DNA from: Falsiroseomonas bella
GTDB taxonomy: Bacteria; Pseudomonadota; Alphaproteobacteria; Acetobacterales; Acetobacteraceae
NCBI RefSeq assembly: GCF_003173615.1
Contig: NZ_QGNA01000001.1
Span: forward strand, 434,001 to 498,000
Reading direction: 5' to 3'
Length of the DNA: 64,000 bases
The notes under the pieces were generated by a model, which was not told the DNA's origin, searched no databases, and saw nothing but the letters and a program-made list of their open reading frames with translations. This document shows positions 1 to 64,000 of the stretch, piece after piece. Both the position numbers and the translations under genes were made by a program. Position 1 is the first letter of the stretch. Each line of letters opens with the position of its first letter.

Positions 1-2970
1 CTTGAGCTTGAGCTGCGCCAGCACGGCGAAGGGCGAATCGGCCTTCGGACCGGACTGGTATTCGCGCGGCGCCCGGTCGCCCTCGCGGTCCCGGTCGCGG
101 CGCGGCCCGTCAAAGCGCGGACGATCGGGGCGCGGACCACGGTCGTCGCGGCGCCCTTCGCGCGGCGGCCCCTCGGGCCGCGGCCCGTCCTGGCGCGGCC
201 GGTCGAAGCGCGGGCGATCGGGCCGCGGGCCGCGGTCCTCGCGCCGCGGCGGCGCGCCTTCCTGAGGCGCGGCCTCCGGGCGCGGGCCGTCCTGGCGGGG
301 CCGATCGGGGCGCGGTCCCTCGCGCCGCGGATCGCGGCGCGGGCCGCGCTCCGGCCGCGGGCCGCGCAGCTCGCGCGGGATCGGCGGGCCAAACATCACC
401 GCCGGATCCCAGCGCGGCGCATCCTGGCGCGGCGCATCCTGGCGCGGCTGCTGCGGCGCGCGCTCCGGCTGAGGCGGGCGGCGCGGCGGGCGCTCCGCCC
501 GCAGCGTGCCGATGCGGGCAGGCAGCGGCGGGCCGAACTGCCCTTCCTCGAGCGGCACGGAGGGGATCAGCCGGAAGCCCATCGCCTCCAGCACCATCCC
601 GAGCGTGTCGCCCTTCAGCCCCAGGCGCGAGGCGAGCCCCTCCGGCAGCGGCGCGGGCGCGCGGCGCGTCAGATGGCCGAGCTCGCCCGCCACCCGCTCC
701 ACCACATCCAGGCGCAGCAGCACATGGCCGGCCTGCAGCCAGCCGATGAACGGCGCGAAGCCGGGCGGCCAGCTCTCCGGCGGGCGCGGCGCCTGCGGGT
801 CCTCCGGCGGCGGCTGCGGGATTTCGGGCAGCGTCACGGAGACGAGCCCCGGATTGGGCAGCGCCGGCGTCGGCAGGTGGTGGCGCAGCGCCCAGAGCTG
901 CGCGCGCAGCGCCATAGCGCGCGGCTTCAGCACCTCCGGCACGTAGAGCGCGTAGCGCCCGGCGCGGATGCCAATGGTCTTGAGCCGCGTCCGCAGCTCG
1001 GCCGGCACGTCGCGCTCGGTGGCGCCGGGCACCAGGCCCATGCCTTCGCGCAGGCGGAAGGCCGGGCCACGCAGCGTGTTGTCCTCGGCGGCCTTCGCCT
1101 CGATCGCGCCGAGGGTGCCGAGTTCCTTCTTCACCAGACCGTCGAGCCAGCCGGCGATGCGCGCGCGCACCCGCTCCCGCTGGGCGTTGTCCAGGAACTC
1201 GCTGGCGACCGGGTCCACATGCGGCTTCAAGGGCTCGGGCCCGGGGCGCAGCCGCGCCACCTCGGCGCCGTCCCACAGCACGCGATGCTGCGGCGTGAGG
1301 GTGAAGGCCTCGTCCTTCGCCACTTCCAGCGAGGCGAGGCGGCGCGGCATCTCCTCCCGCAGGGCGCGCCGGGCGGCGCGCAGCACGAGGCGCTTCTCCT
1401 CGGCCTCGGTCGCCGCCGGGTCGGGCTCGAAGTGGAAGCCCTTCACGCGGCCGACCGTGTGGCCTTCCACCACGACCTCGCCCTGGCGGGTGACGGCGGA
1501 GAGCAGCTCCTTCTCGGCATCGTCGAGGCTGCGGATCAGATGCGCCGCGCGACGGTCCACGAAGCGCGCCAGCAGGCGTTCATGCAGCGCGTCGGAGACG
1601 TTGTCCTCGGCCTTGCGCGCCTCCGCCTGGTGTGTCGCGGCATCGTCCATCCAGTCGGCGCGCGCGGCGACATAGGACCAGACGCGGATATTCGCGAGCC
1701 GCGCCATCAGCGTGTCGAGGTCGCCCTCGGTGTTGTCGAGGCCGGCGATGGAACCCGCCACCCATTCCTGCGGCAGCCGGCCTTCCTTGGCGAGATGCCC
1801 GAAGATCTTGCCGCAGAGGCGCGTGTGGCTGTCGTCCGCGATCTTGCGGAAATCCGGCACCTGGCAGGCTTCCCAGAGCAGCCGAACGCGGGCGCGGCCC
1901 TGCGCCAAGTCGCGGATCTCGGCCTCGCGCGAGAGGGCGTGCAGGGTGATGTGGTCCACCGCGTCGTTGCCCTTGGACAGGCCCGCGGCGGGCGGCGGCG
2001 CGGCGAGGGAGGCGAGCAGCGCATCCACGCTCGCGAAGTCGAGGTCGGAATTGCGCCAGGCGAGCTGCGCCAGCGGCTCGAAGGCGTGGTTCTCGATCTG
2101 CTTCGCCATCTCGTCGGGGATGGGCGGCGAATCCGCGGTGGTGCCGAAGGTGCCGTCGCGCATGCCGCGGCCGGCGCGGCCGGCGATCTGCGCGGCTTCC
2201 TGCGCCGTCAGGTCGCGCAGCGCGTGGCCGTCGAACTTGCGCAGGGACGCGAAGGCGACATGGTCCACATCCATGTTGAGGCCCATGCCGATCGCATCCG
2301 TCGCGACCAGGAAATCCACCTCGCGGTTCTGGTAGAGCGCGACCTGCGCATTGCGCGTGCGCGGCGAGAGCCGGCCCATCACCACGGCGCAGCCGCCGCG
2401 GCGCCGTCGCACCGCCTCGGCGATGGCGTAGACCTCGGTGGCGCTGAAGGCGACGATGGCGGAGCGCGCGGGCAGGCGCGTCAGCTTCTGCTGGCCCGCA
2501 TGGGTCAGCTGCGACAGGCGCGGCCGCGTCTCGATCTCGGCCTGCGGCACCAGGCGCTGCAGCAGCGGGCGGATCGTCTCGGCGCCCAGGAACATGGTCT
2601 CGACCATGCCGCGCGCGTTGAGCAGGCGGTCGGTGAAGATGTGACCGCGATCGGCGTCGGCGCAAAGCTGGATCTCGTCCACCGCCACGAACTCCGCCCG
2701 GCGGTCGAGCGGCATCGCCTCCACCGTGCAGGCGAACCACCTGGCCTCGGGCGGGACGATCTTCTCCTCGCCGGTGATCAGCGCGACATGCTTCTCGCCC
2801 TTCACCGCGACCATGCGGTCGTAGTTCTCGCGCGCGAGCAGGCGCAGCGGGAAGCCGATGATGCCGGAGGCATGCGCCAGCATGCGCGTGATGGCGAGGT
2901 GCGTCTTGCCGGTGTTGGTGGGGCCGAGCACGGCCCGCACCCGCGCGGGGAACATCGATCGGTCGGACAT
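1..2970 (-). CDS. SUV3-like ATP-dependent RNA helicase (3' end cut by window)
   Basis: Superfamily 2 helicase of the SUV3/MgpS type, expected to unwind RNA. About 990 codons are visible and the frame is still open at base 1. The N-terminus carries the Walker A motif GPTNTGKTHLA (residues ~16-26), a DEIQ-type Walker B motif, the SAT-like motif FSATEVYA, and the helicase motif VI region QIAGRAGRG. The middle part resembles the SUV3 C-terminal region. From about residue 820 the protein becomes a disordered Arg/Pro/Asp/Gly tail with RPDRPRFD-like repeats and then ends in a conserved-looking DSPFAVLAQLK stretch, so probably only a few codons are missing. The ATG at 2970 was chosen; an internal ATG at 2955 is possible. 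Divergent from the MFS gene. Confidence 0.88.
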   Translation of the reverse strand, partial: MSDRSMFPARVRAVLGPTNTGKTHLAITRMLAHASGIIGFPLRLLARENYDRMVAVKGEKHVALITGEEKIVPPEARWFACTVEAMPLDRRAEFVAVDEIQLCADADRGHIFTDRLLNARGMVETMFLGAETIRPLLQRLVPQAEIETRPRLSQLTHAGQQKLTRLPARSAIVAFSATEVYAIAEAVRRRRGGCAVVMGRLSPRTRNAQVALYQNREVDFLVATDAIGMGLNMDVDHVAFASLRKFDGHALRDLTAQEAAQIAGRAGRGMRDGTFGTTADSPPIPDEMAKQIENHAFEPLAQLAWRNSDLDFASVDALLASLAAPPPAAGLSKGNDAVDHITLHALSREAEIRDLAQGRARVRLLWEACQVPDFRKIADDSHTRLCGKIFGHLAKEGRLPQEWVAGSIAGLDNTEGDLDTLMARLANIRVWSYVAARADWMDDAATHQAEARKAEDNVSDALHERLLARFVDRRAAHLIRSLDDAEKELLSAVTRQGEVVVEGHTVGRVKGFHFEPDPAATEAEEKRLVLRAARRALREEMPRRLASLEVAKDEAFTLTPQHRVLWDGAEVARLRPGPEPLKPHVDPVASEFLDNAQRERVRARIAGWLDGLVKKELGTLGAIEAKAAEDNTLRGPAFRLREGMGLVPGATERDVPAELRTRLKTIGIRAGRYALYVPEVLKPRAMALRAQLWALRHHLPTPALPNPGLVSVTLPEIPQPPPEDPQAPRPPESWPPGFAPFIGWLQAGHVLLRLDVVERVAGELGHLTRRAPAPLPEGLASRLGLKGDTLGMVLEAMGFRLIPSVPLEEGQFGPPLPARIGTLRAERPPRRPPQPERAPQQPRQDAPRQDAPRWDPAVMFGPPIPRELRGPRPERGPRRDPRREGPRPDRPRQDGPRPEAAPQEGAPPRREDRGPRPDRPRFDRPRQDGPRPEGPPREGRRDDRGPRPDRPRFDGPRRDRDREGDRAPREYQSGPKADSPFAVLAQLKLK

Positions 2971-3062
2971 CGTGAGGCGTTGCGTGGTCCGTCGGGGGTG
3001 GCGACGCGTCGCACGGCAGGGCCGCCTTGGCAACCTCGGGCCCGGCGGGCAGCCTGCGCGCG

Positions 3063-4202
3063 GTGAGCGCCCCCCGCCGACATGCCCTGCTCTTCGCCGC
3101 GCAGTTCTTCGCCTTCGGCGTGATCCTGCCCTTCCTGCCGGCGGTGTTGGCGGCACGCGGGATGACCGCGACGGAGGTCGCCCTGGCGCTGGCCATCGGC
3201 TCCGCGCTCCGGCTCGTGGCGGGGCCGATGGGGGGGCGGCTGGCCGATGCGCTGGGCGGGCCACGCATCGTGCTTGCCCTCGGCGCGGCGGCGGCGGCGC
3301 TGGCCGCGCTCGGTTTCCTCGCCGCTTCCGGCTTCGCGCTGCTGCTGCTGGCCTATGCGGCGATGAGCGTCGCCATGGCGCCGATCGTGCCGCTGACCGA
3401 TGCCGCGACGGTCGCCGCGGCGCGCCGAGAGGGGTTCGACTATGGCCGCGTCCGCTCGGCCGGCTCCGTCGCCTTCATCCTGGCGGCGCTGGCGGCCGGG
3501 CAGGCGGTGGCGCTACTCGGGACCGATGCGGCAACGCTGATGATCGCCGCGGGGCTGGCCGCGACGGCGCTCGCCGCGCTGGCCCTGCCGGCCGGGCCGG
3601 CGCCGCCGGCCGGCGCGCGCGGCGGGCTGGCCGGGTTCCTGGCGCCGCTGGCGATCCCGGGCTTCCGGCGCCTGGTGCTGGTTTCCGCCCTGATCCAGGG
3701 CAGCCATGCCTTCTACTACGCGTTCGGCACGCTGACCTGGCAGGCGGCGGGGCTGGGCGAGGGGCTGATCGGCGCGCTCTGGGCCATCGGCGTCATCGCC
3801 GAGATCCTGCTGTTCTTCTGGGGCCGCGGGGTCGTGCAGCGGCTCGGGCCGATGGGGCTTTCGCTGGTCGCGGCGGGGGCGGGGCTGCTGCGCTGGGCTG
3901 CGACGGCGTTCACGACCGACCCGCTGCTGCTGTTTCCGCTGCAGGTCCTGCACGCGGGCAGCTTCGGGGCGCAGCACCTGGCGGCGATGATGGTGCTGGG
4001 GCGCATCGTCCCGGCACAGCAGGCGGGCACGGCGCAGACGCTGCATGCGGCGCTCGGCGTCGGCCTTCCGATGGGCGTGCTGACGCTCGCCTGCGGCCCG
4101 CTCTTCGCCAGCTTCGGCGGGGGCGGCTACCTGGTGATGGCGCTGCTCTGCGCCGCCGCGATCCCGGCGAGCCTCGCCCTCGGCGCCGCACTCAGGCGCT
4201 GA
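3063..4202 (+). CDS. MFS transporter, MFS_1-like (HcaT-type)
   Basis: Twelve-helix inner-membrane transporter of about 379 residues. The first cytoplasmic loop (GPMGGRLADALGG) has the usual MFS motif A layout, and the DYGRVRSAGSVAFI segment after helix 4 is typical of the MFS_1-like branch that includes the 3-phenylpropionate transporter HcaT. The substrate cannot be read from the sequence. The GTG at 3063 starts just before the first helix; a TTG at 3027 would add 12 residues. The 3' end overlaps the convergent phosphoesterase gene by 11 bases. Confidence 0.82.
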   Translation: MSAPRRHALLFAAQFFAFGVILPFLPAVLAARGMTATEVALALAIGSALRLVAGPMGGRLADALGGPRIVLALGAAAAALAALGFLAASGFALLLLAYAAMSVAMAPIVPLTDAATVAAARREGFDYGRVRSAGSVAFILAALAAGQAVALLGTDAATLMIAAGLAATALAALALPAGPAPPAGARGGLAGFLAPLAIPGFRRLVLVSALIQGSHAFYYAFGTLTWQAAGLGEGLIGALWAIGVIAEILLFFWGRGVVQRLGPMGLSLVAAGAGLLRWAATAFTTDPLLLFPLQVLHAGSFGAQHLAAMMVLGRIVPAQQAGTAQTLHAALGVGLPMGVLTLACGPLFASFGGGGYLVMALLCAAAIPASLALGAALRR

Positions 4203-4959
4203 CCGGCGCGGCGTCCCGCCACGCCTGGCCGTCCCAGACGCGGGAAGCGACCTCGACGCTTCCGGCCGTCACGGTGATGCGATGCCAGGCATTCGGCCTG
4301 CCGCGCAGCCGGTGGGAGGTGGCGGTCGCACCCTGCACCAGCAGGATCCGGGTGCCGGCCGCCTGCGCCACGTCGGGCAGGTGCAGGTGGCCGCTGAGCA
4401 CCATCCCCACCCGCTGCCGCGCGAAGGCCGCCAGCGCGCGGGCGGCGCCGCCGACCAGCGGCGCCCGCGGGCTGTCGGCGGGCGCGGCGAAGGGATGATG
4501 GGCGAGGACGATGCGGAAGAGCTGCGGCGGCTGTGCCCCCAGCCGCGCCTCCAGCCGCGCGAGCCGGCCGCTGCCGACGCGCCCGCGTTCCCAGGCGAAG
4601 TCGAAGCCGCCGCGCCGCGCGGTGTTCAGCCCGACCACGGCCACGCAGTCGTCGCGCCAGTCGGGCTCCGTCTCCGGCCCGATGAACTGGCGCCAGCGAC
4701 GCCAGGGATTGGCGAAGCGCTCCAGCAGCTCGAAGCTTGGCATGTCGTGGTTGCCCGGCACCGCCAGCCAGGGCGCGGGCAGGCTGCGCAGGAAGGCGGC
4801 GGCCGCGAGGTATTCGCGCGTGCGGGCGCGCTGCGTCAAGTCGCCGGAGATGGCGACGAGGTCGGGCTTCGCGGCGGCGACATCGGCCAGGATTGCGGCG
4901 ACCACCGCCGGGTCCTCGGCGCCGAAATGCAGGTCGGAGAGGTGGGCGATGACCGTCAC
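4192..4959 (-). CDS. Calcineurin-like metallophosphoesterase
   Basis: Protein of 255 residues with the full metal-binding set of the family: DLH (residues ~8-10), GD (~40), GNHD (~69-72), a mid-protein HH pair (AHHPF) and the terminal GHLH motif. The fold is that of CpdA-type cyclic-nucleotide phosphodiesterases and related phosphoesterases, but the substrate is not fixed by these motifs. It starts with GTG inside a GTGA overlap with the stop codon of the upstream lipid-kinase gene, so the two are very probably translated together. Confidence 0.85.
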   Translation of the reverse strand: MTVIAHLSDLHFGAEDPAVVAAILADVAAAKPDLVAISGDLTQRARTREYLAAAAFLRSLPAPWLAVPGNHDMPSFELLERFANPWRRWRQFIGPETEPDWRDDCVAVVGLNTARRGGFDFAWERGRVGSGRLARLEARLGAQPPQLFRIVLAHHPFAAPADSPRAPLVGGAARALAAFARQRVGMVLSGHLHLPDVAQAAGTRILLVQGATATSHRLRGRPNAWHRITVTAGSVEVASRVWDGQAWRDAAPVSA

Positions 4960-5855
4960 GGCGCCCCTCCCGGCACGATCACGCGCAAGGCGAGCGGGCG
5001 GATTCGGAATGTCAGCGGCGTCGTGAGCACCAGCGCCTCCCCATCCGCCATGACGCGCAGCGCGGTGCGCGGCGAGCGGATCGCCACCTCGCGCGCCGCG
5101 CGCTCATGCACGAGGCTCGTGCCGCGCCAGGTGCCAAACAGCATGCCGAAGAGCAGCCGCACCCACCACCAGAGGCCGTAGCGGCGCGCGACATAGAGGG
5201 TGAGCTCGCCGGCATCCAGGCCGGTGCGCGCCATGACCAGACCGAAGCCCTCCGCGTAGCGGTTGCTGGCCACGGCGAGCGCGCGCGTCCAGAGCCGCAC
5301 CGGCCGCCTTCCGTCGAGTGCCACGGAAAGGCGCATCGGCCGGTGGCGCCATTCCGCCCGCAGCCCCGCCAGCGCGAAGGCGAAGCGCGTGCGGAGCGAG
5401 GCGCGGCCGCGATGCCGCTCCCGATGCCGCCCGAGCCAGGACGGCGAGCCGATCAGCGCGTTGCACAGGAAGACATGGCCGTTCACCTCCGCCACGTCGA
5501 TGCGGCGGATCGTGCCGCGCGCCAGCGCCGTGGCGGCCTCGTGCAGCTCGAGCGGGATGCCGAGGTCGCGCGCCAGCATGTTCATGGTGCCGAGCGGCAG
5601 GATGCCGAGCGCGGTGCCGGTGCCCGCCAGCCGCGCAGCGGCGGCGGCGATGGTCCCGTCGCCGCCGCCGACCACCACCGCCTCGGCGCCGTGCGCGACG
5701 GCGCTTTCGAGCCGGGCGGCGAGGCCCTCGTCCCGGTCGGGCACCAGCAGGGCCTCGAGCCCGGCATCGGCGAGCAGGCGCGCGACCTCCGCCTCGGCTT
5801 CCTCGCGGCCGAGCAGGGAGCCGGCCGAGCGGTTGAGGACGACGGCGACACGCAC
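4956..5855 (-). CDS. Diacylglycerol/lipid kinase family protein (YegS-like)
   Basis: Protein of 299 residues with a DAGK catalytic domain: the nucleotide-binding GGGDGT motif (residues ~63-68) and the LPLGTMN motif (~87-93) are intact. The family phosphorylates diacylglycerol, phosphatidylglycerol or sphingoid lipids with ATP; the true lipid here is unknown. GTG start. It is the first gene of a two-gene unit with the metallophosphoesterase (4-base overlap), which fits a lipid or membrane-turnover role. Confidence 0.85.
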   Translation of the reverse strand: MRVAVVLNRSAGSLLGREEAEAEVARLLADAGLEALLVPDRDEGLAARLESAVAHGAEAVVVGGGDGTIAAAAARLAGTGTALGILPLGTMNMLARDLGIPLELHEAATALARGTIRRIDVAEVNGHVFLCNALIGSPSWLGRHRERHRGRASLRTRFAFALAGLRAEWRHRPMRLSVALDGRRPVRLWTRALAVASNRYAEGFGLVMARTGLDAGELTLYVARRYGLWWWVRLLFGMLFGTWRGTSLVHERAAREVAIRSPRTALRVMADGEALVLTTPLTFRIRPLALRVIVPGGAP

Positions 5856-5885
5856 AGGGCCGCAACGGCTCTGCGCCGCGATGGT

Positions 5886-6152
5886 TCAGCGGCGCAGGCG
5901 CTCGGCGAGGTCGGCCAGGTGGGCAAGCCCGGCCAGCGCCAGCCCGAGCGCGACCAGCGACCAATGCGCACCGGACAGCGCCGCCTGGATCGCCAGCACG
6001 AAGCCCGCGCCGGGCAGCACGAGCAGCAGCGCGGAGCGCGGCGGCAGGCCGCCCCGGCCGCGCCGGTGCCGCGCCACGAGAACAACGAACTCGGTCGCCA
6101 GGACGGCGAGCAGAAGCGCGGCGATCCAACCCTCGGCGAAGACGCTGGCCAT
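5886..6152 (-). CDS. Small hypothetical membrane protein
   Basis: Predicted 88-residue protein with two or three hydrophobic segments (around residues 7-22, 33-55 and 58-75) separated by an Arg-rich loop. The ATG at 6152 is preceded by GGAAGG at a good distance, which is why it is preferred over an ATG at 6167. No family recognised. It lies between the lipid kinase gene and the aconitase terminator, on the same strand as both. Confidence 0.5.
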   Translation of the reverse strand: MASVFAEGWIAALLLAVLATEFVVLVARHRRGRGGLPPRSALLLVLPGAGFVLAIQAALSGAHWSLVALGLALAGLAHLADLAERLRR

Positions 6153-6205
6153 GGGACCTTCCGACATGGTCCGCCCAGCATGGAGGCGGGCCGGCGAAAG
6201 CAGAA

Positions 6206-6231
6206 GGGCGCGGCCCTCGCGGACCGCGCCC
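6206..6231 (-). terminator. Intrinsic terminator after aconitase
   Basis: Eleven-base arms (6206-6216 and 6221-6231, one mismatch) around a TCGC loop, followed on the minus strand by a T-rich stretch. It stands 27 bases after the aconitase stop codon. Confidence 0.7.
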
Positions 6232-6257
6232 TCGCTCAACACCCGGTCCGGCGGGCG

Positions 6258-8954
<2,697 letters not shown>

Positions 8955-9157
8955 GGTCCGGTATCCCCGTGTCGCCCAAGGGGCGCTTGTTTGGCGCCAC
9001 GGCCGGATGCGCCCCGGGCTTGCCGGGTGCCTTCCGCCGACCCTGGCGCGATGCTCCGCCCCGGGCGCTTTCGCACCCGCAGCACGCGGCTTAAACCACA
9101 CCATCACGGGGCAGGCCAGTGGCGCACCGGCATGGATTCGGTGCGGAGGGAGGACGG

Positions 9158-9748
9158 ATGCTGGAGGCGGAGGAGCTGGCCTGCTGGCGGGGGGAGCGGG
9201 CGGTCTTCGCCGGCCTGTCCTTCCGGCTCGCCCCGGGCGGCGCCCTGCTGCTGACCGGGGCGAACGGCGCGGGCAAGTCCTCGCTGCTGCGGCTGCTGGC
9301 GGGGCTGATCCCGGCCGCCGAGGGCCGGCTGCTCTGGAACGGTGCCGATGCCTTCGCCGACCGCCTCGCCCATGCAAGGCGGCTGCGCTACCTGAGCCAC
9401 GCCGATGCCCTGAAGCCCTCCCTGACCGCCCGGGAGAATCTTTTTTTCTTTTCAAGGCTCTGGGGTGGGGAGGTGGAGCCTGCCCTCGCGGCGCTCGGCC
9501 TTGCGGAATTGGGCGACCTGCCGGCCCGCGTGCTGTCCTCCGGCCAGAAGCGGCGGCTGGCGCTGGCCCGGCTGGCCCTGGCGCCGGCCGATCTCTGGCT
9601 GCTCGACGAGCCGACGGTCGGGCTGGATGCGGCTTCCGTGGAGCGGCTGGGCGCGCTGCTGGCTCGGCATCGCGGGGCGGGGGGCATGGTGATCGCCGCG
9701 ACCCACCTGCCCCTGCCGATGCCGGACGCCGCGGAGTTCCGCCTGTGA
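9158..9748 (+). CDS. ccmA: Heme exporter ATP-binding protein CcmA
   Basis: ABC ATPase of 196 residues for the cytochrome c maturation system I, powering release of heme-loaded CcmE from CcmC. Walker A is GANGAGKSS (residues ~36-44), the signature is the degenerate LSSGQKRR usual in CcmA, and Walker B is [15 protein letters not shown] 9158 is preceded by GGAGGGAGG. It overlaps ccmB by four bases (GTGA). ccmC and ccmD do not follow in this window. Confidence 0.93.
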
Positions 9749-10404
9749 GCGCCTTCCTCGCCGTCTTCCGGCGCGAGGTGCAGCTCGCGCTCCGCCACCC
9801 GGCGGACACCCTCGCCGCCGTGCTGTTCTTCGTCCTCGTCTGCGCCCTGTTTCCCTTCGGCGTCGGGCCGGCGCCGGAGACGCTGGCGCGCATCGCGCCG
9901 GGCGCACTGCTGGCCGCCGCGTTGCTCGCCGCCTTGCTGCCGCTCGATCGCCTGTTCGGCGCCGAGGCCGAGGACGGCTCGCTCGAGCAGCTCCTGCTGT
10001 CCGGCCTGCCGCCCGCCGCCTTGGCCATGGCCAAGGCGCTCGGCCATTGGGTGACCACGGGCCTGCCGCTGCTGGCCGCCACGCCGATGGCCGCGGCGAT
10101 GCTCAACCTGCCGACCGAGGCCTGGGGTGCTGCGGTGATCGCGCTGGCGCTGGCGACCGCGATCCTGTCGCTGTTTGGCACGGCGGGCGCGGCGCTGACG
10201 CTCGGCGCGCGGCGCGGCGGCGTGCTGCTGCCGCTGCTGGTGCTGCCGCTGGCGATCCCCGCCGTGATCTTCGGCGCGGCGGGGATCGAGGCGGCGGCGG
10301 CCGGGCTCGAGCCGCGCCCCTACCTGCTGCTGCTGGGCGCGCTGCTGGCGCTGGCGCTGCCGATGGCGCCGCTCGCGGCGGGGGCGGCGCTCAGGGCGGA
10401 GTGA
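9745..10404 (+). CDS. ccmB: Heme exporter permease CcmB
   Basis: Six-helix permease of 219 residues that forms the membrane part of the CcmAB complex in cytochrome c maturation. Features include the N-terminal [12 protein letters not shown] segment and the [15 protein letters not shown] loop characteristic of CcmB. It starts at GTG inside the ccmA stop (GTGA), giving tight translational coupling. Confidence 0.92.
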
Positions 10405-10457
10405 GGGAGCAGGCCAGATCAGCCGCTGTCCGTCCAGACGGTGCGGTGCTTTGTCCA

Positions 10458-10853
10458 TCACCGACGGCACGGCCAGGCGGCGCGCATGGCGTCTTGTGCC
10501 AGAACGAGAAAATTTTCGTGCAGGCGAGCGGGGCGATCATCGATGTATCTTGCGACCACACGAATCATCTGTCCGAGCGTAGCCTCCGGCGGGTAGCAGA
10601 CCCCCGTCGCGAAGACTGCCACGCCTTCAACCTTGCCCACACAAAGGCCGCGTTGATATGCGGTGCTTAGGTCGCCACTCCTCGCGATGAAATCGTGGCA
10701 GCCAGCCATGATGAAGTTGGCAGATCCCGGGTCCAACCCAGCCGCCGCCGGTGACTGATTTTGTACTTGGATGGGAGGCGATGGCTGCGTCTTTCCATCG
10801 GTGCACGCGGCATTCACCAGCGTGGCCATCAGCACCGGCAGGACCCAACGCAT
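10458..10853 (-). CDS. Small exported protein with Rap1a/Tai-like domain
   Basis: Protein of 131 residues with a signal sequence ending near an AAC motif (possible but poor lipobox, since Asn stands at -3). The mature part follows the Rap1a/Tai pattern: a first Cys in AGCHDF, a GLCVGKVEGV motif, a VCYPPEATLGQM motif, a RYIDDRPARLHENF segment and a terminal AAWPC. Four conserved cysteines would make two disulfides. Characterised members are periplasmic immunity proteins against type VI amidase effectors, but most homologues are lone housekeeping-style proteins of unknown role. No effector gene is adjacent. Confidence 0.7.
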   Translation of the reverse strand: MRWVLPVLMATLVNAACTDGKTQPSPPIQVQNQSPAAAGLDPGSANFIMAGCHDFIARSGDLSTAYQRGLCVGKVEGVAVFATGVCYPPEATLGQMIRVVARYIDDRPARLHENFLVLAQDAMRAAWPCRR

Positions 10854-10892
10854 CTCCGCTCCCCAAGGCCACCCAGCAGATCATCCTAGACC

Positions 10893-10928
10893 CGAAAAGA
10901 AAAGCCCGGAAGACGATGTCTTCCGGGC
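10893..10928 (-). terminator. Strong intrinsic terminator with no obvious gene before it
   Basis: Perfect 11-base stem (10904-10914 with 10918-10928) and a three-base loop, followed on the minus strand by a TTTTCTTTTCG tract. The nearest upstream minus-strand gene, the LysR regulator, ends 265 bases earlier. It lies just before the start of the Rap1a-like gene and would insulate it. Confidence 0.7.
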
Positions 10929-11193
10929 AAGTCAAACAGGGAGGCTTCACGTCTGGGAGACGAAGGGGTTCGGGAAGTGACCCGAATGACCCTGATCCGA
11001 CGTCGCCGCCGGAACACCGAAAAGATATGCTGCTTCGCCGCATGCGCGATTGGAGAAAACGCGCGGGCGGGCATGCGCCTACGGCATGAGTCAGCAGGAT
11101 TTCGCCACCGCGACGCCTTATTGAGCCTGACCGGCCCGCGGGACTCCGAGGCATCACCGCCTGCAAGGCATGAATCGCCCGCAGGCGATCACA
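10929..11193. other. Intergenic stretch without a supported gene
   Basis: No frame with a usable start, Shine-Dalgarno sequence and family similarity was found on either strand. Composition is less GC-rich than its surroundings. Because it ends in a strong minus-strand terminator it may be a long 3' untranslated region of the LysR gene, a small RNA, or the remnant of a lost gene. Confidence 0.4.
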
Positions 11194-12099
11194 TCACTGT
11201 GCGGCGATCCGCCCCGGCGCCGCCAGTTCCGCGACGAGGAAGTCGCGGAACACCGCCACCCGCTTGGAGTGCCGCAGCTCCTCCGGATAGACGAAATAGG
11301 CCTCGATCCGGGGCGCCTTCAGCTCCGGCAGCACCTGCACCAGCCCCTCCAGCTCCTCGCCCATGTAGTCGGGCAGCGCGGCGAGGCCGAGGCCGCTGCG
11401 AACCGCCTGCAGGATGCCGGGCAGCGAGTTCAGCTCCAGCACCGCGCGGCGCGGCGCGCCGGGGCGCCGGCCGGCCTCCGCCAGCCAGTTCACGCTCTCG
11501 ATCGGGGGACGGTAGTCGCCATAGACGATCATGCGGTGGGCATCGAGGTCCTCGGCCCGCTGCGGCATGCCGAAGCGCTTGAGGTAGTCGGGCGCGCCGC
11601 AGACCCGCCAGTTGAAGCTGCCGAGATTGCGCTGGATCAGGTCCGGCTGCCGCGGCGGATGCATGCGGATCGCCACATCGGCCTCGCGCATCGCCAGGTC
11701 GAGATCGGCGTCGTCGAGCAGCACGGTCAGCGAGACATCCGGGTGCAGCTGCAGGAAGCGGTGCAGTCGCGGTGCCAGCCAGACGCTGCCAAAGCCGGTG
11801 GTGGTGGTGACCTTGAGCCGGCCGGTGGGCTTCTCCCGGCTTTCCGTCAGCAGCGCCTCGGTCATCGCGAGCTTGGCGAAGACCTCGCGCACGGCGCGGT
11901 TCAGCGTCTCGCCCTGCTCGGTCAGGATCAGGCCGCGGGCGTGCCGGTGGAACAGCGGCACCTGCAGCGCTTCCTCCAGCGCCTGGATCTGCCGCGACAC
12001 GGCGGACTGGCTGAGGTTCAGCGTCTCGCCCGCATGGGTGAAGGATCCCGCCTCGGCGACGGCGTGGAACACACGCAGCTTGTCCCAGTCCAGCGGCAT
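11194..12099 (-). CDS. LysR-family transcriptional regulator
   Basis: Protein of 301 residues. The winged helix-turn-helix occupies residues ~4-63 (AVAEAGSFTHAGETLNLSQSAVSRQI), followed by a linker helix and a periplasmic-binding-protein-like effector domain (from ~92) of the GcvA/LTTR substrate-binding type. Lies 169 bases downstream of trxB on the same strand. The ligand is not predictable. Unlike most LysR regulators it has no divergent partner here. Confidence 0.9.
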   Translation of the reverse strand: MPLDWDKLRVFHAVAEAGSFTHAGETLNLSQSAVSRQIQALEEALQVPLFHRHARGLILTEQGETLNRAVREVFAKLAMTEALLTESREKPTGRLKVTTTTGFGSVWLAPRLHRFLQLHPDVSLTVLLDDADLDLAMREADVAIRMHPPRQPDLIQRNLGSFNWRVCGAPDYLKRFGMPQRAEDLDAHRMIVYGDYRPPIESVNWLAEAGRRPGAPRRAVLELNSLPGILQAVRSGLGLAALPDYMGEELEGLVQVLPELKAPRIEAYFVYPEELRHSKRVAVFRDFLVAELAAPGRIAAQ

Positions 12100-12196
12100 C
12101 CCCGCGGCGTCTCCCTGCAGGCGTGGCCCTTGAAGCGTTCCCCATCCGCGGCGGCGGAACGGGGCGACGGGCCCGCCAAGGCTTCTCCCGAGTCGT

Positions 12197-12223
12197 CAGG
12201 CTGCCATGAGCGGCGGCAGCCTG
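12197..12223 (-). terminator. Possible hairpin terminator after trxB
   Basis: Perfect 9-base inverted repeat (12197-12205 and 12215-12223) around a 9-base loop, 45 bases after the trxB stop codon. No T tract follows, so it may serve only as an RNA-stabilising hairpin. Confidence 0.35.
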
Positions 12224-12268
12224 GATAGAGACGATCGCACGCGGAACGCCGCGCGCGTCGCCGGTCCT

Positions 12269-13246
12269 TCAGTAGGCGGCGGCCGCCGGCGCGTCGGCCG
12301 GCGCATGGGCGAGGAACTTCTCCGCCTCCAGCGCCGCCATGCAGCCCGTGCCCGCGGCCGTCACCGCCTGGCGGTAGATGCGGTCCTGCACGTCGCCGGC
12401 GGCGAAGACGCCGGGCACCGAGGTGCGGGTGGTGCCAGGCTCCGTCAGGATGTAGCCCTCCGCATCCATCGCCACCTGGCCCTTGAACAGCGCGGTGGCC
12501 GGATCGTGGCCGATCGCGACGAAGACGCCGTGCACGGGCAGCTCGGATCGCGCATCGGTCTTGACGTTGCGCAGCGCCAGCGCGCGCGCCACCGGCACGC
12601 GGCCGGAAGTATCGGCCAGCACCGCCTCCACCACGCTGTCCCAGACGACCGAGACATTCTCCTTCGCGAAGAGGCGCTGCTGCAGGATCTTCTCCGACCG
12701 CAGCTCCCCGCGCCGGTGCACCAGCGTCACGTGGCGCGCGAGGTTGGAGAGATACAGCGCCTCCTCCGTCGCGGAATTGCCGCCGCCGATCACGGCAACG
12801 TCCTTGCCGCGGAAGAAGAACCCGTCGCAGGTGGCGCAGGCGGAGACACCGAAGCCCGAGAGCTCCTTTTCGCCCGGAATGCCGAGCCAGCGGGCCTGGG
12901 CGCCGGTGGCGATCACCACCGCCTCGGCCTCGTAGGTGTCGCCGGAATCGCCGGTGGCGCGGAACGGTCGGCGGCCGAGCTCGACCGCCGTGATCACGTC
13001 CTGCACGACCGTGGCGCCGACATGCTCGGCCTGGGCCTGCATCTGCTCCATCAGCCAGGGGCCCTGGATGGCCTCCGCGAAGCCCGGATAGTTCTCGACA
13101 TCGGTGGTGATGGTGAGTTGCCCGCCCGGCTGCAGCCCGGCGACCACCAGCGGCGCCAGGCCGGCGCGGGCGGCGTAGATGGCGGCCGTATAGCCCGCGG
13201 GGCCTGCGCCGATGACGAGGAGCCTGGTGCGGCGGTGTTCTGGCAC
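12269..13246 (-). CDS. trxB: Thioredoxin-disulfide reductase
   Basis: NADPH-dependent flavoenzyme of 325 residues that reduces thioredoxin. Visible parts are the FAD-binding VIGAGPAGYTAA motif (residues ~10-21), the redox-active CATC pair (~135-138), the NADPH-binding GGGNSATEEA motif and the FAD-binding GVFAAGDVQD near the C-terminus. The GTG at 13246 gives the standard length; the frame stays open farther upstream, but those residues are unlike TrxB. Divergent from an Lrp-type regulator, a common arrangement in alphaproteobacteria. Confidence 0.95.
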   Translation of the reverse strand: MPEHRRTRLLVIGAGPAGYTAAIYAARAGLAPLVVAGLQPGGQLTITTDVENYPGFAEAIQGPWLMEQMQAQAEHVGATVVQDVITAVELGRRPFRATGDSGDTYEAEAVVIATGAQARWLGIPGEKELSGFGVSACATCDGFFFRGKDVAVIGGGNSATEEALYLSNLARHVTLVHRRGELRSEKILQQRLFAKENVSVVWDSVVEAVLADTSGRVPVARALALRNVKTDARSELPVHGVFVAIGHDPATALFKGQVAMDAEGYILTEPGTTRTSVPGVFAAGDVQDRIYRQAVTAAGTGCMAALEAEKFLAHAPADAPAAAAY

Positions 13247-13359
13247 GGTTCGCGCTTCCGGATCGGGTGCGCTGCACCATATCGTCCAGTCGCGACGCTT
13301 GCTCAACCGGTTCCGCGATGTTCTTCGGCAGGACGCGGCAGGATCCGATCCGCGCCATC

Positions 13360-13387
13360 TTGCAAAAAAGTAATGTGGAACTATGTT
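13360..13387 (+). promoter_or_regulatory. Predicted sigma-70 promoter of the Lrp-type gene
   Basis: TTGCAA at 13360-13365, 16-base spacer, TATGTT at 13382-13387, in a clearly AT-rich patch between trxB and the Lrp gene. Being in the divergent gap, it may also be the site of Lrp autoregulation. Confidence 0.5.
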
Positions 13388-13427
13388 ACGCGCGGAATGT
13401 ATGCGAATGCATGGAAGAGGCGCGACG

Positions 13428-13922
13428 ATGCGACGGTACGACCTGCCCGACCTGGACGCGGTTGACCGCCAGATCCTGGCCGAACTGCAGGCGGATGGCC
13501 GGATGACGAATGTCGAGCTGGCCCGCCGCGTGGGGCTCTCCGCCCCGCCCTGCCTGCGCCGGGTCCGGCGCCTGGAGGAACAAGGCATCATCCGCGGCTA
13601 CCATGCGGATCTCGACCCGCAGGTGCTGGGATGGCAGATCACCTTCTTCGCCCTGGTCGGGCTGGAGACGCAGAAGGAGGCGGTGCTCTCCGCCTTCGAG
13701 CGCATGGTGACCTCGTGGCCGGAGGTGCGGGAGTGCCACATGATCCGCGGCGGGGGCGACTTCCTGCTCCGGCTGGTCGCGCGGGACACGCAGCACGAGA
13801 ATGCGCTGACCTCGCGCCTGACCGAGGCGCCGCACGTGCTGCGCGTGCAGACCATGCCGACCATCCGCACCGCCCAGGACCTCTCCGGCGTGCCGGTGGA
13901 GCGCGAGACCGAGCCGGCCTGA
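13428..13922 (+). CDS. Lrp/AsnC-family transcriptional regulator
   Basis: Protein of 164 residues: an AsnC-type helix-turn-helix (residues ~8-60; DAVDRQILAELQADGRMTNVELARRVGLS) and a C-terminal RAM (amino-acid sensing) domain. The ATG at 13428 follows an AAGAGG Shine-Dalgarno and puts the start directly before the DNA-binding domain; a start 45 bases upstream (13383) would fall inside the predicted promoter. The stop codon overlaps the putative start of the downstream hydrolase. Confidence 0.9.
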   Translation: MRRYDLPDLDAVDRQILAELQADGRMTNVELARRVGLSAPPCLRRVRRLEEQGIIRGYHADLDPQVLGWQITFFALVGLETQKEAVLSAFERMVTSWPEVRECHMIRGGGDFLLRLVARDTQHENALTSRLTEAPHVLRVQTMPTIRTAQDLSGVPVERETEPA

Positions 13923-15274
13923 CGCGCTGGCTGGCGCCGGCGCTGATCGCCGGCGCAGTGCTGCTCGGCGGTGACCGCCCGGCGCGTGCCTTCGGCGCCT
14001 TCCCGGCAGCCTGCCCGCCCGGCATGCCCGCCGACATCGCCTGCTGGCGCGGCGAGGACGACAACGGCGCGCATCTGCTGCTGGCCCGCCCGGCGAACTG
14101 GAACGGCCGGCTCATGGTCCACATCCATGGCGGGCCGCGCATGGCCAGGCCCGGTCCGCACACCTCGGACGAGGACCTGCTGCGCGACGTCGAGATGCTG
14201 CAGCATGGCTGGGCCTTCGCCGCGACCAGCCGCCGTGCCGGCGGGTTCGGGGTGCTGCGCGCGGCCGAGGATACGGAGAACGCCCGCCGCGCAGCCGTCG
14301 CGGTGTTCGGCCAGCCGCGCCTGACCATCCTGCGCGGCCAGTCCTGGGGCGGGAATGTCGGCGCCCGCGCGGTCGAGGCGATGAACGCGCCGGGGCCGGA
14401 CGGGCGGCGCCCCTATGACGGCGCCCTGCTGACGGCCGCGGTGCTGACCGGGCCGACACGGGCCTACGACATGCGCGTGGACCTGCGCGCCGCCTTCCAG
14501 GCGGTCTGCGGCACGCTGCCGGCTCGCGGCGAGCCGGCCTACGCGGTCACGCTCGGCCAGGCGCGCGGCCATCGCCTGACGCGCGAGCAGGTGATCGCGC
14601 GCTACCTGGCTTGCACCGGGGCGGACAAGGCGCCGGAGCAGCGCAGCCCTGCGCAGCGCCGCGCACTCTCCGACCTCGCCGCGGCCAGCCGCATCCCGGA
14701 GGCGGCGATCCCCATCCATCTCTGGTGGGCGACGCAGGTCTTCGCCGACATCGCCTGGAACATCACCGGCGGCCGCAGCGCCTTCGGCAATGACGGGGTC
14801 CAGTATCGCGGCACCTCGGACGACGCGGCCTTCAACGCCCGCGTCCCCCGCATCAGCCCGGACCCCGAGGCGCGCGCGCTGCTGGCCGCCGATGGCGACC
14901 CGACCGGCCGCATCACCGTGCCGGTCCTGACGCTGCACGGCATCGGCGACCTGACCGTCTTCGTCGAGCACCAGGCCGCCTACCGGGAAACCGTAGCGCG
15001 CGCCGGCATGGCCGAGCGCCTGGTGCAGGTCTTCGTGGACGAGGACAACCACACGAGGCTCTCGCCCGTGCTCTATCCGGCGGCGCTGGATGCGCTGGTC
15101 GCCTGGATCGAGCGCGGCGAGAAGCCGACGCCCGCCGCCCTGCAGATGCGCTGCCTCGGCCTGCAATGGGTCTATCCGGGCGATTGCCGGATCGTGCCGG
15201 ACTACGTGCCGCAGCCCTGGGAAGCGCGGGTCAATCCGCGCGGCGGGTCGGGGACGATCACCGCGCGGCGCTGA
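13919..15274 (+). CDS. Secreted alpha/beta hydrolase (probable CTG start)
   Basis: Protein of up to 451 residues with an alpha/beta-hydrolase fold. The nucleophile elbow is GQSWGG; a late Asp in LHGIGDLTVF and a His in DEDNHTRLSP would complete the triad. An HGGP oxyanion-type motif lies near residue 80. The N-terminus TRWLAPALIAGAVLLGG... ends in ARA and reads as a full signal peptide, but no ATG, GTG or TTG precedes it in frame. The CTG at 13919 overlaps the Lrp stop (CTGA); the first canonical start, GTG 13958, would cut the signal peptide. Substrate unknown; resembles lipoprotein-like esterases/peptidases. Confidence 0.72.
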   Translation: MTRWLAPALIAGAVLLGGDRPARAFGAFPAACPPGMPADIACWRGEDDNGAHLLLARPANWNGRLMVHIHGGPRMARPGPHTSDEDLLRDVEMLQHGWAFAATSRRAGGFGVLRAAEDTENARRAAVAVFGQPRLTILRGQSWGGNVGARAVEAMNAPGPDGRRPYDGALLTAAVLTGPTRAYDMRVDLRAAFQAVCGTLPARGEPAYAVTLGQARGHRLTREQVIARYLACTGADKAPEQRSPAQRRALSDLAAASRIPEAAIPIHLWWATQVFADIAWNITGGRSAFGNDGVQYRGTSDDAAFNARVPRISPDPEARALLAADGDPTGRITVPVLTLHGIGDLTVFVEHQAAYRETVARAGMAERLVQVFVDEDNHTRLSPVLYPAALDALVAWIERGEKPTPAALQMRCLGLQWVYPGDCRIVPDYVPQPWEARVNPRGGSGTITARR

Positions 15275-15284
15275 GCGGCACCGA

Positions 15285-16535
15285 TCAGCCCCGCCGCACC
15301 TCGTAGTTGCCGGCGCGCAGCGCGGCGATGATGGCGTTGCCCTGGGCAGCGTCGCGCACCTCCACCATCAGGTGCAGCTCGGTGCTCTGCACGGTCGGCG
15401 CGCCGAACAGTTGCTGGTGCTGCACCTCGATCACGTTGCCGCCAAGATCGGAGATGCGCTTGGCAATGTCGGCCAGCATGCCGGGCCGGTCGGGGATGTC
15501 GAAATGCAGGCGCAGCAGGCGGCCGTCGCGCAGCAGCTGCCGCAGCAGCACGTTCGACAGCGCACGCGCATCGATGTTGCCGCCGCAGACGGGAATGCCG
15601 ACCGCCTTGCCCGCGAAGCGCTCCGGGAAGGCGAGCACGGCGGCGAGCCCCGCCGCGCCGGCGCCCTCGGCCACCACCTTCGCACCCTCCGCCAGCAGCG
15701 CGATGGCTTCCTCGACCGCGCGCTCCGGCACGACCAGCACGTCGAGGCCGAGGCGCTTGATCAGCGCGAAGGGCAGCTCGCCCACGTCGCGCACGGCGAT
15801 GCCCTCCGCAACCGTCGGGCCGCCGACCTGCACGGGCTTGCCGGCCAGGCGTTGCGCCATGGCCGAATAGGCCTCGACCTCCACGCCGTAGACGGTCGCG
15901 CCGGGCTTCATCTCATGCGCGGCCGTGGCGCAGCCAGCGAGCAGCCCGCCGCCGCCGACGGGCACGGCGAGGGTGTCGATCTCCGGCGCATCCTCCAGCA
16001 TCTCGAGCGCGGCGGTGCCCTGGCCGGCGATCACGCCGGGATCGTCATAGGGATGCAGGAAGAACAGCCCCTCGCGCAGCGAGAGATCGAGCGCATGCGC
16101 GGCGGCTTCGGCCAGCGTCTCCCCGTGCAGCACCACGCGCGCGCCCCAGCCTTCGGTGCGCGTCACCTTCGTCGCCGGCGTGTAGCGCGGCATCACGATG
16201 GTGGCGCGGATGCCGGCGAGCGAGGCGTGGCGCGCCACGGCCTGCGCATGGTTGCCGGCGGACATGGCGATCACGCCGGCCTCGCGCTCGCGCGGCGAGA
16301 GCAGCGCGATGCGGTTGGCGGCGCCGCGTTCCTTGAAGGCGCCGGTGGCCTGCAGGTTGTCGAGCTTCAGGAAGATGGAGGCGCCAGTGACGCGGGAAAG
16401 CGTCTCGCAGCGGATGGTCGGCGTGCGCAGCACCGCGCCCTGAATGCGCGCCGCCGCCGCACGGACATCGGCAAGGGTGACATGGGCGGCCGGGGGCGCA
16501 TCGAGGGCCGCGGCCTCGCCGCGCATCGGGGGCAT
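15285..16535 (-). CDS. ilvA: Threonine ammonia-lyase with ACT domain
   Basis: PLP enzyme of 416 residues that deaminates threonine to 2-oxobutanoate. The PLP lysine sits in GAFKERGA (~residue 69), the phosphate-binding loop is VGGGGLL, and residues ~330-416 form an ACT regulatory domain (FDIPDRPGMLADIAKRIS). This catabolic/short IlvA layout has one ACT domain. It begins 7 bases after greA, so the two are probably cotranscribed. Symbol by family; tdcB-type naming is also defensible. Confidence 0.9.
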   Translation of the reverse strand: MPPMRGEAAALDAPPAAHVTLADVRAAAARIQGAVLRTPTIRCETLSRVTGASIFLKLDNLQATGAFKERGAANRIALLSPREREAGVIAMSAGNHAQAVARHASLAGIRATIVMPRYTPATKVTRTEGWGARVVLHGETLAEAAAHALDLSLREGLFFLHPYDDPGVIAGQGTAALEMLEDAPEIDTLAVPVGGGGLLAGCATAAHEMKPGATVYGVEVEAYSAMAQRLAGKPVQVGGPTVAEGIAVRDVGELPFALIKRLGLDVLVVPERAVEEAIALLAEGAKVVAEGAGAAGLAAVLAFPERFAGKAVGIPVCGGNIDARALSNVLLRQLLRDGRLLRLHFDIPDRPGMLADIAKRISDLGGNVIEVQHQQLFGAPTVQSTELHLMVEVRDAAQGNAIIAALRAGNYEVRRG

Positions 16536-16542
16536 CGCGGCG

Positions 16543-17016
16543 CTACGCGAAGCGGACGCCCGCGATCTCGTAGACCTTGGAGCCGCCTGGCGCAGGCACC
16601 TCCACGCTGTCGCCGATCTTCTTGCCCATCAGCGCCTTGGCCAGCGGCGAGGAGATGGAGATGGAGCCGGTCTTCATGTCCGCCTCGTACTGGCCGACGA
16701 TGCGGTAGGTCTTCTCGTCCTCCGTCTCCTCGTCCACCACGGTGACATGGGCGCCGAAGCGCACCTGGTCGCCGGACAGCTTGGAGGTGTCGATCACCTC
16801 GACGGAGGGGATGATGCTCTCGAGCTCGGTGATGCGGCCCTCGATGAAGGACTGACGCTCGCGCGCCGCGTGATACTCGGCATTCTCGGAGAGGTCGCCA
16901 TGCGCCCGCGCCTCCGCGATGGCGCGGATCACCGCGGGCCGCTCCTCGGCCTTAAGCTGGCGCAACTCGTCCTGCAGGCGCGCGAGACCTTCCGCGGTCA
17001 TCGGGAACTTCTGCAC
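16543..17016 (-). CDS. greA: Transcription elongation factor GreA
   Basis: Protein of 157 residues: an N-terminal coiled coil (residues ~1-75) with the acidic tip motif [12 protein letters not shown] that enters the RNA polymerase channel and stimulates cleavage of backtracked RNA, then a C-terminal FKBP-like domain with the [14 protein letters not shown] signature. Starts with GTG behind GAAGGAAGG. Lies after the carB terminator, so it likely has its own promoter in the 107-base gap. Confidence 0.96.
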
Positions 17017-17089
17017 GTCACGTCCTTCCTTCAGACGGCCGCCGGGCCGGCGCCAACGGGTTCGATCCGGCCTGGCAAGAAAGCAGAGA

Positions 17090-17121
17090 GGGCGGCGGAG
17101 GGAGGTTCCCTGCCGCCGCCC
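17090..17121 (-). terminator. Intrinsic terminator after carB
   Basis: Fourteen-base stem (17090-17103 with 17107-17121, one bulged base) and a GGT loop, followed by TCTCTGCTTTCTT on the minus strand. Directly downstream of the carB stop. Confidence 0.8.
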
Positions 17122-17123
17122 GC

Positions 17124-20360
<3,237 letters not shown>

Positions 20361-20442
20361 GGTCAGCCCTTCGGCGGAATCTTGAGAGGGGAGTAAGGCG
20401 GCCGGGGCATGGCCACGCAGGAGATCGGAACGGAGATGCCGC

Positions 20443-20742
20443 TCATGCCGCGCGCCTCCGCGCCCACCACAGCAGCGCGCCATGCAGCACCGCCAGGATG
20501 GCGAGCAGCGGCAGGATCTGCAGGATGGCGAAGAGGCCGAGATAGAGCATCGCCAGTGCGAAGATCGCCGGCGGCCCCCAGGCCAGCACGGCATAGGCGA
20601 GCAGCATCAGCCCGGCGGCCGCGACCAGCGCGGCCGCGGCGGCAGGCCAGAAGCCGCGCCGGCGCATCGTCAGGAAGCAGCCGATGCCGAGCGCATAGGC
20701 GGCCATCCGCGCGATCTCCGGCACGTCGTCCGTCGCGGGCAT
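20443..20742 (-). CDS. Hypothetical small membrane protein
   Basis: Protein of 99 residues with about three hydrophobic helices and a Trp-Ala-Arg-rich basic end. No recognised family. Its ATG at 20742 overlaps the stop of the preceding small gene (TGATG), a sign of coupled translation. Sits inside the carA-carB interval. Confidence 0.6.
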
Positions 20743-21008
20743 CACGATCCGCGCTCCTGCTTGCGGGCGACCCACAGCAGCATCGGCAGCGTCAGCAGAT
20801 GCGGCACCATCCAGAACAGCGTCAGCGGCAGCCAGCGCTCGGAATCGGCCAGCAGGAAGGGTGTCGCGCCATGCACGACGGCGGAGATGCCGAAGGCGGT
20901 CAAGGCGGCACGCATGGGCGGGTAGAGCTTGCGAAGCGCCTGCGCCAGCATGAACAGCACCAGCCCCGAATAGGCGAGCGCGAAAAGGCCGAGGGCGGGC
21001 AGGTTCAT
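20742..21008 (-). CDS. Hypothetical small membrane protein
   Basis: Protein of 88 residues, three hydrophobic segments (about 5-25, 34-52, 60-78) and a charged KQERGS tail. No recognised family. Follows the LysE gene by 15 bases and is coupled to the next small membrane protein gene. The pair has similar size and topology, which suggests partners. Confidence 0.6.
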   Translation of the reverse strand: MNLPALGLFALAYSGLVLFMLAQALRKLYPPMRAALTAFGISAVVHGATPFLLADSERWLPLTLFWMVPHLLTLPMLLWVARKQERGS

Positions 21009-21023
21009 GCGGCCATCCCCATC

Positions 21024-21659
21024 TCAGCCGCGGCCGCTGTCGGTGGCGAGCTTCACGGCGATCAGCCCGAGTGCCGCGCCCAGCACCCAGCGCTGCACGG
21101 CCATCCACACCGGCTTGGTGGAGAGGAACCGCGCCGCGCCGGCCGCGCCATAGACCAGCACCGCATCCCAGGCGGCGCAGACGGCGATCTGCAGCGCGCC
21201 GAGCATCGTCGCCTGCAGGAACAGGCTGCCGCGATCGGGATCGAGGAAGGGCGGGAGCACCGCCATGTAGAACAAAGCGACCTTCGGGTTCAGCGCCGCG
21301 GTGGCGAAGCCCACGCCGAACAGGCGCGCTGGCGGCTCCTGCGGCAGCTTTCGGGGCGCAAACAGCGGCTGCCCGCCCGGCTTCACGCATTGCCAGGCGA
21401 GATAGAGCAGGTAGATCGCGCCGCCGATGCGCAGCACGTCCCAGGCATAGGGAATCGCCAGCAGCGCCGCCGTGATGCCCGCCGCCGCGCAGAGCATGAT
21501 GAACAGCGATCCCGCCTGGCACCCGACCAGCGAGATCATCCCCGCGCCCACGCCCTGCGCGAGCGAGCGCGAGACGAGATAGAGCATGTTCGGCCCCGGC
21601 GTGATCGCGAGGCCGAGCGACAGCGCGGCGAAGACGAGAAGCGTCTCTGCGCTGGGCAT
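21024..21659 (-). CDS. LysE/RhtB-family amino-acid exporter
   Basis: Protein of 211 residues with six helices. The ITPGPNMLYLVSRSLAQG signature near residue 19 and the FATAALNPKVALFY motif in the middle are typical of the LysE superfamily, which exports amino acids or homoserine lactones. Three bases separate it from the SDR gene, so it belongs to the same transcript. Confidence 0.88.
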   Translation of the reverse strand: MPSAETLLVFAALSLGLAITPGPNMLYLVSRSLAQGVGAGMISLVGCQAGSLFIMLCAAAGITAALLAIPYAWDVLRIGGAIYLLYLAWQCVKPGGQPLFAPRKLPQEPPARLFGVGFATAALNPKVALFYMAVLPPFLDPDRGSLFLQATMLGALQIAVCAAWDAVLVYGAAGAARFLSTKPVWMAVQRWVLGAALGLIAVKLATDSGRG

Positions 21660-21662
21660 GGC

Positions 21663-22418
21663 TCAGCCCTGGGTCGAGTACCCGCCATCCACCGGGATGG
21701 CTGCGCCGGTCACGAAGGCGGCGGCGTCGGAAGCGAGGAAGGCGGCGATGCCCGCGAAATCCGCGGGATCGCCCCAGCGCTTCGCCGGCACGCGCGCCAT
21801 CACGCTGTCATGCAGCGTGGGAACGTCCTTGCGCGCCTGCCGCGTCAGCGCCGTGTCGATCCAGCCGGGCAGGATGGCGTTGGCCGTGATGCCGTCGGCC
21901 GCCCAGGCGCTGGCGAGCGACTTCGTGTACTGCACCACCGCGCCCTTGGACGCGCCATATGCCGGCGAGAAGGGCACGCCGAAGAGCGACAACATCGAGC
22001 CGATGTTGATCACCCGCCCGCGTGCCGATGCCTTCAGCGCCGGATAGGCGGCGCGCGTCAGGCGCATCAGCGCGGTGAGGTTGGTGTCGAGGACGGTCGC
22101 CCATTCCTCGTCGGTGACGAGCTCGGGCCGCTTGCGGATGTTGGTGCCGGCATTGTTCACCAGGATGTCGAGCCGCCCGGCCAGCGCCAGCACGTCGGCA
22201 AGCAGCGTCTCCGCCGCGCCCGTCGCGGTCAGGTCCGCCTGGAAGGCCGCCGCGCCCGTGCCGAGTTCGGCCAGCGCCGCCGCGTTCTTCGCCGCGTCGC
22301 GCCCGGTGATCATCACCCGCGCGCCGCAGGCGGCAAGGCCCTTCGCCATGCCGAGCCCGATGCCGCCATTGCCGCCGGTGACGAGCGCGACGCGGCCGGT
22401 GAGGTCGAACAGCGACAT
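21663..22418 (-). CDS. SDR-family oxidoreductase (KduD/FabG-like)
   Basis: Short-chain dehydrogenase of 251 residues. The NAD(P)-binding motif TGGNGGIG (residues ~14-21), NNAG (~87), and the catalytic Ser - Tyr - Lys set (INIGSMLS, YGASK) are intact; the C-terminus ends with the usual PVDGGYSTQG. The overall pattern resembles 2-deoxy-D-gluconate 3-dehydrogenase, but the substrate is not certain. Starts one base after the carA stop codon. Confidence 0.88.
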   Translation of the reverse strand: MSLFDLTGRVALVTGGNGGIGLGMAKGLAACGARVMITGRDAAKNAAALAELGTGAAAFQADLTATGAAETLLADVLALAGRLDILVNNAGTNIRKRPELVTDEEWATVLDTNLTALMRLTRAAYPALKASARGRVINIGSMLSLFGVPFSPAYGASKGAVVQYTKSLASAWAADGITANAILPGWIDTALTRQARKDVPTLHDSVMARVPAKRWGDPADFAGIAAFLASDAAAFVTGAAIPVDGGYSTQG

Positions 22419-22419
22419 C

Positions 22420-23778
22420 TCAGGCCGCCTTCCGCTGCTCGATCAGCCCGACGAAGCGATGGAACAGGTGGTGGCTGTCGGTCGGGCCGGGTGAGGCCTC
22501 CGGGTGGTACTGCACGGAAAAGGCCGGGTGCTTCGTGCTCGCGATGCCTTCGTTGGTGCCGTCGAACAGGCTGCGATGCGTGACCTCCACGCCGTCCGGC
22601 AGCGTCGCCTCGTCCACCGCGAAGCCGTGGTTCTGGGACGTGATCTCCACCTTTCCGGTGCGCAGATCCTTCACAGGCTGGTTGCCGCCGCGATGGCCGC
22701 GGTCGAGCTTGTAGGTCTTCGCACCCAGCGCCAGGGCGAGCAGCTGGTGGCCGAGGCAGATGCCGAAGGTCGGCACGCCGGCTTCCAGCACGCCCTTGAT
22801 CGCCGGCACGGCGTAGGCGCCGGTCGCCGCAGGGTCGCCGGGGCCGTTCGAAAGAAACACTCCGTCCGGCTTGTGGCCCAGAATCTCTTCCGCGGTGGCG
22901 GTCGCGGGCACCACCGTCACGGCGCAGCCGGCGGAGGCGAGGCAGCGCAGGATGTTGCGCTTCGCCCCGAAATCCACGGCGACGACCTTGAAGCGCGGCG
23001 CCGCCTGCGTGCCATAGCCCCGGCCGAGTTCCCAGGTCGTCTCGTCCCAGGCGTAGCTCTGGCGGGTGGAGACCTCCTTCGCGAGGTCCATGCCCTCCAG
23101 CCCCGGCCAGTCGCGCGCCTGCGCCACCAGGGCCGGGATGTCGAAGCGGCCATCGGCCGGGAAGGCCAGCACGCCGTTGGGCGCGCCGCCGTCGCGGATG
23201 CGGGCGGTGAGTGCGCGGGTGTCCACGCCGGCGATGCCCGGCACGCCATGCGACTTCAGCCAGTCGTCCAGGTGCCGCGTCGCGCGCCAGCTGGACGGCT
23301 CGGTGACGTCCTGCTTGACGATGAGGCCGCGCGCGACCGGCGTCACCGCCTCGATGTCCTCGGGGTTGGCGCCGACATTGCCGATATGGGGGAAGGTGAA
23401 GCAGATGGTCTGGCCGGCATAGGAAGGATCGGTCAGCACCTCCTGGTAGCCGGTCATGGAGGTGTTGAAGCAGATCTCGGCGACGGTGGTGCCATGCGCG
23501 CCGAAGCCGCGGCCCCAGAAGACCGACCCGTCGGCCAGGACCAGGGCGGCAGTCGCTCCTTCCGGGATGGTCGAGTCGGTCACGGCGGTCTCCGTCGGGC
23601 TCTTGCGGGGCAGGTCGTCGAGGGCGAGGCCGGTGGCGGCGATGACCGCCGGCCAGTGCTTGGCCGGGATGGCCCGGGCCTGGCGCCATTTGCGCAGCGC
23701 CTCCGTGCCGATGCCAAGCCGGGTCGCGGTGGTCTCCGCGCCGCCCAGCAGGGCGACGATATCCTCGACGGTGCGCAT
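22420..23778 (-). CDS. carA: Carbamoyl-phosphate synthase small subunit with N-terminal HTH extension
   Basis: Glutaminase subunit feeding ammonia to CarB. From residue 66 the protein is a normal CarA of 387 residues: N-terminal CPSase_sm_chain domain ([21 protein letters not shown]) and a class I glutamine amidotransferase domain with the nucleophile in GICLGHQ and a His-x-Glu pair in QYHPEASPG. Residues 1-65 are extra. They contain [20 protein letters not shown]..., then [15 protein letters not shown], a pattern like YdaS/Cro-type helix-turn-helix domains. The frame is open throughout, so ATG 23778 gives a 452-residue fusion; GTG 23583 would give the bare enzyme. Dyad sites lie in its promoter region. 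Confidence 0.93.
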
Positions 23779-23784
23779 GGCTGG

Positions 23785-23846
23785 GATATGTGGGAAGTTT
23801 TTTCCCGTGTCCAGCACGACCTGGGAATGGGAAGAAAATTCCCAGG
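23785..23846 (-). promoter_or_regulatory. carA promoter with two GGGAA-N5-TTCCC dyads
   Basis: On the minus strand TGGACA (23808-23813, five of six matches to the -35 consensus) is followed after 17 bases by CATATC (23785-23790, weak -10). The spacer holds a dyad, GGGAA at 23792-23796 and TTCCC at 23802-23806. A second dyad of the same 5+5+5 design lies at 23829-23843, and it is embedded in a longer CCTGGGAA...TTCCCAGG repeat (23820-23846). Start of transcription would fall near the carA ATG, so the message may be leaderless when the ATG at 23778 is used. Confidence 0.55.
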
Positions 23847-23877
23847 CTTGGATGGGCGCGCCTCCCCCACCCGACCC

Positions 23878-23895
23878 TCCCCCGTGAACGGGGGA
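23878..23895. repeat. Short palindromic element
   Basis: Seven-base arms (TCCCCCG / CGGGGGA) around a TGAA loop, flanked by runs of C on the left and G/A on the right. Similar small palindromes recur between genes in high-GC alphaproteobacteria; only this copy was noticed here. Confidence 0.4.
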
Positions 23896-23926
23896 AGGAG
23901 TAAGGGGCGGGGAAAGGAGAACCGCC

Positions 23927-24388
23927 ATGGCCGACGACCTGCGCAGCCGATTCAACGCCGCCCTGAAGGAGGCCATGCTGGCCAAGGACACGGCCCGCAC
24001 CTCGACGGTGCGGATGATCCTGGCCAAGCTGAAGGATGTGGACATCGCCGCCAGGCCCTCGGGCGTGGACAAGGTGCCCGACGAACAGGTCGTCGCGATG
24101 CTGCGCTCGATGCAGAAATCCCGCCGCGAGAGCGTGGACCTCTACCGCCAGGGCGGCCGGGAGGAACTGGCAGCGAAGGAGGAAGCCGAGATCGCGGTGA
24201 TCGAAAGCTTCCTGCCGCAGCAGATGGACGAGGCAGCCATCGCCGCGGCGGTGGACGCCGCGATCGCCGAGACGGGTGCGGCCAGCGTGAAGGACATGGG
24301 CAAGGTCATGGCCGTGCTGCGCAAGCACGGCGGCGCGCTCGACATGGCCAAGGCCAATCCGCTGGTGAAGGCGAAGCTCGGCGGTTGA
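23927..24388 (+). CDS. GatB/YqeY-domain protein
   Basis: Protein of 153 residues consisting of a single YqeY domain, the helical module also found at the C-terminus of the amidotransferase subunit GatB. Landmarks are [14 protein letters not shown] at the start and the FLPQQM motif near residue 90. Its function is not established; in alphaproteobacteria it typically sits between carA and dnaG, as here. Strong AAAGGAG Shine-Dalgarno. Confidence 0.9.
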
Positions 24389-24414
24389 GGATGTGCTAAG
24401 CGGGGGCCGCGCCC

Positions 24415-26244
24415 ATGGCCCTGCCCCCGCAATTCCTGGACGAGCTCCGGCTCCGCACGCCGCTTGCGCCGCTGATCGGGCGCAAGACGCGGCTCGTGCG
24501 CTCGGGACGCAACTGGAAGGGCTGCTGCCCCTTCCATGGGGAGAAGACGCCCTCCTTCTACGTCTATGACGACCATTTCCACTGCTTCGGCTGCGGCGCG
24601 CATGGCGATGCCATCACCTTCGTCATGCGGGCCGAGGGTGCCTCCTTCCCCGAAGCCGTCGAGCGCCTGGCGAACGAGGCCGGGCTCGAGGTACCGAAGC
24701 CCACGCCCGAAGCCGCGGCGCGGGAGAAGCGCGCCCGCGACCTGCATGGCGTCATGGAGGCCGCCGCCGCCGCCTTCCGCCGCCGCCTGCGCCTGCCCGA
24801 GGGCGCGGAGGGCCTTGCCTATCTCAAGCGACGCGGCCTGACGGAGGAGACGCTCGAAAGGTTCGGGCTCGGCTGGTCGGGCGCGGGGCGTGGCACGCTG
24901 ATCGCGGACCTCAAGGGCGAGGGAATCACGCCTGAACAGCTGCTGGAAGCCGGCCTGCTCCGGGAGCGGGAGGACGGGCCGCCCACCGAACTCTTCTTCA
25001 ACCGCGTGATGTTCCCCATCCGCGACCGGCGCGGCCGCATCATCAGCTTCGGCGGTCGCATCCTGGGCGACGGCGTGCCGAAATACGTCAACGGCCCGGA
25101 GACGCCGCTCTTCCAGAAGCGCCGCAGCCTCTACGCGCTGGATCTCGCGCGGGAGGGCGCTTTCCGCGGCGGCGTGGTGGTGGCGGTCGAGGGCTACATG
25201 GACGTCATCGCGCTCCATCAGGCCGGCTTCGGCGCCGCCGTCGCGCCCCTCGGCACTGCCCTGACCGAGGAGCAGATGGAGGAACTCTGGCGCCTGACGC
25301 CGGAGCCGGTGCTCTGCTTCGACGGCGATGCCGCCGGCGCCCGCGCCGCCGCCCGCGCGGCGGAGGCGGCGCTGCCGCTGCTCAGCACGGAGCGCAGCCT
25401 GAAGCTCGCCACCCTTCCGCCCGGCGAGGACCCGGACACGCTGGTGGTGAAGGGCGGCCCGGCCGCCTTCCAGGCCGTGCTGGACGGCGCCCGCCCGCTG
25501 GGGGAGGCGCTGTATGGCCTGATCGCCGAAGGCCGCCCCGCTGCGACGCCCGAGCAGCGCGCCGCGCTGCGCAAGCGGCTGGAGGAAGCGGCCGGCGCCA
25601 TCAAGGATCGCGCGCTGGCCGGCGAATACCGCCGCGCCCTGCTCGATCGCTTCTTCCAGGCCACGCGGCCCGTCCGCCCCGGCCAGCGCCAGGCGCCCGC
25701 GCGCTTCGCGCGCCCTGCCATCACCGCCGAGCGCACCCGGGCCGCCCAGGCCGCCGCGCTGGTCGCGATCACCCTGGGCCATCCCTGGCTGCTGCCGGAG
25801 GTGGAGGAGAGCCTGGCGGGCCTCGACCTCGGTGACGGCCCGCTGGCGCAATGCCGGGCCGGGGCTCTCGCATGGCTCGCGGAAGGCCATGTGCTTGACT
25901 CTGCGGGGTTGATGGACCACCTCGCGCAGGTTGGCCTGGGAGAGTTCTGCACGCGCCTGCTGCGCGATGCGGGCCTGCCGGCCGCGGCGCGGCCGGACGC
26001 GCAGCCGGGGGAGGCACTGGATGCCTGGTGGCATTTCTTCGGATTGCTGCGCGGCGAGACGGAGTTGCGGGCGGACCAGGCGGCCGCGAGGCAGGCCTTG
26101 GCGGAAACCAACGACGCCGCGGCGCAGCGGCGGCTGATCCGCCTCACCCAGGCGCTGGAGGCGCTCAGGCGCGGCGAGTGGAACGAAGGGGGCGGGCCCG
26201 AGGCGGCGGAGGCATCGCCGGCGGGCGCAAACACCACCCCATAG
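24415..26244 (+). CDS. dnaG: DNA primase
   Basis: Primase of 609 residues making RNA primers at the fork. The N-terminal zinc finger has the CCPFHGEKTPSFYV...CFGCGAHGD ligands (residues ~38-66). The TOPRIM domain includes VEGYMD (residue ~260) and the acidic CFDGDAAGARAA motif. The C-terminal region, which binds DnaB, is less conserved. Starts 26 bases after the YqeY gene and precedes rpoD, the classic macromolecular synthesis arrangement. Confidence 0.97.
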   Translation: MALPPQFLDELRLRTPLAPLIGRKTRLVRSGRNWKGCCPFHGEKTPSFYVYDDHFHCFGCGAHGDAITFVMRAEGASFPEAVERLANEAGLEVPKPTPEAAAREKRARDLHGVMEAAAAAFRRRLRLPEGAEGLAYLKRRGLTEETLERFGLGWSGAGRGTLIADLKGEGITPEQLLEAGLLREREDGPPTELFFNRVMFPIRDRRGRIISFGGRILGDGVPKYVNGPETPLFQKRRSLYALDLAREGAFRGGVVVAVEGYMDVIALHQAGFGAAVAPLGTALTEEQMEELWRLTPEPVLCFDGDAAGARAAARAAEAALPLLSTERSLKLATLPPGEDPDTLVVKGGPAAFQAVLDGARPLGEALYGLIAEGRPAATPEQRAALRKRLEEAAGAIKDRALAGEYRRALLDRFFQATRPVRPGQRQAPARFARPAITAERTRAAQAAALVAITLGHPWLLPEVEESLAGLDLGDGPLAQCRAGALAWLAEGHVLDSAGLMDHLAQVGLGEFCTRLLRDAGLPAAARPDAQPGEALDAWWHFFGLLRGETELRADQAAARQALAETNDAAAQRRLIRLTQALEALRRGEWNEGGGPEAAEASPAGANTTP

Positions 26245-26323
26245 AGTACGGCCCATAGGGTAGAGGGGCATCGCATCGCCGGCGGGGCGGTGCCGCCCAC
26301 GGTTTCGACGGAGCAGGTCAGGC

Positions 26324-28246
<1,923 letters not shown>

Positions 28247-28247
28247 G

Positions 28248-28829
28248 ATGTCCTCGGCGACGGCGCTGCGGGAGCCGGTCACCCGCATCGCGGTGGACGT
28301 GACCTTCCTGCGCATGGAGGCGCCGCCCGTGGGCGCCGCGCCGCCGCTGCCGCCGGGATCGAGCGTGGTGCGGCTGCGCCGCTGCTCGGTGCCCTTCTAC
28401 CGCTACCTCTACGACACGGTCGGGCGCGACTGGGTGTGGTGGCTGCGCCGCACCGTGCCGGACGAGGAGATGGCCGGGCTGCTGGCGCGGCCCGACATCA
28501 CCATCGACGTGCTCTACCAGGGCGGCGAGCCGGCCGGCTTCTACGAGCTGGAGCGGCGCGGCGGGGATGCGGGGATCAACCTCTCCTATTTCGGGCTGAT
28601 GCCGCATGCGATCGGCGTCGGCGCTGGCAAGGCGCTGCTGCGCCACGCGGTGGACGCCGCCTGGAGCGAGAAGCCGCGCGCCGTCACGGTCAACACCTGC
28701 ACCGCCGATCATCCGCGCGCCCTGCCGAACTACGTCGCCGCCGGCTTCAAGGTGCTGCGCACCGTGCGGGAGGTCTGGCCGGTGCCGAACCGCCTGGGCC
28801 TGCGCATCCCGGACCGGCTGCGGATCTGA
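28248..28829 (+). CDS. GNAT-family N-acetyltransferase
   Basis: Protein of 193 residues. The central strand - [20 protein letters not shown] - helix reads as the acetyl-CoA binding loop of GNAT enzymes (G-x-G-x-G-K/A), followed by [21 protein letters not shown], the usual C-terminal motif. Substrate unknown. Only one base separates it from the rpoD stop codon, so it is likely expressed with rpoD. Confidence 0.85.
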
Positions 28830-28957
28830 TCGCCGCCCGGGCGGGAACCCGCCGGGCTCCGGCCGCGTTCGGCCGCCACCCACGGAATCGCGGGATGGCA
28901 AGATCCGGAAGCGGCGTGCGGCGCCCCTCCCCCTCCCGGGCAGGCAGGCGGACCGGC

Positions 28958-30448
28958 ATGCCGGGCTCCGCGCAGGCCGAGGCCGAGCGCCTCGCCGCGC
29001 TGCATCGCTACCACATCCTCGACACGCCCGACGAAGAACCCTTCAACCGGGTGGCCCTGCTGGCGCGCGACCTGTTCGACACGCCGATCGCCCTCGTTTC
29101 CTTCATCGACGAGGAGCGGCAGTGGTTCAAGGCGCGCGTGGGCCTATCCGTGCAGCAGACGCCGCGCGAATGGGCCTTCTGCACCCATGCCATCGCCAGC
29201 GGCGAGGACGTCTTCGTGGTGCCCGACGCGCGGCAGGATCCGCGCTTCGCCGACAATCCGCTGGTGACGGACGCGCCGAGCATCCGCTTCTACGCCGCGG
29301 CGCCGCTGCGCACGCCGGACGGCTTCAACCTCGGCACGGTCTGCGTGATCTCCGACAAGCCGCGGCCGGAGGGGATCAGCGCCGTGCAGCGGCGTTGGCT
29401 CGGCACGCTCGCGGGCCTCGCCTCGGACGAGTTGGAGCTTCGCCTGCAGGCACGGCGCGCGCGTGAGGCCGCGGAGGCCGAGGCGCGGTTGCGCCGGGCG
29501 CAGGAAGCGGCGGGCGTGGTCGCCTTCGAGGTGAGCGGCCCGCCTGCCCGCCTGCACGGCACGATCCGCGGCCTTCTCGGCCTGTTGCGGGACGCGCCGC
29601 TGGAACTGCATGGCCAGCGGCTGCTGGCCGCGGGCGCCGATCGTGCGCGGCTCGAGGAACTCGCGCTGCATATGGCCCGCGAAGACGGCGAGATCGCCGC
29701 CGAGTTCCGCGCCTTGCGCGAAGGCGACGAGACGCGCTGGGTGCAGCTGCGCGGCGAGGTGCGGCACGAGGCCGGGCCGAGCGCGGCCTGGCGCGTCGCC
29801 GGCCTGCTGCAGGACGTGACGGAGCGGCGCCGCGCCGACGAACGGCAGGAGCTGATGACGCGCGAGCTGGATCACCGCGCCAAGAATGCGTTGGCCGTGG
29901 TGCTGGCCGCGCTGCGCCTGACGCCACGCGAGGAACCCCGCGCCTATGCGGCCGCTGTCGAGGGGCGCGTCGCCGCGCTGGCGCGCGCGCACACGCTGCT
30001 GACCGAAAAACACTGGGCTGGCGCCGACCTCGGTGATCTCGTGCGCGGCGAGCTCCGACCCTTCCTGTCCGAGGCAGCGACGGGCAGCGCGCCCCGCGCG
30101 CGGCTCGTCGGCCCGACGGTGCTGCTTTCGGCGCCGGCGGCGCAGCCGCTCTCCATGGCGCTGCATGAACTCGCCACCAATGCGGTGAAGCACGGCGCGC
30201 TGTCGGCCGAGGGCGGGCGGGTGAGCGTCACCTGGTCCATTCGCGCCGCCACGCTGCGGCTGCGCTGGGCGGAGCGCGGCGGCCCACCGATCCCGGAGCC
30301 GCCGGCGCGGCAAGGCTTCGGATCCCGCGTCATGCGGGGCACCATCGTCGAGCAGCTCGGAGGCCGCCTGGACTGGGCCTGGCCGCGCACGGGCCTTGTC
30401 TGCGAGGTGGCGTTGCCCGTCGCCAGGGCGGTCGCACGCATCGGCTGA
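28958..30448 (+). CDS. GAF-domain HWE-family sensor histidine kinase
   Basis: Soluble kinase of 496 residues without membrane segments. Residues ~25-165 form a GAF domain (DLFDTPIALVSFIDEERQWFKA), followed by a coiled coil and a PAS-like segment (~190-285). The kinase core is of the HWE type: phospho-acceptor His306 in ELDHRAKNALAVV, an N-box HELATNAVKHG, and the diagnostic W-x-E motif in LRWAERGG. Such kinases often act on stand-alone regulators in stress or light responses. No response regulator is adjacent. Start at ATG 28958; an ATG at 28895 is possible. Confidence 0.88.
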   Translation: MPGSAQAEAERLAALHRYHILDTPDEEPFNRVALLARDLFDTPIALVSFIDEERQWFKARVGLSVQQTPREWAFCTHAIASGEDVFVVPDARQDPRFADNPLVTDAPSIRFYAAAPLRTPDGFNLGTVCVISDKPRPEGISAVQRRWLGTLAGLASDELELRLQARRAREAAEAEARLRRAQEAAGVVAFEVSGPPARLHGTIRGLLGLLRDAPLELHGQRLLAAGADRARLEELALHMAREDGEIAAEFRALREGDETRWVQLRGEVRHEAGPSAAWRVAGLLQDVTERRRADERQELMTRELDHRAKNALAVVLAALRLTPREEPRAYAAAVEGRVAALARAHTLLTEKHWAGADLGDLVRGELRPFLSEAATGSAPRARLVGPTVLLSAPAAQPLSMALHELATNAVKHGALSAEGGRVSVTWSIRAATLRLRWAERGGPPIPEPPARQGFGSRVMRGTIVEQLGGRLDWAWPRTGLVCEVALPVARAVARIG

Positions 30449-30526
30449 GGGATCCTCGCTTCGGGCCGGATTCCGGCCGCGGGCGATCTGCTCTACCCTT
30501 GCCTTGGTCCAAGCGGGGGTGGCGGG

Positions 30527-31300
30527 ATGCGGCGCGGCGTGATCTTGATCGCAGGCATGCTGCCGCTGGCCGCCTGCACGCCCGACTACTCGGCCGTGCG
30601 CGACTGGTCCCTGGAAGCGCGCGGCACCTTGCTGCCCTCCCCGCTCGCGCGCGTGCCCTCCGCGCCCGCGGCCCCCGCCCCGACGGTCGCGGTGGAGGAG
30701 TCGGGCCGCGCCGGCGCGGTGCGCGCGCTGCAGGAAGCCGCCGCCGCCTGGCTCGCCGCGCTCGGCTATCTCGCCGATGACGGCAGGCTCTCGGACCGGG
30801 AGAACCCGCTCACCGCCCTGCCGCCCCGCATCGCGCCCTTCGACCCCGAGGGCGCGGCGGCCGCGGAGCGCATCGGCGAGACGCTCGCCTCCATGGCGCG
30901 GCGCAGCTGGCGCGCGCCGCAGCTCGCCTATGCCGTGCTGGAAGGCGCGCCGGCCTTCGAGGCCGTCATGGCGGCGCTCGTGCGGCAGAGCGACCTGCTC
31001 GCGGCGGAGACGCCCGATGCACGCGCGCAGCAGGATGCGCGCATGGCGGAGCTGATCGCGGCCGCGCGGCAGCCCGAAACCCGCGCCGCGCTCCAGGAAC
31101 TGCAGGTGACCCGCCAGGCCGAGCTCGACCGCCGCGGCGAGGCCGCCGCCGCCCGCCGCGCCGCGATCGCGCGCGTGAACGAGGGCCACAAGCTGCTGGT
31201 GGAGCGCGCCAGGACCCTCTCCCAGAGCGAGACCGCGCGGCTGCTGCGCGTGCAGCAGGACGAGTTGCGGCGGCTGGCCGTGATCATCCTGGCGGGGTGA
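30527..31300 (+). CDS. Hypothetical lipoprotein
   Basis: Protein of 257 residues beginning with a lipoprotein signal (MLPLAAC, lipidated Cys at residue ~17). After a Pro/Ala-rich linker (~35-55) the rest is almost wholly helical and Ala/Arg/Glu-rich, with long amphipathic or coiled-coil stretches towards the C-terminus (AELIAAARQPETRAALQELQ...). No family recognised. Convergent with and overlapping the DUF1796 gene by 17 bases. Confidence 0.7.
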   Translation: MRRGVILIAGMLPLAACTPDYSAVRDWSLEARGTLLPSPLARVPSAPAAPAPTVAVEESGRAGAVRALQEAAAAWLAALGYLADDGRLSDRENPLTALPPRIAPFDPEGAAAAERIGETLASMARRSWRAPQLAYAVLEGAPAFEAVMAALVRQSDLLAAETPDARAQQDARMAELIAAARQPETRAALQELQVTRQAELDRRGEAAAARRAAIARVNEGHKLLVERARTLSQSETARLLRVQQDELRRLAVIILAG

Positions 31301-31982
31301 GCGCCGACTCCAGGCCCAGCGCGGCGAAGGCGTCGCGGAACAGGTGCACCGGCTCGGCATAGGACGGCACCGTGCCCTTCGGCTCCCGCACGCCGCGGTC
31401 GGGGCGGCGGACCAGCACGCCGCCCTCGTATTCCTGCACCTCCGGCTCGCCGGCGGCGATCACCAGAACGCGCAGCTTGCGGCCGAGCCGGTCGCGGATG
31501 CCGGCGATCAGTTCACCGGGCGGCACGCGCCCGTTCAGCGCGGCGTTCCAGTTGCCCGTGCCGGTCGGATCCTGCCGCCACCCCGCGGAGATGCCGCCGA
31601 GCAGCGCAAGCGGCGCGCGCGCCGCCTCGATGTCGGCGCGCAGCCGGGCGAAGCGCTGCGTGTATTTCCGGTTGATCTCGTCGAGCCGGTCCTGGTCCAT
31701 GCCCGTGACCAGCCGGTTTCGCCGGGGAAAGTCGTGGTGGTGCAGCAGGTTGAGCCGCCGGTTGTAGACGGAATCCTCGCCGTTCTCCTTCGGCGGGACC
31801 ATGACCAGGTCGTCCATGGCGACGGAGAAGGTGAAGCCCGGCTCGATCATGCGCAGCATCGCGCGGGCGGGCGTGATCCACCAGTCGAAGGGATAGGCCT
31901 GCGTGACGCCGAAATGTGCGCGCGTGTTCCAGGCCGTCTTGCAGTTCGGGCCGAGGCTGAAGACGAGATCATGCGCGCTCAA
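31284..31982 (-). CDS. DUF1796 putative papain-like cysteine peptidase
   Basis: Protein of 232 residues. The N-terminal FSLGPNCKTAWNTR and YPFDWWITP motifs are the signature of DUF1796, predicted from fold comparisons to be papain-like, with the Cys of PNC as candidate nucleophile and a His in LLHHHDFPR as candidate partner. No function is established for the family. Translation appears to begin at a TTG (31982), preceded by AGGGGAG. Confidence 0.75.
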   Translation of the reverse strand: MSAHDLVFSLGPNCKTAWNTRAHFGVTQAYPFDWWITPARAMLRMIEPGFTFSVAMDDLVMVPPKENGEDSVYNRRLNLLHHHDFPRRNRLVTGMDQDRLDEINRKYTQRFARLRADIEAARAPLALLGGISAGWRQDPTGTGNWNAALNGRVPPGELIAGIRDRLGRKLRVLVIAAGEPEVQEYEGGVLVRRPDRGVREPKGTVPSYAEPVHLFRDAFAALGLESALTPPG

Positions 31983-32069
31983 GGCCGGCGGGCTCCCCTG
32001 CAGGGCCGTGCTCCGTGATGGCAGAGCAGCGCCGGAGCGGAAAGAGCGCCCTCCGCCCGGGCGCGCACG

Positions 32070-32097
32070 AAAAGGCCGGCGGGTTGCCCCGCCGGCC
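32070..32097 (-). terminator. Intrinsic terminator after hppA
   Basis: Perfect 10-base stem (32074-32083 with 32088-32097) and a four-base loop, followed by TTTT on the minus strand, 28 bases after the hppA stop. Confidence 0.85.
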
Positions 32098-32125
32098 CTT
32101 CCCGATCGGCCGAAGCCGCGCGCGG

Positions 32126-34255
32126 TCAGTGCGCCAGCATCGCCAGCAGCATCAGCGCCACGATGTTGGTGATCTTGATCATCGGGTTCACCGCCGGGCC
32201 CGCCGTGTCCTTGTACGGGTCGCCGACCGTGTCGCCGGTCACCGCGGCCTTATGGGCCTCGCTGCCCTTGCCGCCGTAGTGGCCTTCCTCGATATACTTC
32301 TTCGCGTTGTCCCAGGCACCGCCGCCGGTGGTCATGGAGACCGCGACGAAGAAGCCCGTGACGATCACGCCGAGCAGCATCGCGCCGAGCGCCGAGAAGG
32401 CCGCCGCCTTGCCGCCGATCATCAGGATCACCAGGAAGACCACGATCGGGCTCAGCACCGGAAGCAGTGAGGGGATGATCATCTCCTTGATCGCCGCCTT
32501 GGTGAGCATGTCCACCGCGCGCCCGTAATCCGGCTTGTCGGTGCCCTGCATGATGCCCGGCTTCTCGCGGAACTGGCGACGCACTTCCTCCACCACCGCG
32601 AAGGCCGCGCGGCCCACCGCCGTCATGGACATGCCGCCGAACAGGTAGGGCAGCAGGCCGCCGAACAGCAGGCCGACCACGACATACGGGTTCGACAGGC
32701 TGAAGGTCAGTTCGCCGAGGCCCGCGAAGTAGGGGTAGGTCTGCGGATTGGCGATGAAGTAGTTCAGGTCCTGCGTGTAGGCCGCGAAGAGCACCAGCGC
32801 GCCGAGGCCCGCCGAGCCGATCGCATAGCCCTTGGTCACCGCCTTGGTGGTGTTGCCGACCGCGTCCAGCGCGTCGGTGGAGACGCGCACTTCCTTCGGC
32901 AGGCCGGCCATCTCCGCGATGCCGCCGGCATTGTCCGTGACCGGGCCGAAGGCATCCAGCGCCACCACCATGCCGGCCAGCGCCAGCATCGTCGCGGTCG
33001 CGATGGCGATGCCGTAGAGGCCCGCCAGGCCATAGGCGCAGAGCACGCCGGCAATGATGATCAGCGCCGGCAGGGCCGTGGATTCCATCGAGACCGCGAG
33101 GCCGCGGATCACGTTGGTGCCGTGGCCGGTCTGGGACGCCTCGGCGATCGCCTTCACCGGGCGAAAGTCGGTGCCGGTGTAGTACTCCGTCACGACGATG
33201 ATCGCCGCCGTGACGGCCAGGCCGACCGCGCCGCAGAGGAACAGGCTGAAGGCGCCGAAGGTGGCGCCGCCCGCGGTCATCGTGCCCGTGCCGAACACGA
33301 TGTAGGAGAGCGGCAGCAGCACCGCGAGCGAGAGCGCGCCCGTCACGATGAAGCCGCGATACATCGCGCCCATGATGGAGTTGTTGGCCGGCAGCTTCAC
33401 GAAGTAGGTGCCGGCGATGGAGGTGACGACGCAGACCGCGCCGATCGCCAGCGGGAACAGCATCGCCGCCGTGCGGAACTCGTCGCCGAAGGAGATCGCG
33501 GCCAGCACCATCGTGGCGACCATGGTCACCGCATAGGTCTCGAACAGGTCGGCGGCCATCCCGGCGCAGTCGCCGACGTTGTCGCCCACGTTGTCGGCGA
33601 TGGTCGCCGGGTTGCGGGGGTCGTCCTCGGGGATGCCGGCCTCGACCTTGCCCACCATGTCGCCGCCGACGTCCGCGCCCTTGGTGAAGATGCCGCCGCC
33701 GAGACGGGCGAAGATCGAGATCAGCGAGGCGCCAAAGCCGAGCGCCACCAGCGCGTCGATCACCAGGCGGCTGTTCGGCGCCGCGCCGCCGATCGGCACC
33801 AGGATGAGGAAGTAGACCGCGACGCCGAGCAGCGCGAGGCCGGCGACCAGCATGCCCGTGATGGCGCCCGACTTGAACGCCACGTCCAGGCCCTGCGCCA
33901 GCGACTGCGTCGCCGCCTGGGCGGTGCGGACATTGGCGCGGACGGAGACGTTCATGCCGATGAAGCCCGCCGCGCCCGACAGCACCGCGCCGATCAGGAA
34001 GCCGATGGCGACCGCGAAGGCGTGCCCGCCGAAGCCGAAGGCGATCAGGATCAGGAAGAACAGCACCACGCCGACGATGCCGATGGTGGTGTACTGCCGC
34101 TTCAGATAGGCCGAGGCGCCTTCCTCGATCGCCTTGGCGATTTCCTGCATGCGGGCGGTGCCGGCATCGCGGCTCAGCACCTCCTTCGACGTCACCACGC
34201 CGTAGGCGATCGACAGCGCCCCCAGCAGGATGATCAACAACACGGACAGCGTCAT
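32126..34255 (-). CDS. hppA: Proton-translocating membrane pyrophosphatase
   Basis: Integral membrane enzyme of 709 residues and about 16 helices, coupling pyrophosphate hydrolysis to proton pumping. The signature [35 protein letters not shown] is complete (split here for reading: residues ~195-230). The position that sets potassium dependence reads GNTTKA, i.e. Lys, as in potassium-independent proton pumps. ATG 34255 gives the usual N-terminus; upstream open frame is low-complexity. Located just downstream of the soluble pyrophosphatase gene. Confidence 0.96.
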
Positions 34256-34412
34256 CAAGGTGGCGTACCCCCTTCCTTCCCCGGTGCCGGCTAGGCGGCC
34301 GACCTCAGGGCGCGCGGAGGGCGCGCGCAATCGGGCCGGCCCGGCCTGCGGGCCCGCCGCAACTTGCGCGAAGCCCGGCGGGCTGGCAACGCCACCCGGG
34401 ACCGGATTCGTT

Positions 34413-34453
34413 AAAAAACCGCCCACTCCCGGCGCACCGGGAGCGGCAGGCGG
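34413..34453 (-). terminator. Intrinsic terminator after ppa
   Basis: Inner 7-base stem (34426-34432 with 34437-34443), outer 5-base stem (34419-34423 with 34449-34453), then TTTTTT on the minus strand. Begins immediately after the ppa stop, so hppA must have a separate promoter in the remaining 157 bases. Confidence 0.85.
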
Positions 34454-34454
34454 G

Positions 34455-34988
34455 CTACTTCGCCGCCGCCTTGTAGGCCGCCATGGAGCGCAGGATGATT
34501 TCCACCGCCTCGCTCGCGGTGCCCCAGCCCTTCACCTTCACCCACTTGTCGCTCTCGAGGTCCTTGTAGGTGGCGAAGAAGTGCTCGATCGTCGCGCGGG
34601 TGATGTGCGGCAGCTCGTCCGCGTCGGTGATGCCCGAGAACATCGGGTGGACCTTGTCGTGGGGCACGCAGATCAGCTTCTCGTCCGACCCCGCCTCGTC
34701 CTCCATGTGCAGCACGCCGATCGGGCGGGAGCGCAGCACGCAGCCCGGCACCACCGGCGCGGGCGTCAGCACCAGCACGTCGGTCGGGTCGCCGTCGTCG
34801 GCGAGCGTGCCGGGGATGAAGCCATAGGCCGCCGGATAGGCCATCGGCGTGAACAGGAAGCGGTCCACCACCACCGCGCCGCTGTCCTTGTCGAGCTCAT
34901 ATTTCACCTGGCTGCCCTGGGGGATCTCCACCACCACGTTGATGTCGTGGGGCGGTGCCTTGCCGGTCGGGACCTGGGCGAGATTCAT
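34455..34988 (-). CDS. ppa: Soluble inorganic pyrophosphatase (family I)
   Basis: Protein of 177 residues hydrolysing pyrophosphate to phosphate. The family I metal-binding signature [11 protein letters not shown] (residues ~65-75) and the [14 protein letters not shown] and [13 protein letters not shown] motifs are intact. Start at ATG 34988. Divergent from the ABC importer operon. Confidence 0.96.
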
Positions 34989-35138
34989 GGCGACGAGCCT
35001 TGCGAGGGGGGAGGAGGCCGCCGCGCGCGTAGCAGCCTTCCCGGGCCCGGGCAAATCCCGCCGCGCCGGCGCAGCACTTGGCGCGGCTGCCCGACCTTGC
35101 CATGCTCGCCATGCTTCACGGAACGGGAGAACGGAATC

Positions 35139-36196
35139 ATGCGCCGCAGCGCCTTCCTCGCCGCGTTCACCGCCTTCGGCATCGCCGCCTCGGCCCCCGC
35201 CTTCGCCCAAGGGGGCCAGCCTGGGGGGCAGATGACGCTGCAGGCCTATGCCGGCATCTTCCGCGACAACTACACCGAGGTGGTGGTGAATCCCTTCACC
35301 GCCCGATCGGGCACGCAGGTGCAGTATTTCGATGGCGGCACCAGCGCCCAGATGCTCGGCCGCCTGCGCGCGCAGCGCGCCGACCCCCAGACCGACGTGG
35401 TCATCATGGACGTGACCACCGCCGCGGTGGCCTGCGCCGAGGGACTGGTGGAGCGGATCGACGCCTCCGTCCTGCCGGTGATCGGGGAGCTCGGCCCGAT
35501 GGCGCGGGAGGCCGGCGGCGCCTGCGGGCCGGCGGTCACCTACGACCACCTGGTGATGGTCTACGACACCCGCGCGGTGCAGCCGGCGCCGACGCGCTGG
35601 GCGGCGATGTGGGACCCGGCCCAGCGCGGCCGCGTGGCGGTCTCCGCCCCGCCGAACATCCAGGGCCTGGCGCTGACCGCCATCCTGGCCAAGGCGGCCG
35701 GCGGCGACTGGCGCAACATCAACGCCGCGATGCCCATGCTGCGCGAGCTGGCGCCGAATGTGCAGACCTTCACGCCCAACCCGGACGGCTACACGCTGAT
35801 CCTGAACGACCAGGTGCGCTTCGCCACCGGCTGGAACGCGCGCGCGCAGCTCTATCACGACCAGAGCCAGGGCCGCATCGGCGTGGTGCTGCCGGAGGAA
35901 GGCACCGCCTTCCAGATCAACACGATCAACGTCGTCGCCAACGCCAAGAACCGCGCCCAGGCGCTGGCCTTCGTGGCGCATGCGCTGTCGGCGGAGGCCC
36001 AGAAGGCCTTCACGGAGCGGATGTTCTACGGCCCGACCAACCCCAATGCGCAGGTGTCCCCGGCGGCGCTGAACCGCACCGCGCTGGCGCCGCAGTTCCG
36101 CGAGCGGATCGTCGGCGTGGACTGGGAGGAGATGGTGCGGCTGCGCGATCAGTGGAACCAGCGCTGGCGCCGCGAGGTGATCGCAGCCAGCAGCCG

Positions 36197-36200
<4 letters not shown>
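35139..36200 (+). CDS. ABC transporter substrate-binding protein (PotD/FbpA-like)
   Basis: Periplasmic protein of 353 residues with a signal peptide (cleavage after AFAQ). The fold pattern (SGTQVQYFDGGTSAQMLGRLRAQ..., TDVVIMDVTTA, GLVERID, YNDQVRFATGW) matches solute-binding proteins of the spermidine/putrescine and ferric-iron group (SBP_bac_8 type). First gene of a complete importer: binding protein, ATPase, two permeases, all with four-base overlaps, plus an RraA-like enzyme. Confidence 0.85.
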
Positions 36201-37248
<1,048 letters not shown>

Positions 37249-37252
<4 letters not shown>

Positions 37253-38079
37253 GCGCGGCGCTGCTGCTGCTGCCGGCGGTGCTGATCCTGGCGGCGGGGT
37301 TCCTCTATCCCGTCGCGCTGCTCGGGCGGATCAGCCTCAACCGCACCAGCGACATCGGCGCTATGGAGCCCGATCTCACCCTCGCCACCTTCGAGAAGGT
37401 GGTGGGCGACGACTTCACCTGGGAACTCGCCTGGAACACCGCGACGCTCGCCGCCGGCAGCGCGCTGGCTGCGACCGCGCTGGCGCTGCCCGTGGTGCTG
37501 CTGATCCGCGCCGCCCCGCCGCGCTGGCGCGGCCTGCTCTCCCTGATGGCGATCGCGCCGCTGCTGGTCTCGGGCACCGCGCGCATCGTCGGCTGGCTCG
37601 CGATCCTCGGCGACCAGGGGCTGATCAACGCGATGCTGGAAGGCCTCGGCCTGACGAGCGAGCCCGTGCGGCTGATCAACAACTGGACCGGCGTGCGCAT
37701 CGGGCTGACGGAAAGCCTGATGCCCTATGCCTGCCTGGTGCTGATCGCCGGCCTCGGCCGGTTGGATCCGCGGCTCGAGGAAGCCGCGGCGACGCTCGGT
37801 GCGACACGCACGAAGACCTTCCTGCGGGTGACGCTGCCGCTGGCGGCGCCGGCGCTGCTGGCGGCTTTCCTGCTGACCTTCGTGCTCGGCGTCTCCGCCT
37901 TCATCACCCCGCGGCTGATGGGCGGCGGGCGCGTCTTCGTCGTGGCGACCGAGATCTTCGACCTCGCGCTGGAGACGGTGGACTGGCCCGCCGCCGCGGC
38001 GCTGGCGATGCTGCTGCTCGGCGCGCTGGCGGTGGCGCTGGTGCTGCGCACGGCGTTGATGCGGAGCGCGCGCGCATGA
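37249..38079 (+). CDS. ABC transporter permease (PotB-like)
   Basis: Permease of 276 residues, six helices. The EAA loop reads EEAAATLGATRTKTFLRVTLPL. Its order directly before a PotC-like permease, and the similar binding protein, indicate a heteromeric importer for a polyamine-like or other small charged solute. Four-base overlaps at both ends. Confidence 0.9.
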
Positions 38080-38864
38080 GGCCGGGCTGGGCGCTGCGGC
38101 TGCTGGCTTTCTGCGGCTATGCGCTGCTGCTGGCGCCGGTGATCGTCGTCGCCCTCATCTCCTTCTCCGCCGGCGATTTCCTGACGTTTCCCCCGCCAGG
38201 ATTCTCGACACGCTGGTACGAGGCGCTGTTCGCGAACGGGCAGCTGATGGCGGCGCTGCAGCGCTCCGCGATCCTGGCCTCGGTCGTCGCCGTGATCGCG
38301 CTGCTGGCCGGGTTGCCGGCCGCCTATGCGATCGCGCGGCTGCGCTTTCCAGGGCGCGACGCCATCGCCATGCTGATCGCGGCGCCGCTGCTGCTGCCGA
38401 CGCTGGTGCTCGGCCTCGCGCTGCTGCTGGCATTGCAGCCGCTGAAGCTGGCGGCGACCTGGCCCGGCCTGGTGCTGGCGCATTCCATGGTCGCGCTGCC
38501 CTTCGCGGTGCGCATCATGACCACCGCCTTCGGCGCCGTGCCGAGGGAAGTCGAGGAAGCCGCCTGGACGCTCGGCGCCACGCCCATGCGCGCCGCGCTG
38601 CGCATCACCCTGCCGATCGCCGCACCCGGCGCGGCGGCGGCGGGCGCGCTGTGCTTCCTGGTGTCCTTCGACGAGACGGTGATCAGCCTGTTCCTGGTCG
38701 GCCCGCGGCTGTCCACCCTGCCGGTCGAGATGTTCCGCTATGTCGAGACGCGCACCGATCCGCTCGTCGCCGCCCTGGCGATGGCGCTGATCGGGGTCGC
38801 GCTCGCGGTCGTGCTGCTGGTGGAGCGGCTGGTCGGTTTCAACCGCGCTCTCGGGAGGAGTTGA
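38076..38864 (+). CDS. ABC transporter permease (PotC-like)
   Basis: Permease of 262 residues, six helices, with the EAA loop EEAAWTLGATPMRAALRITLPI and the FSFDE-like motif (SFDETVISLFL) usual in PotC proteins. Second membrane subunit of the importer; stop is followed after two bases by the RraA-like gene. Confidence 0.9.
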   Translation: MRPGWALRLLAFCGYALLLAPVIVVALISFSAGDFLTFPPPGFSTRWYEALFANGQLMAALQRSAILASVVAVIALLAGLPAAYAIARLRFPGRDAIAMLIAAPLLLPTLVLGLALLLALQPLKLAATWPGLVLAHSMVALPFAVRIMTTAFGAVPREVEEAAWTLGATPMRAALRITLPIAAPGAAAAGALCFLVSFDETVISLFLVGPRLSTLPVEMFRYVETRTDPLVAALAMALIGVALAVVLLVERLVGFNRALGRS

Positions 38865-38866
38865 GG

Positions 38867-39532
38867 ATGCCGAAATACGTTGTCGAGAAGATGCCGGCGC
38901 CGATCAGCGCCGAGGTCATCGAATTGCTGGAAAAGACCGAGACGGCGACGGTGGGCCATTGGCGCCACTGGGGCTTCTGCGACCGGCGCATCCAGGGCCT
39001 GCTGCGCAAGCGCGTGGCCGGCACGGCGGTGACGCTGCAGGTGCCGGGACCGGATTCGACGCTGCTGCACCATGCGCTCGGCCTGCTGCGGCCGGGCGAC
39101 ATCCTGCTGGTGGACCGGCTCGGCGACGATCGCCATGCCTGCTGGGGCGGCGGCGTCACCGTCGCGGCGAAGGCGGCGGGCTGCAAGGCCGGCGTGGTGG
39201 ACGGCGCCTGCACCGACATCGAGGAGGTGGAGGCGTCCGCCTTCCCCTTGTGGTGCCGCGGCCTCGCGCCGATCACCACGCGCATCTACGACCTGGGCGG
39301 GCGGATGAACGTGCCGGTTTCGATCGGCGGCGTCGTGGTGATGCCAGGCGATGCCGTGCTCTGCGACGAATCCGGCGTGCTGGTGCTGCCGCCGGGCGAG
39401 GCCGAGGCCGAGGCGCGCCAGGCGATCGCCCGGCAGGAGCGCGGCCTCGGCACCCAGGCCCGCTGCGCCGCCGGCGAGAAGCTGGGCGAGATCAGCGGCG
39501 CGACGGCGAAGGTGCTGGCCGGGCTTGCATGA
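38867..39532 (+). CDS. RraA-family aldolase-like protein
   Basis: Protein of 221 residues of the RraA/HMG aldolase fold. The middle contains GGGVTVAAKAAGCKAGVVDGACTDIEEVEA, the conserved GxxT..A...G..G.V.DG..RD motif, but with a Thr where RraA/aldolases usually have the substrate-binding Arg (ACTDIE instead of xxRDxx). Aldolase members cleave 4-hydroxy-4-methyl-2-oxoglutarate or 4-carboxy-4-hydroxy-2-oxoadipate. Being cotranscribed with the importer, it likely handles a compound derived from the imported solute. Confidence 0.75.
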   Translation: MPKYVVEKMPAPISAEVIELLEKTETATVGHWRHWGFCDRRIQGLLRKRVAGTAVTLQVPGPDSTLLHHALGLLRPGDILLVDRLGDDRHACWGGGVTVAAKAAGCKAGVVDGACTDIEEVEASAFPLWCRGLAPITTRIYDLGGRMNVPVSIGGVVVMPGDAVLCDESGVLVLPPGEAEAEARQAIARQERGLGTQARCAAGEKLGEISGATAKVLAGLA

Positions 39533-39565
39533 GGCGCCGGTTCCGGGGTTCTAGTGGGCTTCTCC

Positions 39566-39638
39566 GGGCCTGTAGCTCAATGGTCAGAGCGGGCCGCTCA
39601 TAACGGCTTGGTTGGGGGTTCGAGTCCCTCCGGGCCCA
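39566..39638 (+). tRNA. tRNA with CAT anticodon, probably tRNA-Ile2
   Basis: Seventy-three bases folding into a full cloverleaf. Acceptor arms GGGCCTG and CGGGCCC pair (one G-U), the discriminator base is A and CCA is not encoded. The anticodon loop reads CTCATAA. A G1-C72 pair excludes the initiator tRNA. The CTCATAA...GCTTGGT stretch resembles tRNA-Ile2, whose anticodon is converted to lysidine by TilS; elongator tRNA-Met is the alternative. Confidence 0.9.
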
Positions 39639-39648
39639 TTTCCCCCGC

Positions 39649-39743
39649 TTCTTCGGTCCCGCATGGGACCGAAGAATAGGACGCGCAGCGTCCGTGAGGG
39701 GGAAATCCCCCGGAGGGATGAGAGTCGCGCCGCGCAGCGGCGC
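39649..39743. other. Run of four short hairpins
   Basis: Perfect inverted repeats follow each other between the tRNA and the MetE-like gene: 39649-39676 (12-base stem, GCAT loop), 39679-39693 (6-base stem, GCA loop), 39698-39711 (5-base stem) and 39727-39743 (6-base stem). No T tract supports simple termination. They may be processing or stabilising structures in the tRNA 3' region, a repeat element, or a small structured RNA. Confidence 0.5.
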
Positions 39744-39761
39744 ACCTTAGGATTCCGCCCC

Positions 39762-40910
39762 ATGGACATCGCCAGCCTCCGCCGTTCCCGCGTGGACCAG
39801 GTCGGCTCCTTCCTCCGCCCCGAATGGCTGAAATCCGCCTTCCTCGCCCATGCCCGCGGCAAGCTGCCCTTGTCGGAGCTGGAAGCGGCGCAGGACCGCG
39901 CCATCGCCGAGCTCGTCGCGAAGCAGCGCGCCCTCGGCCTGCCCTTCGTGACGGACGGCGAGTATCGCCGCCTGAACTGGCAGGTCTCCTTCTCCGCGGT
40001 CGAGGGCTGGGATCTCTGGCCCGGCACCTGGGAAGCCTTCCTCAAGGCGCCGTCCAACATGGCGGAAGGCGAGCAGCCGAACGCCCGAGGCCTCGACACC
40101 GTCGTTTCCGCCCGCACGCCGGCAACCGCCCGCCTGCGCCTGGCCGACAGTTTTCCGCTGAAGGAGCTGCGCTACCTGCGCGACATCGCGCCGGACCTGC
40201 CGGCGAAAGTCACGCTGATGGGCCCCGACCGCGTCTGCCAGATGTGCGACGTCGCCGGCTCCGCGCCGCACTACGCCGACGGCGACGACTTCCTTGCCGA
40301 TGTCGTCGCCATCCAGCGCCGCATGGCGGAGGAGCTGGTCGCTGCCGGCTGTTCCTACCTGCAGCTCGATGAGCCCAGCTACACCGGCTATGTGGACCCC
40401 GCGACGCTCGCGCGCATGACGGAACGCGGCGAGGATCCGCTGCGCAACCTGCGCCGCGCGGTGGAGGCGGACAACGCGGTGATCGCGGGCCTTGCCGGAC
40501 GCGTCGTGACGGGCCTGCACATCTGCCGCGGCAACCGCGCCAGCATGTGGCACCGCGAGGGCACCTACGACGCGATCGCGGAGGCCGTGCTGGGCGGGCT
40601 GCGCTTCGACCGGCTGCTGCTGGAATACGACACCGCCCGCGCCGGCGGCTTCGAGCCGCTGCGCTTCCTGCCGAAGGACGGGCCTATGGTCGTGCTCGGC
40701 CTGGTCACGACGAAAAGCGGCGAGGTCGAGACGGTCGAGTCCCTGCTGCGCCGGCTCGAGGAAGCGGGCCGCTTCGTGGACCTGGACCGGGTCGCGCTCT
40801 CCCCGCAATGCGGCTTCGCCTCCGGCATCGGCGGCAACCTGCTGCCGGAGAGCGCGCAATGGCGGAAGATTGAAGTGATCCAGGAGACGGCGCGCCGGAT
40901 GTGGGGCTGA
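39762..40910 (+). CDS. Core-MetE-type methyltransferase (cobalamin-independent methionine synthase family)
   Basis: Protein of 382 residues corresponding to only the C-terminal, zinc-binding barrel of MetE. The zinc ligands are seen as His-x-Cys in GLHICRGN, Glu in LLLEYD and Cys in SPQCGFAS. The N-terminal folate half of full-length MetE is absent, so the methyl donor is open; related core-MetE enzymes take methyl groups from corrinoid or other donors. A second, divergent family member lies at 56017-57042. A TAGGAT box eight bases before the ATG suggests a very short or absent leader. Confidence 0.85.
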   Translation: MDIASLRRSRVDQVGSFLRPEWLKSAFLAHARGKLPLSELEAAQDRAIAELVAKQRALGLPFVTDGEYRRLNWQVSFSAVEGWDLWPGTWEAFLKAPSNMAEGEQPNARGLDTVVSARTPATARLRLADSFPLKELRYLRDIAPDLPAKVTLMGPDRVCQMCDVAGSAPHYADGDDFLADVVAIQRRMAEELVAAGCSYLQLDEPSYTGYVDPATLARMTERGEDPLRNLRRAVEADNAVIAGLAGRVVTGLHICRGNRASMWHREGTYDAIAEAVLGGLRFDRLLLEYDTARAGGFEPLRFLPKDGPMVVLGLVTTKSGEVETVESLLRRLEEAGRFVDLDRVALSPQCGFASGIGGNLLPESAQWRKIEVIQETARRMWG

Positions 40911-40943
40911 GCGTGCCGACACGACCGCGCTTATGATGTCGCG

Positions 40944-41417
40944 ATGCCCTTCGCCTACGACGTGTTCAAGCTGCTGCATGTGCTGGTAGTGGTGCTGCTC
41001 CTCGGCAACGTGACGGTCACCTCGATCTGGAAGCTCTACGCGGACCGCACGCGGGACCCCGTGGTCATCGCCTTCGCCCAACGCCTGGTCACGATCACCG
41101 ACTGGTTCTTCACCTTCTGGGGCATCGTGCTGCTGGTCGCCGGCGGATACGGCGCCGCCTGGATCGCCGGGCTGGACGTGCTGCGCGACGACTGGATCGT
41201 CTGGGCCGAGGTGATGTTCGCGCTCGCCGGCGCGATCTGGCTGCTCCTCCTCGTACCGATCCAGATCCGGCAGTCGCGCCTGGCGCGCGGCTTCGCCCGC
41301 GGCGGCCAGGTGCCGGAGGAATACCGGCGGCTGAGCCGGCGCTGGATCGCCTGGGGCCTGGTCGCGACCGTGCCGCTGGTGATCGCGACCTGGCTGATGC
41401 TGCGGCGTGGCTGGTAG
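40944..41417 (+). CDS. DUF2269 membrane protein
   Basis: Protein of 157 residues, four hydrophobic helices, with the [23 protein letters not shown] start typical of DUF2269. Function unknown. A TATGAT box ends six bases before the ATG and no Shine-Dalgarno sequence is present, so the mRNA is probably leaderless. Confidence 0.8.
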
Positions 41418-41426
41418 CGGCCCTCT

Positions 41427-41464
41427 CCGCACGGGGCGGCCGGATGGCCGGCAGCCCCGTGCGG
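41427..41464 (+). terminator. Hairpin after the DUF2269 gene
   Basis: Perfect 11-base arms (41427-41437 and 41454-41464) with a GC-rich loop, followed directly by a second inverted repeat (41465-41471 with 41484-41490) and a short TTT. Ten bases after the stop; it could also form part of the cysD leader. Confidence 0.5.
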
Positions 41465-41541
41465 CCGCGGGGGTTTCCCTCAACCCGCGGTCGTGCCATC
41501 TCGCCCCGACCGGTCCGCATCGCCCGAGGATCCCACCAAGC

Positions 41542-42462
41542 ATGACAATCGCGGCCACCAGCCGGCTGACCCCGCATCTGCGGCGCCTGGAAGCCGAGGC
41601 CATCGGCATCCTGCGCGAGACCGCGGCGAGCTTCCGCAACCCGGTGCTGCTCTACTCGATCGGCAAGGACAGCTCCGTCGTCCTGCACCTGGCGCAGAAG
41701 GCCTTCGCGCCCGGGCGGCTGCCCTTCCCCTGCCTGCACATCGCCACCGGCTGGGACTTCCGCGCGATGCTCGACTTCCGCGACCGCCGCGCGAAGGAGC
41801 TCGACCTCAACCTGATCGTCCACACCAACCCGGACGGGCTGGCGCGCGGCATCAACCCGATCGAGCATGGCAGCCAGGTGCACATGAACGTCATGGGCAC
41901 GGAGGCGCTGAAGCAGGCGCTGGACCTGCACAAGTTCGACGCCGCGATCGGCGGCGCCCGGCGCGACGAGGAAAAGGCCCGCGCCAAGGAACGCGTCTTC
42001 AGCCACCGCACCGCCGGCCACACCTGGGAGCCCCGCAACCAACGGCCGGAGCTCTGGGGCCTCTACAACACGCGGATCAACCAGGGCGAAGGGATGCGCG
42101 TCTTCCCGCTGTCCAACTGGACCGAGTTCGACGTGTGGGACTACATCGCCGCGGAGGACATCCCGATCGTCCCGCTCTACTACGCCGCCGAACGGCCGAT
42201 CCTGCGCCGCGACGGCATGATCATCATGCGCGACGACGAGCGCATGCCCCTGCTGCCAGGCGAACAGGTGGAGATGTGCTGGGTGCGCTTCCGCACCATG
42301 GGTGACTGGCCACTCACCGCCGCCCATGAAAGCCGCGCCGCCACCATCGACGAGGTCATCCTCGAACTGCGCGAGAGCCGCGTGAGCGAACGCGCCGGCC
42401 GCCTGATCGACCGCGACCAGGAAGCCTCCATGGAACGCAAAAAGCGCGAAGGGTATTTTTGA
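41542..42462 (+). CDS. cysD: Sulfate adenylyltransferase subunit 2
   Basis: Protein of 306 residues, the PP-loop ATP sulfurylase subunit that activates sulfate to APS. The PP-loop [10 protein letters not shown] (residues ~43-52) and the [16 protein letters not shown] motif are intact and the protein ends in the usual RKKREGYF. The partner GTPase gene cysN, normally directly downstream, is absent; the next 200 bases are non-coding. ATG 41542 fits the family start. Confidence 0.95.
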
Positions 42463-42591
42463 GCGGCTGCCGCTGTCGGGTTGCCAAGTGGGGCACCCCG
42501 CCGGCGTCAGGTTGCGCCGGCTGACAGCGCAGCGGCACCGCCGGCCGGTGGCCGCGAGACACCTTCGCAACGCGACCGCGGCAGCAGTACG

Positions 42592-42622
42592 AAAAAACCC
42601 CGGCAGGGGGACTGCCGGGGTT
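42592..42622 (-). terminator. Intrinsic terminator after the Bax-inhibitor family gene
   Basis: Perfect 10-base arms (42596-42605 and 42613-42622), loop of seven, then TTTTTT on the minus strand. The preceding stretch 42463-42591 holds no gene but has further GC-rich inverted repeats after cysD. Confidence 0.85.
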
Positions 42623-42671
42623 CGTGTGACGGGCGTTCAGCCTCTTGTCGTGGTGCGGTGCGCCGCGAGGA

Positions 42672-43475
42672 TCACTCGCTGTTCTGGCGCACGCCCATGA
42701 ACTGCAGCAGCAGCTGGAACAGGTTCACGAAGTTCAGATACAGCGCCAGCGCGTCGAAGACGCTGCGCTTGCCCGCGAGCTCCGTGCCCTCGGCGTAGGC
42801 GTGCTCGATGTAGTCCGCCTTGATCCGCTGCGTGTCGTAGGCGGTGAGGCCGACGAAGACCACCACGCCGATCACGCTGATCGCGAACTGCAGCGCGCTG
42901 CTGCCGATGAAGATGTTGACGATGCTCGCGATGATGATGCCGATCAGGCCCATCATCATGAAGCTGCCCATCTTCGTCAGGTCCGCCTTCGTCGTGTAGC
43001 CATAGAGGCTGACCGCGCCGAACATCGCCGCCGTGATGAAGAAGGTGCTGGCGATGGAGGCCGAGGTGTAGATCGCGAAGATGTTGGACATCGACGCGCC
43101 CATCACCGCGCAGAAGGCCCAGAACAGGGCCTGCGCGCCGGTCTTGCTCATCCGGTTGATGCCGAAGCTCAGCACCAGGATGAAGGCGAGGGGCGAGAAC
43201 ATCGCCACCCAGCCGAGGATCGTCGGCACCGTGGCGTTGCCGCGCGGGGTGCGGACCACCTCGTAGAAGAGGCTGGCAATGGCGGGGTTGCTGGCGATGA
43301 GGAAGGCGACGATGCCGGTCAGCAGGAGGCCGGAGGCCATCCAGTTGTAGACCCGCAGCATATACGCCCGGAGACCCTCATCGAGCTGGGCGGCGTCCAC
43401 GGCCGAGGCCCGCCCGAAGGGCTGGGTCCAGGCCGAGCCGCCCGTCTGGAAGCGGTTGTCGGGGCCGAAAGCCAT
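42672..43475 (-). CDS. Bax inhibitor-1 / YccA family membrane protein
   Basis: Protein of 267 residues with seven hydrophobic helices. The family pattern is plain: YNWMASGLLLTG in the first helix, and the YDTQRIK motif with a conserved Asp in the loop before the last helix. Bacterial members (YccA, BsYetJ) act on FtsH or as calcium leak channels; which applies here is not known. A good promoter is predicted upstream and a terminator downstream, so it is a single-gene unit. Confidence 0.92.
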   Translation of the reverse strand: MAFGPDNRFQTGGSAWTQPFGRASAVDAAQLDEGLRAYMLRVYNWMASGLLLTGIVAFLIASNPAIASLFYEVVRTPRGNATVPTILGWVAMFSPLAFILVLSFGINRMSKTGAQALFWAFCAVMGASMSNIFAIYTSASIASTFFITAAMFGAVSLYGYTTKADLTKMGSFMMMGLIGIIIASIVNIFIGSSALQFAISVIGVVVFVGLTAYDTQRIKADYIEHAYAEGTELAGKRSVFDALALYLNFVNLFQLLLQFMGVRQNSE

Positions 43476-43542
43476 GGTGAGATCATCCTCCCGGCGGGAC
43501 GAGGGTGGAATCAGGAAAGGCTGTCACGTCCCGGCGTCCGCC

Positions 43543-43572
43543 ATCATATGGAGTTTTCGTAATCCAGATCAA
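43543..43572 (-). promoter_or_regulatory. Predicted sigma-70 promoter for the Bax-inhibitor family gene
   Basis: On the minus strand TTGATC (43567-43572), 18-base spacer, TATGAT (43543-43548), in an AT-rich patch about 70 bases before the ATG. The best consensus promoter seen in the window. Confidence 0.65.
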
Positions 43573-43625
43573 CTGGGGCATCCGTGACGGCTTGATGGAG
43601 CCGGCCCGCAAAGGTGACATGGCCG

Positions 43626-44129
43626 TCAGGCGGCGCCGGTCACCCAGTAGCCCTGGTGCGGCACCGCGCCCTCGGCCTCCAGGCAGGGTCCGACCACCTC
43701 GACCGGCTCCGCTGCGCTGTCCAGCACCGCCCGGCAGGAGAGCGACAGGCCGGCGGTGTGCGGCTGGGCGTTGCGCAGGTGCAGGATGGCGGCGGCCGAC
43801 AGGCCGTAAACCACCCGCCCGACGCCGGTGTAGAAGATGGCCGCCGAGCACATCGCGCAGGGCTCGCCCGAGGAATAGATCGTCGCCCGGCGCAGCCGCG
43901 CGCGCGGAAGACCCGCCGCGATCACCGCCTGGCAGGCGTTCATCTCGGAATGCGCGAGCGTCCCGCCCCCGCCGGCCCCCTGGGTGGAGAGGCCCTCGGC
44001 GAGGATGGTGCCGTCCTCCGCGACGATCACGGCGGCGAAGGGGCGGTCGCCGCGCTCGCGCGCCTTCATGGCAAGCGCGAAGGCATGGCGGAGCTGGGCG
44101 GCGTCGCCCTCGGCGATCGGCTGTTCCAT
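43626..44129 (-). CDS. Nucleoside/base deaminase (CDA superfamily)
   Basis: Protein of 167 residues with the zinc-dependent deaminase motifs HSEMNA (ligand His and catalytic Glu) and PCAMCSAAIFYTGVGRVVYG (two ligand Cys). Members include guanine deaminase and the tRNA deaminase TadA; the long C-terminal part and the context do not favour TadA, so the substrate is uncertain. The ATG at 44129 is separated by 20 bases from the stop of the upstream FtsX-like gene. Confidence 0.83.
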   Translation of the reverse strand: MEQPIAEGDAAQLRHAFALAMKARERGDRPFAAVIVAEDGTILAEGLSTQGAGGGGTLAHSEMNACQAVIAAGLPRARLRRATIYSSGEPCAMCSAAIFYTGVGRVVYGLSAAAILHLRNAQPHTAGLSLSCRAVLDSAAEPVEVVGPCLEAEGAVPHQGYWVTGAA

Positions 44130-44149
44130 TCCGCCAGGGAAGCCCGCCG

Positions 44150-46668
44150 CTACTCGTTGCGCAACAGCGGCGCCGGGCGGGCGCGCAGCGCCAGCGCCGT
44201 GCCCACATAGCCAAGCGCCAGCGTCAGCAGCACGCAGCCCACCACCACGGCGGCCAGCGTGCCCGGCAGGAACACCCATTCGCCGCGCATGACGAAGCGC
44301 ACCACCGCCCAGGACGCGGCGGAGCCCGCCGCCGCGGCCAGCAGCCCGGCCACCAGCCCGAGCAGGCCGAATTCCACCAGCCAGGCAGCGCGGATCTGCG
44401 ACCGGGTCGCGCCGACGGTCTTCAGCACCACCGCGTCGCGGACCCGCCGCCGCTGCCCGGCCGCGACGGCGCCAGCAAGCACCAGCATCCCCGCCAGCAG
44501 CGTGACCGAGGAGGTCGCCTGCAGCGCCACGCCGACACGCGTGAGGAGCCCCGCCACCGCCTCCAGCGCGTCGCGCACGCGGATGCCGGAGACGTTGGGG
44601 AAGGCGTCCGTGATGGCTCGCAGCACGCCCGTCTCGGCCTCCGGCGCGCTCCGCACGGTCGCGATATGCGTGTGCGGCGCCGCCTCCAGCAGGCCGGGCG
44701 AGGCGACCATGACATAGTTGATGCCCAAGCCCCGCCACTGGATCTCCCGCAGGGAGGCGATCGTCAGGTCGATGTCGCGGCCCAGCACGTTGACGGTGAT
44801 GACGGAGCCAAGACCGATGCCCCAGCCATCGGCGATGTTGGCGTCGAAGGACACCAGCGGTGGGCCGTCATAATCGGCCGGCCACCACTGCCCGGCGACG
44901 AGCCGCGTGCCTTCCGGTGGCGTCGCGGCATAGGTCAGGCCGCGGTCGCCACGCATCGCCCAGCGCGTATCCTCCCGCACGCGGCCCATCATCTCCTCGG
45001 CCGGCACGCCATCCACCGCGACCACGCGGGCGCGGAGCGACGGGGCGCGCTTCACCTCGGCCACGCCGGGCTGCGCCGCGGCGAGGCGGTCGAACTCCCG
45101 CGCCTGCTCGTTCTGGATGTCGATGAAGAAGAAGGAAGGCGCGGCCTGCGGGATCTGGTCGGAGATCTGCCGGCGCAGATTGCCCTCGATGGTGGCGATG
45201 GCGGCGAGCGTGGTCAGCCCGATGCCGAGCGCCACCAGCATGGTCGGCGTCGGCGCGCCGGGGCGGTGCAGGTTGGCGAGGCCCAGCCGCCAGGCGGGGC
45301 GGCGGATGTGCCGCAGCGACCGCGCGAGCCGCATGAGCGCGCTCGCCCCCAGGCGGAACAGCAGCAGCGTTGCCGCCGCGCCGGCGACGAAGCCCATGGC
45401 GAAGCGCGGCTGCTCGGCCGTCGCGATCACCAGCACCGCCAGTGCCAGCCCCGCCGCCGCATTGGCCAGGATCAGCCCGCGCGAGGGCCAGCCCGGATTG
45501 GCGGTGACCGTGTCGCGGAACAGCGCCGCACCCGGGATGCGCTGCGCCCGGCCGAGCGGCCAGAGCGCGAAGGCCAGCGCCGTCAGCAGGCCGAACAGCG
45601 CGGCGAGGGCCAGTTCATACGGATAGATGCCGAGGCGCGGCGGCACCGGCAGCGCACCGGCCAGCGCCTGCGCCGCCAGCCAGGTCAGCCCGAAGCCCGC
45701 CACCAGCCCGATCCCGATGCCGAGCAGCGCCAGCGCCAGCACCTGGATCAGATAGGTCGCCAGGATCGTCCCGGCCGGCGCGCCCAGGCAGCGCAGCGTC
45801 GCGATGGTGCGCCCGCGCGCCTCCAGCCAGGCGCGCACGCCCGTCGCCACGCCGATGCCACCCACCAGCAGGGCCGTGAAGCCGGCGAGGGTGAGGAAGG
45901 AGGCGGCGCGGTCCAGGAAGCGGGTGACGCGCGGCTCGGCCTCGCCGGCGAAACGCACCCGCCAGCCGCCATCGCCATGCGCCGCCTGCCATTCCTCCGC
46001 GAAGCGGCGCGCGTCCACCCCGGCGGGCAGCCGCACGCGGGTGTCGTAGTCGAAGAGCGAGCCCGGCTGGATCAGCCCGGTCTCGGGGATGGCGGAGGCC
46101 AGCGCCAGGGCGCGCGGGCCGAGCACCGCGGGGCTCGCGATGCGGTCGGGCTCCGTCGCGACGATGCCGACGAAGCGGAAGGTCGCCTCCCCGATCCGGA
46201 CCGGATCGCCGGGCCGCAGCCCGAGGCGCTCGGCCACCGAACCTTCCAGCGCCACGCCGTGCCGGCCCTGGCGCGGGGCGAGGGTGGCGTCGGCGGGCGC
46301 CAGCACCAGTTCGCCATAAAGCGGATAGAGGGCATCCACCGCCTTCAGCTCCACCAGCGACCGCTCGCCCGAGGGGGCGATGGCCATGGCGCGCATCTCG
46401 ATCACTTCGGAGACGACGGCGCCGCGCGCCGTCGCCCAGTCCTTCGCGGCCTGGGAGAGCGCGCGCTGGTTGGTCTCCACCTCGAGGTCGCCGCCGAGCA
46501 GCCTGGCGCCGTCGGCCCGCAGCCCGGCCTCGGTCGCGGCGCGCAGCGTGCCGACCGCGGCGATGGCCGCCACGCCGAGGGCGAGGCAGGCGAGCACGAT
46601 GCGCAGCGACTTCAGCCCGCCGCGCAGCTCGCGGCGGGCGAGCCGCCAGCCCTGCAGGATATGCGTGG

Positions 46669-46672
<4 letters not shown>
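44150..46672 (-). CDS. ABC exporter permease with FtsX domains (YbbP-like)
   Basis: Protein of 840 residues: N-terminal helix, a large periplasmic domain (residues ~45-265), two FtsX/MacB-type bundles (helices near 270-400 and 720-830) and a middle set of helices. The layout matches the YbbP group that pairs with the YbbA ATPase. Its start overlaps the ATPase gene by four bases. Together with the divergent TesA-like esterase this is the ybbA-ybbP/tesA arrangement; the transported molecule is unknown. Confidence 0.88.
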
Positions 46673-47394
<722 letters not shown>

Positions 47395-47419
47395 TTCCCC
47401 CCGATATGGGCGCCGGGCG

Positions 47420-48073
47420 GTGCTGCGAAAGGCATGCGCCGGTATCGCAATGTTGCTGGCGGCGAGTCACGGCGCCGCGGCGCAGGGGGCTGGCGGAGGG
47501 GAGATCCGCCTGCTGATGCTGGGGGATTCCATCACGGCCGGCTTCGGCTTGGCGCGCTCCGAGGGGCCGCCGGCCCGGATCCAGGCGCTTCTGCGGGAGA
47601 AGGGGCGGAATGTCCGGGTGATCGATGCCGGCGTCTCGGGCGACACCACGGCGGGGGGCCGGGCGCGCCTGGCCTGGGCGCTGGCCGACCGCCCGCATGC
47701 GGTGATCGTGGCGCTGGGGGGCAATGACGGGTTGCGCGGGCTGACCCCGGCGCAGATGAAGGCCAATCTCGAGGACATCCTGGACCGCCTCGGCCAGCGC
47801 AACATCCCGGTGCTGCTGGCCGGCATGGTCGCGCCCCCCAATCTCGGCCGCGACTACGGGGAGGAATTTTCCGCGGTTTTCGAGACGCTGGCGCGGGAGA
47901 GGCCGAACGTCGTGTTCTATCCCTTCCTGCTGGACGGCGTGGCCGGGAACCCGGCGCTCAACCAGGCGGACCGCATCCACCCGACGGCGGAGGGGGCCGA
48001 CCTGATCGCCCGCCGGATGCTGCCTTTCATCAAAACCCTTCTGGACCGCGTCGCGATTCCCGCCGCAGGCTAA
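47420..48073 (+). CDS. TesA-like arylesterase / lysophospholipase (SGNH hydrolase)
   Basis: Periplasmic SGNH hydrolase of 217 residues with a signal peptide (cleavage near AAAQ). Catalytic Ser in LGDSITAGFG, Gly in SGDTTAGG, Asn in ALGGNDGLRG, and Asp-x-x-His in ADRIHPTAEG. GTG 47420 keeps the whole signal peptide; an ATG at 47450 would shorten it. Placed divergently to the YbbA/YbbP pair, as in enterobacteria. Confidence 0.9.
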   Translation: MLRKACAGIAMLLAASHGAAAQGAGGGEIRLLMLGDSITAGFGLARSEGPPARIQALLREKGRNVRVIDAGVSGDTTAGGRARLAWALADRPHAVIVALGGNDGLRGLTPAQMKANLEDILDRLGQRNIPVLLAGMVAPPNLGRDYGEEFSAVFETLARERPNVVFYPFLLDGVAGNPALNQADRIHPTAEGADLIARRMLPFIKTLLDRVAIPAAG

Positions 48074-48101
48074 ACGGGTTCGGATTCGCGGAGGGCTCCC
48101 C

Positions 48102-48638
48102 ATGCTGCGCCTCTTCGTCGCCCTCGCCCTGCCCGCCCTGGTCAAGACGCAGCTCGGCGCGCTGGCGGGCGGCATCCCCGGGGCGAAATGGGTCCCGCCC
48201 GAGAACTACCACCTGACGCTCCGCTTCATCGGCGAGATCGAGCCCTGGCGCGCCGAGGAGGTGGACGCGGCGCTGGCCGGCATCCGCTCGCCACGCTTCG
48301 ACCTGGCGCTGGCCGGGATCGGCACCTTCGAGAAGGCCGGGCGGATCATGTCCCTGCATGTCCCGGCGGAGCGGTCGGAGGCGCTGGGCCGTCTGCAGGG
48401 CAAGGTGGAGACCGCGCTGCAGCGTGTGGGCCTGGAGCCGGAGCGGCGCCGCTTCGCCCCGCATGTCACCCTGGCCCGCACTGAGAAGGCGGAGACGCAC
48501 AAGCTCGTCTCCTTCCTGCAGGCGCATGCGCTGTTCCGCCCGCCGCCGGTGCCGATCGAGCACTTCACCCTGTTCTCCTCCCGGCTCGGGAAGGAAGCCG
48601 CGCATTATGTTCCGGAGGTGGAGTACGAGCTCGCGTGA
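48102..48638 (+). CDS. thpR: RNA 2',3'-cyclic phosphodiesterase
   Basis: Protein of 178 residues in the 2H phosphoesterase superfamily. Both catalytic motifs are present: HLTL (~residue 39) and HVTL (~residue 122). ThpR hydrolyses 2',3'-cyclic phosphates in RNA and has ligase activity in vitro. Starts 28 bases after the TesA-like gene on the same strand. Confidence 0.92.
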   Translation: MLRLFVALALPALVKTQLGALAGGIPGAKWVPPENYHLTLRFIGEIEPWRAEEVDAALAGIRSPRFDLALAGIGTFEKAGRIMSLHVPAERSEALGRLQGKVETALQRVGLEPERRRFAPHVTLARTEKAETHKLVSFLQAHALFRPPPVPIEHFTLFSSRLGKEAAHYVPEVEYELA

Positions 48639-48671
48639 TCCGCTTTCGCGGCCGCGCCCCACGGTGGTAAG

Positions 48672-49046
48672 GTGGCTGCCGTGCGCTTCCGCCCCGCCCT
48701 GACGCGCCTGCTGGTCGTCCTGCTGCTGCTGCAGTGGGGCACGGCCCTCGGCCATTGCCTGCGCCTGGCGGCGCCGGCGCCGGGCTTCACGGTGGAGATC
48801 TGCACCGCGGAGGGCTTGCACCGGGTGACCCTGCCGGGCGGCGAGGACGCGCCGGCCGAGCATGCGCATGCCGGCGGCATCTGCCCCGCCTGCCAGGGCC
48901 CGGCCGCCTTCGCGCTGCTGCCACCCACGCCCGGCGTCGCCGCGCCCGTGGTGCTGGCCCAGAGCGCCGACCCGCCGCCCCCGCCCCAGCCGCAATTCCC
49001 GACGCCGCCGCGGTCCTGCCAGCCGAGGGCGCCGCCGACCTCCTGA
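48672..49046 (+). CDS. Exported DUF2946-like protein
   Basis: Protein of 124 residues with an N-terminal hydrophobic segment (LLVVLLLLQWGTALGHCL) that could be an anchor or signal, a Cys-x-x-Cys motif in GICPACQG, and a proline-rich tail. This resembles DUF2946 proteins found in copper-handling loci, and it stands 40 bases before a PCuAC gene. Starts at GTG (48672 or 48681). Confidence 0.65.
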   Translation: MAAVRFRPALTRLLVVLLLLQWGTALGHCLRLAAPAPGFTVEICTAEGLHRVTLPGGEDAPAEHAHAGGICPACQGPAAFALLPPTPGVAAPVVLAQSADPPPPPQPQFPTPPRSCQPRAPPTS

Positions 49047-49086
49047 TCCGACCCGTCCCAACTCTCCGGATTCAGGAATTCAGCTC

Positions 49087-49584
49087 ATGTCGAACGATGG
49101 TCTTCGCGCGCGCCCGCTGTCGCGGCGCGTCCTTCTCACTTTGGCCACCCCCCTCCTCCTGCCCGCTGCCGCGCGGGCGCAACCGGCGGGCGGGATCACC
49201 GTCACCGCCCCCTGGACCCGCGCCATGCGGGCCGGCGGCACAGGCGCCGGCTTCATGACCATCCGCAACGCCGGTACGACCCCCGACCGCCTGGTCGCGG
49301 CCCGCGCTGGCATCGCGCGCGTGGTCGAGTTGCACACGCATGTCCGCGAAGGCGACGTGATGCGCATGCGCCCGGTGCCGGCGATCGAGGTGCCGGCCGG
49401 CGGCACCGTCACGCTCCAGCCCGGCGGGCTGCACCTGATGCTGATCGGCCTCAACGCAGCGCTGGAGCAGGGAAGCAGCGTGCCGGTGACTTTGGTCTTC
49501 GAGCGCGCCGGCGAGATCGCCATCGAGCTCAAGGTCGAAAGCGCCGGCGCCCGCGGACCCGCCGCGCAAGGCCACGGCCACTGA
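49087..49584 (+). CDS. Periplasmic copper chaperone PCuAC
   Basis: Protein of 165 residues with a signal peptide carrying RR-V-L-L (Tat-like) and ending ARAQ. The copper ligands H-x10-M-x21-H-x-M are visible as ELHTHVREGDVMRM...GGLHLML. A His-rich GHGH end adds possible ligands. PCuAC loads copper into cytochrome c oxidase. Forms a small locus with the upstream DUF2946-like protein. Confidence 0.9.
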   Translation: MSNDGLRARPLSRRVLLTLATPLLLPAAARAQPAGGITVTAPWTRAMRAGGTGAGFMTIRNAGTTPDRLVAARAGIARVVELHTHVREGDVMRMRPVPAIEVPAGGTVTLQPGGLHLMLIGLNAALEQGSSVPVTLVFERAGEIAIELKVESAGARGPAAQGHGH

Positions 49585-49615
49585 CGCGCAGCGAGGGCGG
49601 GGTGTAGAGGGCCGC

Positions 49616-50752
49616 GTGCCCCTCCTCGCCCTCGCTTATCTCGCCTTCATCGGGCTCGGCCTGCCCGATCCGCTGCCCGGCGCGCTGTGGCCCGAGGTCG
49701 CGCCGGCCTATGGCCTGCCGAATGCCGGGCTCGGCCTGCTGCTGGCAGGGCTTTCGGTCGGCTACATACTGGCCGGGCTGCTGGCCGGGCGGATCATCGC
49801 GGCACTCGGCATCGGCGGCGTGCTGGCGGCGAGCGTCGGCGCCACCGCCCTCGCCGCCTTCGGCCAGGCGCTGGCGCCGCCCTTCGGCCTGTTCGTCACG
49901 CTGGCGGTGCTGGCCGGGGCGGGCGGTGGCGCGGTGGATGCGGCGCTGAACGCCTGGTCGGCGCGGCATCTCGCGCCGCGCCACCTGAACTGGCTGCATG
50001 CCTGCTGGGGGATCGGCGCCACGCTCGGCCCTGCCGCCGCCGCGGCACTGCTGGCGGCGGGCGCGGGGTGGCAGGCGGTGTATGCGACCGCCGGCGCGCT
50101 GCTCGCCGCGCTGGCCGGCGGCTTCGTGCTGACCCGCCGGCGCTGGGACGACACGCCGCCGCCCGAGGCCCCGCCGCGCCACGGCACCATTGCCGCGCTG
50201 CGCTCCCCGGTCGCGCGGCTGCAGATGGCGGTGTTCTTTGTCTACACCGGGTTGGAGGCCGGCGCCGGCCAATGGGCGGCGACGATCCTCACCGCGCGCG
50301 GCGCAACCCCGGCCGAGGGCGCGGCCGCCGCCACGCTGTTCTTCGCCGCGCTGGCCGGCGCGCGCATCGGGATGGGCTTCGTGGTGGACCGGATCGGTCC
50401 CGACCGGCTGCTGCGCCTCGCGGTGCCGCCGACCGCAGTGGCAGCGCTGCTGCTGGCCTTCGGCGGGGCCGACCTGCTGGCGCTGGTGCTGCTCGCCACC
50501 CTGCTGGCGCCGGTCTATCCGACCGTGATGGCGCGGACGCCCGCGCGGCTCGGGCCGCTCGCCACCCATGCCTTCGGGCTGCAGGTGGCGGCGGCGATGG
50601 CCGGGGTGGCGGTGCTGCCGGGGCTGATGGGGCTCGCCGCCGACGCCTTCGGCGCGGCGGCGGTGCCCTGGCTCCTGGTGGGGCTCTCGGTGCTGCTGGC
50701 CTGGCTGGTGCTGCGCCTGCCGGAGCCCCGTGCCGCTTCGGCTACAGGATGA
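49616..50752 (+). CDS. MFS transporter
   Basis: Protein of 378 residues, twelve hydrophobic helices. The FIGLGLPDPLPGALWP start, GGGAVDAALNAWSA motif and WLHACWGIGATLGP motif resemble the FucP/YbjJ-like branch of MFS that takes up sugars or other small molecules. GTG start, 31 bases after the PCuAC gene; its 3' end overlaps the convergent RTX gene by 11 bases. Substrate unknown. Confidence 0.82.
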   Translation: MPLLALAYLAFIGLGLPDPLPGALWPEVAPAYGLPNAGLGLLLAGLSVGYILAGLLAGRIIAALGIGGVLAASVGATALAAFGQALAPPFGLFVTLAVLAGAGGGAVDAALNAWSARHLAPRHLNWLHACWGIGATLGPAAAAALLAAGAGWQAVYATAGALLAALAGGFVLTRRRWDDTPPPEAPPRHGTIAALRSPVARLQMAVFFVYTGLEAGAGQWAATILTARGATPAEGAAAATLFFAALAGARIGMGFVVDRIGPDRLLRLAVPPTAVAALLLAFGGADLLALVLLATLLAPVYPTVMARTPARLGPLATHAFGLQVAAAMAGVAVLPGLMGLAADAFGAAAVPWLLVGLSVLLAWLVLRLPEPRAASATG

Positions 50753-52130
50753 AGTCCGTGGCGGCGAGGCTCGTCACGCCGGTCAGCGCGATCTCCATGT
50801 CGGCCGCCGCGTCGCCGTTCACGTCGAACTGCACGATCGCCTTGCCGTCCTGCACGGTGTAGCGCGCCTGCCCGCCCTTGCCGGTTGCGAAGGCGTCGGT
50901 GCCGATGAAGGTGAAGGCGTCGTCCTCGAGCGTCGCGGTCCGCGCATCGATGGCCGAGACGTCCAGCCGGTCGCCGCGGGTGAAATCCTCCACCACGTCG
51001 CGGTTGGCGCCGACAGCGCTGTGGGTCTGCACGATGTCGCCGATGCGGCTCCAGACGAAGATGTCCGCGCCCTCGCCGCCGCGCATCACGTCCCGCCCGG
51101 CATCGCCCTGCAGGGTGTCATCCCCGAACCCGCCGGAGAGGGAATCGGCGCCGTAGCCGCCGATCAGCAGGTCGTTCCCGCCATCGCCCGAGAGGCTGTC
51201 GTTGTTATGGCCGCCATCCAGCGTGTCGTTGTCGAAGCTGCCGGAGAGATGGTCGTTGCCGGCGCCACCGGAGAGCTTGTCGTTGCCGTAGCCGCCATGC
51301 AGCTGGTCGTTGCCGCTGAAGCCGTCCAGCACGTCGTTGCCGTCGCCGCCTTCCAGCAGGTCATCCTCGCTGCCGCCGTCCAGCGTGTCGGCGCCGGCAT
51401 GGCCGCGCAGCGTGTCGCGCCCCGCGCCGCCGAACAGCTTGTCGTTGCCCGCATCGGCCGCACCGAGCACGTCGCCCTGGATCAGGTCGTCGCCATTGCC
51501 GCCGAGGATGTGGTCGGACCCCTCGTTGCCCTGCAGAACGTCGCCGTTGTCGCCGCCATTGATCGTGTCGTTGCCGCTGCCGCCACTGATCGTGTCGCTG
51601 CCGAACTCGCCCATCAGGCTGTCGGCGCCGGCGCCGCCCACCATCAGGTCCGCGCCGTCATAGCCCGACATCGTGTCGTTGCCGTCGCCGCCATACATCG
51701 TGTCGAGGCCCGCGCCGCCGCGCAGCACGTCGTTGCCGGTGCCTCCATCCATCCAGTCGTCGCCGTCGCCGCCGTTCATCGTGTCGCGCCCGGCGCCGCC
51801 CAGCAGGCGGTCATTGTCTTCGAAGCCCTCGAGCTGGTCGTTGCCGTCGCCGCCTTCGAGGGTGTCGTTGCCCTGGTGGCCGAACAGCGTGTCGTTGTCG
51901 GCCCCGCCCTTCAGCAGGTCGTTGCCGCCGCCGCCATGCAGGTAGTCGTTGCCGGCATCGCCCCAGAGCGTGTCGTTGCCGTCGCCGACGAAGATCAGGT
52001 CGTCGCCCTCGAAGCCGCGGGCGCGGTTGTTGCCGCCGTTGAGGAAGAAGGTCTCCCCGAACAGGCCGGTGGCGCGCCAGCCGGTGAAGTCGTCGGCGCG
52101 GTCGTCGCCGTCGTAGCGGAAGATGCTCAT
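50742..52130 (-). CDS. RTX calcium-binding repeat protein
   Basis: Protein of 462 residues. From about residue 35 to 365 it is built of more than thirty GGxGxDxLx-type nonapeptides, which wrap into calcium-binding beta-rolls. The end (residues ~370-462; VEDFTRGDRLDVSAID...) matches the serralysin C-terminal domain that contains the type I secretion signal. No peptidase or lipase domain is present, so it may be an adhesin or matrix protein. No type I exporter genes are near. An AAGGGA Shine-Dalgarno precedes the ATG. Confidence 0.88.
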   Translation of the reverse strand: MSIFRYDGDDRADDFTGWRATGLFGETFFLNGGNNRARGFEGDDLIFVGDGNDTLWGDAGNDYLHGGGGNDLLKGGADNDTLFGHQGNDTLEGGDGNDQLEGFEDNDRLLGGAGRDTMNGGDGDDWMDGGTGNDVLRGGAGLDTMYGGDGNDTMSGYDGADLMVGGAGADSLMGEFGSDTISGGSGNDTINGGDNGDVLQGNEGSDHILGGNGDDLIQGDVLGAADAGNDKLFGGAGRDTLRGHAGADTLDGGSEDDLLEGGDGNDVLDGFSGNDQLHGGYGNDKLSGGAGNDHLSGSFDNDTLDGGHNNDSLSGDGGNDLLIGGYGADSLSGGFGDDTLQGDAGRDVMRGGEGADIFVWSRIGDIVQTHSAVGANRDVVEDFTRGDRLDVSAIDARTATLEDDAFTFIGTDAFATGKGGQARYTVQDGKAIVQFDVNGDAAADMEIALTGVTSLAATDFIL

Positions 52131-52252
52131 GGCGGAGGTCCCTTCTTGCCTGGCCGCTTCGGTGCGCGGCGATGGGGGGACACTGCCGCACGGGGCCGGG
52201 CGCCACCTGTTCCCGGCGGGACACCCCGCGCGGGAGGCGCTATCCTGGCGGC

Positions 52253-52960
52253 ATGGCAGCCCCCTCCATCGTGGTGCTCACCGGCGCCGGGATCAGCCGG
52301 GAATCGGGCCTGGCGACCTTTCGCGACGCCGACGGCATCTGGGCCAAGGTGCGGATCGAGGATGTCGCGACGCCGGAGGCCTTCGCGCGCGACCCGGCGC
52401 GCGTCCACGCCTTCTACAACGCGCGCCGCGCCCAGCTGCGCGATCCCGCCATCCTGCCGAACGCCGCCCATCACGCCCTGGCCGAGCTGGAGGCACGCTG
52501 GCCCGGGGACTTCCTGCTGGTCACGCAGAACGTGGATTCCCTGCACGACCGTGCCGGCTCCCGCCGGCTGCTGCACATGCATGGCGAGCTGATGAAGGCG
52601 CGCTGCCGCCATTGCGGCGCCGTCTCGCCCTGGGAGGCGGACCTCTCCACCGCCACGCCCTGCCCCGCCTGCGGCAAGGCGGGCGGCATGCGGCCGCATG
52701 TCGTCTGGTTCGGCGAGATGCCGCTGCACATGGAGGAGATCGGCGCCGCGCTGGACCGCTGCGGCCTGTTTGTCGCGATCGGCACCAGCGGGCAGGTCTA
52801 TCCCGCCGCGGGCTTCGTCGCCGAGGTGCGCGGCCGCGCCCGCACGGTGGAGCTGAACCTCGAAGCCTCGGCGGTGCGCGGCGACTTCGACGAGGCGCGA
52901 CACGGCAAGGCGACCGAGATCGTGCCGCGCTTCGTGGCGGAGCTGCTCGCCAGATGCTGA
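52253..52960 (+). CDS. cobB: NAD-dependent protein deacylase (sirtuin)
   Basis: Protein of 235 residues of class III. NAD-binding GAGISRESGLATFRD (residues ~10-24), TQNVDSLH, catalytic His in MHGEL, and a zinc finger with CRHCG and CPACG. Tyr-x-x-Arg in FYNARR is the pair that binds succinyl/malonyl groups, so desuccinylase activity is likely. A TATCCT box ends six bases before the ATG, suggesting a leaderless mRNA. Overlaps the next gene by seven bases. Confidence 0.93.
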   Translation: MAAPSIVVLTGAGISRESGLATFRDADGIWAKVRIEDVATPEAFARDPARVHAFYNARRAQLRDPAILPNAAHHALAELEARWPGDFLLVTQNVDSLHDRAGSRRLLHMHGELMKARCRHCGAVSPWEADLSTATPCPACGKAGGMRPHVVWFGEMPLHMEEIGAALDRCGLFVAIGTSGQVYPAAGFVAEVRGRARTVELNLEASAVRGDFDEARHGKATEIVPRFVAELLARC

Positions 52961-53694
52961 TCCGCGCCGCGCTGGCCGTTCTGCTGCTCGCGCTGCCCGC
53001 GGCGGCGCAGGATACAAGGCGTCCGCCGCCCGGGCTGCTCATGCCGGGCGTCGGCCCCGACGACCCGCGGCGGCCGGTGAACCGTCGCCTGCAGCCCTTC
53101 GAATCCCTCGGCCGGGTGCAGACCGAGCTCGGCGGGCGCTGCACCGGCGCGCTGGTGGCGCCGGACCGGGTGCTGACGGCGGCGCATTGCCTGATCGCAC
53201 CCCGCACCAACCGCCCGGTGCAGCCGCGCTCGGTGCATTTCCTGCTGGGCTATGAGCGCGGCGAATGGACGGCGCAGGCGCGCGTCGCCAGCTTCGTCAT
53301 CGGGGACGGCTATGACCCGCAGCGGGGGGAGGCGGGCGCCGACTGGGCGCTGCTGACGCTGGACCGGCGCCTCGGCCCGCCGCATCGGCCGCTGCCGCTG
53401 CTGCGCCAGGTGCCGGCGCCGCGCACGCCCGCGATGCTCGCCGGCTACCAGCAGGACCGGCCGGAGGTGCTGCTGGCGGATTCCCAGTGCCGCATCCTCG
53501 GCCTCAACCGGCCGCGCGGCGGCCTGCCGACGCTGGTGCATGACTGCGCCGGCACGCGCGGATCGAGCGGCGCGCCGCTGCTGGTCCAGCTGCCGGGCGG
53601 CGGCTGGGGCGTGGCGGGCGTGGCGGCGGCCGTGAGCGCCGACATGGCGCTCGGCTTCGCCGTCCCGGCCGCGGTGGTGGGCGAGGTGGAGTGA
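52954..53694 (+). CDS. Secreted trypsin-like serine peptidase
   Basis: Protein of 246 residues with signal peptide (cleavage near AAAQ). Trypsin fold with His in LTAAHC, Asp in GADWALLTL and Ser in GSSGAPLL, so the catalytic triad is complete. Extra Cys residues (RCTGAL, AAHC, QCRI, HDCAG) would form disulfides. Followed one base later by a paralogue that shares the AGYQQDRPEVLLAD-type segment. Confidence 0.87.
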   Translation: MLIRAALAVLLLALPAAAQDTRRPPPGLLMPGVGPDDPRRPVNRRLQPFESLGRVQTELGGRCTGALVAPDRVLTAAHCLIAPRTNRPVQPRSVHFLLGYERGEWTAQARVASFVIGDGYDPQRGEAGADWALLTLDRRLGPPHRPLPLLRQVPAPRTPAMLAGYQQDRPEVLLADSQCRILGLNRPRGGLPTLVHDCAGTRGSSGAPLLVQLPGGGWGVAGVAAAVSADMALGFAVPAAVVGEVE

Positions 53695-53695
53695 G

Positions 53696-54700
53696 ATGGG
53701 CGGGATGAGGCATCGTATCCTGGCCGCCGCGGCGGCCGCCCTGCTGGTCGCGCCCGCCGCGGCGCAGGAGGCGCCGTCCCGCCCGCAGGTGCAGCTGCGG
53801 CCGCCGCCGGCCTGGATGACCAACCCGCCGAGCGGCCCGCCGAAGGTCGAGCTGCGCCGCGCGCCCGACTGGCTGATCACGCCTGAGCAGGGCCGGCCGC
53901 AGGGCCAGCGCCCGGCGGCGCCGCGACCCGCCGAGCCCGCGGCCCCGCCCGCCGCGCCGCGCCAATCCGCGACGCCGCCGCCGGCCGGGCAGTCGCCCTC
54001 CCCGCAGGCTGCGGCCCCGCCGGCGGCGCGGCGCCTGGGCATCGGGCGGGAGGATCCGCGCGTGCCGGTGGATCCGGCCGTCGCCCCCTGGCGCGGCGTG
54101 GGCCGCCTGCAGCGGGACGGCGCCACCTGCACCGGGGCGCTGGTCGGGCCGCGCAGCGTCGTCACCGCCGCCCATTGCCTGGTGGGGGGCGGCGAGGACG
54201 GCAAGCGGATCATGCCCGCCTCCGCCTTCCGCTTCCTGCTGGGCTTCGAGCGCGGGCGCTGGGTGGCCGAAGCGCGGGTCAGGGCGATCCGGGTGGACCC
54301 GGATTTCGACGCCTCCGCCGCCTCGCCCGGGCCGGACTGGGCGGATTGGGCGCTGCTGACGCTGGACCGGCCGCTCGGCACGCCGGACCGCGTGCTGCCG
54401 CTGCTGCGCCGGGTGCCGCTGGCGAGCGACCGGGCGATGGTGGGCGGCTACCAGCAGGACCGGCGCGACGTGCTGCTGGCGGACCCGGATTGCCGGGTGG
54501 TCGGCACAACGATGCACGACCTCGGCCGCCCCATGCTGCTGCATGACTGCACCGCGACGCGCGGCGCCTCCGGCGGGCCGGTGCTGGTGGAACTGCCGGA
54601 GGCGGGCGGCTGGGCCGTTGCGGGCGTGCTGGTGGCGATGCGGCGCGGCATGCCGATCGGCGTGGCCGTGCCGGCCGAGGTGCTGCCCGAGCTGGAATAG
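53696..54700 (+). CDS. Secreted trypsin-like serine peptidase with proline-rich linker
   Basis: Protein of 334 residues, paralogue of the gene before it. Signal peptide to about residue 24, a Pro/Ala/Gln-rich linker (~25-110), then the peptidase domain: His in VTAAHC, Asp in DWADWALLTL, Ser in GASGGPVL. Shared GGYQQDRRDVLLADPDCR segment. The linker would keep the domain away from a membrane or wall. Natural substrate unknown. Confidence 0.87.
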   Translation: MGGMRHRILAAAAAALLVAPAAAQEAPSRPQVQLRPPPAWMTNPPSGPPKVELRRAPDWLITPEQGRPQGQRPAAPRPAEPAAPPAAPRQSATPPPAGQSPSPQAAAPPAARRLGIGREDPRVPVDPAVAPWRGVGRLQRDGATCTGALVGPRSVVTAAHCLVGGGEDGKRIMPASAFRFLLGFERGRWVAEARVRAIRVDPDFDASAASPGPDWADWALLTLDRPLGTPDRVLPLLRRVPLASDRAMVGGYQQDRRDVLLADPDCRVVGTTMHDLGRPMLLHDCTATRGASGGPVLVELPEAGGWAVAGVLVAMRRGMPIGVAVPAEVLPELE

Positions 54701-54706
54701 GCGGGA

Positions 54707-55105
54707 TCAGCCCCCGTCGCGTTCCAGCCGCTCGATGTCGTCGTCCGAGAAGCCGAAATGATGGGCGATCTCGTGGATCAGCACGTTGCGGACCAGGCGG
54801 AACAGATCCTCCCCGGTCTCGATCCATTCCAGCAGGATCGGCTCGCGGTAGAGGGTGATGCTGTCGGGCTCCGCCGGCACGTCCAGCACGCTCTTCTGCG
54901 TCAGCGGCGTGCCCCGGTAGAGGCCGGTCAGCGCCCAGGGGCTTTCCAGGCCGACCGCCTGGGCGGTCTCCTCGTCGGCGACCTCCTCCACAACGATGGC
55001 GGCGCCGCGCACCAGGTCGCGCAGTTCCTTCGGGATCGCCGAGAAGGCCTGCTCGGCCAGCTCGACGATGTCCTCGAGCGTGGGGGGGTGGTGGAACCGT
55101 GCCAT
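54707..55105 (-). CDS. Zincin-like metallopeptidase domain protein (DUF1025 type)
   Basis: Small protein of 132 residues with the active-site motif HEIAHHFGFSDDDIERL, i.e. HExxH followed by a second His and Glu/Asp-rich ligands. It belongs to the metallopeptidase family 'possibl zinc' group often listed as DUF1025; function unknown. Convergent with the peptidase pair, 6 bases away. Confidence 0.83.
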   Translation of the reverse strand: MARFHHPPTLEDIVELAEQAFSAIPKELRDLVRGAAIVVEEVADEETAQAVGLESPWALTGLYRGTPLTQKSVLDVPAEPDSITLYREPILLEWIETGEDLFRLVRNVLIHEIAHHFGFSDDDIERLERDGG

Positions 55106-55155
55106 GCCGCATCCACCTCTTGCGGCATCGTCCCGTCAAGCCGGAGCCGTGACCG

Positions 55156-55446
55156 ATGATCGAGAAGCTGGATGACGCCGCCCGCGCGGCCCTGCCCGAG
55201 ACCCTGCCGCGCTGGACCCTGGTGGAGGGGCGCGACGCGATCCGGCGCGATTTCCGCTTCCGCGACTTCTCCGAGGCCTGGGGCTTCATGGGCCGCGTGG
55301 CGTTGCTGGCGGAGAAGCAGGACCATCACCCCGAATGGTTCAACGTCTGGAACCGGGTGGAGATCGTGCTGAGCACGCATGACGCGGGCGGCCTTTCGGC
55401 GCGCGACGTCGCGCTCGCGCAGGCGATCGACGCGCTGGTGGCGTAG
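55156..55446 (+). CDS. phhB: 4a-hydroxytetrahydrobiopterin dehydratase
   Basis: Protein of 96 residues, the pterin carbinolamine dehydratase fold. The diagnostic [12 protein letters not shown] motif is present. PhhB recycles the pterin cofactor of aromatic hydroxylases; in bacteria lacking phenylalanine hydroxylase it may act in other pterin chemistry or RNA biology. Divergent from the zincin gene. Confidence 0.93.
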
Positions 55447-55453
55447 CGGGCGG

Positions 55454-56029
55454 CTATCCGCCGCCCTGCCACTGCTTCACCGCCTCGATAGGCCAGAGCA
55501 GCATCAGCACGTTCAGCGTCAGGTTGTCGCGGATCATCCAGCCGACGAAGAGCTCCATCGCCAGCACCAGGACGACGCTGAGCCAGACCGGCAGCCGCGC
55601 GGCCAGCCAGAAGCCCACCCACATGGCGGCGATGTCGGCCACCGAATTGATCACGCTGTCGCCGAAATAGTCGAGGGAGATGGTCGTCTCGCGGTAGTGG
55701 CGGATCACCGCATCGGTGTTCTCGATGACTTCCCACGCGGCCTCGACCAGCGTCGCAATGGCGAGGCGCGGCCAGAAGCCGGCATTGCGCAGCAGCAGCC
55801 AGGTGGCGCCGTAGAACAGCAAGCCGTGCACGACGTGGGACGGCGTGTACCAGTCCGTGAGGTGCTGGGAGTTGCCGCTGGAGAACACCTCGCCATGCCA
55901 GAGCGAGACATAGCCGCACTTGCAGATCGGCGTCCGCCCCATCCAGAGCAGGACCGCCGCGGCGAGCACGGCGGTCCCGAGGATGACAAGAGGCCAGAGC
56001 CCCGGACGATTGCTGGCTACGCGGCGCGT
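55454..56029 (-). CDS. UPF0314/DUF2585 membrane protein, probable ACG start
   Basis: Membrane protein of unknown function with the conserved motifs MGRTPICKCG, WHGEVFSSGNSQHLTDWYTPSH and EVIENTDAVI. No ATG, GTG or TTG precedes the first helix in frame. ACG at 56029 lies six bases after GGAG and gives MRRVASNRPGLWPLV..., 191 residues, which fits the family. The first canonical start (GTG 55969) gives 171 residues and cuts off half of the first helix. It overlaps the end of the MetE-like gene by 13 bases if the ACG is used. Confidence 0.75.
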   Translation of the reverse strand, partial: TRRVASNRPGLWPLVILGTAVLAAAVLLWMGRTPICKCGYVSLWHGEVFSSGNSQHLTDWYTPSHVVHGLLFYGATWLLLRNAGFWPRLAIATLVEAAWEVIENTDAVIRHYRETTISLDYFGDSVINSVADIAAMWVGFWLAARLPVWLSVVLVLAMELFVGWMIRDNLTLNVLMLLWPIEAVKQWQGGG

Positions 56030-57042
56030 CGGACGCTCCTGCCTTCGAACAGGTCGCGACCGGCGACCAGGGCGCGGATCTTCGCATCCACGATGTTGCG
56101 CTTCAACATCCAGAAGCCGCAGTCGGGGTGGATGTAGCGCACGCGGCCGGGGCCGATCACCGTCTCCGCCCGCTCGATCGCGCGGGCGATGTCGTCCGCG
56201 CTCTCGACATCGGTGCGCTTGATGTCCACCACGCCGAGGCCCATGCCGATCTCCGGCCGCAGGTTGCGGAAGACCGCGAGTTCCTCGGCGGGACGGTGGG
56301 CGTTCTCCATCACCACATGGTCCACCTGCAGGCTGTTCAGGTAGCCCATCAGCTTGTCCCAGCCGCCCTTCTGGATCGACTGGCCCCCATAGTTGCCGAA
56401 GCAGAGATGCACCGCGGCCTTGGTCTTCACCGCGCGCAGCACGCGGTTGATCGCCTCCGCGGCCCAGGGCGCCTCCTCCGGGCTGCCGGGCAGGTTCGCC
56501 TCGTCCACCTGGATCACCGCCGCGTCGCAATGCGCCACCTGCTCGGCCAGCACGTCGGCGATGGCGAGCGCCACCTTCTCCGCGCTGCCGCCGTAGTGTT
56601 TGTCGATCAGCGTCTTCGCCAGCATGTGCGGGCCGGTCAGGGTGAACTTCAGCGGCTTCGTCGCCAACCGTCGCGCCTTCGCGCAGGCCGCCGGCAGGTC
56701 CAGCGTGCCGTGCCCGATCGGTCCGTCCACCACGCCGGGCGGACGCAGGCGGAAGGCCATGCCGCGCTGGGCGCGGTACTCCAGCACCTCCTCGAAGGTG
56801 GCGTCGTTGCGGATGCCGGAGAGCGGGCGGGTGAAATACTCGATCATCCCGTTGGTCTCGGGATGGTTCACGTCGAAGCGGTAGAGCTCGCCGTCGCAGA
56901 CCAGGTCGATCCCCGCCTGCTCCTGCGTGGTGATCACCACGCGCGTCGCGTCGGCGACGGCCGTCTCCGACGGCAGCGCGGCCAGCCAGTCGGGAACCGG
57001 ATAGCTCCCGACGACGGTGGTGAGGATACGCGGGGTGCTCAT
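56017..57042 (-). CDS. Core-MetE-type methyltransferase (cobalamin-independent methionine synthase II family)
   Basis: Protein of 341 residues, zinc-binding barrel of MetE without the N-terminal half. Ligands: His-x-Cys in VHLCFGN, Glu in HVVMENAH, Cys in IHPDCGFW. Start overlaps the stop of the ABC binding-protein gene (ATGA). Its place at the end of an importer operon suggests it demethylates or otherwise processes the imported compound; this is inference. Confidence 0.85.
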   Translation of the reverse strand: MSTPRILTTVVGSYPVPDWLAALPSETAVADATRVVITTQEQAGIDLVCDGELYRFDVNHPETNGMIEYFTRPLSGIRNDATFEEVLEYRAQRGMAFRLRPPGVVDGPIGHGTLDLPAACAKARRLATKPLKFTLTGPHMLAKTLIDKHYGGSAEKVALAIADVLAEQVAHCDAAVIQVDEANLPGSPEEAPWAAEAINRVLRAVKTKAAVHLCFGNYGGQSIQKGGWDKLMGYLNSLQVDHVVMENAHRPAEELAVFRNLRPEIGMGLGVVDIKRTDVESADDIARAIERAETVIGPGRVRYIHPDCGFWMLKRNIVDAKIRALVAGRDLFEGRSVRRAA

Positions 57043-58031
57043 CGCGCGGCCCCCCGGAAGCCGGGCACGGCGGGGTCCAGCAGCTCGTTGGTCATCACCT
57101 CGGCAGGCGTGGTGGCGGGGATGTTGAAGGCAGTCTTCACCGCCTCGATCGTCTGCTCCATGCGCGCCGGCTCCATGCCGCCGAGCGGCTGCGTCGAGCC
57201 CGCATCGGAGGTCATCAGCACGCCGACCAGGCCCCAGCCGACGCGCAGGTCCTCGACGCTCATCGCCGCCGGCTGCGCCGTGGCGGCAAGGCAGGGCTCG
57301 GGGTTGGCGAGGCAGGCGGCATAGGCGCGCTGCGTCACGCGGGTGAAGCGCTGCGCGGCGTCGCGATTGCCGCGCAGCCAGGCGCCGTTGAAGAAGAAGG
57401 CGTTGCCATAGGGATTGAAGCCGATGTCGCGCGTCGCGACGAAGCCGAGATCCTGCCCGAGCGCACGCTGATAGACGTGATGCGAGGTGTAGAACTCCGT
57501 CGTGATGTCGATCGCGCCCGACTGCAGCGAGGTCACCTTGGCCGGCGGCGCGATGTTCACCCAGGAGACGGAATCGGCCGGGATGCCGAGTGCGCGGGAG
57601 ATCATCGGCCACATCACGCGCGCCGCATCCGCCGGCGGCGTGCCGATGCGCCTTCCGCGGAAATCCTGCGGTGAGGCGATGCCCGCCGACTTGCGCCAGT
57701 AGATGCCGTAGGGCGATTGGACATAGATCATCATGCCCGCGACGAGATCGGCGCCCTGCGCGCGCGCCTGCAGCGCGACCGGGCTGTCCACGATGCCGAC
57801 CTGCGCCTGGCCGGCGCCGACGCGCTGCGCGGCAAAGCCGGAGCCGCGGCCGTTCTCGATCGTCAGCGCGATGCCGGCATCGCGGTACATGCCCTGCTGC
57901 TGCGCCCAGTAGAGCGGCGCGTGATCGGGGCCCGGCGTCCAGTTCAGCACCAGCGCCATGCGGTCCTGTGCCGCTGCAGGCACGGCGAGGCCGAGCGCCG
58001 CGGCGGCGGCGAGCAATGTGCGTCGGATCAT
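57039..58031 (-). CDS. ABC transporter substrate-binding protein (SsuA/THI5-like)
   Basis: Periplasmic protein of 330 residues with signal peptide (cleavage after AAAQ). NMT1/THI5-like fold with LVLNWTPGPDHAPLYWAQQQGMYRDAGI, typical of binding proteins for pyrimidine precursors, taurine or alkylsulfonates. Solute not determined. Third subunit of the importer. Confidence 0.88.
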   Translation of the reverse strand: MIRRTLLAAAAALGLAVPAAAQDRMALVLNWTPGPDHAPLYWAQQQGMYRDAGIALTIENGRGSGFAAQRVGAGQAQVGIVDSPVALQARAQGADLVAGMMIYVQSPYGIYWRKSAGIASPQDFRGRRIGTPPADAARVMWPMISRALGIPADSVSWVNIAPPAKVTSLQSGAIDITTEFYTSHHVYQRALGQDLGFVATRDIGFNPYGNAFFFNGAWLRGNRDAAQRFTRVTQRAYAACLANPEPCLAATAQPAAMSVEDLRVGWGLVGVLMTSDAGSTQPLGGMEPARMEQTIEAVKTAFNIPATTPAEVMTNELLDPAVPGFRGAAR

Positions 58032-58044
58032 GGTTCTTCCTCCC

Positions 58045-58812
58045 TCATGCTATTCCGAGCCGGTCGTAGACCCGGCGCGCCAGGGCGCCGAATTCCGGGG
58101 TGTTGCGGATCGCGAGCTCGCGCGGCTCCGGCAGGTCCACGGCGAAATGATCGGCCATGCGGGCTGGGCCGGCGGTGAGCACCGCGACCTGGGTGGCGCA
58201 GAACACCGCTTCCTGCACGCCATGCGTCACCAGCACGACGGTCTTGCCGGAACTCGCCCAGATGCGCCGGATCTCGAGGTTCATCCGCTCGCGCGTCAGC
58301 GCATCCAGCGCGCCGAAGGGCTCGTCCAGCAGCACGAGCTTGGGGTCGTGCACCAGCGCGCGGGCGAGGCTCACGCGCTGCTGCATGCCGCCCGAAAGCT
58401 CGTAGGGATACTTGTCCTCGTTGCCCTCGAGCCCGACCAGCGCCAGCAGGTCGCGCGCGCGTTCCCGCGCGGCCTTCGTGGGCAGGCCGAGGATCTCGGC
58501 GGGCAGCATCACGTTGTCCAGCACGCGGCGCCATTTCAGCAGCAGCGGCGCCTGGAAGGCCACGCCGATGTCGCGCCCCGGATCGAAGCCGGCATGGCCG
58601 ATGCGCAACTCGCCCCCGTCATGCGGATGCAGCCCGGCGAGGATCTTCAGTAGTGTGGACTTGCCGCAACCCGACGGGCCGACAAGGGCGAGGAACTCGC
58701 CATCGCCCAGGTCGAAGCTGGCATCGCTGACCGCCACCGTCTCACGCCCGCCGGTGCGGTAGGTCTTGGAGACGCCGCGGAGGCTGAGGAAAGGCTCAGC
58801 GGAGGCGCGCAT
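58045..58812 (-). CDS. ABC transporter ATP-binding protein (SsuB/TauB-like)
   Basis: ATPase of 255 residues with Walker A GPSGCGKST (~residues 44-52), signature LSGGMQQR and Walker B LVLLDEPFGALD. Overlaps the permease gene by 17 bases and is followed by the binding protein after 13. Confidence 0.92.
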   Translation of the reverse strand: MRASAEPFLSLRGVSKTYRTGGRETVAVSDASFDLGDGEFLALVGPSGCGKSTLLKILAGLHPHDGGELRIGHAGFDPGRDIGVAFQAPLLLKWRRVLDNVMLPAEILGLPTKAARERARDLLALVGLEGNEDKYPYELSGGMQQRVSLARALVHDPKLVLLDEPFGALDALTRERMNLEIRRIWASSGKTVVLVTHGVQEAVFCATQVAVLTAGPARMADHFAVDLPEPRELAIRNTPEFGALARRVYDRLGIA

Positions 58813-59551
58813 CTTCGGTCACCACCAGCCGCTCCAGCGCGACGACGAGGCCATAGAGCGTGACGCCCACCAGCGTCACAAGGATCAGGGACATCACCAT
58901 CACCGGCGTGTCGAGCGTGCCCTGCGCCGACATGATCACGAAGCCGAGGCCCGCCTCCGATCCCACGAACTCGCCCACGATCGTGCCGGCGATGGCCAGC
59001 ACCGCGGCCACGCGCATGCCGCTGAACAGATAGGGCAGCGAGGAGGGAAGCTGGATCTTCCGAAAGACCTGCCAGCGCGTGGCGCGCACGGTGCGCACCA
59101 GGTCGAGCAGCTCGGGCTCCACCTCCGCCAGGCCGCGCGCGGTGGTGATGACGATGGGGAAGAAGGCGATGACGAAGGTGATCGCGATGTTCGGCACCAG
59201 CCCGTAGCCGAGCCACACGATGAAGAGCGGCGCCAGCGCGACCTTCGGGATCAGGTTCAGCGTGACCAACAGCGGCATCAGCGCGCGGCGCAGCGGCGCG
59301 AACCAAGTGAAGAGCACGGCCAGCATCACGCCGATGCCCACCGCCAGCGCGAAGCCGCCGAAGGCCTCCGCGGCGGTGATCAGCACATGGCGCCACCAGT
59401 CGATCTGCGGCGCGCCGAGCGCGCGGATGGTCTCGAGCGGACCGGGCAGGATGAAGCGCGGCACGCCGCCCCAGCTCGTCGCCCAGGCCCACAGCGCCAG
59501 GACGGCAAGGTGGGCGAGAACGGCCGGCGCGTGGCGGCGCAGCGCGCCCAT
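58796..59551 (-). CDS. ABC transporter permease (SsuC/TauC-like)
   Basis: Permease of 251 residues, six helices, BPD_transp_1 fold with an EAA-like loop (RATRWQVFRKIQLPSSLPYLFSGMRVA). Its ATG is one base after the stop of the Bug binding-protein gene, so it belongs to the same transcript. Confidence 0.92.
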   Translation of the reverse strand: MGALRRHAPAVLAHLAVLALWAWATSWGGVPRFILPGPLETIRALGAPQIDWWRHVLITAAEAFGGFALAVGIGVMLAVLFTWFAPLRRALMPLLVTLNLIPKVALAPLFIVWLGYGLVPNIAITFVIAFFPIVITTARGLAEVEPELLDLVRTVRATRWQVFRKIQLPSSLPYLFSGMRVAAVLAIAGTIVGEFVGSEAGLGFVIMSAQGTLDTPVMVMSLILVTLVGVTLYGLVVALERLVVTEDARLR

Positions 59552-59552
59552 C

Positions 59553-60533
59553 TCAGTTCACGGTGATGCGGGCCTCGCGGATGACGCGGCCCCATTTCTC
59601 GGTTTCGCTGCGCATCGTCGCGGCAAGCTCGGCCGGCGTCGAGGAGACCGCGTCGGCGCCGGCCGCGGCCAGGCGCTGCTGCGTCGCGGGCTCCGCCAGG
59701 GCTTCGCGGATCACGGCGTTCAGCCGCTCGATCACCGGGGCGGGCGTGCCGGCCGGCGCCATCACCGCGCCCCAGGAGGTCGCCTGCGCCTCGGGGAAGC
59801 CGGCCTCCGCCATGGTCGGCACGTTCGGCAGCAGCGCGGATCGCCGCGGGCCGGTGACGGCCAGCGCGCGCACGCGGTTGGCCTGGATCATCGGCAGCGC
59901 CGAGGGCAGCTGGTCGAGCATGATCTGCACGGTGCCCGCCACCGTGTCGTTCAGCGCCGGCGCGCTGCCGCGATAGGGCACGTGCTGCATGTCGACGCGC
60001 GCGACGAGCTTGAACAGCTCGGGCACCAGATGGGTGGAGCTGCCATTGCCGCCCGATCCGTAGGAGAGCTGGCCGGGCCGCGCCTTCAGCAGCGCCACCA
60101 GATCCTGCAGCGTCTGCGCCTGCACCGCGGGATTCACGATCACGACATGGTCGGTCGCGAAGGCCATCGAGATGCCGGCGAGGTCGGTCGCCGGGTTGAA
60201 GCTCATGTTGTTGTAGAGGTGCGGGTTGATGGTCAGCGTGCCGGTCGTGCCCATCAGGATGGCATAGCCGTCCGGCGCGCTGCGCACGATGTTCTCCACG
60301 CCGACATTGCCGGCCGCGCCCGTGCGGTTCTCCACGGTCACGGGCTGGCCGAGCTTCGCCTGGATGCGCTCGCCGAGGATGCGCGCGACGACATCCGTGG
60401 CACCGCCCGGCGGGAAGGGTACGACGAAGCGCATCGGGCGCGTCGGCGCCCATGCTTGCGCGCGCGCGGCGCCCGGCAGCAGTGGCGCCGCCAGGGCGGC
60501 GCCGAGAAGGGTTCGGCGTGTGGTGCGTTGCAT
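59553..60533 (-). CDS. Tripartite tricarboxylate transporter binding protein (Bug/TctC family)
   Basis: Periplasmic protein of 326 residues with an Arg-Arg signal peptide (cleavage near ARAQ). Bug landmarks: VVPFPPGGATDVVAR, VENRTGAAGNVG, MGTTGT. Family members bind carboxylates or other acids for TctAB or act as sensors. No tctA or tctB gene is present here; the gene is sandwiched between the sugar-catabolic trio and the ABC permease. Confidence 0.9.
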   Translation of the reverse strand: MQRTTRRTLLGAALAAPLLPGAARAQAWAPTRPMRFVVPFPPGGATDVVARILGERIQAKLGQPVTVENRTGAAGNVGVENIVRSAPDGYAILMGTTGTLTINPHLYNNMSFNPATDLAGISMAFATDHVVIVNPAVQAQTLQDLVALLKARPGQLSYGSGGNGSSTHLVPELFKLVARVDMQHVPYRGSAPALNDTVAGTVQIMLDQLPSALPMIQANRVRALAVTGPRRSALLPNVPTMAEAGFPEAQATSWGAVMAPAGTPAPVIERLNAVIREALAEPATQQRLAAAGADAVSSTPAELAATMRSETEKWGRVIREARITVN

Positions 60534-60562
60534 GCTTCGTTGTCCTCCCGGTCTTTCTTCTG

Positions 60563-61372
60563 TCAGACGAAGGCGGCGTGCCGCCTGGTGATCTCGTCCA
60601 GGACCTCGTCCGGGTCCCTTGCCCACCAGAGCTTCGAGAGGATCTCCACCTCCGCGAAACCGCCGGCATAGCCGGCCTCGACCGCCATGCGGCGGATGGC
60701 GGGAATGTCGATCACGCCCTCGCCGGGGAGACCGCGGTCGAAGACGGTGTCGGTGGTGGGCACCTTCCAGTCGCAGACATGGAAGGCGGCGATGCGCGTG
60801 CCCGCGCGCGCCACCTGCCGCGCCAGATCGGGATCCCACCACACGTGATAGACATCGAGCGCGATGCCCACGCCTTCGCCCAGCTCGTCGCAAAGATCGA
60901 GCGCCTGGGACAGCGTGGAGAGCACGGAACGGTCCGCGCAGGTCATCGGGTGCAGGGGCTCCAGCGCCAGCGTCACGCCGGCCGCGCGGGCGTCCGGCAG
61001 GATGGCGTGCAGGCCCTCGCGCATCTGCTCCCGTGCGCCGGGCAGGTCCTTCGATCCGGGCGGCAATCCGCCGCCCAGCACCACCAGGCAGCGCGCGCCG
61101 ATGGCATGCGCCTCCGCGATGGCGCGGCGGTTGTCCTCGATCGCGGCGGCGCGGCCGGCGGCGTCCGCGGCGGGGAACATGCCGCCCCGGCAGAGGCCCG
61201 TCACGGTGAGGCCCGCGTCACGGATGTGCCGCGCCGCCTTCTCGACGCCCATCGCCTGCAGCACGTCGCGCCAGGGCGAGATGCCGGCGATGCCGTGCCG
61301 CACGCAGCCCTCGATGCACTGCGCGAGGTTCCAGCGTTCCTTGACGGTGACCGAGTTGAGCGAGATCTGCAT
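60563..61372 (-). CDS. Sugar phosphate isomerase/epimerase (xylose isomerase-like TIM barrel)
   Basis: Protein of 269 residues with an AP-endonuclease-2/xylose-isomerase fold. Metal ligands are plausible in LALEPLHP (Glu), IALDVYHVWWD (Asp and His), AFHVCDWK and AEVEILS (Glu). Its ATG overlaps the DUF993 stop by one base. Works with Gfo/Idh and DUF993 proteins in known sugar or inositol-like catabolic clusters. Confidence 0.87.
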   Translation of the reverse strand: MQISLNSVTVKERWNLAQCIEGCVRHGIAGISPWRDVLQAMGVEKAARHIRDAGLTVTGLCRGGMFPAADAAGRAAAIEDNRRAIAEAHAIGARCLVVLGGGLPPGSKDLPGAREQMREGLHAILPDARAAGVTLALEPLHPMTCADRSVLSTLSQALDLCDELGEGVGIALDVYHVWWDPDLARQVARAGTRIAAFHVCDWKVPTTDTVFDRGLPGEGVIDIPAIRRMAVEAGYAGGFAEVEILSKLWWARDPDEVLDEITRRHAAFV

Positions 61373-62532
61373 CAGGCGACGCCGTGCACCGCCAGCAGCG
61401 AGCGCATGCGGCTGACGGCCATATCCGGATCGCGCAGCAGCCCGGCCTTGTCGGCCAGGCGGAACAACTCGGAAAAATGCTGGATGCTGCGCGCGCTCTG
61501 CTGGCCGCCGACCATGACGAAATGCTCCTGGTGGCCGTTCAGCCACGCCATGAACACGACGCCCGTCTTGTAGAAGCGCGTCGGCGCCCGAAAAATGTGG
61601 CGGCTCAGCGGGACTGTCGGCGCCAGGATGTCGTGGAAGGTCGTCAGGTCGTTGCGCTGCAGGCTGGCCAGCGCCCCGCCCACCGCCGGCGCGATCGGGT
61701 CGAAGATGCCGAGCAGCGCATCCGAATAGCCGTGCTCGTCGCCGGCGATCAGCTCCGCGTAGTTGAAGTCGTCGCCGGTGTACATGCGCACGCCCTTCGG
61801 CAGGCGGCGGCGCATCGCGATCTCCTTCCTGTCATCGAGGAGGGAAATCTTCACGCCGTCCACCTTGGCGGCGTTGGCGTGGATGACGGCGAGCGCCGTC
61901 TCCATCGCGGCCATGTGGTCGTGGTTGCCCCAATAGCCTTCCAGCGCGGGGTCGAACATCTCGCCGAGCCAGTGGATGATCACCGGCTGCTTCACCTGGC
62001 CCAGGATGCGGTTGTAGACGCGCTCGTAGTCGGCCGGGCTGCGCGCGGCCTTGGCCAGGGCGCGCGACGCCATCAGGATGATGCGGCCGCCCATCTTCTC
62101 GACCGCTTCGCACTGCTCTTCGTAGGCGCGGATGACGTCGTCCACGGTGACGTCGGGGCCGGGTGCGAGGTGATCCGTGCCGGCGCCGGACGCCATCACC
62201 GCGCCGGGCACGTCCTTCATCGCGTCGAGCGAGCGGCGGATCAGTTCCTGCGCGGCGGTCCAGTCCAGCCCCATGCCGCGCTGCGCCGTGTCCATGGCTT
62301 CCGCCACGCCGAGGCCGAGGGACCAGAGATACTTGCGGAAGGCGATGGTGCGGTCCCAGTCCACCTTGGCGTCGAGCCAGGGATCCTGCTCGGCCAGCGG
62401 GTCGGCCACCACATGCGCGGCGGCCAGCGCCACGCGCGGGAAGGGCGGCGTCGCCTTCGGAAAGTCACGCGGCACGCTGGTGGTGAAGACTTCGACGCGA
62501 CCAGATGCGTTCGGAAGGCTGATCGTCGGCAT
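61372..62532 (-). CDS. DUF993 dihydrodipicolinate synthase-like protein
   Basis: Protein of 386 residues of the DUF993 family, a TIM-barrel relative of class I aldolases. Conserved-looking motifs include GAGTDHLAPGPDVTVDDVI and MYTGDDFNYAELIAGDEHGYSDALLGIFD. The reaction is not known. Follows the Gfo/Idh gene by five bases. Confidence 0.85.
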   Translation of the reverse strand: MPTISLPNASGRVEVFTTSVPRDFPKATPPFPRVALAAAHVVADPLAEQDPWLDAKVDWDRTIAFRKYLWSLGLGVAEAMDTAQRGMGLDWTAAQELIRRSLDAMKDVPGAVMASGAGTDHLAPGPDVTVDDVIRAYEEQCEAVEKMGGRIILMASRALAKAARSPADYERVYNRILGQVKQPVIIHWLGEMFDPALEGYWGNHDHMAAMETALAVIHANAAKVDGVKISLLDDRKEIAMRRRLPKGVRMYTGDDFNYAELIAGDEHGYSDALLGIFDPIAPAVGGALASLQRNDLTTFHDILAPTVPLSRHIFRAPTRFYKTGVVFMAWLNGHQEHFVMVGGQQSARSIQHFSELFRLADKAGLLRDPDMAVSRMRSLLAVHGVA

Positions 62533-62537
62533 GGCCG

Positions 62538-63692
62538 TCACACCTCCAGCTTCGGCAGGTCGATCCAGCGGCGCTCGGCCCAGGATTGCAGCCCGGCTTC
62601 CGCCAGCTGCACGCCCTTCGCGCCAGCCAGCAGATCCCACGGATAGGTGGCGACATCGCCGGCGAGGTAGCGGAAGAAGAGCTCCCACTGCGCCCGAAAA
62701 CCGTTGGGGTAGTCCTGCGTGCTCGGCACTTCCTGCCAGCCCTCGTAGAAATCGATGGGCTGCGGGATGTCGGGGTTCCACACCGGCTTCGGCGTGTTGA
62801 CGCGGCTCTGCGTCCAGCACTTCTGCAGGCCGGCGATGGCCGAGCCATGCGTGCCGTCCACCTGGAAGGTGACCAGGTCGTCGCGGCGCACGCGCGTCAC
62901 CCAGCTGGAGTTGATGTGCGCGACGATGCCGCCGGCGAGCTGGAAGGTGGCATAGGCGGCATCATCGGCATCGGCCTTGTAGCGCTTGCCGGCTTCGTCG
63001 ATGCGTTCCGGGATCTGGATGGCGCCGAGGCAGGAGACGGCCTCGACCTCGCCGAACAGGTTGTCCAGCACGTAGCGCCAGTGGCAGAGCATATCGAGGA
63101 TGATGCCGCCGCCTTCAGCCTTCTTGTAGTTCCAGGAGGGGCGCTGCGCGGGCTGCAGGTCGCCCTCGAACACCCAGTAGCCGAACTCCCCCTTGACCGA
63201 GCAGATGCGGCCGAGGAAGCCGCTGTCGATGACCATCTTCAGCTTGCGCAGGCCCGGCAGGAACAGCTTGTCCTGCACCACGCCGGCCTTGATGCCGGCC
63301 CGCTTCGCCAGGCGCGCGACATCCATCGCGTCTTCCAGCGAATCGGCGGTCGGCTTCTCGCAGTAGATGTGCTTGCCGGCGGCGATCGCCTTGCGCAGCA
63401 GGGCCGCGCGCATCTGCGTGGTCGCGGCGTCGAAGAACAGCTCGTCCTTCGGATCGGCGAGGCAGGCATCGAGGTCTGTGGAGACTCGCGCGATGCCGTG
63501 GGCCTTCGCCAGCGCCTCCAGCTTCTCGCGGTTGCGGCCGACCAGGACCGGGTCGGGCATCACCCGGTCGCCATTGGCGAGCTTCACGCCGCCCTCGGCG
63601 CGGATCGCGGCGATGGAGCGGATGAGGTGCTGGTTCATCCCCATCCGGCCGGTGACGCCGTTCATGATGAGGCCGATGCGGCGTTCCGCCAT
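62538..63692 (-). CDS. Gfo/Idh/MocA-family oxidoreductase
   Basis: NAD(P)-dependent oxidoreductase of 384 residues. Rossmann region at the start (IGLIMNGVTGRMGMNQHLIRSI), the EKPTAD motif at about residue 105-110 with the catalytic Lys, and the C-terminal half-barrel. First gene of the operon; a Shine-Dalgarno GGGGGAA precedes the ATG at 63692. An upstream in-frame ATG at 63737 falls inside or next to the operator region and is unlikely. Confidence 0.9.
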   Translation of the reverse strand: MAERRIGLIMNGVTGRMGMNQHLIRSIAAIRAEGGVKLANGDRVMPDPVLVGRNREKLEALAKAHGIARVSTDLDACLADPKDELFFDAATTQMRAALLRKAIAAGKHIYCEKPTADSLEDAMDVARLAKRAGIKAGVVQDKLFLPGLRKLKMVIDSGFLGRICSVKGEFGYWVFEGDLQPAQRPSWNYKKAEGGGIILDMLCHWRYVLDNLFGEVEAVSCLGAIQIPERIDEAGKRYKADADDAAYATFQLAGGIVAHINSSWVTRVRRDDLVTFQVDGTHGSAIAGLQKCWTQSRVNTPKPVWNPDIPQPIDFYEGWQEVPSTQDYPNGFRAQWELFFRYLAGDVATYPWDLLAGAKGVQLAEAGLQSWAERRWIDLPKLEV

Positions 63693-63712
63693 GGCGCTGA
63701 CGTTCCCCCTTT

Positions 63713-63753
63713 GAGTAACCGGTTGGTTACTCCGCACGGGCCGGCACGGTCAA
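63713..63753 (-). promoter_or_regulatory. TetR-type operator and promoter of the catabolic operon
   Basis: On the minus strand the sequence GAGTAACCAACCGGTTACTC (63713-63732) has perfect 8-base arms. TTGACC (63748-63753) is a good -35; after 17 bases comes GTAACC (63725-63730) inside the dyad, so a bound regulator would block the -10. The -35 overlaps the stop codon of the tetR gene. Twenty bases lie between the dyad and the first ATG. Confidence 0.7.
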
Positions 63754-64000
63754 GGCCGCAGGTAGCCCAGCACCACCTCGATCACATGCCGCTCCCGCGC
63801 CGCGATGGCGGCTTCGGTGTCGAGCTGCGTGCCGAAGATGGTGGACAGCGTGTGCCGGTTCGCCACGTAGAAATGCCCCAGCGCCAGCATCGTGATGTAG
63901 AGCTGCATCGGGTCCACGCCCGCGCGGAACACGCCCGCCGCCTCGCCGCGCGCCAGCACGCCGCGCAGCGCCTCCGGGATGGGCGAGTAGAGTGCAGGCA
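63750..64000 (-). CDS. TetR-family regulator, C-terminal part
   Basis: Open frame of 83 codons that runs off the right edge. The segment SPIPEALRGVLARGEAAGVFRAGVDPMQLYITMLALGHFYVANRHTLSTIFG is the ligand-binding C-terminus seen in TetR regulators next to such operons; the DNA-binding domain lies beyond base 64000. Same strand as the operon it probably controls, 58 bases upstream of the first gene. Confidence 0.8.
   Translation of the reverse strand, partial: PALYSPIPEALRGVLARGEAAGVFRAGVDPMQLYITMLALGHFYVANRHTLSTIFGTQLDTEAAIAARERHVIEVVLGYLRP

What the first reader, a model, noticed from the sequence alone, without database searches (positions are those of the whole stretch)
23581..23778. carA reads through into an N-terminal helix-turn-helix domain
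The normal CarA starts at residue 66 (GTG 23583), but the frame is open back to an ATG at 23778. The extra 65 residues look like a YdaS/Cro-type DNA-binding module (alternating helix with [13 protein letters not shown] and [14 protein letters not shown]). A carbamoyl-phosphate synthase subunit with its own DNA-binding domain would be a metabolic enzyme acting as a regulator of pyrimidine/arginine precursor supply. The alternative is a leftover open frame that is not translated together.
Basis: partly seen in the sequence, partly recalled or inferred. Interest (0 to 1): 0.75.

Follow-up and report, generated by a model that had tools for sequence, protein, structure and literature searches.

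The report
Enzyme carrying its own gene repressor
In one bacterial family the enzyme subunit CarA is fused to a small phage-type DNA-binding domain, and the carA promoter carries matching palindromes that are very rare elsewhere in the genome, so the enzyme probably switches its own gene off; this is predicted from sequence and not yet tested in the laboratory.

Summary
The open frame is real. ATG 23778 to stop 22420 (minus strand) encodes 452 aa: residues 4-56 are a Cro-like helix-turn-helix domain (NCBIfam NF046037 "carphisopro", E=5e-17), residues 77-447 are CarA.

The fusion is conserved in the family: of 181 domain ORFs read, 179 continue in frame into CarA. Domain and enzyme are under similar purifying selection (dN/dS 0.15 and 0.13).

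The palindrome TGGGAA-N5-TTCCCA (at least 9/12) stands in 156 of 165 carA promoters, twice in 141. In 119 one copy lies 27-31 nt before the ATG, filling the -35/-10 spacer. In the window's genome the only two sites with at most one mismatch are both at carA. In a few lineages recognition helix and operator differ together, and two family members with domain-less CarA lack the operator.

Most likely HTH-CarA is an autogenous repressor. The long mRNA looks leaderless; the internal GTG 23583 with its Shine-Dalgarno is conserved too, so a short CarA is probably also made. The nearest functional precedent is PutA. Binding, repression and signal are untested. A second enzyme, crotonyl-CoA carboxylase/reductase, has the same architecture in another alphaproteobacterial family.

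The parts
23828..23844 (-). Distal operator candidate TGGGAATTTTCTTCCCA (exact palindrome)
   Evidence: second upstream site in 141 of 165 promoters
23808..23813 (-). -35-like hexamer TGGACA
   Evidence: sequence; T-T/G-G at this offset in the aligned promoters
23791..23807 (-). Proximal operator candidate CGGGAAAAAACTTCCCA, filling the 17-bp promoter spacer
23785..23790 (-). -10-like hexamer CATATC; puts the predicted transcription start at or next to A of ATG 23778
   Evidence: sequence, alignment of 119 promoters; start point inferred
23611..23769 (-). carphisopro / Cro-like helix-turn-helix domain, residues 4-56 (long form starts at ATG 23778-23776)
   Evidence: NF046037 E 5.1e-17; model; fold matches to phage Cro proteins, weak E-values
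23551..23610 (-). Variable linker, residues 57-76
   Evidence: residues 59-68 below pLDDT 50
23590..23593 (-). Shine-Dalgarno GGAG of the internal start
23581..23583 (-). Internal start GTG (short CarA)
22420..23550 (-). CarA part (residues 77-452 and stop)
   Evidence: TIGR01368 459 bits
17124..20360 (-). carB, same strand, downstream of carA
   Evidence: TIGR01369 1503 bits, ORF list; start codon chosen by eye

Best explanation
The 65 residues are a captured phage-Cro-type DNA-binding domain that makes CarA the repressor of its own gene. The long form, HTH-CarA, is translated from ATG 23778 on an mRNA that probably starts at that ATG. A pair of its HTH domains binds the palindrome TGGGAA-N5-TTCCCA that fills the spacer of the carA promoter, with a second copy 37 bp upstream, and keeps RNA polymerase off. 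A second, Shine-Dalgarno-led start in the linker (GTG 23583) gives CarA without the domain, so one mRNA yields a regulator-enzyme and a plain enzyme subunit. Shown by sequence: the fused frame, its conservation and selection, the promoter palindromes and their rarity elsewhere, the conserved internal start. Inferred: binding, repression rather than activation, leaderless initiation, both isoforms in the cell. Speculative: the signal. In E. coli CarAB is a heterodimer with UMP and a tetramer with ornithine, so assembly of the complex could decide whether two HTH domains meet on DNA.
For: In-frame fusion in 179 of 181 domain ORFs; 283 of 299 family genomes have the domain model. dN/dS 0.153 (domain) and 0.133 (CarA) over 47 disjoint pairs. 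Palindrome at 9/12 or better in 156 of 165 promoters against a mean of 8.5 (maximum 16) in shuffles and 1 of 165 in a CarA-body stretch; at 10/12 in 152 of 165 against 0 of 59 domain-less CarA loci. Near site in the -35/-10 spacer at fixed distance in 119 of 165. Own genome: only two sites with at most 1 mismatch, both at carA; 31 of 33 exact sites in 35 family genomes at carA (hand count). Helix residue 33 S/A: 8 of 8 have the CGGAA-type operator, others 4 of 148. Two domain-less CarA genes of the family lack the operator. Long ATG has an SD in 6 of 119 loci with the abutting promoter but in 34 of 46 others. Internal start with SD in frame in 118 of 165, 8 and 0 in the other frames, codon-shuffle mean 23.3, maximum 34.
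Against: No binding or expression data. Residue 33 changed only twice on the tree, so the helix-operator match is not statistically independent evidence. L114 keeps the domain with only a poor distant site. 4 of 148 rows without S/A33 also have the C-type operator, and G35 alone does not predict it (12 of 29). Fold matches are to Cro proteins but with weak E-values (best 0.032). 24 of 165 linkers have no in-frame ATG/GTG. The relaxed C-type site is not unique in its genomes. 38 two-mismatch sites in the own genome against 20 for the reversed control were not examined, so more targets are possible. Loci were taken mostly from the top of the score list.
Confidence: 0.78

Rival explanations
1. 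The palindromes are sites of another, separately encoded regulator; the HTH domain on CarA does something else, such as oligomerisation or placing the enzyme.
For: No binding data tie domain and site together. Some genomes have further carphisopro proteins; the own genome has one weak hit on C8.
Against: Ten genomes with a single carphisopro match, on CarA, still have the operator (G009, G011, G014, G016, G017, G021, G024, G025, G026, G028). The operator is missing where CarA lacks the domain, and it differs together with the recognition helix.
Confidence: 0.13
2. HTH-CarA binds the sites but activates, or bridges the two sites into a loop with another outcome than simple repression.
For: Two sites at a near-constant distance (37-40 bp in 114 of 141) would allow cooperation.
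Against: The near site fills the -35/-10 spacer, where Cro-type proteins usually repress (recalled).
Confidence: 0.07
3. Leftover open frame: only the short CarA from GTG 23583 is made.
For: ATG 23778 has no Shine-Dalgarno while GTG 23583 has GGAG; internal starts are conserved.
Against: Purifying selection on the domain; 179 of 181 domain ORFs in frame; where the promoter does not abut the ATG, the domain's ATG carries an SD in 34 of 46.
Confidence: 0.02

Closest known systems
PutA, trifunctional proline utilization A (PMC5293562; only the start of the abstract seen in the listing)
   Same: Metabolic enzyme with an N-terminal DNA-binding domain that represses its own genes
   Different: Ribbon-helix-helix domain and a catabolic flavoenzyme; here a Cro-type domain, a biosynthetic amidotransferase subunit, an operator in the promoter spacer and a second internal start
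NCBIfam NF046037 carphisopro domain
   Same: The segment is a member by score (61.8 bits, cut-off 38)
   Different: The model names a domain, no function; matches read in other families sit on other proteins
Phage Cro repressors (N15 Cro, Xfaso 1 Cro, P22 Cro)
   Same: Predicted helices and fold, TM about 0.65; sequence hits 3bd1 and 5w8y at E 0.69 and 0.86
   Different: Those are free-standing phage proteins; significance is weak
E. coli carAB control by PepA and PyrH, 'trigger enzymes' (PMC6245113, passages; PepA recalled)
   Same: Enzymes take part in transcriptional control of CPSase genes
   Different: There separate proteins act on tandem promoters; CarA there has no DNA-binding domain (recalled)

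Membership tests
CarA, CPSase small subunit | Matches TIGR01368 above cut-off | tested here: met
   459 bits, cut-off 307.35
CarA, CPSase small subunit | Amidotransferase Cys-His-Glu (assignment recalled) | tested here: met
   C341, H425, E427 invariant in 30 sequences
carphisopro domain | Matches NF046037 above cut-off | tested here: met
   61.8 bits, cut-off 38
YdaS toxin (Pfam PF15943) | Gathering score 30 | tested here: not met
   23.3 bits
P22 Cro (Pfam PF14549) | Gathering score 30.2 | tested here: not met
   21.2 bits
Enzyme that is an autogenous repressor (works like PutA) | Enzyme and DNA-binding domain in one chain | tested here: met
Enzyme that is an autogenous repressor (works like PutA) | Operator sites in its own promoter | tested here: met
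   by sequence only:
Enzyme that is an autogenous repressor (works like PutA) | Binds them and represses, under control of a metabolite | not testable with these tools
   needs EMSA and reporter
PutA family proper | RHH domain with PRODH and P5CDH domains | tested here: not met
   only the HTH and CarA/amidotransferase domains match

The most novel reading that the evidence does not exclude
Alphaproteobacteria have put phage Cro-type repressor domains onto metabolic enzymes more than once (CarA in this family, crotonyl-CoA carboxylase/reductase in another), each time with a private palindrome in the enzyme's own promoter and often an internal start that yields a repressor-free isoform. In CarA the assembly state of the CarAB complex, set by UMP and ornithine, would be read directly by DNA without a separate transcription factor.
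Probability: 0.4. Interest if true: 0.88.

Novelty: new variant of a known kind. Interest (0 to 1): 0.8.

Why it matters
If true, an enzyme at the branch of arginine and pyrimidine synthesis is its own transcription factor throughout a large bacterial family. That would explain how these bacteria may set carbamoyl-phosphate supply without the many factors used in E. coli, and it predicts exact sites, a specificity residue and two isoforms that can be tested at once. The parallel case in Ccr suggests a general route: capture of a repressor domain together with a private operator.

Tried and rejected
Leftover frame: rejected. Separate HTH gene before carA: rejected; among 181 domain ORFs only L191 (frame broken behind the linker, left as it is) and L193 (contig fragment) do not run into CarA. 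YdaS toxin membership: below the gathering score. Wider regulon: no site with at most 1 mismatch outside carA in the own genome, so none at carB at that stringency; the 38 two-mismatch sites were not assigned to genes. Uniqueness of the C-type operator: not shown; the relaxed pattern CCGGA-N6-TTCCGG has many background matches. G35 as the sole specificity residue: rejected (17 of 29 G35 rows have G-type operators). Promoter of Ccr: one locus (L339) lacks the motif. Literature: searches returned no paper; one (on Cas11b), 29 papers of which 10 were listed, two; none of the listed titles or abstract starts is about a CarA or Ccr with an HTH domain. Only open-licence PMC papers were searched. The G. 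oxydans start-site paper PMC5756330 (passages) does not name carA in its main text; supplements could not be read.

Rows dropped: of 179 loci with domain and CarA in frame, 6 failed my pattern for the CarA core and 8 were duplicates (165 left); 5 more failed the helix pattern (160); 4 more were left out of the tree as short (156). Most loci were picked from the top of the score list, not at random. In one search only ORFs with at least 15 bits were printed (22 of 30 loci); one search checked all 30 for CarA.

Full report
OBSERVATION. On the minus strand the frame from ATG 23778 to the stop at 22420 encodes 452 residues without a stop; GTG 23583 is residue 66. Residues 4-56 match NCBIfam NF046037 carphisopro (61.8 bits, cut-off 38) and residues 77-447 match CarA TIGR01368 (459 bits, cut-off 307.35). 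Pfam YdaS_toxin and P22_Cro match below their thresholds. AlphaFold with 22 sequences gives the segment helices at 4-11, 14-21, 25-34 and 39-49, mean pLDDT 80.2. Its best fold matches are N15 Cro and Xfaso 1 Cro, with P22 Cro further down, TM about 0.65, but E-values are weak (best 0.032). In the full-length model residues 59-68 are below pLDDT 50 between two well predicted parts.

THE FUSION IS CONSERVED. In one search, 34 of 35 genomes of the family (own included) have the segment; the miss, G033, also gave no CarA. In one search, 283 of 299 family genomes have a carphisopro match, 278 above the cut-off. I did not check that each of these is on CarA. Of the 16 without a match, 11 gave no CarA at E 1e-60, 3 gave a CarA lacking its N-terminal part (two at a contig end, L298 not resolved), and 2 (G245, G067) have a CarA without the domain. 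I read 240 loci: 181 ORFs hold the domain, 179 of them with CarA in the same frame. The exceptions are a broken frame (L191) and a contig fragment (L193). In 192 genomes of the class, 45 matched; of the 30 loci returned, 3 hold a CarA-like ORF, and all 3 belong to the window's own family. Over 47 disjoint close pairs dN/dS is 0.153 in the domain and 0.133 in the first 150 codons of CarA, unchanged when the filter on domain identity is removed.

THE PROMOTER. Printing the upstream DNA (78 loci) showed a repeated palindrome, TGGGAA-N5-TTCCCA. In 165 non-redundant loci, 156 have a site of at least 9/12 within 160 nt and 141 have two, 37-40 bp apart in 114 of these. Shuffled promoters give a mean of 8.5 and a maximum of 16, and a stretch inside CarA 1 of 165. 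At 10/12 the count is 152 of 165, against 0 of 59 CarA loci without the domain; at 9/12 those have 7 of 59, in a longer stretch of 300 nt. In 119 of 165 loci the near site starts 27-31 nt before the ATG. There it is preceded by TTG at one offset in 100 of 119, and followed directly by tATant, so the 17-bp operator is the promoter spacer. In the window: -35 at 23813-23808, operator 23807-23791, -10 at 23790-23785, ATG at 23778, second operator 23844-23828.

SPECIFICITY TO carA. In the window's genome (5.94 Mb) one exact and one one-mismatch site exist, both at carA; 38 more have two mismatches, against 20 sites in all for the reversed control pattern. In 35 family genomes I count by hand 33 exact sites in 26 genomes, 31 of them just upstream of the CarA domain and 2 elsewhere (G011:C1, G029:C45); 23 genomes of other families have 2. 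Ten genomes whose only carphisopro match is the one on CarA (G009, G011, G014, G016, G017, G021, G024, G025, G026, G028) still have the operator, which speaks against a separate relative as the binder.

HELIX AND OPERATOR DIFFER TOGETHER. Some lineages have CGGAA-N5-TTCCG instead. Among 156 rows all 8 with Ser or Ala at residue 33, in the predicted recognition helix, have this type, against 4 of 148 others; 3 of those 4 have the helix end QAG[LFV]V. On the CarA tree residue 33 changed twice and the operator went the same way both times, too few events for a significant test. Seven of the eight S/A33 genomes were searched whole: none has a TGGGAA-type site (at most 1 mismatch) at carA. The relaxed C-type pattern is common elsewhere in those genomes. 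The two domain-less members, G245 and G067, lack the operator. L114 keeps the domain with only a poor distant site.

TWO STARTS. The long ATG has an SD (at or below -4 kcal/mol) in 6 of 119 loci where the promoter abuts it, but in 34 of 46 others, as expected if the former are leaderless and most of the latter have a leader. Leaderless mRNAs exist in Gluconobacter oxydans: 62 of 1344 assigned 5' UTRs are at most 3 nt (PMC5756330, passages). Inside the linker an ATG or GTG with an SD stands in frame in 118 of 165, in the other frames in 8 and 0, and in a mean of 23.3 (maximum 34) after shuffling codon order. Both starts look selected; 24 of 165 linkers have no in-frame ATG/GTG. Internal starts lie where CarA of outside groups begins, so this is probably the old CarA start, kept.

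MECHANISM. Best reading: a pair of HTH domains of HTH-CarA binds the spacer operator, helped by the upstream copy, and shuts carA off. carB lies downstream on the same strand, so it may follow. The signal is unknown. In E. coli CPSase is essentially a heterodimer with UMP and a tetramer with ornithine (PMC6245113, passage), a direct way to couple pathway state to pairing of HTH domains; this step is speculation.

COMPARISON. The functional precedent is PutA (start of abstract). The domain is already catalogued as carphisopro; I found no description of its role here in the searches listed under Tried and rejected. While checking other carphisopro proteins I found crotonyl-CoA carboxylase/reductase with such a domain in another alphaproteobacterial family (L318: TIGR01751, 604 bits). 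There 22 of 30 genomes have the domain; of the 12 loci fetched, all 12 run on into the Ccr motif GEIPP and 11 have GTCAA-N8-20-TTGAC upstream. So capture of Cro-type domains by enzymes looks like a recurring event.

Noticed in passing
L318, L329-L340 (G422 and relatives): Crotonyl-CoA carboxylase/reductase with an N-terminal carphisopro-type HTH in frame, in 22 of 30 genomes of that family by domain match; 11 of 12 loci have a GTCAA...TTGAC palindrome upstream.
   Followed up: partly
L299-L311, L314, L326 (other alphaproteobacteria): The domain sits at the N-terminus of long proteins that match no enzyme family; several have coiled-coil-type matches and one frame (L304) also matches uroporphyrinogen-III synthase.
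   Followed up: no
L091 and L193 linkers: The linker holds tandem repeats of about RAPEGxT(S/A), lengthening it.
   Followed up: no
window 23828-23927: A YqeY-like gene (ATG 23927, plus strand; name recalled) starts 83 bp from the distal operator and could share the control.
   Followed up: no
L191 (G126:C1): The frame is broken just behind the linker; sequencing error or real change cannot be told.
   Followed up: no
G000:C8:198957-199136: A second, weak carphisopro hit (38.8 bits) in a 116-aa frame of the window's genome.
   Followed up: no
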